Positions 1 through 33,380 of a stretch of 33,380 nucleotides of DNA are shown one piece after another (position 1 is the stretch's first letter; every line of letters starts with the position of its first letter). Under the pieces are notes generated by a model. That model made no database searches, was not told the DNA's origin, and worked only from the letters and a program-made list of their open reading frames with translations. The DNA comes from Tissierellia bacterium (lineage in GTDB: Bacteria > Bacillota > Clostridia > Tissierellales > Peptoniphilaceae), in contig JAAYFG010000092.1 of NCBI GenBank assembly GCA_012728335.1, positions 1-33,380 of the forward strand, in the 5' to 3' direction. The translations under genes and the position numbers were made by a program.

Positions 1-565
1 CCAAATGATCAGATGTGATATTTGTAATTACTGATATTCTAGGTTTAAAAGTATCGATATTATCTAATTGAAAACTGCTAGCCTCAATTACCAATACATC
101 ATCTGGAGAAGCGTGAGTGATTTTGTTTACCACACCAATTCCAATATTTCCTACTGCAGAACTATTTAATCCGCATTCATTTAAAACAGAATTAACCAAT
201 GTAGTCGTAGAAGTCTTTCCATTGGTTCCAGTAATAGCTATTAAATTATCTGTATTTCTAAATATATAACCTATTTCCAAATCTGATATGATATTGTAAT
301 TAGCTTGTATTAAAAGCTTTACAGCATCATTGTCAGGCTTAATTCCAGGACTTTTCACAACGTATTTATACTGAGTGACCAATATGTCATTAATCGTTGG
401 AATTAATGTTATATCCAATGATTTTAATGCTTCAGGCAAATCATCTTTCTTGCTGATATTATCATCATATACAAAAACTTCATGCCCCAATTCCACTAAA
501 CTTAAAACTACATCGGACCCGCTGACTCCAGCACCTAAAACTAAAACCTTACTTTGTGTATTCAA
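1..565 (-). CDS. murD: UDP-N-acetylmuramoylalanine--D-glutamate ligase, N-terminal part (cut by window edge)
   Basis: MurD adds D-glutamate to UDP-MurNAc-L-Ala in the cytoplasm, using ATP, during peptidoglycan precursor synthesis. The visible 188 residues show an N-terminal Rossmann-type start (VLGAGVSGSD near residues 8-18), the SPG motif (about 72-74), the ATP-binding loop GTNGKTST (113-120), then GNIGIG and EASSFQLD, all typical of Mur ligases and of MurD in particular. I chose a TTG start at 565 because GAGGTG sits six bases upstream of it and no ATG fits; this ribosome binding site overlaps the mraY stop codon. The gene directly follows mraY in the dcw operon, as in most Firmicutes. The C-terminal part lies outside the window. 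Identity is secure; the TTG start is inferred. Confidence 0.93.
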   Translation of the reverse strand, partial: MNTQSKVLVLGAGVSGSDVVLSLVELGHEVFVYDDNISKKDDLPEALKSLDITLIPTINDILVTQYKYVVKSPGIKPDNDAVKLLIQANYNIISDLEIGYIFRNTDNLIAITGTNGKTSTTTLVNSVLNECGLNSSAVGNIGIGVVNKITHASPDDVLVIEASSFQLDNIDTFKPRISVITNITSDHL

Positions 566-576
566 TATTAACACCT

Positions 577-1536
577 CTAATTAATTGCATATATTCCTAT
601 TAAGCATAAGACTACTGTAATTGCATAAAATGTCCACACTACTCTAACTTCTTTCCAACCTTTTTCTTCAAAATGATGATGAAGTGGCGCCATTAAGAAA
701 ACTCTTTTACCTGTGAGTTTAAATGATGCTACTTGTATTATAACCGATAGAGTCTCAATAAAAAAGATTCCACCTATAATTGGTAAAAAAAGTGTAAGAT
801 TAGTATCTAATACTATTGCTCCCACTACTCCACCAAGAGCCAACGAACCGGCATCACCCATAAATACTTTTGCTGGATACTTATTGTGTACTAAGAATCC
901 TAGAAGCGCACCTGCTAAAGTTATAGAAAACTTTGCAACACTTTCATTTTCCATTCCAACCGCCATAGCACTAAAGGTAAATAACACTATAGTAGATACC
1001 CCAGATGCCAATCCATCTAACCCGTCAGTAAGATTGACTGCATTTACAGTTCCAACCATAACAAACATCATAAATGGAAAGAACAATATCCCTATGTCTA
1101 TTTTATCCATACTAGTAAAAGGTATATATAGGGTAGTATCTCCATTGGACACTCTATATTTATATAGAATTAAGAAAAATGCAATTATTATTTGGCAAGC
1201 TAGTTTTTGTTTTGCAGTAAGTCCAAGATTTCTTCCATTACTTACTTTTACATAATCATCTAAAAATCCTATTGCACCAAAAGCAAACATAGATATAATT
1301 AAAAACCATGTCTCACTATCTCTATTTCCCAGTACAATTATCGTTATTAATGAAGAAATCATAAATATGATTCCTCCCATAGTTGGAGTTCCAGATTTAT
1401 GTGCATGTGACTTAGGTCCATCTTCTAATACGCTCTGTTTAACTTTTAAGTTTTTCAGTTCTCTTATGACAAAAGGCCCTAAAAACACACTAATTGCCAA
1501 TGCTAAAATAAAATTCAATATATAAAAACTTTCCAC
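577..1536 (-). CDS. mraY: Phospho-N-acetylmuramoyl-pentapeptide transferase MraY
   Basis: MraY moves phospho-MurNAc-pentapeptide from UDP to undecaprenyl phosphate on the inner face of the membrane, making lipid I. The 319-residue protein is of normal length and strongly hydrophobic throughout. Family landmarks are present: SHAHKSGTPTMGG (about 43-55), DDYVK (93-97), the NLTDGLDGL active-site segment (168-176), the MGDAGS motif with its catalytic Asp near 228, and the APLHHHFE histidine loop (283-290). The start is GTG at 1536, preceded by AAAGGGG seven bases upstream. A gap of about 200 bases with hairpins separates it from ftsI, larger than any other gap in this cluster. murD follows with its ribosome binding site over the mraY stop. 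Confidence 0.97.
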   Translation of the reverse strand: MESFYILNFILALAISVFLGPFVIRELKNLKVKQSVLEDGPKSHAHKSGTPTMGGIIFMISSLITIIVLGNRDSETWFLIISMFAFGAIGFLDDYVKVSNGRNLGLTAKQKLACQIIIAFFLILYKYRVSNGDTTLYIPFTSMDKIDIGILFFPFMMFVMVGTVNAVNLTDGLDGLASGVSTIVLFTFSAMAVGMENESVAKFSITLAGALLGFLVHNKYPAKVFMGDAGSLALGGVVGAIVLDTNLTLFLPIIGGIFFIETLSVIIQVASFKLTGKRVFLMAPLHHHFEEKGWKEVRVVWTFYAITVVLCLIGIYAIN

Positions 1537-1616
1537 GATATAACCCCTTTATTCATTTATGTGTACTTTACTATTTTAAACATATTAGTAGATAATAGCA
1601 AGTATAATACAAAATA

Positions 1617-1720
1617 TGCTTAATGCTCATATATAAACAGAACATTAAGCAATTTTGTTGGTAGTCGTATTTATAAATTTATACTTAATTTATAAATTTG
1701 ATTCTGAACAAATCAAATTT
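1617..1720 (-). other. Hairpin-rich gap between ftsI and mraY
   Basis: This gap holds two perfect inverted repeats. One has 10-base arms at 1694-1703 and 1711-1720 with a 7-base loop, starting 15 bases after the ftsI stop. The other has 9-base arms TGCTTAATG at 1617-1625 and 1643-1651. Between them the self-complementary ATTTATAAATTT occurs twice (1669-1680 and 1688-1699). Read on the minus strand, neither stem is followed by a strong T-run and both are AT-rich, so they look like weak terminators, pause sites or RNA processing sites rather than a full stop. I saw no convincing promoter for mraY here. Confidence 0.4.
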
Positions 1721-1735
1721 TATCATCAGTGACGA

Positions 1736-3994
1736 TTAATCTCCTGATGCAGAATCATCTTGTACTTTTACATTATCATCTTTGATATTAAGATTGATAG
1801 GTGTTGCGTCTTCATCTACATAGTCTTCACTCAATGTGAATTTGAAAATAGTATCATCTTGGTACTTAGCTCCAGGTTCAGGCTCTTGTTTCGAAATAAA
1901 TCCTTCTCCTTCAGATTCAAAGGCTATTCCTTTTTCATCAAGTATTTTTTTAGCTTCAGCTAAAGTCTTACCTAACATGGAAGGCACTATTTTCTTGTTT
2001 ACTGAATATAGTTTTAAATCGACGATCGTACCATTAGGAACTATTTCTCCCGGTTCAATACTCTGATTTTCAACTACTGTATAATCATCAATATCAACAT
2101 AATCTGTTGAATACTTTATACCTGAATTAGTTAATTTTTTTCCTGCATCACCGATAAACATATTTCTTACATTTGGAACTGCTACATTCGCGGTACTCAA
2201 AGTTCCATTTTCGTTTTCGATTTTATCGTCTCTTGCTACTCCTAAGTATTCAAGAGAGCCTTCAATAACTTTTTGCGCTGCAGGTGCTGCAACAGTACTA
2301 CCCCAAAACGTTCCTTTAGGATTATCTACAATAACCAAGACAGTTATTTTTGGATTATCTACTGGAGCTACTCCAACAAAAGAAGCATTGTATTCATTCT
2401 CACTATAACCTTGAGCTACTGGTTTTGTTGCGGTTCCTGTTTTACCGCCAACTCTAAACCCTACTACTTTCGCATTTCTACCGGATCCTTCTTCCACTAC
2501 ATTATGCATTAACTCCAACATAGTCTTAGAAGTAGATTCAGATATTACTTGTCTTTTCACTTCAACTGGGAAGCTTTCTATTACTGCCCCATTATTATTT
2601 ATTAATTCCTTTGCTACCCTTGGAACCATAAGTTTTCCACCATTGGCTATGGCAGAGGTGGCACTCACTATTTGAATTGGTGTAACAGCTATCCCATGTC
2701 CATAAGACATAGTTGCTAAATCAACATTTTTAATACTCTCTGCTGATTTGGGGATAATCCCACTTTGTTCACTAGGAAGTCTAATTCCAGTTTTTTCACC
2801 AAAACCAAACGCCTTAATATATCTATAAAAATTGTCTACTCCCAGTTCTCTTCCAACTTGTACAAAAGTGGAGTTACATGATTTTGTAAGCCCCTCTTTA
2901 AGAGTAAGATCTCCATGAGTATCTATACAACTCAATATTTCACCAGGAATATCTCTAATATATCCTGTACAGTAATAATGTTGATTAGGATTTGTTACAT
3001 TTTCTTCCAATGCAGATGCAGCGGTAATTATCTTGAAAGTAGAACCTGGTTCGTAAATATCGTTTACTGCAAAGTTTCTCCAATTTTCATACCATTGATT
3101 TACAATATCTTCATCTGAAAGTCCTTCCCAATCCTTTTTTTGCTCATCATTTATAGGTTCTTTAGGAAAATTCAAATTGTATTCTGGATAATTTGCCATT
3201 GCAAGTATGTCGCCTGTTTTAGTATCTTGTACTATTATAGATACTTTATCAGCTCCATTGCTTTCAAGTGTTTCTTGAGCAACAGAATCTACAATTTCTT
3301 GTATAGATTTATCCATAGTCAAAACTAAAGACATTCCGTCATTAGGTTCAAAAACTTCTTCTTTAGCCAGCGGCATCTGTTTATTATTTGCATCAACAGA
3401 TTTAAGCCATTTACCTGGTTTTCCAGAAAGCTCTACATTATAAGATGCTTCAACTCCATATTGACCAACATTATCTATATTAGTAAATCCTATTAGATGA
3501 CTGGCAGAATTCCCATAAGGATAAAACCTTCTAGTTCCATCTACCACTTCTATAGGACTCATTCCCAAATCTTTTATTTTCATTGCAATATCTTGATCTA
3601 CCCACTGTTTAACCTTCACTCTATTACCTGAGTCTATCATTTCAAGAATATCCTCTTTATTAACTCCGATTAAACCAGTAAGTGCATCAGCTATTTGTTC
3701 TTTTGTGTATTCAGACTTACCATCTTTAAAGTATTCGCCATTTACATATACTGTAGATGCGCTAACATTTATTGCAAGTTTTTTACCATTTCTGTCATAG
3801 ATATCTCCTCTTGCAGAAACTATATCTTCTGATCGAGTCATCCTCTCAAGTGCCATTTTAGTATATTCTTTATTCTTTATTATCTGCACATAAAACAGAC
3901 GAGCGATTATCAAAGCCCCAAGTACTATAAATAGCAGCAAAAAGGTTGTAATCCTCTTATTAGTTATATTTTTCCTGCTTCTTTTTTTACTCAT
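1736..3994 (-). CDS. ftsI: PASTA-containing class B penicillin-binding protein (FtsI/SpoVD type)
   Basis: This is a membrane-anchored transpeptidase that crosslinks septal (or spore cortex) peptidoglycan outside the cell. The 752-residue protein has one membrane segment (about 15-37), a dimerisation domain beginning at ARGDIYDRNG (61-70), and a penicillin-binding domain with STFK (catalytic Ser318), SCN (372-374) and KTG (518-520). Two PASTA domains follow (about 604-664 and 665-723), then an acidic tail. Position between ftsL and mraY supports the main divisome enzyme (FtsI/PBP2x). The two PASTA domains and dcw position are also typical of clostridial SpoVD, and sequence alone does not settle which. 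The ATG start lies 10 bases after the ftsL stop, so the genes are probably co-transcribed. Confidence 0.93.
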   Translation of the reverse strand: MSKKRSRKNITNKRITTFLLLFIVLGALIIARLFYVQIIKNKEYTKMALERMTRSEDIVSARGDIYDRNGKKLAINVSASTVYVNGEYFKDGKSEYTKEQIADALTGLIGVNKEDILEMIDSGNRVKVKQWVDQDIAMKIKDLGMSPIEVVDGTRRFYPYGNSASHLIGFTNIDNVGQYGVEASYNVELSGKPGKWLKSVDANNKQMPLAKEEVFEPNDGMSLVLTMDKSIQEIVDSVAQETLESNGADKVSIIVQDTKTGDILAMANYPEYNLNFPKEPINDEQKKDWEGLSDEDIVNQWYENWRNFAVNDIYEPGSTFKIITAASALEENVTNPNQHYYCTGYIRDIPGEILSCIDTHGDLTLKEGLTKSCNSTFVQVGRELGVDNFYRYIKAFGFGEKTGIRLPSEQSGIIPKSAESIKNVDLATMSYGHGIAVTPIQIVSATSAIANGGKLMVPRVAKELINNNGAVIESFPVEVKRQVISESTSKTMLELMHNVVEEGSGRNAKVVGFRVGGKTGTATKPVAQGYSENEYNASFVGVAPVDNPKITVLVIVDNPKGTFWGSTVAAPAAQKVIEGSLEYLGVARDDKIENENGTLSTANVAVPNVRNMFIGDAGKKLTNSGIKYSTDYVDIDDYTVVENQSIEPGEIVPNGTIVDLKLYSVNKKIVPSMLGKTLAEAKKILDEKGIAFESEGEGFISKQEPEPGAKYQDDTIFKFTLSEDYVDEDATPINLNIKDDNVKVQDDSASGD

Positions 3995-4004
3995 TAATTA
4001 TCAC

Positions 4005-4478
4005 CTAAAATGAACTATTAAATGATTTTATAGCGGCAATAACTTTATCAAGTAAACCATCTTTAGGTTCTTCTACTCCATCTTCAGAATTTAAAGTGAA
4101 ATATACTACTTGATTTTCTTCTGGGTAAACCATACCTAATTTATACTTAGCTTCTTCTGTAACCTTTGAAGTACTCTTTATTTCCTCAATTCTTCCAGTC
4201 AAGCTTTGTTTAGTCTTACTTAGATTACCCATTTCAGTTTCTAAATTAGATATTTCAACTTTCATTTGTGCAATATTTGCATATCCATTTAGTATTACTA
4301 TGCTAGCTAAAAAAACCATTCCAATAGAGAATATCACGAAAGCTCTTTTTCTTAAAGCTCTCATTTTATTCTTGGTTTTAGAAATCTTTCTAACCCTTGT
4401 TTTTGCAAGGGTTTTTTCTCTATCTATATGTATGTTATTTTCTCTTAGTACATCATATTTTCTTGCAGTTGCTTCCAT
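4005..4478 (-). CDS. ftsL: Cell division protein FtsL-like
   Basis: This is a small bitopic divisome protein, expected to form a periplasm-side coiled coil with DivIC/FtsB. From the chosen start it has 157 residues: a basic cytoplasmic N-terminus rich in Arg and Lys, one membrane helix (about 47-67, including VIFSIGMVFLASIVIL), then a coiled-coil-like segment (KVEISNLETEMGNL onward) and an acidic C-terminal part. FtsL sequences are poorly conserved, so the call rests on topology, size and position between rsmH and ftsI. I start at ATG 4478, not at the upstream in-frame ATG at 4511, because GGGGTG lies six bases before 4478 and the longer form would run into rsmH. Confidence 0.85.
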   Translation of the reverse strand: MEATARKYDVLRENNIHIDREKTLAKTRVRKISKTKNKMRALRKRAFVIFSIGMVFLASIVILNGYANIAQMKVEISNLETEMGNLSKTKQSLTGRIEEIKSTSKVTEEAKYKLGMVYPEENQVVYFTLNSEDGVEEPKDGLLDKVIAAIKSFNSSF

Positions 4479-4494
4479 AATAAGCACCCCTACA

Positions 4495-5427
4495 TCATAT
4501 TTTCTCTGCAATCCTCAATTTAGCGGACCTTGACCTATTATTTTCTTCTAATTCCTCTTCAGTTGCAGTTATAGGTTTCCTCGTGATAATTTTTAATTCT
4601 CTTTTTTTATCACAAGTACATACTATTGATGATGGCGGACACACGCAATCTAGATTCAAGTATCTAAACGCATTTTTAACTATCCTATCTTCCAAAGAAT
4701 GAAAAGTTATAATAGCTATCCTTCCACCTGGATTTAAGTATTTAACTACTTTATTTATAGTGTTTTCAAGTACATTTAGTTCATCATTAACTTCGATTCT
4801 AATCGCTTGAAATACTTTTCTAGCTGGATGTGGTCCCCCACTTCTAGCTTTTTTTGGTATTGCTTTTTTTATAATTTCAACTAGTTCAAAAGTTGTGTTT
4901 ATGGTTTCAATTTTTCTTTCTTCTACAATGAATTCAGCAATTCGTTTCCCCCATCTTTCCTCACCATATTCTAGAAAGATTTTAGTTAGTTCCTCCACCG
5001 AATAATCGTTTACTACATCTTTAGCAGTAAATCCAGTCGAAGTATCCATTCTCATGTCAAGATCGCTGTCTTTATTATATGAAAAGCCTCTATCTACATT
5101 ATCAAATTGATATGAGGACACTCCTATATCTAATAGAAATCCATCAATTTTATCTATTCCTAATTGTTCCAAAGCTTCTTCAAAATTGGAATAATTCAAA
5201 TGAAACAATTTCACATTTTCACTATATGGTGCCAATACCTCTCCAGCTTTTTCCAAAGCCTCTAAGTCTTGGTCTATTCCTATTAGTAGTCCATTTTTTA
5301 ACTGTTTTACAATTTCACTTGAATGACCTGCACCACCAAGTGTTCCGTCTATATATATTCCATCTTCTTTTATGTCCAGACCATCTATAGTCTCATCTAA
5401 AAGTACCGATTTATGTTTAAATTCCAA
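4495..5427 (-). CDS. rsmH: 16S rRNA (cytosine(1402)-N4)-methyltransferase RsmH
   Basis: RsmH (formerly MraW) uses S-adenosylmethionine to methylate N4 of C1402 in the decoding centre of 16S rRNA. The 310-residue protein begins with [13 protein letters not shown], then the SAM-binding segment [10 protein letters not shown], the [10 protein letters not shown] and [15 protein letters not shown] motifs, [18 protein letters not shown], and [15 protein letters not shown]; the C-terminal [10 protein letters not shown] motif is intact. The start is TTG at 5427, with AGGTGA six bases upstream. The mraZ stop lies inside this ribosome binding site region, and ftsL follows after a short gap, as is usual for the dcw cluster. 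Confidence 0.97.
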
Positions 5428-5437
5428 TCTATATCAC

Positions 5438-5869
5438 CTAAATTCCCAATTCTGCCATATGTTCAGCAATTGATTCATATGATAGATTTTCATCATTTGT
5501 GTATTCATCCCAAAGATCGCTGCTCCAAATTTCAATTCTGTTAGGAACACCTATTATTACTGCATCTTTTTCTAATCTGGAATGATCTCGTAAATTTTGT
5601 GGTATCAAAACCCTACCTTGCTTATCAAGAGAAGCTTCACTTGCTCCTGAAAAGAAGAAACGCACAAACGCTCTGGCGTCTTTATTGGTCAATGGCAATT
5701 GTTTAAGCTTGTTTTCTAATTCTTTCCACTCTTCTTTTGGAAATACAAAAAGACAGTTATCTAAACCCTTGGTCATAACAAATTCTTCACCAAGAGATTC
5801 TCTAAATTTAGATGGAACTATGATTCTTCCCTTAGAATCAAGTGTATGATTGAATTCACCTAAAAACAT
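5438..5869 (-). CDS. mraZ: Transcriptional regulator MraZ
   Basis: MraZ is an AbrB/SpoVT-like DNA-binding protein that forms ring oligomers and controls its own dcw operon. The 143-residue protein has the two expected repeats: an N-terminal one beginning [18 protein letters not shown] and a second with [20 protein letters not shown], each carrying the D-x-K/Q-GR core. The ATG start has AGAGGTGG upstream. It is the first gene of the division cluster, with rsmH eleven bases downstream. Four phased copies of the known MraZ box type lie 25-65 bases upstream of the start, so autoregulation is very likely. Confidence 0.97.
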
Positions 5870-5893
5870 TTTTAACCACCTCTAGAGTTTTTT

Positions 5894-5933
5894 AACCCTT
5901 TCTAACCATTTCCTACCACTTTCTACCACTTAT
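5894..5933 (-). promoter_or_regulatory. Four phased MraZ boxes upstream of mraZ
   Basis: Read on the minus strand, four near-identical units follow each other at an exact 10-base period: AAGTGGTAGA, AAGTGGTAGG, AAATGGTTAG and AAAGGGTTAA. This matches the AAAGTGGK-N3 repeats described for MraZ in Mollicutes and related dcw operators. A fifth related GGTGGTTAA at 5873-5880 is in the same phase but overlaps the mraZ ribosome binding site. The array sits just downstream of a possible -10 element, as expected for a repressor. No clear -35 box was found. Confidence 0.75.
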
Positions 5934-5984
5934 CTATATTTTACACTATGTTCTCCCACACTTCTACTAATAAAACACTAAAAA

Positions 5985-6014
5985 AAGTACAAGGGACTAT
6001 AGTCCCTTGTACTT
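5985..6014 (-). terminator. Intrinsic terminator after the HAD phosphatase gene
   Basis: A perfect 30-base palindrome (15-base arms AAGTACAAGGGACTA and its complement) is followed on the minus strand by a run of T. It lies about 75 bases after the stop of the upstream HAD gene and separates it from the dcw cluster. On the plus strand the downstream T-run is weaker, so the main direction is minus. Confidence 0.85.
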
Positions 6015-6089
6015 AAATTTTAAGCATTCCACAATATTTAGTTGATTATTACAAAAAAAGTATAAAATAACATATATATAGTGTTTCTC

Positions 6090-6752
6090 TTATATTTTCC
6101 CTAATTCTCTTAATTTCATATCCAATTCCAAAACGCTATTTACTATATAATTTGCTCCTGCACTATTTAGTTCATTTTCACTTCCATATCCATATAGCAC
6201 ACCAATGCTATCTATCCCAAACTTTTTAGAACCAATTATATCGAACTTCCTATCACCAATCATAACTATCTCGTCGTTTTGAGTAATTTTCATTTCATCT
6301 AGTGCATATTGAATTACCATATCCTTTTCTGAACGGTCACCATTCAACTCACTACCACCTATTAATTCAAAGTATTGATCTAGTTCAAAATACTCCATAA
6401 TTTTATTGGCATACAACATTGGTTTTGAAGTAGTCAGGGCAATTCTTATTCCCGATTCTCTTTGGTATTTAAGCATTTCTCCAATTCCCTCATACAATGT
6501 GTTTTCTAAAATTCCTTTTTCAGAATAGTACTCTCTAAAATATTCAACACCCAAATCGGCTTTGTCTTTAGAGAATCCATAAAAATCCATGAAAGAACTC
6601 CATAGTGGAGGCCCTATGAATTTGTAAAGGCTTTTCACATCGTCAACCTGTATTCCAAATTTATTTAATGAATACTGAACTGCTCTAGTAATCCCTACGC
6701 TGGAATCTATAATAGTTCCATCCAAATCATAAAAGAAAATTGTTTTCTTCAT
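6090..6752 (-). CDS. HAD-family phosphatase, phosphoglycolate phosphatase-like
   Basis: This is a haloacid dehalogenase-type hydrolase of 220 residues, likely acting on a small phosphorylated metabolite in the cytoplasm. Motif I is DLDGT (nucleophile Asp9, general acid Asp11), motif II is the TTSK segment near residue 108, and motif IV is GDRKFD near 166-171, where the aspartates bind Mg2+. An alpha-helical cap follows motif I (KFGIQVDD to about residue 80), as in the Gph/PpaX subgroup. Substrate cannot be assigned; phosphoglycolate, pyrophosphate or a sugar phosphate are all possible. The gene stands alone between two terminators. A TATAAT at 6800-6805 (minus) could be its -10 box, but I see no good -35. 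Confidence 0.88.
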   Translation of the reverse strand: MKKTIFFYDLDGTIIDSSVGITRAVQYSLNKFGIQVDDVKSLYKFIGPPLWSSFMDFYGFSKDKADLGVEYFREYYSEKGILENTLYEGIGEMLKYQRESGIRIALTTSKPMLYANKIMEYFELDQYFELIGGSELNGDRSEKDMVIQYALDEMKITQNDEIVMIGDRKFDIIGSKKFGIDSIGVLYGYGSENELNSAGANYIVNSVLELDMKLRELGKI

Positions 6753-6815
6753 CTATACACCGCCTATATTTTTGATATTCCAATTAGTAACTAATTAATA
6801 TTATACACCAAAAAT

Positions 6816-6847
6816 AAAATAACCACTCATTTAAGAGCGGTTATTTT
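6816..6847 (-). terminator. Intrinsic terminator at the 3' end of the hflX-lgt operon
   Basis: Arms at 6816-6828 and 6835-6847 form a 13-pair stem with one mismatch (A6825/C6838) and a 6-base loop. On the minus strand it is followed by a T-rich tract. The stem includes the lgt stop codon, so transcription of the operon ends almost at the end of translation. Confidence 0.8.
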
Positions 6848-7584
6848 TTCACTAAATTTTTTCTATTCATATATCCTACTATCAATCCAATGATTATTCC
6901 ACCTATACTTACCAATTGAGATACTCTAAAACTTCCTAGCATTAAACTATCAGTTCTCAGCCCTTCTATAAAGAATCTAGCCAATGAGTATACTACCATA
7001 TACGTAGCTGCCATTTGGCCTTCATATTTCTTGTGCTTTCTCAAATAGAAGTATAAGAAGAAAAATAGTCCAATATCCACTATTGACTCATATAAAAAAG
7101 TCGGATGTACTTTTATCCCATTAACCATAATACCCCAAGGCAAATCGGTTGGTCCACCATGTGCTTCTTGGTTAATGAAATTTCCCCATCGTCCTATCCC
7201 TTGAGCCAAAGCAAGTCCTGGAGCAGCGATGTCAAATAATGTAAAGAAGTTTATTTTTCTTCTCTTACAGAAAATCCATCCTACTATTATTCCTCCAATA
7301 ACCCCACCGTATATCGCCAATCCACCTTCTCTAAAATTTAGAATTTGCATTGGATTAGCCATATAATATGCGAAATCAAAAAATACTACATAGTAAAGTC
7401 TTGCGCACACTACAGCAATCGGAAGTATCCATAAAACTGAATCAATGAAATCATCTTCTGTTATGCCAACAGTAGTTTTAGTCTGTTTTATTCCCAATAC
7501 TATTGCTAAAAAAGCACCCGTCGCAATTAGAATCCCATACCACTGAATGTCTATTCCAAATAATGTAAATGCAGTTGGATCCAT
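6841..7584 (-). CDS. lgt: Prolipoprotein diacylglyceryl transferase Lgt
   Basis: Lgt transfers diacylglycerol from phosphatidylglycerol to the lipobox cysteine of pre-lipoproteins in the membrane. The 247-residue protein has about seven hydrophobic segments. It shows the WYG motif near the N-terminus, REGGLAIYGG, the GRWGNFINQEAHGG signature, HPTFLYES and RFFIEGLRTDS. In the GGLAI motif the residue after Ile is Tyr, where E. coli Lgt has His103; as far as I know Tyr is common in clostridial Lgt. The ATG follows the deoC stop directly (TAGATG) with AGGTGAG as ribosome binding site, so it is translationally linked to the operon. A Lit-like lipoprotein acyltransferase is encoded three genes upstream in the same operon. 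Confidence 0.97.
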   Translation of the reverse strand: MDPTAFTLFGIDIQWYGILIATGAFLAIVLGIKQTKTTVGITEDDFIDSVLWILPIAVVCARLYYVVFFDFAYYMANPMQILNFREGGLAIYGGVIGGIIVGWIFCKRRKINFFTLFDIAAPGLALAQGIGRWGNFINQEAHGGPTDLPWGIMVNGIKVHPTFLYESIVDIGLFFFLYFYLRKHKKYEGQMAATYMVVYSLARFFIEGLRTDSLMLGSFRVSQLVSIGGIIIGLIVGYMNRKNLVKK

Positions 7585-8256
7585 CTACTCACCTTTTAGT
7601 CTTTCAGCAAATTCACTGGATAGTTTTACTCCTGCACTAGTACCAATTCTAGTAGCCCCAGCTTTTATCATTTCAATTGCAGTGTCTATATCACTAACTC
7701 CACCTGAAGCTTTAACTTCAAGTTCATCTCCAACAGTGTTTTTCATTAATCTAACATCTTCAAGTTTAGCTCCACTAGTTGAAAATCCAGTAGAAGTCTT
7801 AACAAAGTTTGCACCAGCATCTTTAGCAAGTTCACAAGCCTTAACAATTTCTTCGTCGTTTAATAGTGCTGTTTCTATGATTACTTTTACTATTGCCTTG
7901 TCTTTAGCAGCTTCTACAACTGCCTTAATATCATTTAATACAGCTTCGTAGTTTCCATTTTTTAGTTCGCCTATATTTATTACCATGTCGATTTCGTTAG
8001 CACCATTTACTATTGCATCTTCAGTTTCTAACGCTTTTATCTTGGAAGTATTTGCTCCCAATGGAAAACCTATTACTGTTGCTACAAGTACATCTGAATT
8101 AATCAGCTTTTCTTTACATAATCTTACCCAATAAGGGTTTACACATACTGCCTTAAATTTATACTCTATTGCATCATCACATAATTCTAATATCTTATCC
8201 TCAGTTGCATCTGCTTTTAATAGTGTATGATCAATATACATATTGATATCCATCAT
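7585..8256 (-). CDS. deoC: Deoxyribose-phosphate aldolase
   Basis: DeoC splits 2-deoxyribose 5-phosphate into acetaldehyde and glyceraldehyde 3-phosphate, the last step of deoxynucleoside breakdown. In the 223-residue form the Schiff-base lysine is Lys153 in VKTSTGF, with the proton-relay Lys182 in VKASGG and Asp90 in [10 protein letters not shown]. The chosen start is the first ATG of ATGATGGATATC at 8256, about ten bases after AGGAG and just past the stop of the upstream gene. An in-frame ATG at 8265 almost touches that ribosome binding site and is less likely. The gene lies in the eight-gene hflX-lgt operon, with no other deo genes nearby. Confidence 0.95.
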
Positions 8257-8257
8257 A

Positions 8258-8857
8258 TTAATCATTCTCCTCTTTTCTAGTTTTAATTACTCTACCCGGT
8301 TTCAAATTCTCGATTCCATTTCCAATTTCTATCAGTTCTTCTATAATTTTTTCGTCTGTATAAAGTGGATAATCATCTGTGTTTGCCACATAGTATGAAT
8401 ATGTATCTTTACAGTTTAAGCATTTAAAGAAATGATCCATAACTAAATCAACACCTAAGAATTGAGTATCGTCGTATTCAGCTCCACCATCAGTAAGTAA
8501 TATGCCAAATTTATCTTTATAGTCCCTATTACCTAAAAGGTATTTATTAGACCAATACACTTGCATTCTGTCTATAAAAGTTTTAGTAGCAGAAGTTACA
8601 GAGTTAAAATATACTGGTGATGCAAGAATAATTACATCACTTTCATCAATTCTCTTGTATACTTGGGACAGGTCATCATTAAATACACATTCCCCTTTTT
8701 TCCCACAGTAATAGCATCCAATACAATGATTTATCTTCATATCCTTTAAATAATAAGTCTGTAAATCATATTTACCCATATCTTTAATTAGGGACTTCAA
8801 CATAGTATCAGTGTTTCTATTCTTCCTAGTTGAGCCCATAAAAGCTGTAATTTTCAT
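8258..8857 (-). CDS. Iron-sulfur flavoprotein / NADPH-dependent FMN reductase-like protein
   Basis: This is a flavodoxin-fold oxidoreductase of 199 residues. The N-terminus [16 protein letters not shown] is the FMN phosphate-binding loop of the family. Cysteines at 45, 48, 51 and 57 form CX2CX2CX5C, the compact motif that binds a [4Fe-4S] cluster in archaeal and clostridial iron-sulfur flavoproteins (Isf). [21 protein letters not shown] is the conserved flavodoxin segment that follows. I start at ATG 8857 with AAAGGA eight bases upstream; a longer in-frame form (to 8896) would overlap the preceding gene. The physiological partner is unknown. It is co-transcribed between the lit-like gene and deoC. 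Confidence 0.88.
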
Positions 8858-8861
8858 ATAA

Positions 8862-9509
8862 TCAATCCTTTCTGTCAAAATACAAAGACAATCCACTGAT
8901 TCCTATTATTACACTTATTATAGCTATAAAGTTGTAGCCAATTTTAAATGCTAAATCCATAAAGAAATCTTCAGTTAGCATTTGAATCATCAAATCTGTC
9001 TTTGGATCCATTAACCATAAATCATTGGTAAATAGCAGTTCATGAAACTTTGTGAACACAAAATTGAAGTTTTTACTCGTGTAGATTCCGAAAACAACTA
9101 TTGTTCCTATAATAATTAAAAGTCCAAATAACAATGTCTTTGCTATATATTTATACCCAAATTGACTCAATATGAAAATGCTAATTACAGCTACTGCCAA
9201 AGACAGCATTAAAATAATTCTAGCAATTTCAAATAAATCATACACGTCTACCATATGAGCAATTTCCCTGTCATTGAAATACGGTTCCAATAACTCGTTA
9301 TCACCCTTCTTCAAATAATCGATTAGCCCATATCCAATTTCTACTAGTTCTTCTTCTGAAAGCTCAGTTTCACCCATTATATTATTTTCTATAAACTTGC
9401 CTCTATAATACTCAATATTATATGAATTACGAAACAGTACAGAAATCAATACAGCAGAAAATACTGAGATAACCAATAGAAAGCTAAAAATAGTTCTTTT
9501 AGCTTTCAT
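8862..9509 (-). CDS. DUF1461/TIGR01906-type membrane protein, candidate lipoprotein intramolecular transacylase (Lit)
   Basis: This is a 215-residue integral membrane protein with an N-terminal membrane segment (about 7-25), a short extracytoplasmic region, and three more hydrophobic segments (about 95-115, 122-143 and 190-210). It carries HMVDVYDLF (85-93) and KFHELLFTNDLWLMDPKTD (154-172), which I recognise as the hallmarks of the TIGR01906 family. From memory, members of this family in Enterococcus faecalis and Bacillus cereus are Lit, which moves an acyl chain within a diacylglyceryl lipoprotein to make lyso-form lipoprotein, with two essential histidines. His85 and His156 here are good candidates. 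The ATG overlaps the yebC stop (TAATG). Sharing an operon with lgt supports the role, but activity is inferred. Confidence 0.75.
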   Translation of the reverse strand: MKAKRTIFSFLLVISVFSAVLISVLFRNSYNIEYYRGKFIENNIMGETELSEEELVEIGYGLIDYLKKGDNELLEPYFNDREIAHMVDVYDLFEIARIILMLSLAVAVISIFILSQFGYKYIAKTLLFGLLIIIGTIVVFGIYTSKNFNFVFTKFHELLFTNDLWLMDPKTDLMIQMLTEDFFMDLAFKIGYNFIAIISVIIGISGLSLYFDRKD

Positions 9510-10246
9510 TATTCTGCCTCAGGCATTTCCCAGTTATGATAGATTTCTTGAACATCATCATTTTCTTCTAGGAAATCTATTAGTTTCTCCATCATTTTTA
9601 TATCGTCTTCAGAATTCAACTCCACTGTATTTTGTGGTAAATAAGTGATTTCTGATACTAAGAAATTATATCCCTCTTCTTCTAGTGCTGTTCTAACTTT
9701 ATTGTAATCTTCAGGAGCAGTAGTAATTTCTATTACTTCGTCATCGAATTCAAAATCTTCAGCTCCAGCCTCTATTGCCATCAAGCTAAATTCATCTTCA
9801 TCAAAATCTGCTTTTTTATCTACAATCAACATACCCTTTTTGTCGAACATAAAAGATACACTTCCTGGAGTTCCTAAATTACCTCCAAATTTGTCAAAAG
9901 CATGTCTTACATCTGGAGCAGTTCTATTTCTATTATCAGTAAGTGCAGAAACAATCACTGCAACTCCAGAAACTCCATATCCCTCATACATTACCTCTTC
10001 AAAGTCTGCTCCACCTGCTTCTCCAGTACCTCTTTTTATGGCACGATCGATATTGTCATTAGGCATATTTTCTGCTTTAGCTTTATCAATAGCTATCTTA
10101 AGCGCTTGATTGTACTCAGGATCGCCGCCACCTTCTCTTGCTGCAACCATGATATATCTTCCTAGTTTAGTAAATATCTTACCTTTTTTAGCGTCTTCTT
10201 TACCTTTTTTGTTTTTAATATTGTTCCACTTGGAATGTCCTGCCAT
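9509..10246 (-). CDS. yebC: YebC/PmpR-family protein
   Basis: This is a 245-residue YebC-family protein. It begins with the invariant [15 protein letters not shown] and continues through [35 protein letters not shown] and [13 protein letters not shown], and has the usual acidic C-terminal half ([13 protein letters not shown] to the end). The family was long annotated as a transcription regulator; more recent work links bacterial YebC proteins to relief of ribosome stalling at proline-rich motifs, which fits its company with hflX here. AAGGAG lies shortly before the ATG. It starts 19 bases after nadE, and its stop overlaps the next start by one base. Confidence 0.96.
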
Positions 10247-10265
10247 TCTATTCGCTCCTTATTAT

Positions 10266-10982
10266 TTATATTCTTTTATAAGCATTGGGATAGTTTCTCT
10301 TATGTTCACTTATCCTATGCATATTTTCTATTTTATTTCTTATTTTCTCTGGTACTTCTCTTCCATCAAAATAATCTTCTAATACTTTATAAGAAAAGCC
10401 CATTTCATCTTCATCTGTTTGTCCTTCCCATAATCCTGCAGAAGGAGGCTTTTCTATAATTTGAGCTGGCACTTTTAAAAGTCTAGCCAATTCATATATT
10501 TCACTTTTAGTAAAGTCTATTAGAGGCAATAGATCAGTGCCACTATCACCATGTTTAGTGAAATATCCTAAGTAAAATTCTGATTTATTACTCCCACTAC
10601 ACACCAAATAATTATTAGATTGAGCATAGTAATAAAGTGTCGTCATCCTAAGCCTAGGTTTAATATTAGATTTAGCCATATCATTACTTGAGTCAAACGA
10701 GCTATCTATCAATGTATCATAAACTGATGTCAAATCCACTTTTTCAGTTTTTATTTCAAAACACTCAGCTACAGATAAACCATCAACTTCGTCATTTGGA
10801 TTGCTATGACTTGGCATTATTATACCTAAAGTAGTATTGGGAAAAGCAAGTTTTGATATGCCTGCCAAAACGGCAGAGTCGATTCCACCACTTAATCCAA
10901 AAACTATTCCTTTTGCCCCAGCATTATTTACACTGTCTTTTAACCAAGATACTAGTTCACTTATAGTTTGTTCATTAATCAT
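10266..10982 (-). CDS. nadE: NH3-dependent NAD(+) synthetase NadE
   Basis: NadE adenylates and then amidates nicotinic acid adenine dinucleotide to NAD in the cytoplasm. The 238-residue protein has the ATP pyrophosphatase loop SGGIDS (31-36), RLRMTTLYYYAQ, VCSGSNKSEFYLGYFTKHGD and PSAGLWEGQTDE motifs. It has no glutaminase domain, so it is the ammonia-dependent form, of slightly short but normal length. It starts inside the end of the yigZ gene (8-base overlap), with AGGGGAAAA upstream of the ATG. Confidence 0.96.
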   Translation of the reverse strand: MINEQTISELVSWLKDSVNNAGAKGIVFGLSGGIDSAVLAGISKLAFPNTTLGIIMPSHSNPNDEVDGLSVAECFEIKTEKVDLTSVYDTLIDSSFDSSNDMAKSNIKPRLRMTTLYYYAQSNNYLVCSGSNKSEFYLGYFTKHGDSGTDLLPLIDFTKSEIYELARLLKVPAQIIEKPPSAGLWEGQTDEDEMGFSYKVLEDYFDGREVPEKIRNKIENMHRISEHKRNYPNAYKRI

Positions 10983-11625
10983 TTTTCCCCTCCATAAGCT
11001 CGCCGTCTCTAGTAGCTAATATGATTTCATTTTTATCTACTAATTCTATTTCTGCACTAGTGATATTATCCAAGTCTGCAACAACGCTCTCAAAGATACT
11101 ATTATACACCTTTATATTCAAATATACAAAGTCTTGATAGTCTATATTCCCAATTTTGATATTTTTACTATCTAAGTAATTCATAATCTTTCCATGATAA
11201 CTGTAGTCATATTTGAATTTAGCATCATAAAATAGTTCCATATCAACTACAATTCCATTGTCTATGGCTATTTTGCAGCTCTTGGAGTAAGCTCTAACCA
11301 ATCCTCCAGCTCCTAACATTACGCCACCAAAATATCTAGTTGCTACGACACATAAATTAGTTAGTCCTTCTTTTTTTAATACTTCTATCATTGGAATACC
11401 AGCAGTTCCAGATGGTTCTCCATCGTCGTTAAACCTTTGAATATTTGAGTTTTCACCTATGATATAAGCACTGCAATTATGAGTAGCATCATAATGTTTT
11501 TTCTTAATTTCATCAATAAAAGCAATCGCATCTGCTTCAGTCTCACAAGGTTTAGCATAGCCAATAAATCTAGATTTTTTTACTATAAACTCATCTTCAC
11601 CATATTCATATATCGATTTATACAA
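10975..11625 (-). CDS. yigZ: YigZ/IMPACT-family protein
   Basis: This is a 216-residue protein of the YigZ (YvyE, IMPACT) family. The N-terminal domain shows KKSRFIGYA, RFNDDGEPSGTAG and VVATRYFGGVMLGAGGLVRAYS, and a C-terminal ferredoxin-like domain follows (about 140-205). Eukaryotic IMPACT inhibits the GCN2 kinase; the bacterial role is not established, though a ribosome or RNA-linked function is often suggested. It sits between hflX and nadE with a 13-base gap upstream and an 8-base overlap downstream. Confidence 0.93.
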   Translation of the reverse strand: MYKSIYEYGEDEFIVKKSRFIGYAKPCETEADAIAFIDEIKKKHYDATHNCSAYIIGENSNIQRFNDDGEPSGTAGIPMIEVLKKEGLTNLCVVATRYFGGVMLGAGGLVRAYSKSCKIAIDNGIVVDMELFYDAKFKYDYSYHGKIMNYLDSKNIKIGNIDYQDFVYLNIKVYNSIFESVVADLDNITSAEIELVDKNEIILATRDGELMEGKND

Positions 11626-11638
11626 TAGAAATCACCAC

Positions 11639-12907
11639 CTATATTACATATTTTTTATATCGTTCATAATCTTGACTAGATAGGCTAAGTTCTATAACTG
11701 CACCTTCATCTACATAGTCTATCTCACCGATATTGTATTTACCTCTAAGTTCATTTAGTTTATCTTGAGATGAGTAATCGAAACAAAGTTTTGCAAAGAC
11801 ATTGTCTTTATTTAAAGTCTCTTCGATTAACTTCATCAATTCATCTATATTTTCGTCAACTTTAGCAGACATGAAAATTTTAGGTTCCGTTTCTTCAAAA
11901 TTGAAATATACTTCTTGAATATCTACTTTGTCAGATTTATTGAACACATAAATGATTGGTTTTGAAAGCGCATCTAAATCTTCTAAAATCTTATTAGTAG
12001 CAGCTACTTGTATTTCTAAATTTTCATTGGAAATATCTATTACATGTATTAATAAGTCAGAAAACTGTATTTCTTCAAGGGTTCCTTTAAAGGCTTCGAT
12101 AAGCTTTGTTGGAAGTTTGGAAACGAAACCGACTGTGTCTGAAACCAGTATTTCATTACCATTTAGTAATTCAGTTTTTCTAAGGGAAGTATCTAATGTT
12201 GCGAAAAGCATATCTTTAGTAAACATATACTTTTCTTCATCAGCATCAGTATATTCCAGCATCCTATTTAGTAATGTGGACTTACCTGAGTTGGTATATC
12301 CCACTAAGGATACGATTGGAATGTCACTCTCTTCTCTTCTCTTTCTAGTCGTCTCCCTTATTAACTCTGCGCTCTTTAGTTTTTTCTCGATATTGTTTAT
12401 TTCACGTAAAATATGTCTTCTATCAGTCTCCAATTGTTGTTCTCCAGGACCCCTAGTACCAATTCCACCACCAGTTCTGGAAAGATAGTCTTTAAATCCG
12501 ACAAGTCTTGGCAATCTATATTGTAATTGAGCTAGTTTAACCTGTAGTTTACCTTCACTAGTCGTTGCTCTTTGAGCAAATATATCTAAAATCAAATTTG
12601 TTCTATCTACTATTTTACAATCTATTACTTTCTCTAAATTTCTAATTTGTGACCCTGATAATTCGTCATTGAAAACTACCATATCAATATTTAACTCTTC
12701 AACGTAGTTTTTTATCTCTTCGGCTTTACCTTTTCCAATGTAAGTTGCACTGTCAATTCTGTCTCTTCCTTGAATTATGGAGCTTACAACTTCTGCATCA
12801 CTAGCTTCAACCAAAGCTGATAGTTCTTCCATAGAAGCTTCCGTATCTTCACCATCATTTAAATCAACACCTACGATAAGAGCTCTTTCTCTATTAAAAT
12901 TCTCCAT
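11639..12907 (-). CDS. hflX: GTPase HflX
   Basis: HflX is a ribosome-splitting GTPase that rescues stalled or heat-damaged ribosomes. The 422-residue protein has the N-terminal HflX domain (VGVDLNDGED through the glycine-rich TGGGIGTRGPGE at about 145-155), a basic helical linker, then the G domain with GYTNSGKS (203-210), DTVGF (257-261) and NKSD (about 317-320), and a short C-terminal domain. GAGGTGG precedes the ATG. It is the first gene of an operon running down to lgt. An extended -10 promoter on the minus strand at 12933-12941 is its likely transcription start. Confidence 0.96.
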   Translation of the reverse strand: MENFNRERALIVGVDLNDGEDTEASMEELSALVEASDAEVVSSIIQGRDRIDSATYIGKGKAEEIKNYVEELNIDMVVFNDELSGSQIRNLEKVIDCKIVDRTNLILDIFAQRATTSEGKLQVKLAQLQYRLPRLVGFKDYLSRTGGGIGTRGPGEQQLETDRRHILREINNIEKKLKSAELIRETTRKRREESDIPIVSLVGYTNSGKSTLLNRMLEYTDADEEKYMFTKDMLFATLDTSLRKTELLNGNEILVSDTVGFVSKLPTKLIEAFKGTLEEIQFSDLLIHVIDISNENLEIQVAATNKILEDLDALSKPIIYVFNKSDKVDIQEVYFNFEETEPKIFMSAKVDENIDELMKLIEETLNKDNVFAKLCFDYSSQDKLNELRGKYNIGEIDYVDEGAVIELSLSSQDYERYKKYVI

Positions 12908-12930
12908 AAGCCCACCTCTTTTCCTATTTC

Positions 12931-12999
12931 ATATTATAACATATAGAAGTCTAATTTAATATTTTTGTTATCAATATAGCGCCGTATATGTTATAATAT
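12931..12999. promoter_or_regulatory. Divergent extended -10 promoters on a 15-base inverted repeat
   Basis: ATATTATAACATATA at 12931-12945 and its exact complement at 12985-12999 face away from each other. Each arm contains an extended -10 element (TGTTATAAT): TATAAT at 12992-12997 on the plus strand for the penicillin-binding protein gene, and at 12938-12933 on the minus strand for hflX. The -35 regions are weak (TTATCA, 18-base spacing, on plus; TATTAA, 17-base spacing, on minus), typical for extended -10 promoters. Confidence 0.6.
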
Positions 13000-13031
13000 T
13001 AGGGATACAAATAATAGACAGGAGGAACCTT

Positions 13032-15908
13032 ATGTCGACTAATAAATCAAACAAAAAAGGAGATAATAAGAGTGGTTTTACCATCGGTAAAGTCCTAAAA
13101 ATCTTATTATTATCCCTGATTATTGTCTTCATTTGTGGTGGTCTGGTTTTAGGAGGAATTACTCTTTCAATAATAAAAGACGTTCCAGAAATCGATCCTA
13201 ATACCATAGTTGCATCTTTGGATCAGACCTCGACTATTTATGATGACAATGGAGAATTATTGGAAAAAATTCAAACTCTAGAATATAGGACTATCGTAGG
13301 TTTAGATAAAATTCCTCAAAACCTACAAAATGCGTTTATCGCCATTGAAGATGAGAGATTTCTAAAACACCCTGGTGTAGATATAATAGGTATTATGAGT
13401 TCTCTAAAGGACAACTTAATAGCTGGGCATACTGTTAGAGGAGCAAGTACTATCACTCAACAGTTGGCACGTAATGTATATCTTCCAGATACGGCTACAG
13501 AACAATCATTAGATAGAAAAATTAAAGAAGCGTATTTAGCCCTTCAAATTGAAAGTATTCTTTCTAAAGATCAAGTAATGGAAGCTTATTTAAACACTAT
13601 ATACCTTGGACAAGGTGCATACGGTGTAGCTGAAGCTTCTCAAACTTATTTTTCTAAAGATGTAGAAGAGCTAACTTTAGCAGAATGTGCATTATTTGCT
13701 GGTATAGTAAAATCAACTACTAACTATCAGCCTTTTAAACGTATATTCCCTGCTGATTACAACGCAAATGAGATGACTCTTTTAGGTCAAACTGATGTCT
13801 TAGGACAGACAATGTACTTAGTTTACAATTCTAAATCCGTTGATAGACAGAAAATTGTTCTAGATCAAATGGAAAAAGTAGGTTTTATAACTACTGATGA
13901 AAAAAACGAAGCTTTGAATGAGAATATCGAAACATCATTGAAGCCGGGACAAAGAAAACATCATTCCCTTACTTCATATTTCGTAGATTATGTTAAAACA
14001 CAAGCTACAGAAGCACTTGCAGAACACTATGGTATAAAGGAATCTGAAGCTCAAGCAAAACTATTTACAGGTGGATATAAAATATATTCAACTATAGACG
14101 TAGAAATGCAAACTAAACTTGAAACTATATATGAAGATTTCAGTAATATCGCTAAGAGCATTGCAGGCTCACCTACTAGACATCCACTATTAGTTGGATG
14201 GGCATTGGATAAATCTGGCAATGTTGTAGATAAGGAAAATGCAAATAGAATAATTTACTACAATAAAGGTAATTTATTTAATGAGAATTTTGACTTGCTA
14301 CTACCAAGCAGTAACTACGAAGTAAATGATCAAGGATTAGTTCTGAAAAGCAGTATCTTCAGAGCTGCAAAAGACAAGATAATGATTGCTGATTGCTACG
14401 GAGTTAACCAAGATAATAATATGGTTGTGTATTCAGTTGCACCAATAGGAATTGGAGAAAATCAGTTTACTAAAAATGATGAAGAAGGAAGTATCACTAT
14501 TTCAACTTCATTCTTAAAAGACAATCCAGAGTTTTACACAATTGATGAAAATGGTGTGCTACACATACCTGAACAATACGCTAGAATTGAATCTGGCATA
14601 GTCCAACCTCAATCTGCAACAGTAGTTATGGACCATTCTACCGGAGAGATTAAAGCTCTAGTTGGTGGTCGTGATGTATCAGGAACTATGATACTAAACA
14701 GAGCTACGACTTCCAAAAGACAACCAGGTTCTGCTATAAAACCTGTTTCCCTATACTATCCATTAGTAGCTGAGGGATATGGTGCAGGAGAAACTGTAGA
14801 TGACGCTCCAGGAATGTATGGAGGAAAAGCATGGCCTCGAAACGACTATGGTAGATACTATGGACTAATAGGATTTAGAAAAGCCCTTGAAGTATCTAGT
14901 AACGCCGGCGCAGTTAATGCATTGGATAAACTAGGAGTAGACAAATCTATGGACTATTTGGCAAAAATGGGAATGTATAATCCTGATGAACCAAGTAAAA
15001 GTAGTATTGTAGCAGCTGATCCTAAAAATCCAGATGCTCCAAATGACGAAAACCCATCAGCTCTATCTCTTGGAGGTATGACTAAAGGTGTTACACCACT
15101 TGAGATAACTGCAGCTTTTGCTACTATGGCAAATGATGGAGAATATATTAAACCTAGAGCATTCACTAAAATAGTAGATAGCAATGACAATATAATCGTT
15201 GAAAACAAGCCAAAAACTACTGAGGTTTCTACACCTCAAGCAGCTTACATTATGAAAGATATGCTGAAATCAGTAACCGATAATGGTGCTTATGCGAAGA
15301 GAGCAAAACTATCTAACGGAATGATAACATCCGGTAAGACAGGAACAACTCAAGACCAAGCAGACGTATGGTTTGTAGGATTCACGCCTTATTATACTAT
15401 TGGTACTTGGATAGGTAATGACTCACCTAAGATAACTCTTGACACTCCAAGTAAAACGGCGGCTTCTTTCTGGAAATTAATTGGTGATACTATCCATGAA
15501 GATTTAGAGCCAATCAAAGAATTCGTAGAACCAGATGGAATAGTAAAGGTTAAAGTTTGTTCTAAGAGTGGTAAACTTCCTTCAGGTAGTTGTTCTACAA
15601 TAACCGAAATATATGAAGAAGGAAAAGTTCCGACTGAAAAATGTGATCAACACGTTTACGCAACAGTATGTTCTGTAAGTGGAAAACAGGCAAGTAAATA
15701 CTGTCCAGATTCCCTGCTAGAAAGTAGACTGTTCTTTAAACGTATTCCAGAATACATCGGTTCAGAACATGGTAATGTTTATCCAGAAGACTATTCAGCT
15801 AATCCACCAACTGGAACTTGTGACGTTCATACTAAAGATGCATATGACGAATATCAAGAAGCGATTAGAAACTTTTTTGGTAGACCACTATCTAGAGATA
15901 ATGATTAA
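13032..15908 (+). CDS. ponA: Class A penicillin-binding protein (bifunctional glycosyltransferase/transpeptidase)
   Basis: This enzyme polymerises lipid II into glycan strands and crosslinks them outside the membrane. The 958-residue protein has a membrane anchor (about 21-48), then a GT51 domain with EDERFLKHPG (catalytic Glu106), GASTITQQLARN (138-149) and the MEAYLNTIYLGQGAYG segment (about 183-198). The transpeptidase domain has SAIK (Ser567), SSN (622-624) and KTGTT (769-773). Between about 355 and 520 there is a longer linker than usual. The C-terminus has two cysteine-rich CSKSGKLPSGSC-like units, probably disulfide-bonded outside the cell. AGGAGG lies upstream of the ATG. It is the only large plus-strand gene here. 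The symbol ponA is by family; PBP1A-like assignment is secure. Confidence 0.95.
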   Translation: MSTNKSNKKGDNKSGFTIGKVLKILLLSLIIVFICGGLVLGGITLSIIKDVPEIDPNTIVASLDQTSTIYDDNGELLEKIQTLEYRTIVGLDKIPQNLQNAFIAIEDERFLKHPGVDIIGIMSSLKDNLIAGHTVRGASTITQQLARNVYLPDTATEQSLDRKIKEAYLALQIESILSKDQVMEAYLNTIYLGQGAYGVAEASQTYFSKDVEELTLAECALFAGIVKSTTNYQPFKRIFPADYNANEMTLLGQTDVLGQTMYLVYNSKSVDRQKIVLDQMEKVGFITTDEKNEALNENIETSLKPGQRKHHSLTSYFVDYVKTQATEALAEHYGIKESEAQAKLFTGGYKIYSTIDVEMQTKLETIYEDFSNIAKSIAGSPTRHPLLVGWALDKSGNVVDKENANRIIYYNKGNLFNENFDLLLPSSNYEVNDQGLVLKSSIFRAAKDKIMIADCYGVNQDNNMVVYSVAPIGIGENQFTKNDEEGSITISTSFLKDNPEFYTIDENGVLHIPEQYARIESGIVQPQSATVVMDHSTGEIKALVGGRDVSGTMILNRATTSKRQPGSAIKPVSLYYPLVAEGYGAGETVDDAPGMYGGKAWPRNDYGRYYGLIGFRKALEVSSNAGAVNALDKLGVDKSMDYLAKMGMYNPDEPSKSSIVAADPKNPDAPNDENPSALSLGGMTKGVTPLEITAAFATMANDGEYIKPRAFTKIVDSNDNIIVENKPKTTEVSTPQAAYIMKDMLKSVTDNGAYAKRAKLSNGMITSGKTGTTQDQADVWFVGFTPYYTIGTWIGNDSPKITLDTPSKTAASFWKLIGDTIHEDLEPIKEFVEPDGIVKVKVCSKSGKLPSGSCSTITEIYEEGKVPTEKCDQHVYATVCSVSGKQASKYCPDSLLESRLFFKRIPEYIGSEHGNVYPEDYSANPPTGTCDVHTKDAYDEYQEAIRNFFGRPLSRDND

Positions 15909-15925
15909 CAATTGAATAAAATATT

Positions 15926-15957
15926 AATGAGACTTCTGCATAAACAGAAGTCTCATT
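15926..15957 (+). terminator. Intrinsic terminator after the class A penicillin-binding protein gene
   Basis: Arms ATGAGACTTCTG and CAGAAGTCTCAT (15927-15938 and 15945-15956) enclose a 6-base loop and are followed by seven T. On the minus strand the next bases are also T-rich, so it may stop the converging liaF-like transcript too. Confidence 0.9.
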
Positions 15958-16040
15958 TTTTTGTAATAAAAGAATCCACAAGATAAACTATCTAGTAGAT
16001 TCTAAAACGACCATTATCGGTAGTCAGTTGTAAGCAAAGT

Positions 16041-16733
16041 TTAAACATATATTATTTTGATATCACCAAATTTCACATCACCATCTACTATTAGCTTTTT
16101 ACTACTACTTTCGTATGGGCTACCTATATACTTAAAATCTCCAAATATAACATCTACGTGATTTATTATAACCCATTCCTTTGGAACAAACAGGGTTAGA
16201 TTACCAAATATAACATCTACGTCCATAACTGCTTCGTCTTCAATATATGAGCCATCAAAATATACTTTCAAATCTCCAAACTTACTTCTTGCAGCTGCTT
16301 TCTTAAAATCTTTAATATTTAGATATCTAACTCCCGAAGAAAATTTAACACTCATAAAAGCTGCTCCATCATCATTTATCTCCATTCTGTTTAATACCTC
16401 ATCATCAAATTCAATGCTGCTTATCTTATAAAACTTTGGTTTAAATATCAACGAAAGACCTATGCTTCCAAGTGTTGCAACTGCTAATAGAGTCCAAGGA
16501 CTTAAGCTTTCAATACCTAGTTCTTTAGAAAACAATATACCAATAAATGCTAAAGGAAATAGTACTCCACCAAAGTTTCTTCTCCTCAAGTTTTTTATTG
16601 CATGATATAGTAAGATTATACTTAAAAAAGCATTAAACAAGCTAATCTCTTGAAAATATCCCAATTTATTAATTAATAGTGCTAGTCCGGCTAATATAAA
16701 AAGTATCCCTGTGAATACACTTTTATTTCTCAT
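16041..16733 (-). CDS. LiaF-like membrane protein with repeated C-terminal beta domain
   Basis: This is a 230-residue protein with about four membrane segments in the first 100 residues, followed by a soluble domain. The soluble part carries repeated beta-type motifs: SKFGDLKVYFDGSYI, DVIFGNLTLFVPKEW and KFGDIKIIYV, the pattern of the LiaF C-terminal domain. LiaF-type proteins sense or damp envelope stress signalling in Firmicutes, classically with the LiaRS two-component pair. Here no LiaRS is present; the partner is the LytTR regulator directly upstream (TAATATG junction), which suggests a regulator plus membrane sensor/effector module. Function is inferred from domain type and context. Confidence 0.75.
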   Translation of the reverse strand: MRNKSVFTGILFILAGLALLINKLGYFQEISLFNAFLSIILLYHAIKNLRRRNFGGVLFPLAFIGILFSKELGIESLSPWTLLAVATLGSIGLSLIFKPKFYKISSIEFDDEVLNRMEINDDGAAFMSVKFSSGVRYLNIKDFKKAAARSKFGDLKVYFDGSYIEDEAVMDVDVIFGNLTLFVPKEWVIINHVDVIFGDFKYIGSPYESSSKKLIVDGDVKFGDIKIIYV

Positions 16734-16734
16734 A

Positions 16735-17190
16735 TTATATCCTCACTTCCTCTAATCTTATTTTGAAATCCTTGTAATAATGTCTCGATACAAATGTCGT
16801 CTTATAAGTATTCTTAAATTCAACTATGCTCGACGAGTTTATGTTTCTGTTTATTGAGATAACATTCATCACATTTAATATCGTTGATTTTGATACCCTT
16901 ATAAAATATATAGGTAACATCTCTTCCAGCTCATATAGTTTATAATCTACTTCATATACCTCATCAACAGTATGAGCATTTATAATGCTATCATAAGTTT
17001 CAAAGAACAATATTCCCTCAAGCTCAATGTAGTATTCAACACTTCCCTTGCGAAACATCATTTGCGTACGCTTATTAATTTTGTCAGAGAGGAGTTTTTG
17101 AATATCATATATATTGCTATTTAGTTCCTTACACTTTATTACTATTTCGTCTTCTACAATACTTTTGTCTACTTCCACTTTTATCTTCAT
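16735..17190 (-). CDS. LytTR-domain transcriptional regulator
   Basis: This is a 151-residue DNA-binding protein whose C-terminal about 100 residues form a LytTR domain (VEYYIELEGILFFETYD through the FIRVSKSTILNVMNVISI and TTFVSRHYYKDFKIRL segments). There is no receiver domain, so it is not a classical response regulator; the first 45 residues are short and of unknown role. Stand-alone LytTR proteins are often paired with a membrane protein that holds them inactive, and here the LiaF-like gene follows directly. GGAGGAG precedes the ATG. A promoter and two 9-base direct repeats lie 25-90 bases upstream, so autoregulation is likely. Confidence 0.88.
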   Translation of the reverse strand: MKIKVEVDKSIVEDEIVIKCKELNSNIYDIQKLLSDKINKRTQMMFRKGSVEYYIELEGILFFETYDSIINAHTVDEVYEVDYKLYELEEMLPIYFIRVSKSTILNVMNVISINRNINSSSIVEFKNTYKTTFVSRHYYKDFKIRLEEVRI

Positions 17191-17212
17191 AAACTCCTCC
17201 TTTCTTAAATAG

Positions 17213-17241
17213 AGTATATATTATGTATTCGCTTAGTTAAA
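17213..17241 (-). promoter_or_regulatory. Promoter of the LytTR-LiaF-like operon
   Basis: On the minus strand TTTAAC (17241-17236) and TATACT (17218-17213) are separated by exactly 17 bases. The -10 box ends about 22 bases before the start codon of the LytTR gene. Confidence 0.6.
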
Positions 17242-17252
17242 GTACTTTTCAG

Positions 17253-17282
17253 TAAGTGGTTGTTAATATCGACTAAGTGGTT
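17253..17282. promoter_or_regulatory. Candidate LytTR operator: two 9-base direct repeats
   Basis: TAAGTGGTT occurs at 17253-17261 and 17274-17282, separated by 12 bases (21-base period). LytTR regulators are known to bind paired 9-base direct repeats with 12-13 base spacers. The sequence fits the published loose consensus only partly, but the spacing is exact. The repeats end 11 bases upstream of the -35 box, a typical position for an activator. Confidence 0.55.
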
Positions 17283-17352
17283 AATATAGCTTTATTAAGT
17301 AATATATTCATTAATAAACCCATCTAAAACTATATATGATTCATAAATATAA

Positions 17353-17397
17353 AATACCTATGATAAAACCATTTCTTGGTTTATATTCATAGGTATT
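17353..17397 (-). terminator. Intrinsic terminator after folD
   Basis: Outer arms AATACCTATGA and TCATAGGTATT (17353-17363 and 17387-17397) enclose a second stem, AAACCA with TGGTTT. Read on the minus strand it starts eight bases after the folD stop and ends in a T-rich tract. Confidence 0.7.
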
Positions 17398-17404
17398 CAA
17401 TCAT

Positions 17405-18274
17405 TTATCCTAAATTGTGTTTTCGTTTTTCAGCTCTAATTGTGTTTCTAAGAAGTCCAGTTGTTGTTACTGGTCCTATTCCACCAAATACAGGTGTAAT
17501 AAATGGAACTTTCCCATTTACTTCGTCGAAATCCACGTCACCGCTCATATTTCCATCTTCATCCATACTCATACCAACGTCAATTACGATTGATTCTTCG
17601 GTAAAGTAACTGGAGTCAAACATCTTGGCATTGCCAGTCGCACATACGACAATATCAGCATTTCTACTGTATTTCTTAATTTTCTCAGGTTCTGTAGAAG
17701 TATGACATATCGTTACAGTCGCATTGTATTCCAATAGCATCATTGAAAGTGGCTTACCTACTACTAACGATCTGTTGATTACACATACATTTTGCCCTGC
17801 CATTTGGATATCATAATATTTTAAAAGCTCTATTACTGCCCAAGGAGTACAAGGCGTAAGACCACTTAAATCACCTTCAAAAATCTTTCCTAGATTTCTA
17901 GAATTTAGACAGTCTACATCTTTTTCTTCAGCTATGGTGTTATATATTTCCTTAGGTTTAAAATGTTTAGGAAAAGGTCTAAATAGCAATATTCCAGATA
18001 CACTTTCATCATTATTCAATCTATTTAGATTTTCAACATACTCTTCATGACTCACATTTTCATCAAGAACATCTATACAATAGTCTAGTCCTATTTTATC
18101 AGCATTTTTTGTGATTCCTCTTTCATATGCTAAATCTGAAGGATCTTCTCCTATTCTAAGGATTGCTAGTTTAGGATATATTCCGATTTTGCTAAGTTCA
18201 ATGAGTTCTTTTTTTAATTCATCTTTAATCTTATTTGCAACAGTCGTTCCTTTCAAAACTATAGTTTCAACCAT
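17405..18274 (-). CDS. folD: FolD-type methylenetetrahydrofolate dehydrogenase, cyclohydrolase site altered
   Basis: FolD normally oxidises 5,10-methylene-THF to methenyl-THF and then hydrolyses it to 10-formyl-THF. The 289-residue protein aligns without gaps through the key N-terminal segments of E. coli FolD: Tyr50 and Asp121 (in KDVDC) are kept. However, the catalytic lysine is replaced by Ile54 (YERGITK instead of YVxxKxK) and the conserved glutamine by Phe98 (GILLFRPFP instead of GILVQLPLP). PCTPWAV replaces PCTPRG, NRSLVVGKP replaces the usual G-S-x-IVG loop, and PVFGGIGPVT replaces PVPGGVGPMT. Dehydrogenase function is plausible; cyclohydrolase activity is doubtful. It ends the mrp operon. 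The ATG is conventional. Confidence 0.85.
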   Translation of the reverse strand: MVETIVLKGTTVANKIKDELKKELIELSKIGIYPKLAILRIGEDPSDLAYERGITKNADKIGLDYCIDVLDENVSHEEYVENLNRLNNDESVSGILLFRPFPKHFKPKEIYNTIAEEKDVDCLNSRNLGKIFEGDLSGLTPCTPWAVIELLKYYDIQMAGQNVCVINRSLVVGKPLSMMLLEYNATVTICHTSTEPEKIKKYSRNADIVVCATGNAKMFDSSYFTEESIVIDVGMSMDEDGNMSGDVDFDEVNGKVPFITPVFGGIGPVTTTGLLRNTIRAEKRKHNLG

Positions 18275-18296
18275 CTAGTTCTCCCACTTTCAAGTA

Positions 18297-18626
18297 TTAT
18301 TTTTTCTTTTTACGTTTCTTACTTTTACTGAGATTTGCTTTTTTTAGTAAATTTATTCTATACATAACAAATACAAACCCTATAATATATAGGCCAAACC
18401 AGATGAATTCAGCTACTCCTTCTATTAGTGAAATTCCACCACATGCTAAGGATATTATCCCAAGTAAAATAAACAATTTACCAAGTTTTTCTTTGTATTC
18501 ATCTGTAACATCGACGCCATTTGTGAAATAATCTCTAAGAACATTTACTTTGCCAAATTTCCAAATAGCTATTCCTATCCCTATAAATACTGCAGATAGT
18601 ATTGCTAGAGTAATAAAGTTCATCAT
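18297..18626 (-). CDS. Small membrane protein of unknown function
   Basis: This is a 109-residue protein with three predicted membrane segments (about 3-23, 48-66 and 70-88) and a strongly basic C-terminal tail ending SKSKKRKKKK, likely cytoplasmic. I do not recognise a family with confidence; size and topology resemble DUF3784-type clostridial proteins. It begins with two adjacent ATGs; AGGTAA overlapping the mrp stop is the ribosome binding site. It is coupled to mrp (stop and start within a few bases) and lies 22 bases before folD, so all three are probably co-transcribed. Confidence 0.7.
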   Translation of the reverse strand: MMNFITLAILSAVFIGIGIAIWKFGKVNVLRDYFTNGVDVTDEYKEKLGKLFILLGIISLACGGISLIEGVAEFIWFGLYIIGFVFVMYRINLLKKANLSKSKKRKKKK

Positions 18627-18627
18627 A

Positions 18628-19425
18628 TTATTTACCTAATTTCTCAACAATTTTTTCATATATATTAACAAATTCTTCATTTTCATACTTTTCAACTTCT
18701 CCAGCATCAACTAATTCAACAATTTTAGGATCTATAGGAAGTCTGCCTAATAGCTGAGTATCATTTTCACTAGCAACTTCTTCTATTTTGCTTTCTCCAA
18801 AAATATTGTATTTCTTATTACAATCTGGACATACGAAATAAGACATATTTTCAATCAATCCAAGTACATTAACTCCCATCATTCCAGCCATCTTTATGGC
18901 TTTTGTCACTATCATAGAAACCAAGTCTTGAGGTGATGTTACAACCACAATTCCATCTATTGGAATAGATTGATATACAGTAAGTGGAACATCTCCAGTT
19001 CCTGGAGGCATATCTATAAAAAGAAAATCTATGTCTTCCCAAATAGTCTCTTCCCAAAACTGTTTTACTGCACCTGCAATTAAAGGACCTCTCCATAGAA
19101 CTGGGTCGGTTTCCTTACCTAGAATTAAATTTGTACTCATAATCTTAATACCTAACTCAGTTTCTTTAGGCATTATTCCATAGTCTGTTGCTACTGCTTT
19201 ATCGTGAATTCCAAAAGCTTTAGGTATGGAAGGACCAGTTATATCAGCATCTAATACTCCAACGCTGTAACCTTGTCTAGCAAATGTAGTAGCTAGCATG
19301 CTAGTCACCATAGACTTACCTACTCCACCTTTACCACTTACAACACCTATAACTTTTTTAATATTACTGAATTTATTTGGCTCAATATAGAAAATCGGTT
19401 TCTTTACATCTTCTTTATTAGTCAT
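18628..19425 (-). CDS. mrp: Mrp/NBP35-family ATPase, iron-sulfur cluster carrier
   Basis: This is a P-loop ATPase of the Mrp/ApbC family, which carries [4Fe-4S] clusters to target proteins in the cytoplasm. The 265-residue form has the deviant Walker A motif GKGGVGKS (31-38), DADITGPSIPKAFG, LFIDMPPGTGD, the VVTSPQDLV segment, and the cluster-binding CPDC (about 203-206). The N-terminal DUF59 domain found in many Mrp proteins is absent. I start at ATG 19425, preceded by GGAGGGGG; an in-frame upstream ATG at 19470 lacks such a site. Confidence 0.94.
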   Translation of the reverse strand: MTNKEDVKKPIFYIEPNKFSNIKKVIGVVSGKGGVGKSMVTSMLATTFARQGYSVGVLDADITGPSIPKAFGIHDKAVATDYGIMPKETELGIKIMSTNLILGKETDPVLWRGPLIAGAVKQFWEETIWEDIDFLFIDMPPGTGDVPLTVYQSIPIDGIVVVTSPQDLVSMIVTKAIKMAGMMGVNVLGLIENMSYFVCPDCNKKYNIFGESKIEEVASENDTQLLGRLPIDPKIVELVDAGEVEKYENEEFVNIYEKIVEKLGK

Positions 19426-19535
19426 TTTTCCCCCTCCTATATCTATTATCATCAAACTATATTCTATCACTAATATATAAATAATCCTACTATAGAAAAA
19501 TATTTAACACTAAAAATAAGCAATAGTCGCTAAAA

Positions 19536-19561
19536 TAGCCACTGGATTTCTCCAGTGACTA
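19536..19561 (-). terminator. Intrinsic terminator after ileS
   Basis: Arms 19536-19546 and 19551-19561 pair over 11 positions (one G-U in RNA) around a 4-base loop, and TTTTA follows on the minus strand. It lies seven bases after the ileS stop. Confidence 0.75.
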
Positions 19562-19567
19562 CTTTAT

Positions 19568-22500
19568 TTATCTCTTATTAAGTTCCATACCTGTATCTAT
19601 TCCATTGATGTCATAATTCTCTAATTCTTCAGTACATCTTATAATATCAACAGCTAATGTTTCTTCTTTAATAAAGTCTAAATGCTTGTCTAGCGCATTA
19701 TGAACTTCATCGCTAGTATTGTATTTGATATCTATATTATCAAGTACTTCATATCCATTTTGTTTTCTGATTTGTTGTACTTTTGATATAAACTCTCTTA
19801 CATAACCTTCTTCAATTAAAGTGTCTGTCAGATGAGTATCAAGGATAATGAACACATTGTTTTCCATTGTAACGTCAAATCCATCTTTAGCAGAAATATT
19901 TGTCAATACGTACTCAGGCTTAATCTCTGTTTCTTCACCATTTAATACCATCATTTTACTTCCATTTTCTTCTAATTCAGAAATAAAATCTTTTGCATCT
20001 ACTTCTTGCAGACTTTTGCCAAACTCTTTTATCTTAGGTCCTAGTATTCTACCAGCTTCTTTGAAATTAGGTTTTAATGAGTAGTCCATAAATTTACTTA
20101 AATCGTCTTCGAATTTAACTTCTTTTACATTAAGCTCCTCTTTGATTAACTCTGTTAAATCACCTATTATTTCTTTGTATTTTCCATCGATTACAACTTC
20201 TGAAAGAGGTTGTCTTACTTTAATTTGAGCATTTTCTCTAGAAGCTCTTCCCAGTCCAACTAGACTTCTAACCAAATCCATCTTTTCTTCCAGTTTTTCA
20301 TCTACTAATGTCTCTTCCACATCTGGGTAGAACTCTATATGCACTGTAATTCCACCTGTTAGCTTTCTAAACAGATCTTCAGCAATGAAAGGTGCAAACG
20401 GTGCAATAAGTTTACTAACGCCTACTAGCACTTCGTAGGTCGTATTATAAACTGCTTGCTTATCTTCATCTTGCTCAGTTTTCCAAAATCTTCTTCTACA
20501 CCTTCTTATATACCAATTCGAAAAGTCTTCTATTACAAAGTTTTGGATATTTCTAACTGCTCTAGTCACTTCAAATATTTCCATATCCTCAGTTACTGAT
20601 TTTACTAAATTATTATATTTAGAAAGAATCCATCTATCAATTTCTGGTCTATCTTCATAATTCACATGGAATCTATTTGGATCTACACCATCTGTATTTG
20701 CATATAGAGAGAAGAAATTATATATATTCTTAATCGTTCTAAAGAACTTAGACTCTACTTCTCTAACTCCATCTAAATCAAATTTAGTAGGTGTCCATGG
20801 TGGAGATACATATAGTAAATACCATCTTATTACATCTGCTCCATATTCATCAAATAAGTCAAAAGGACTTACTGTGTTACCTCTTGATTTAGACATCTTC
20901 TTTCCTTCTTTGTCTAAAATAAGATCATTTACCAATACATTTTTATATGGTGCTTTTCCTGTTAGATAAGTTGAAATAGCAATTAAGCTGTAAAACCATC
21001 CTCTAGTCTGGTCTATCCCCTCATTTATGAAATCTGCTGGGAATACCTTATCGAAAATATCTTCATTTTCAAATGGATAGTGTATTTGAGCAAATGGCAT
21101 TGCACCGCTGTCAAACCACACGTCTATTACTTCTTTTTCCCTTGTCATTTGTCCACCACAACTTCCACAAGTTAAGTGAACATCGTCTACATAAGGTCTA
21201 TGAAGTTCTATAGAATCATCAATATCCTCAACACTTCTATCTATTAATTCAGCTCTTGAGCCTACGCTTTCGATATGATTACAATCATCACATTTCCATA
21301 CTGGAAGTGGAGTTCCCCAGTATCTACTTCTAGAAATTGCCCAGTCATTAAGATTTTCTAACCAGTTTCCAAATCTCTTTTCTCCAACAAAATCTGGAAA
21401 CCAATTTACACCATTGTTGTTTTCTATTAGTTTTTCTTTAAATCTCGTCACTTCAATGTACCAAGATGGTTTAGCATAGTAGATAAGCGGTGTATCACAT
21501 CTCCAACAGTGAGGATAATTATGTTCCACTTTCTGTTTTCTAAACATCTTTCCATTTTCGTATAACCAAGATATTATCTCTGAATCAGCATCCATTACAA
21601 ACATGCCTTCCCATGGAGTTGCAGTAAAAGTACCGTCTTCAGCTACTGGATTAATAACTGGTAAATCGTAGTTTTGTCCAGTTTTATAGTCATCTTCACC
21701 AAAAGCGGTAGCTGTATGAACTATACCTGTACCGTCAGTAGTTGTTACATAGTCTGCACACGTAACATAAAAAGCTTTTTTATCTGGCTCTATGAAAGGT
21801 AATAATTGCTCATATTCAATATTTTCAAGAGCTTTCCCCTTCATTTCTTCTAATACTTCGTATTCACCTTGTAATACAGTATCAGCTAAATCTTTCGCTA
21901 AATAATATACTTCGTCTTTAAATTTAACCTTTATATAATTAACTTCTGGATTTACAGTTAACGATACGTTAGACGGTAACGTCCAAGGAGTAGTCGTCCA
22001 AGCTAAGAAATATTCATCCTTATCTTTAAGTTTGAATTTTACATATACCGTTTCAGTTTTAATTTCTTTATATCCTTGGGCCACTTCGTGAGAGGCAAGA
22101 CCTGTACCACATCTTGGACAATAAGGTAAAATCTTATGTCCTTCGTACAGTAAACCATCTTTAAACATCTTGTCTAGTATCCACCAAACAGTTTCAATAT
22201 AATCATTTTCAAGTGTAACATATGGATTATCTAAATCAATTAGATATGCCATTCTTTCAGTCATTTCACGCCATTCTTTTTCGTATTCAAAAACCGAGTG
22301 TCTACACTCTTCATTAAATTCTTTTATTCCAAACTTTTCAATGTCTTTCTTATTGTGAAGTCCCAATCTCTTTTCAACTTCAATTTCAACTGGAAGCCCA
22401 TGAGTGTCCCATCCAGCTTTACGTTTAACTTGGTAACCTTTCATAGTCTTATATCTACATGTCATATCTTTCAGCGTACGCGACATTACATGGTGAATTC

Positions 22501-22666
22501 CAGGTCTACCATTAGCTGTTGGAGGACCTTCATAAAAATTATATCTAAAGCTTTCATCTCTAGTATCAATAGATAATTTAAGAAGATCTATTTCATTCCA
22601 ATATTTCGAAATCTCTTGTTCATTTTCTTTTACTGACTTACTCGAAAGTGATTCAAATTTTTTCAA
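19568..22666 (-). CDS. ileS: Isoleucyl-tRNA synthetase, long (type 2, eukaryote-like) form
   Basis: IleRS charges tRNA-Ile and edits mischarged valine. The 1032-residue protein has GPPTANGRPGIHHVM (HIGH-type signature, about 47-61), the CP1 editing insertion (about 190-400), GWDTHGLPVE, and KMSKSRGN near 590; the C-terminal extension is long and lacks the zinc finger of short bacterial IleRS. This length and motif set mark the type 2 family shared with eukaryotes and many Clostridia, which is generally insensitive to mupirocin. The start is TTG at 22666, with AGGAG 11 bases upstream. A T-box leader precedes it. Confidence 0.95.
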   Translation of the reverse strand: MKKFESLSSKSVKENEQEISKYWNEIDLLKLSIDTRDESFRYNFYEGPPTANGRPGIHHVMSRTLKDMTCRYKTMKGYQVKRKAGWDTHGLPVEIEVEKRLGLHNKKDIEKFGIKEFNEECRHSVFEYEKEWREMTERMAYLIDLDNPYVTLENDYIETVWWILDKMFKDGLLYEGHKILPYCPRCGTGLASHEVAQGYKEIKTETVYVKFKLKDKDEYFLAWTTTPWTLPSNVSLTVNPEVNYIKVKFKDEVYYLAKDLADTVLQGEYEVLEEMKGKALENIEYEQLLPFIEPDKKAFYVTCADYVTTTDGTGIVHTATAFGEDDYKTGQNYDLPVINPVAEDGTFTATPWEGMFVMDADSEIISWLYENGKMFRKQKVEHNYPHCWRCDTPLIYYAKPSWYIEVTRFKEKLIENNNGVNWFPDFVGEKRFGNWLENLNDWAISRSRYWGTPLPVWKCDDCNHIESVGSRAELIDRSVEDIDDSIELHRPYVDDVHLTCGSCGGQMTREKEVIDVWFDSGAMPFAQIHYPFENEDIFDKVFPADFINEGIDQTRGWFYSLIAISTYLTGKAPYKNVLVNDLILDKEGKKMSKSRGNTVSPFDLFDEYGADVIRWYLLYVSPPWTPTKFDLDGVREVESKFFRTIKNIYNFFSLYANTDGVDPNRFHVNYEDRPEIDRWILSKYNNLVKSVTEDMEIFEVTRAVRNIQNFVIEDFSNWYIRRCRRRFWKTEQDEDKQAVYNTTYEVLVGVSKLIAPFAPFIAEDLFRKLTGGITVHIEFYPDVEETLVDEKLEEKMDLVRSLVGLGRASRENAQIKVRQPLSEVVIDGKYKEIIGDLTELIKEELNVKEVKFEDDLSKFMDYSLKPNFKEAGRILGPKIKEFGKSLQEVDAKDFISELEENGSKMMVLNGEETEIKPEYVLTNISAKDGFDVTMENNVFIILDTHLTDTLIEEGYVREFISKVQQIRKQNGYEVLDNIDIKYNTSDEVHNALDKHLDFIKEETLAVDIIRCTEELENYDINGIDTGMELNKR

Positions 22667-22695
22667 CTTTTAAACAACTCCTTATACAAAAATAA

Positions 22696-22722
22696 ACGTC
22701 CCTAAGATATACTTAGGGACGT
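22696..22722 (-). terminator. T-box terminator hairpin
   Basis: Arms ACGTCCCTAAG (22696-22706) and CTTAGGGACGT (22712-22722) enclose a 5-base loop; TTTATTTTTG follows on the minus strand, ending about 20 bases before the ileS start. Its 5' arm overlaps the region the antiterminator needs. Confidence 0.9.
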
Positions 22723-22880
22723 CAATAACGCGGTACCACCCAAATTATAGTAGCATAGCTACTATCACTTGATTGCTTAACGCGCAAAACGTCTCATATT
22801 ACTTTAGTTCATACGAGCAGCAATTAGATGATTTGACTATAATTATTATAAATGAGCTCTCACCATACCTCATCTCGCTA
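22696..22880 (-). ncRNA. T-box riboswitch leader of ileS
   Basis: The leader senses uncharged tRNA-Ile and controls ileS by antitermination. The hallmark T-box sequence GGGTGGTACCGCG is at 22741-22729, and the mutually exclusive terminator follows. A stem III-like hairpin (ATAGTAGC / GCTACTAT) lies just before it. The T-box bulge UGGU can pair with an ACCA tRNA end, matching the A discriminator of tRNA-Ile. The 5' end (stem I) is not resolved: only about 135-160 bases separate the T-box from the stop of the upstream gene, which is short for a full stem I. Candidate AUC specifiers lie near 22832-22827. The 5' boundary is approximate. Confidence 0.85.
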
Positions 22881-22902
22881 ATATAATTACATATAATCCG
22901 TT

Positions 22903-23310
22903 CTAATTTTTGCTTTTAACTTTATCAAACGTAACACTTTTAAATTTATCTATTAAATCTTCTTGTACAGAATCAAGGATTTTTCTAACTTCACATGTAT
23001 TCATAACATTTAGAGTACAAACCTTGTCCACTCCTACACAACCATTTAATTCGATTGGCCCACTTATTGCTAAATATACATCATAAAGATTAATCTCTGA
23101 AGGATCTTTTTTCAGCATATATCCACCAGTAGCTCCTCTTTTAGCCGTAGTTATTCCTGCCAAGTTTAATTTTCTAAGAATTTTCAATGTAAATCTTAGT
23201 GGTACATTTATATTATTTGATACTATTTGTGCACTTGATAGCTCGTTGTCATTATTAGTAAAAAACACAACTATTCGAAATGCATAATCTTGTTCATGTG
23301 TTATTCTCAT
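22903..23310 (-). CDS. Rrf2-family transcriptional regulator with three C-terminal cysteines
   Basis: This is a 135-residue winged-helix regulator of the Rrf2 family (IscR, NsrR, CymR group). The N-terminal DNA-binding domain starts MRITHEQDYAFRIV; the recognition region includes VPLRFTLKILRKLNLAGI and KRGATGGYMLKKDP. Cys91, Cys98 and Cys106 (CX6CX7C) lie where Fe-S cluster ligands occur in Rrf2 sensors, with spacing close to but not identical with IscR or NsrR. An Fe-S or redox-sensing role is plausible, while target genes are unknown; no cysteine or Fe-S genes adjoin. A strong promoter abuts its ribosome binding site. Confidence 0.9.
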   Translation of the reverse strand: MRITHEQDYAFRIVVFFTNNDNELSSAQIVSNNINVPLRFTLKILRKLNLAGITTAKRGATGGYMLKKDPSEINLYDVYLAISGPIELNGCVGVDKVCTLNVMNTCEVRKILDSVQEDLIDKFKSVTFDKVKSKN

Positions 23311-23325
23311 TATTACACTTCCTCC

Positions 23326-23354
23326 ATTTTATAATAATTTTTTCTCAATGTCAA
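23326..23354 (-). promoter_or_regulatory. Promoter of the Rrf2-family gene
   Basis: On the minus strand TTGACA (23354-23349) and TAAAAT (23331-23326) are separated by exactly 17 bases. The -10 box is followed immediately by the GGAGG ribosome binding site, so the predicted transcript would start within or just after it. Confidence 0.7.
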
Positions 23355-23365
23355 CCTAAGTACTC

Positions 23366-24598
23366 TTATGATTTTACTGCATTGCTACCTGCTGTAAAAC
23401 CACTGCTCCATGCCCACTGCAAATTAAATCCTCCGCAGTCTCCATCTACGTCTACAATCTCTCCTGCAAAAAATACACCTTCCATCTTCTTAGACTCTAA
23501 TGTGTATTCATTGATTTCTTTCGTATCTATTCCTCCACAGCTGACTTGAGCATTTTCAAAGCCTTGGGAAGAAGTGATTTTAAATCTAAAGTCGTAAATA
23601 GACTTTGCCAATTTCTTTAAAGAATCATAATCTAAATCACTATATTGTAGTTTTTTATCTATATTACTATATTTCAAAAGCGGTATTATAGCTTTTTTAT
23701 GTATTAACCCTACAAAAGATTCTTCTATAGACTTATAATATAGATTAGCCATTCTTGTTTCTAAAATATTAAGTATTTTATCCTGAGATATATCGCCTAA
23801 TAAATTTATAGACACATAAACTTCTCTACCTGAATTCAGTTCCTCATTAGCCTTTCTACTTATATCTAGCACTGTTGGTCCGGATACCCCATAACTTGTA
23901 AACAATAAGTCACCAAACTCATCACGTAAAATTTTACCGTCTCTTCCAATCAATTTCACATTTGAAACAATTCTAACTCCATTTAAGTGATTTTTGAAAG
24001 GACTCTCAATATTTAACTGAACAATTCCTGGAAATGGTCGTATCAAACTATGTCCAATAGATTTAGCCAATTCATATCCACTTCCATCAGAACCGCTAGA
24101 TGGCATAGCACAACCACCCATTGCCAATATCAATCTATCGGTATAATATACGTTTCCATTTAAATCACCAATAATAATCTGTCCATTTTTCTTTTTTATA
24201 GAATTAATATTGGTTTCTTCACGAACAACTACCTGTAGTCTATTCATTTCATATCTCAATGTATCTAGTATACTAGAACTTTGTAATGAATTAGGGAATA
24301 TTTTCCCATTTTCTTCATAATATGGGTGAATCCCTATTCCTTCAAAGAATTCTAAAGTATCGTTGAGGTCAAAATTATCTAATATATTTTTATAAAAGCC
24401 TTCATTTGTACTATGAAATCGTTCTTCTTTCATAATACTATTGGTATAATTACATCTACCATTGCCAGTTGCTAAAAGTTTTTTCCCAATTCTATTGTTT
24501 TTTTCAAACAAAATTACTTCACAATCTGGGTTTTGAATTTTAGATGTTATTGCAGACATGATTCCTGCAGGTCCACCGCCTATAATTGATATAATCAA
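23366..24598 (-). CDS. BaiN/HI0933-type flavoprotein oxidoreductase
   Basis: This is a 410-residue NAD(P)/FAD-dependent oxidoreductase of the HI0933/YhiN/BaiN family. The FAD-binding GGGPAGIMSA is at the N-terminus, followed by EKNNRIGKKLLATGNGRCNYTN, the LILAMGGCAMPSSGSDGSGY segment in the middle, and the C-terminal AGEIVDVDGDCGGFNLQWAWSSG. The family includes reductases of bile-acid intermediates, but the substrate of most members is unknown. The start is TTG at 24598 with GGGGGAAGGA upstream. It is a single gene with its own promoter; the Rrf2 gene follows after a short gap. Confidence 0.93.
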   Translation of the reverse strand: MIISIIGGGPAGIMSAITSKIQNPDCEVILFEKNNRIGKKLLATGNGRCNYTNSIMKEERFHSTNEGFYKNILDNFDLNDTLEFFEGIGIHPYYEENGKIFPNSLQSSSILDTLRYEMNRLQVVVREETNINSIKKKNGQIIIGDLNGNVYYTDRLILAMGGCAMPSSGSDGSGYELAKSIGHSLIRPFPGIVQLNIESPFKNHLNGVRIVSNVKLIGRDGKILRDEFGDLLFTSYGVSGPTVLDISRKANEELNSGREVYVSINLLGDISQDKILNILETRMANLYYKSIEESFVGLIHKKAIIPLLKYSNIDKKLQYSDLDYDSLKKLAKSIYDFRFKITSSQGFENAQVSCGGIDTKEINEYTLESKKMEGVFFAGEIVDVDGDCGGFNLQWAWSSGFTAGSNAVKS

Positions 24599-24619
24599 AT
24601 TATCCTTCCCCCTTAAGCT

Positions 24620-24648
24620 ATAATATATTATTATCGTCCAAATTGCAA
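24620..24648 (-). promoter_or_regulatory. Promoter of the BaiN-type flavoprotein gene
   Basis: On the minus strand TTGCAA (24648-24643) and TATTAT (24625-24620) are separated by 17 bases, about 22 bases before the TTG start. Confidence 0.6.
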
Positions 24649-24726
24649 TACATAATTACCTTTTAATGAACATACTTTTGTTATGTTCTAGTTATTTTTA
24701 GTATTAGAATGTACATGCAAAATAAA

Positions 24727-24751
24727 AAAACCCTACACAATGTAGGGTTTT
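24727..24751 (-). terminator. Intrinsic terminator after the NlpC/P60 gene
   Basis: Arms AAAACCCTACA and TGTAGGGTTTT (24727-24737 and 24741-24751) enclose a 3-base loop; the minus strand continues with T. It begins ten bases after the NlpC/P60 stop codon. Confidence 0.85.
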
Positions 24752-24761
24752 ATATTTACTA

Positions 24762-25970
24762 TTAGAATATTACTCTTCTTGCAGTTAAAAATCTTGTATT
24801 ATAATATTCAGTATCTAATGAATCTTCTACAACCATTCCTCTTGAAGAAGAAGCATGTAACATCATATTGTTTCCTGTATATATACCAACATGTGATACT
24901 CCACCATTTCCAGTAGTATCAAAGAATAGTAAGTCACCAACTTCTAAATCATCTCTGTCAACTTCTACTCCAGCTGTAGCTTGATCTTTTGAGCTTCTTG
25001 GAAGCTTAATTCCTAGCTCATTTACATAAGCAGCATATACAAGACCTGAACAGTCAAAACCTTCTTTACCAACGTCTCCAAAAACATATTTGCTTCCCAT
25101 GTTTTCTCTAGCTAATGAAATAGCTTTTTCAGCTACTCCATAATTAGGATTGCTTGGTTTAACATACTCTTTTTTAGGTTCAACTTTTTCTTCTTCTATT
25201 ACGATAGCTTTTTCAGCTTTTTCTACTTTTTCAACTTTCTCAGTTTTTGCTCTAGTTGCGACTACATCTTCTTGAAGTAAAGTAGCTGCATATCCAGAGT
25301 CTCCAAGTGTTTCTCCTACAACTTCTTGTTTAACAATAGTTTCAGTTGTATCTAGTTCAACAAGGCTTACATCTTCAACGTTTAAATTAAACTTATTATT
25401 ATTATCATCATAAATGATATAATAGTCTTTTTCAAACCATGCAATTCTAACGGGTTGGCCATATTTTATTCTATAGCTTGCATTTCCGTTATTTAAAGTC
25501 TTATCGACTTTAGAAACACCATATGTAATGTTTCTTTCAACAGCGCTATCTAGGTCACTTTTGTTAACTAAACCTACGATATTGTCGTCAGTTCTAACTT
25601 TAGCTTTATTTCCAGCATCTGCTATGTGTTCTAATTGTTCGTCAAGGAAAAGAATTCTGATTACCTCTCCTGTTGACGGATCTGTGATGCTAGTGTTTCT
25701 ACTAACAACATGACTCGATGCGCCATTATCAACTTTTAATAAATGTGACTTTGGAACATAGAATGTATTGTTATTATCAACAACTTTAAAGCTATCTCTG
25801 TTTTCTTCTACTATATTTGCACGACTGTTTCTATCATATGAAATTTGAACGCCATTATCGGCTTTAGCTGTATATTTATTTACGAATATTCCTGTATCTT
25901 TATATCCCACTAGACCGATTACGCAAACTGCTGCTAACCCCAGTGGAATACTGTGTTTTTTTATACTCAA
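24762..25970 (-). CDS. Secreted NlpC/P60 peptidoglycan endopeptidase
   Basis: This is a 402-residue cell wall hydrolase that likely cuts D-Glu-meso-DAP or similar peptide links in peptidoglycan. A basic N-terminus and hydrophobic segment (LGLAAVCVIGLVG) form a signal peptide or anchor. Two SH3-like regions follow (about 40-210), then a charged Glu/Lys-rich linker (about 240-275) and the C-terminal NlpC/P60 domain. Its catalytic triad is Cys307 (in DCSGLV), His360 (in SHVGIY) and His372 (in LHASS). I start at TTG 25970, eight bases after AAGGAG; a GTG at 25979 touches that site and is less likely. A WalR-like box sits beside its promoter, as for B. subtilis yocH-type hydrolases. Confidence 0.9.
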   Translation of the reverse strand: MSIKKHSIPLGLAAVCVIGLVGYKDTGIFVNKYTAKADNGVQISYDRNSRANIVEENRDSFKVVDNNNTFYVPKSHLLKVDNGASSHVVSRNTSITDPSTGEVIRILFLDEQLEHIADAGNKAKVRTDDNIVGLVNKSDLDSAVERNITYGVSKVDKTLNNGNASYRIKYGQPVRIAWFEKDYYIIYDDNNNKFNLNVEDVSLVELDTTETIVKQEVVGETLGDSGYAATLLQEDVVATRAKTEKVEKVEKAEKAIVIEEEKVEPKKEYVKPSNPNYGVAEKAISLARENMGSKYVFGDVGKEGFDCSGLVYAAYVNELGIKLPRSSKDQATAGVEVDRDDLEVGDLLFFDTTGNGGVSHVGIYTGNNMMLHASSSRGMVVEDSLDTEYYNTRFLTARRVIF

Positions 25971-26008
25971 GAGTAACACTCCTTCTCATTTTTTTGATGC
26001 CTAAACCC

Positions 26009-26037
26009 ATTATAGCCCAATAATTACAAATTAGCAA
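26009..26037 (-). promoter_or_regulatory. Promoter of the NlpC/P60 hydrolase gene
   Basis: On the minus strand TTGCTA (26037-26032) and TATAAT (26014-26009) are separated by exactly 17 bases. The -10 box is about 38 bases upstream of the chosen start. Confidence 0.75.
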
Positions 26038-26043
26038 CAAAAA

Positions 26044-26060
26044 GTTACAAATAAATTACA
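26044..26060 (-). promoter_or_regulatory. WalR-like box upstream of the NlpC/P60 promoter
   Basis: The minus strand reads TGTAAT-TTATT-TGTAAC, a full match to the WalR (YycF) consensus TGTWAH-N5-TGTWAH. It lies six bases upstream of the -35 box, the usual place for activation of cell wall hydrolase genes by WalR. A third TGTAAT half-site lies within the promoter spacer (26028-26023). The box is enclosed by an 11-base inverted repeat (26036-26046 and 26063-26073). Confidence 0.65.
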
Positions 26061-26138
26061 AAAACTTTTTGTTATCTGTATTAAGTTGTCAGTTTTTTAG
26101 AAGTCTTAGATATTACTTTGATTTTTTACAATAAAAAA

Positions 26139-26457
26139 TCTAGAGTATAACTATAAGCCGTGTTCTGTATTAGCCAATCATCAATCTAGGCTTACTGTTA
26201 CCAATAAGCTCAAGCAACCTACCATTTGGTCTTAAGACCCAATTTGGTTTTGCTCCGAATGGGGTTTACATAGCCAAAATAGTCACCTATTTCGCTGGTG
26301 AGCTCTTACCTCGCCTTTCCACCCTTACCAATAAATTGGCGGTATCTCTCTGTTGCACTAGCCTTAGGGGCGCCCCCACTGGACGTTATCCAGCATTCTT
26401 TAATGGAGCACGGACTTTCCTCATGATTTCTCATGCGATCAGCTGTTATACTCTAGA
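26139..26457 (-). ncRNA. rnpB: RNase P RNA
   Basis: This is the catalytic RNA that matures tRNA 5' ends. The minus strand carries the near-universal GAGGAAAGTCCGTGCTCC close to the 5' end and ACAGAACACGGCTTA close to the 3' end. The terminal stem P1 pairs GTTATACTCTAGA with TCTAGAGTATAAC over 13 bases (26445-26457 with 26139-26151), which sets the boundaries. Six T follow P1, so it may double as terminator. A promoter lies just upstream. Confidence 0.95.
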
Positions 26458-26463
26458 TTTACT

Positions 26464-26492
26464 ATTTTACCATCTGCCTACAATTACTTCAA
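26464..26492 (-). promoter_or_regulatory. Promoter of RNase P RNA
   Basis: On the minus strand TTGAAG (26492-26487) and TAAAAT (26469-26464) are separated by 17 bases; the predicted start is close to the 5' end of P1. The -35 box begins only three bases after the purD-purL stop codon. Confidence 0.7.
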
Positions 26493-26494
26493 TC

Positions 26495-29400
26495 CTATTT
26501 TTTGAAATAATCTACACCAGATTGTATTATTGGTTGTATTTCTACACTAGGAATATTTTTATAGATTCCTTCGTCAACTCTTTCTGAGTGACCCATCTTA
26601 CCTAAAATCTTTCCATCAGGACTTATAAGACCTTCTATTGCATATGCAGCACCATTAGGATAGTCTACATAAGTAAATGCAATCTGTTCGTTTTCTGAAA
26701 GGATTTTATAGGTTTCTTCGTTACATACTACTCTACCTTCTCCATGTGATATAGGAACTATGTGTTCGTCACCTTCGTTTAGAAGGGACAACCAAGGAGA
26801 ATTGTTTGTCATAGCTTTTGTATTAACTAAAGTAGCTATATGTCTTTGCGCATTATTAGCAGTAATAGTTGCAGAGTTTTCATCTAATTGGGAAATTTCA
26901 CCAAAAGGAAGTAATCCAGTTTTAATCAATGCTTGGAATCCATTACAAATACCAAGTATTAAACCGTCATTTTCATTTCTCATATAGTCTATTGCCTCTG
27001 ATACTTTAGCATTTCTAATGACATTGGCAATGAATTTACCTGATCCGTCTGGTTCATCTCCTAAACTGAATCCACCAGGGAATACTAGAATTTGAGATTC
27101 TTTAATTGCCTCTGCCAACTCTTCTACAGAGTTTTCTATATCTTTAACTGTAAGATTTTTAAATACTAATATTCTAGTTTTAGCTCCTGCTTTTTCAAAA
27201 GCGTCTGCAGTATCCCATTCACAGTTTGTTCCAGGGAATACTGGAATTAAAACTTTTACTTCGTTCACTGGTTTGCTACTCTTTAAGTTTCTATTAGCTT
27301 TTCCAGTATTCTTAGCAACTTCGCCTTCATATTTAATTCTTGGTGGATATACTTTATCAAGAGTATCTCTGTATCCAGGAAGTAATTCCTCAACATCAAG
27401 TTTAACTTCGTTTACTATCAGTTCACTACCACCAGAAGAACCAATATTAGTGATTCCATTTACATCTTCTTTGTATTCAACAATAAATGATCCATATTTT
27501 GCATTATATAAATCGCTTAACTCTACATTAAATCCAATGTCATTTCCCATTGCCATTTCAAATAGTGATGGAAGTGTACCTTTGCTAGTGATAGCATATG
27601 CCGATACAATATTTCCACTTTGTATGTTTTTATGGATAAGTTTTAAGCTAGTTTTAAACTCTTCTACGTCCAATATCTGATTTTCTTTTATTTCAGTTTC
27701 AATTAAACCTAATTTATATCCACCCTTTAGTTCAGGGCTAGTTACATCTTTTTTATCTACTGTAGTAATAGCAAATGATATTAGTGTAGGAGGCACATTT
27801 AACTCATTAAACGTTCCTGACATCGAGTCTTTTCCTCCAATTGGTGGAATATTCAGTGCTTTTGTTATATTGTATGCACCTAATAACGATTTTAAAGGCT
27901 TAGACCAAAGTCCAGCATCTTCTCCCATTTTCTCAAAGTATTCTTGGAAAGTAAGTCTAGCATTTAATGCATTCGCACCTGATGCTGCCAATTTAGTTAG
28001 AGATTCAACCACAGCGTAGTATCCACCTAAAAACTGACTTTGTTCTGAAAGGTATGGACTAAAACCATATGCCATAGAACTTGCAGTATTAGCTTTTCCT
28101 TTTAGACTTGGAAGAGCTGCAACCATGCTTTGCGTAGGAGTAATTTGATTTTTTCCACCCATTGGAACTAAAATTGTATTTTTACCTACAGTTGCATCAA
28201 ATTTTTCTAATAAATTATGCTTACTTGCAATATTTATATCTGATAATCTCTCTCCTAAGAAGTCTACTCCTCTTCCATCATACATATTAAAGAAGTCTAC
28301 TTTATCTTCATTTAGTACTTTTATTGATTGATATCTATCTGCACCTGACGAATCAAGGAATTCACTTTCTAAATCAAGAATTACTATATCATCAAGTAAC
28401 ATAACTATACGTTTTGTATCTGTAACTTTTGCAACTTCTGTAACTTCCACATTTTCTTCTGCGCAGAATGATTTAAATCTTTCAACATCATCTTTAGCAA
28501 CTACTGCTGCCATTCTCTCTTGAGATTCTGAAATTGCTATTTCTTTAGGAGTTAATCCTTTGTATTTTAGCGGAACTCTATCTAAATGAATTTCTAGCGA
28601 ATCAGCTAGTTCACCTATTGCTACTGAAACTCCGCCTGCTCCAAAGTCATTACACTTTTTAATCATTTTCGCAACTTCTTCATTTCTGAACAGTCTTTGA
28701 ATTTTTCTTTCAGTTGGTGCATTTCCTTTTTGAACTTCTGCTGAAGCATCTATTATAGATTTTTCATCATGCTCTTTAGATGAGCCTGTTGCTCCACCTA
28801 CGCCATCACGCCCAGTTCTACCACCTATTAAAAGAATTACATCTCCTGCTTCTGGCTGCAATCTCTTAACATTTTCAAGCGGTGCTGCCCCTACAACTGC
28901 TCCAACTTCCATTCTCTTAGCTTTGTATCCTTCATGGTAAATCTCGTCAACTAGGCCTGTTGTAAGCCCAATTTGATTACCATATGAACTATATCCGTCT
29001 GCTGCTCCTTGAGCTATTTTAATTTGTGGTAATTTGCCCTCTATCGTTTCACTTATATCTTCAAGTGGGTTCGCACCACCGATTACTCTCATCGCTTGGT
29101 ATACATAAGCTCTTCCACTAAGCGGGTCTCTAATTGCACCACCTAAACATGTAGAAGCTCCCCCAAAAGGTTCAATTTCAGTTGGATGATTATGAGTTTC
29201 ATTTTTAAACATCAATAGGTATTCTTCTTCAACTAGTTCATTAGTTTCATTATCAACTAATTCAACCATAACTTTTACTGAACAAGCATTGATCTCATCA
29301 GAAACTTCAACATCTGATAAAACTCCTTTAGTTCTCATATATCTTTGAACTATAGTACCTAAATCCATAAGTGTTACTGGTTTTGTCCTATTGATTTCTT

Positions 29401-31429
29401 CTCTAGCATTTAGATAGTCATCAAAAGCTTCTTTAATTAATTTATCAATAGCTGACTTAGCTTCTCCAAATTCAATATCAAGTATTGTATTGAAAGTTGT
29501 ATGTCTACAGTGATCTGACCAATAAGTATCCAATACCGCTATTTCAGTTTCATTAGGATCTCTATCTATAGATTTATAATGGTTTTGAACGAATACTAAA
29601 TCATCTAAGGACATAGCAAGTCCTAAATCATTCATGAATTCAACTAATTCAGTTTCATCGAACTCTCTAAATCCATCATATATTAAATTGTCCATATTCA
29701 TTTTAGAATCTTCGATTAAAGTAGAAGGAATTCCCAGTAATTCTCCTTTTTGTTGATCTACTGGATTTATCATATACTCTTCTATTTTTACTAAATCAGC
29801 ATCAGAAAGTTCACCTTCAAAAGAGTAAACTTTAGCACAACTTGCTGCAATATCATCTTTCTCAATAGAAACTGCAACAGTATCTATAACGCCTTGTTCT
29901 CTTTGGTCAAATTGTCCAGCTCTATACTGTACAACTAGAGGATTTACTAATTCTGATTGTAATTTATAAACTGCTTCATCTTTATATAAAATATCTATAG
30001 GTCTTTCACATAAAATTGTCTCTGAAATTATTTCTGCTTCTTCTGGAGTAATATTTTCTATATCATATCTAACTAATGGTCTAACATTATTTAATTTTAA
30101 GCCTAATGCTTCATTAAGCTCGTTCAACAAGTTTTTAGCTTCATTGTTAAAGCCTTCTTTTTTCTCAACATAGAATCTTTGAACTTTAGGTCCTATATCT
30201 CTTCTGAATACTTTTGAGTCAAATTTCACTTTTTCAACATCCTTATATACATTTTCAAACGCTTCTTCAAAAGTGTCTGCAACATTAGTTATACTCAATA
30301 CTCTTCCACCATTTGTAACAACTTTCCCATCTGAAAGTGTAGTTCCAGCATGGAAGACATTCGAATCCTTAACGTCTTTTAAACCAGTTATTTCGATTCC
30401 TTTTTCATAAGCTTCAGGATATCCTTTAGAAGCTAAAACTACAGTAATTACTTCCTTATCATTATATTTCACTTCAATTTCTGAAAGTTTATCATCTGCA
30501 ACTGCTTGAAGTATATCTAAAAGATTTGTATCTATTCTCTGTAATATAGTTTGAGTTTCAGGATCCCCAAACCTTACATTGTATTCAAGTACATTTATAC
30601 CTTTAGAGCCTATCATAAGCCCAATAAATATAATTCCTCTAAAATCTACCCCATCTTTTTTTATTCCTTCAAAGAAAGGATTAACTACTAATTTTTCTAT
30701 TTCATCATAATATACATCTGCTTGAATATTAGGACTATAGCTTCCCATTCCGCCTGTGTTTAGTCCTCTTTCACCTTCGTATATTTTCTTATGATCTTTT
30801 GCAGTAGGCATAGGTACGATTTTATGATTGTCCATAAAGCATAGAAGACTCATTTCAAATCCGTCTAGAAATTCTTCTATTACCATTCTAGATTCACCAT
30901 ATCTGTCATTTTCTAATACATCAGCACAGAATGACTCTATTTCGCCATTAGTACTAGCTATATATACTCCTTTTCCAGCATTTAGCCCGTCTGCTTTCAA
31001 AACTACTTTACCGTCTTTCTTAAGAAGTTTTTTAGCAAACTCTATGGCTTCATCCAAAGAAACTGTTTCCAAATAATCAGCAGTTGGAATATTGTGTCTA
31101 ACACAGAATTCTTTTGAAAAAGCTTTACTCGCTTCTAGTCTTGCTGCTTCTTTTCTCGGTCCAAAAACCTTTAGTCCATTATCTTCAAATAAATCCACTA
31201 TTCCATTACAAAGTGGTTCTTCAGGACCTACTATAGTAAAATCAATATTGTTTTCTTTCGCAAAACTCAGTAATTTATCAAAATCATTTACACCAATTTC
31301 TAAATTTTTTCCCAGTTCTGATGTTCCTGCATTACCTGGAGCAAAAAATAATTCAACCTGATTATCTTTCACGATTGAACTTGCAATAGCATGTTCTCTA
31401 GCACCATTACCTACTACTAATATTTTCAT
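26495..31429 (-). CDS. PurD-PurL fusion: GAR synthetase plus FGAM synthase in one chain
   Basis: This single open frame of 1644 residues joins two purine enzymes. Residues 1-413 are a complete PurD (phosphoribosylamine--glycine ligase) with NGAREHA, VGPEEPL, KADGLNAGKGV, LNTGGMGSYSP, NVRFGDPETQ and the C-terminal FRRDIG. From about residue 415 (VQRFYVEKKEGFN) a full long-type PurL follows: DTYWSDHCRHTTF, NETHNHPTEIEPFGG, GGRTGRDGVGG, NDFGAGG, and a C-terminal glutaminase with FPGTNCEWD, FPGGFSLGDEPDG, the nucleophile in GICNGFQ and ISHGEG. Almost no linker separates them. PurD catalyses step 2 and PurL step 4 of purine synthesis, so they are not consecutive. I start at ATG 31429 with GGGAGGA upstream; an in-frame ATG at 31456 lacks such a site. 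Confidence 0.93.
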   Translation of the reverse strand: MKILVVGNGAREHAIASSIVKDNQVELFFAPGNAGTSELGKNLEIGVNDFDKLLSFAKENNIDFTIVGPEEPLCNGIVDLFEDNGLKVFGPRKEAARLEASKAFSKEFCVRHNIPTADYLETVSLDEAIEFAKKLLKKDGKVVLKADGLNAGKGVYIASTNGEIESFCADVLENDRYGESRMVIEEFLDGFEMSLLCFMDNHKIVPMPTAKDHKKIYEGERGLNTGGMGSYSPNIQADVYYDEIEKLVVNPFFEGIKKDGVDFRGIIFIGLMIGSKGINVLEYNVRFGDPETQTILQRIDTNLLDILQAVADDKLSEIEVKYNDKEVITVVLASKGYPEAYEKGIEITGLKDVKDSNVFHAGTTLSDGKVVTNGGRVLSITNVADTFEEAFENVYKDVEKVKFDSKVFRRDIGPKVQRFYVEKKEGFNNEAKNLLNELNEALGLKLNNVRPLVRYDIENITPEEAEIISETILCERPIDILYKDEAVYKLQSELVNPLVVQYRAGQFDQREQGVIDTVAVSIEKDDIAASCAKVYSFEGELSDADLVKIEEYMINPVDQQKGELLGIPSTLIEDSKMNMDNLIYDGFREFDETELVEFMNDLGLAMSLDDLVFVQNHYKSIDRDPNETEIAVLDTYWSDHCRHTTFNTILDIEFGEAKSAIDKLIKEAFDDYLNAREEINRTKPVTLMDLGTIVQRYMRTKGVLSDVEVSDEINACSVKVMVELVDNETNELVEEEYLLMFKNETHNHPTEIEPFGGASTCLGGAIRDPLSGRAYVYQAMRVIGGANPLEDISETIEGKLPQIKIAQGAADGYSSYGNQIGLTTGLVDEIYHEGYKAKRMEVGAVVGAAPLENVKRLQPEAGDVILLIGGRTGRDGVGGATGSSKEHDEKSIIDASAEVQKGNAPTERKIQRLFRNEEVAKMIKKCNDFGAGGVSVAIGELADSLEIHLDRVPLKYKGLTPKEIAISESQERMAAVVAKDDVERFKSFCAEENVEVTEVAKVTDTKRIVMLLDDIVILDLESEFLDSSGADRYQSIKVLNEDKVDFFNMYDGRGVDFLGERLSDINIASKHNLLEKFDATVGKNTILVPMGGKNQITPTQSMVAALPSLKGKANTASSMAYGFSPYLSEQSQFLGGYYAVVESLTKLAASGANALNARLTFQEYFEKMGEDAGLWSKPLKSLLGAYNITKALNIPPIGGKDSMSGTFNELNVPPTLISFAITTVDKKDVTSPELKGGYKLGLIETEIKENQILDVEEFKTSLKLIHKNIQSGNIVSAYAITSKGTLPSLFEMAMGNDIGFNVELSDLYNAKYGSFIVEYKEDVNGITNIGSSGGSELIVNEVKLDVEELLPGYRDTLDKVYPPRIKYEGEVAKNTGKANRNLKSSKPVNEVKVLIPVFPGTNCEWDTADAFEKAGAKTRILVFKNLTVKDIENSVEELAEAIKESQILVFPGGFSLGDEPDGSGKFIANVIRNAKVSEAIDYMRNENDGLILGICNGFQALIKTGLLPFGEISQLDENSATITANNAQRHIATLVNTKAMTNNSPWLSLLNEGDEHIVPISHGEGRVVCNEETYKILSENEQIAFTYVDYPNGAAYAIEGLISPDGKILGKMGHSERVDEGIYKNIPSVEIQPIIQSGVDYFKK

Positions 31430-31492
31430 AAAATCCTCCCTGATCAGTATATTCATAAATACTCGCTATTCCATAAGGCTTTACACTAATAA

Positions 31493-31521
31493 ATTGTATG
31501 TTTGTTTCCATTTTTTGTCAA
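31493..31521 (-). promoter_or_regulatory. Promoter of the purD-purL gene
   Basis: On the minus strand TTGACA (31521-31516) and TACAAT (31498-31493) are separated by exactly 17 bases, leaving a leader of about 60 bases. I saw no purine riboswitch in that leader. Confidence 0.7.
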
Positions 31522-31561
31522 CTAATTTAATTCAATATTTAAGCATAAATTTATGGCAGAA

Positions 31562-32341
31562 TTAAAGAATTATATACTCTGAATCCGATTTAATTTCCAC
31601 CTTAACACCTTCATATTTATTTTCTATTAGACTCTTTAATTGATATAGAATAGGTCTTTCAGAATAAAAATGCCCTATATCCAATATCATTAAATTATTT
31701 TCATAGGCAAACTGTCCGTCATGGTATTTAGTATCAGCAGTTATCAACACATCTATACCATATTCCCCTATTGAGCTAATTAACTCGCTTCCACTTCCAC
31801 CACATATTGCAATTTTCGATATATCATCTATTTGTTTCCCATATACTCTTATGTAATCTTCTGACATATTAAGTGCAGATGAAATATTTTCTTTCAATTG
31901 CTTCAAATCTACTGTGTCAATATTTCCATATATTCCAAAATCAATATCCTCACCTATTTTAAAAGGTTGTGTATCGTATAAATCAAGCTTTAATCCCAGT
32001 TTATAATTGACTCCAATTTCTGATAAATCTAAATTTGTATGAGCTGCAATCACATTTATATCATTGAGAACTGCTTTTTTAACTAGTCTTCCTTTGTAGT
32101 CAGAATAGTCAATTTTTTTCAAAGAAGCAAAAAACATTGGGTGATGTGTTATTATGGTATTAATTTTATTTTCAATTGCCATATCCACAGTTTTTTCATC
32201 TAAATCCAAGCTTAGTAGTACTCCATTTACATCTGTTTCCATATCTCCTATTTGAAGACCGGAATTATCCCAATCAGCTTGTGAAGAAAAAGGAGCAAAA
32301 TCATCAATAAAACCGTATATATCCTTAACTTTCAATTTCAT
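31562..32341 (-). CDS. Nif3-like dinuclear metal centre protein
   Basis: This is a 259-residue protein of the Nif3/YqfO/YbgI family, a toroidal hexamer with a two-metal site of uncertain function (GTP cyclohydrolase I type 2 annotation is common but unproven). Candidate metal ligands are His66 and His67 (THHPMFF), His101 and Asp105 (AAHTNLD), and His224 and Glu228 (DIGHFYSE). It is the short form, without the PII-like insertion of B. subtilis YqfO. It overlaps trmK by 17 bases; this pairing is widespread in Firmicutes and suggests a linked, perhaps tRNA-related, role. Confidence 0.92.
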   Translation of the reverse strand: MKLKVKDIYGFIDDFAPFSSQADWDNSGLQIGDMETDVNGVLLSLDLDEKTVDMAIENKINTIITHHPMFFASLKKIDYSDYKGRLVKKAVLNDINVIAAHTNLDLSEIGVNYKLGLKLDLYDTQPFKIGEDIDFGIYGNIDTVDLKQLKENISSALNMSEDYIRVYGKQIDDISKIAICGGSGSELISSIGEYGIDVLITADTKYHDGQFAYENNLMILDIGHFYSERPILYQLKSLIENKYEGVKVEIKSDSEYIIL

Positions 32342-33053
32342 TTAGCAATTCCTCATCTCTTTTTATATCTTCTTCCAATTCAAATACTCTGCTATTAGTT
32401 TTACCTTCAGAGTTTTTAATAATTTGACTCATTATGTTTTTATTGCTTTCAATATTTCTAGTCAGTAATTTAATAAGAACGTCATTTTTTTCCTTAATCA
32501 GATTTTCTCCATATCTTAAAAACACAGGAGATTTCAAGTCTTTTTCTCCATTTTTCACATACATTATTTCGTATATTTTGTCATTATCTTCAACTATTTC
32601 TTCTCTCAATATATTGAAATCATTTTGGTATAGATAATATCTCAATTCATAACTTGCAGTCATAGGCTGGAGTATAAAATACTCGATTCCACGTGCAAAT
32701 TCAATGGAGTTTTCTATAATTTGGCTAATCAAAATTCCACCCATACCTGCAATTATTACAGTGTTTATTTTTTCATTTTCAATAGGTTTAAGACCATCTC
32801 CAACCCTAGAAATGATACTATCGCTATTACCTCTTAATTTTGAAAATTCAATGTTTTTGCCCAAAGAATCTGCACTAATATCAGTGGCATAAACCAGTTT
32901 AGCTATTCCGTTTTCAATCAAATAGTTAGGAATATATCCATGATCAGTTCCTACGTCTGCTACAACATCTGTTTTTTCAATCAACGATACAATTTTCTGC
33001 ATTCTGTTAGACAATTTCAACTCTCTATTAGTTTGTATATTTATTTCATCCAT
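32325..33053 (-). CDS. trmK: tRNA (adenine(22)-N1)-methyltransferase TrmK
   Basis: TrmK uses S-adenosylmethionine to make m1A22 in bacterial tRNAs. The 242-residue protein begins with LKLSNRMQKIVSLI, then the SAM-binding VADVGTDHGYIP (31-42), ATDISADSL, IIAGMGG and the family motif LQPMTASYELR. A charged helical C-terminal region follows, typical of the family. The ATG has AAGGAG seven bases upstream. It starts the trmK-nif3 pair; the IS200-type element lies upstream. Confidence 0.94.
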   Translation of the reverse strand: MDEINIQTNRELKLSNRMQKIVSLIEKTDVVADVGTDHGYIPNYLIENGIAKLVYATDISADSLGKNIEFSKLRGNSDSIISRVGDGLKPIENEKINTVIIAGMGGILISQIIENSIEFARGIEYFILQPMTASYELRYYLYQNDFNILREEIVEDNDKIYEIMYVKNGEKDLKSPVFLRYGENLIKEKNDVLIKLLTRNIESNKNIMSQIIKNSEGKTNSRVFELEEDIKRDEELLNEIES

Positions 33054-33147
33054 TCACAAACTCCTTTATAAGATTCTACTATTAATAATTTATCACATAG
33101 TAAAAATATTATCAATAATTCATCAATCCTTTAACATAAATAAATAT

Positions 33148-33268
33148 CCCCCGGCATAGCCGGGGGTTTTTCTTATGCGGTCCAAAGGACCTATTTTACT
33201 AGCTATGCCTAAAGGGCATCTTTTTTAGTCTGCCTTTTACAATTCCTACCTGCTACCCCTTAAAGGGG
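33148..33268. repeat. Cluster of short palindromes at the 3' side of an IS200-like element
   Basis: Several hairpins lie downstream of the transposase gene: a GC-rich perfect one (CCCCCGGC / GCCGGGGG, 33148-33155 and 33159-33166), then GGTCC / GGACC (33179-33191), ATGCC / GGCAT (about 33203-33217), and CCCCTTAAAGGGG at 33256-33268 over the gene end. IS200/IS605 elements carry imperfect subterminal palindromes instead of inverted repeats, so these may form the right end. The GC-rich stem is followed by five T on the plus strand and could act as a terminator there. The exact element boundary is not clear. Confidence 0.5.
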
Positions 33269-33380
33269 TCAATGTTTTCCATTGTTAACTGTTCATTCAT
33301 TTCATCTTGTTTTAATTGGTTTTTTATATATTCTTCTATTGTTTTTGCATTCTTTCCTGCTGTATCCACATAATAACCTC
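33253..33380 (-). CDS. tnpA: IS200-type (Y1) transposase TnpA, C-terminal part (cut by window edge)
   Basis: The last 42 residues of a Y1-type transposase are visible: GYYVDTAGKNAKTIEEYIKNQ, then LKQDEMNEQLTMENIDPFKG and a stop. The GYYV-D-T-GKN segment is typical of IS200-family TnpA, and EEYIKNQ matches the catalytic helix, where Tyr is the single nucleophile and the Gln four residues later helps bind metal. The stop is at 33255-33253. Too short for any tool-free length check; the N-terminal part lies beyond the window. It is the only mobile element seen here. Confidence 0.8.
   Translation of the reverse strand, partial: GYYVDTAGKNAKTIEEYIKNQLKQDEMNEQLTMENIDPFKG

Follow-up and report, generated by a model that had tools for sequence, protein, structure and literature searches.

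The yeast enzyme MTD1 is NAD-dependent and acts as a dehydrogenase only, whilst Clostridium perfringens FolD was reportedly found by Aluri et al. 2016 to be monofunctional, with the cyclohydrolase supplied by FchA. Monofunctional enzymes have also been described in Clostridium formicoaceticum and Acetobacterium woodii, and a bifunctional one in M. thermoacetica (PMC9124964). In the human bifunctional enzyme and its relatives, a lysine works with a glutamine to activate the substrate and may pass the proton of the cyclohydrolase step (PMC3368264). Mutation of the corresponding residues in Escherichia coli FolD left cyclohydrolase undetectable and about 19% of dehydrogenase activity (K54N), or about 1% and 8%, respectively (Q98H), and in the Q98H structure Leu40 is packed against Tyr50 (PMC5688156). 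The K54N mutant supports the premise of our first-pass annotation that the lysine is required for cyclohydrolase activity, and indicates that it is not absolutely needed by the dehydrogenase (PMC5688156). A FolD without both Lys54 and Gln98 is thus expected to be without cyclohydrolase activity.

The window FolD and its fold

The gene studied here lies in a 33,380-nucleotide stretch of DNA from a Tissierellia bacterium (contig JAAYFG010000092.1), hereafter the window. Residue numbers are those of E. coli FolD; the alignment is free of gaps through residue 121, so the two numberings coincide over this part.

17405..18274, minus strand: folD, methylenetetrahydrofolate dehydrogenase, predicted to be without cyclohydrolase activity (289 aa; open reading frame, PF00763 and PF02882)
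18155..18157, minus strand: Arg40 codon (Leu40 in E. coli), a subfamily hallmark near the Tyr50/Gln98 pocket
18125..18127, minus strand: Tyr50 codon, retained (alignment)
18113..18115, minus strand: Ile54 codon (atc), in place of catalytic Lys54
17981..17983, minus strand: Phe98 codon (ttt), in place of Gln98
17978..17980, minus strand: Arg99 codon (Leu99 in E. coli), frequent in the subfamily
17912..17914, minus strand: Asp121 codon, retained (alignment)

The gene starts with ATG, preceded immediately 5' by the ribosome-binding-site-like gtgggag, and both Pfam domains were matched well over their cut-offs (PF00763, 98.9 bits; PF02882, 179.8 bits). Its predicted model (mean pLDDT 94) aligned at full length with solved FolD/MTHFD structures, mostly at Z 36-39 and 31-38% identity, with the best matches to 6ape and 3p2o (Z 39.4, 283 residues, rmsd 1.6-1.8); none of the solved structures compared came from a close relative. 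The two domains, the whole fold, Tyr50 and Asp121 are shared with the bifunctional FolD/MTHFD1 enzymes of E. coli and Campylobacter jejuni (3p2o), whereas the window FolD differs from these in the replacement of Lys54 and Gln98 and in carrying Arg40, Arg99 and Glu51. The fold is also common to yeast MTD1 (1edz), a distant relative (26% identity, Z 30.3).

Alignment and codons bore out what had been read from the sequence at first pass, namely that Tyr50 and Asp121 are kept while Lys54 has become isoleucine and Gln98 phenylalanine. The altered loops are likewise real (PCTPWA against PCTPRG, NRS against GAS and PVFGG against PVPGG), and are partly atypical of the subfamily defined below, in which phenylalanine at residue 260 occurred in 2/175 sequences, the window FolD included. 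The enzyme also carries a two-residue insertion (CHTSTEPEKIKK; 17690-17710, minus strand, residues about 190-195) in the loop that bears Arg191 in E. coli and lies near the coenzyme. Of the sequences displayed, only the window FolD and that of locus L031 have this insertion.

Active-site signature of the subfamily

Comparison of 175 sequences of the window type with 61 canonical FolDs revealed a consistent set of differences. Lys54 and Gln98 were absent from all 175 subfamily members, so their loss in the window FolD is not a product of chance or sequencing error. Lysine occupied position 54 in none of the 175, which carried alanine, isoleucine, leucine, valine or methionine there, and position 98 was phenylalanine, leucine or methionine in 173; Tyr50 (174/175) and Asp121 (175/175) were retained. 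Arginine was found at position 40 in 158 sequences (serine in 11) and at position 99 in 133 (otherwise Q, M, S, K or L), whilst lysine, arginine or histidine at position 40 and a cation at position 99 were present in just 2% and 8% of the canonical FolDs, respectively. Glu51 was found in 152 of the 175. A compensating lysine, which if seen near the site in a structural model would have refuted the first-pass reading, was sought across the sequences of the subfamily; none was consistently gained near the site, Arg40 and Arg99 being gained instead.

Given that the E. coli K54N and Q98H enzymes lose most of their dehydrogenase activity, its retention in this subfamily must rest on the other changes. 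A speculative extension is that the active site has been rebuilt, with Arg40, Glu51, a small or aliphatic residue 54, Phe/Leu/Met98 and Arg99, such that hydride transfer without the Lys-Gln pair might constitute a second way of catalysing methylene-THF oxidation, one with no solved structure so far.

Folate genes in the same genome

The source assembly (2.06 Mb in 149 contigs, 98% complete, 4.4% contaminated), of which the window is contig C17, was searched for fchA, a second folD and fhs, as suggested in the first-pass annotation, which proposed that a separate cyclohydrolase such as FchA might be required. An fchA-type gene and fhs were both recovered; a second or canonical folD was not, the window gene being the single FolD match in this 98% complete genome. 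The FchA-family protein is present in one copy and matched PF04961 over its full length (212 bits). Its gene lies on contig C5 (2615-3256), behind parA-like and parB-like genes, as read from their translations, and one further open reading frame. FchA was its best NCBIfam model (201 bits, under the 275-bit cut-off), and among solved structures a methenyltetrahydrofolate cyclohydrolase scored highest (140.6 bits, against 106.8 for FTCD). Given the presence of ftcD in the genome, this protein may also, or mainly, be a formimino-THF cyclodeaminase.

Two fragments of fhs were located at the ends of contigs C85 and C114 (loci L248 and L249). That these are one gene split at contig ends was rejected on the basis of 13 mismatches across 381 overlapping bases; the 96.6% identity of this overlap implies either two fhs copies or a strain mixture in the assembly. 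On contig C85 the fhs fragment is immediately preceded by ftcD, which encodes glutamate formimidoyltransferase (locus L248, 4053-6073), an adjacency that suggests histidine degradation feeding the folate pool.

In the proposed route, FolD would use a pyridine nucleotide to interconvert 5,10-methylene-THF and 5,10-methenyl-THF, a separate FchA would hydrolyse methenyl-THF to 10-formyl-THF, and Fhs would link 10-formyl-THF to formate and ATP. Candidates for all three steps were found, so the path between methylene-THF and formate plus ATP is covered even with a one-step FolD. The predicted division of labour resembles that of A. woodii and C. formicoaceticum, compared here by description rather than by sequence (PMC9124964).

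Co-occurrence with FchA

Of 130 genomes from the family of the window organism, 121 yielded the FolD N-terminal domain and 129 yielded FchA. Genus g3 accounts for eight of the nine FolD misses. Its FolDs and FchAs (e.g. loci L069, L070 and L072-L076) are both very divergent, and some of the FolDs scored under the Pfam cut-off or escaped detection altogether. Lys54 and Gln98 were missing from all 70 aligned family FolDs, with Asp121 always retained and Tyr50 replaced by phenylalanine in one.

An evenly drawn sample of 196 genomes from the class encoded FolD in 183 and FchA in 70, and FolD match scores were bimodal, tracking FchA. Residues were read in 90 of these FolDs plus that of the window, comprising the 30 best-scoring, those from FchA genomes with listed coordinates, low-scoring ones from genomes without FchA, and others. 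In genomes without FchA, 55/56 FolDs retained both Lys54 and Gln98; the sole exception, G161, has a window-type FolD in a genome that is 76% complete. In genomes with FchA, Lys54 was absent from 30/35 FolDs, a count that leaves out about 30 further FchA genomes of the class. These 35 comprised 24 FolDs without both residues, six with Gln54 and Gln98 retained, and five that retain both residues. Four of these last five are explained: a second FolD of the window type (I54, F98) adjoins FchA in G133, the FchA-family gene adjoins FTCD in G195 and G293 and is thus probably a cyclodeaminase there, and the FchA-family match in G255 is weak (21 bits). G183, which has FchA and a canonical FolD only, is unaccounted for. 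The comparison with FchA-carrying Clostridia proposed at first pass therefore shows that loss of Lys54 co-occurs strongly with FchA across the class.

Searching genome contigs with the window FolD as a single query returned no relatives. With an alignment of the subfamily as query, at least 589 related stretches were obtained. Lys54 and Gln98 were absent in all of the best 80 of these, a figure that indicates breadth and not an unbiased rate, as the query was built from window-type sequences. An FchA open reading frame lay within 2.5 kb of FolD in 60 of the same 80. The best 80 included members of the genera Blautia, Robinsoniella, Pseudobutyrivibrio, Romboutsia, Sporomusa (S. ovata), Alkalibaculum and Caloramator, as well as bins labelled Synergistaceae, delta-proteobacteria, Spirochaetaceae and Coriobacteriia. 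The window FolD is thus an ordinary member of a very large, FchA-partnered FolD subfamily, and Lys54 is lost in nearly all of the FchA-carrying relatives sampled.

Phylogeny of FolD types

In a tree of 105 FolDs, the window type formed one side of a branch with SH-aLRT support of 99, and the Gln54 type formed another branch (SH-aLRT 99) beside the canonical clade. The Lys54 difference between the window subfamily and the canonical clade is a single change on this tree, and many independent losses of Lys54 were consequently rejected; as the tree is unrooted, gain and loss of the lysine are indistinguishable. The large counts above are therefore not independent events, few changes underlie the association with FchA, and a Fisher's p of 9e-18 overstates independence. 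C. perfringens, said to combine FolD, FchA and Fhs, would likewise have an FchA-reliant FolD, although probably of the other type, with Gln54 and Gln98 retained (family code f41) and in a separate clade, a placement made without its own sequence.

Predicted activity and alternative explanations

We consider the window FolD most likely to be a dehydrogenase only, with FchA performing the hydrolysis (probability about 0.88, judged from sequence). This is the main proposal of the first-pass annotation, and it is supported by the single FolD, the full-length FchA-family protein, fhs, the co-occurrence pattern and the published K54 mutants. From conservation, gene neighbourhood and the status of the enzyme as sole FolD, we infer that dehydrogenase activity is retained; we likewise infer the absence of cyclohydrolase activity, which way the flux runs and which coenzyme is used. 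A variant that we rate as improbable, though the most credible of the alternatives, also has FolD as a dehydrogenase only and makes the FchA-type protein a cyclodeaminase of histidine degradation, in which case 10-formyl-THF would arise mainly via Fhs and FolD would use methenyl-THF derived from formimino-THF. The position of ftcD next to fhs agrees with this, as does a lone FchA-family gene scoring under the NCBIfam FchA cut-off, yet among solved structures FchA, and not FTCD, is the nearest, and FchA accompanies window-type FolDs in genomes at large. This variant leaves the conclusion on FolD itself unchanged.

It is very unlikely that the enzyme is still bifunctional through another residue, such as Arg40 or Arg99, replacing Lys54 in the cyclohydrolase reaction. 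The frequency of both arginines in the subfamily (158/175 and 133/175), the rarity of cations at these positions in canonical FolDs and the proximity of residue 40 to Tyr50 in E. coli (PMC5688156) could be read in this way. However, both positions vary, no lysine is consistently gained near the site, and FchA, a near-constant companion of window-type FolDs, would be superfluous. Arginine is, moreover, a poor general base. Slightly less probable still is a protein with neither activity, or with another substrate and a different role, as might be supposed from several altered loops and from the change of both Lys54 and Gln98, either of which leaves only 8-19% of dehydrogenase activity when changed in E. 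coli (PMC5688156). Against this, the protein is the sole FolD of its genome and a recognisable FolD persists in 121/130 family genomes, Tyr50 and Asp121 are practically invariant, the fold matches solved FolDs throughout, and folD lies near fchA in 60 of the best 80 of at least 589 stretches. The hint of a different role at first pass is not needed; the reading of a dehydrogenase served by FchA fits every test run.

Annotation and implications

The best-matching NCBIfam models for the window FolD are all named bifunctional. The top one scored 260.8 bits where 423 are required, and the 25 highest-ranked models all fell short of their cut-offs. Comparative work on acetogens also labels such FolDs bifunctional (PMC10103890). 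The database name is probably wrong for the window FolD, and so the metabolic models built for many acetogens and gut bacteria probably assign the FchA step to FolD. Residues 54 and 98 separate stand-alone from FchA-accompanied FolDs with few exceptions in the class, and FolD inhibitors that bind Lys54, such as carolacton (PMC5688156), are predicted to fail on this subfamily. Monofunctional dehydrogenases with a separate cyclohydrolase are already known from anaerobes, so the gain is a modest one, comprising the residue signature and the correction to the 'bifunctional' naming; perhaps also worth passing on are the close agreement of this signature with FchA in the class and a rebuilt pocket that lacks a solved structure.

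Other genes in the window

A 1653-aa open reading frame at 26495-31456 (minus strand) combines PurD (residues 10-423, with the GARS N, A and C domains) with a PurL-type FGAM synthase (linker, AIRS_C and GATase_5), an apparent PurD-PurL fusion. An isoleucyl-tRNA synthetase, possibly one of the mupirocin-insensitive kind, is encoded at 19568-22666 (minus strand); it passed the general ileS model, and its top model was mupirocin-resistant MupA (1023 bits, under the cut-off of 1900).
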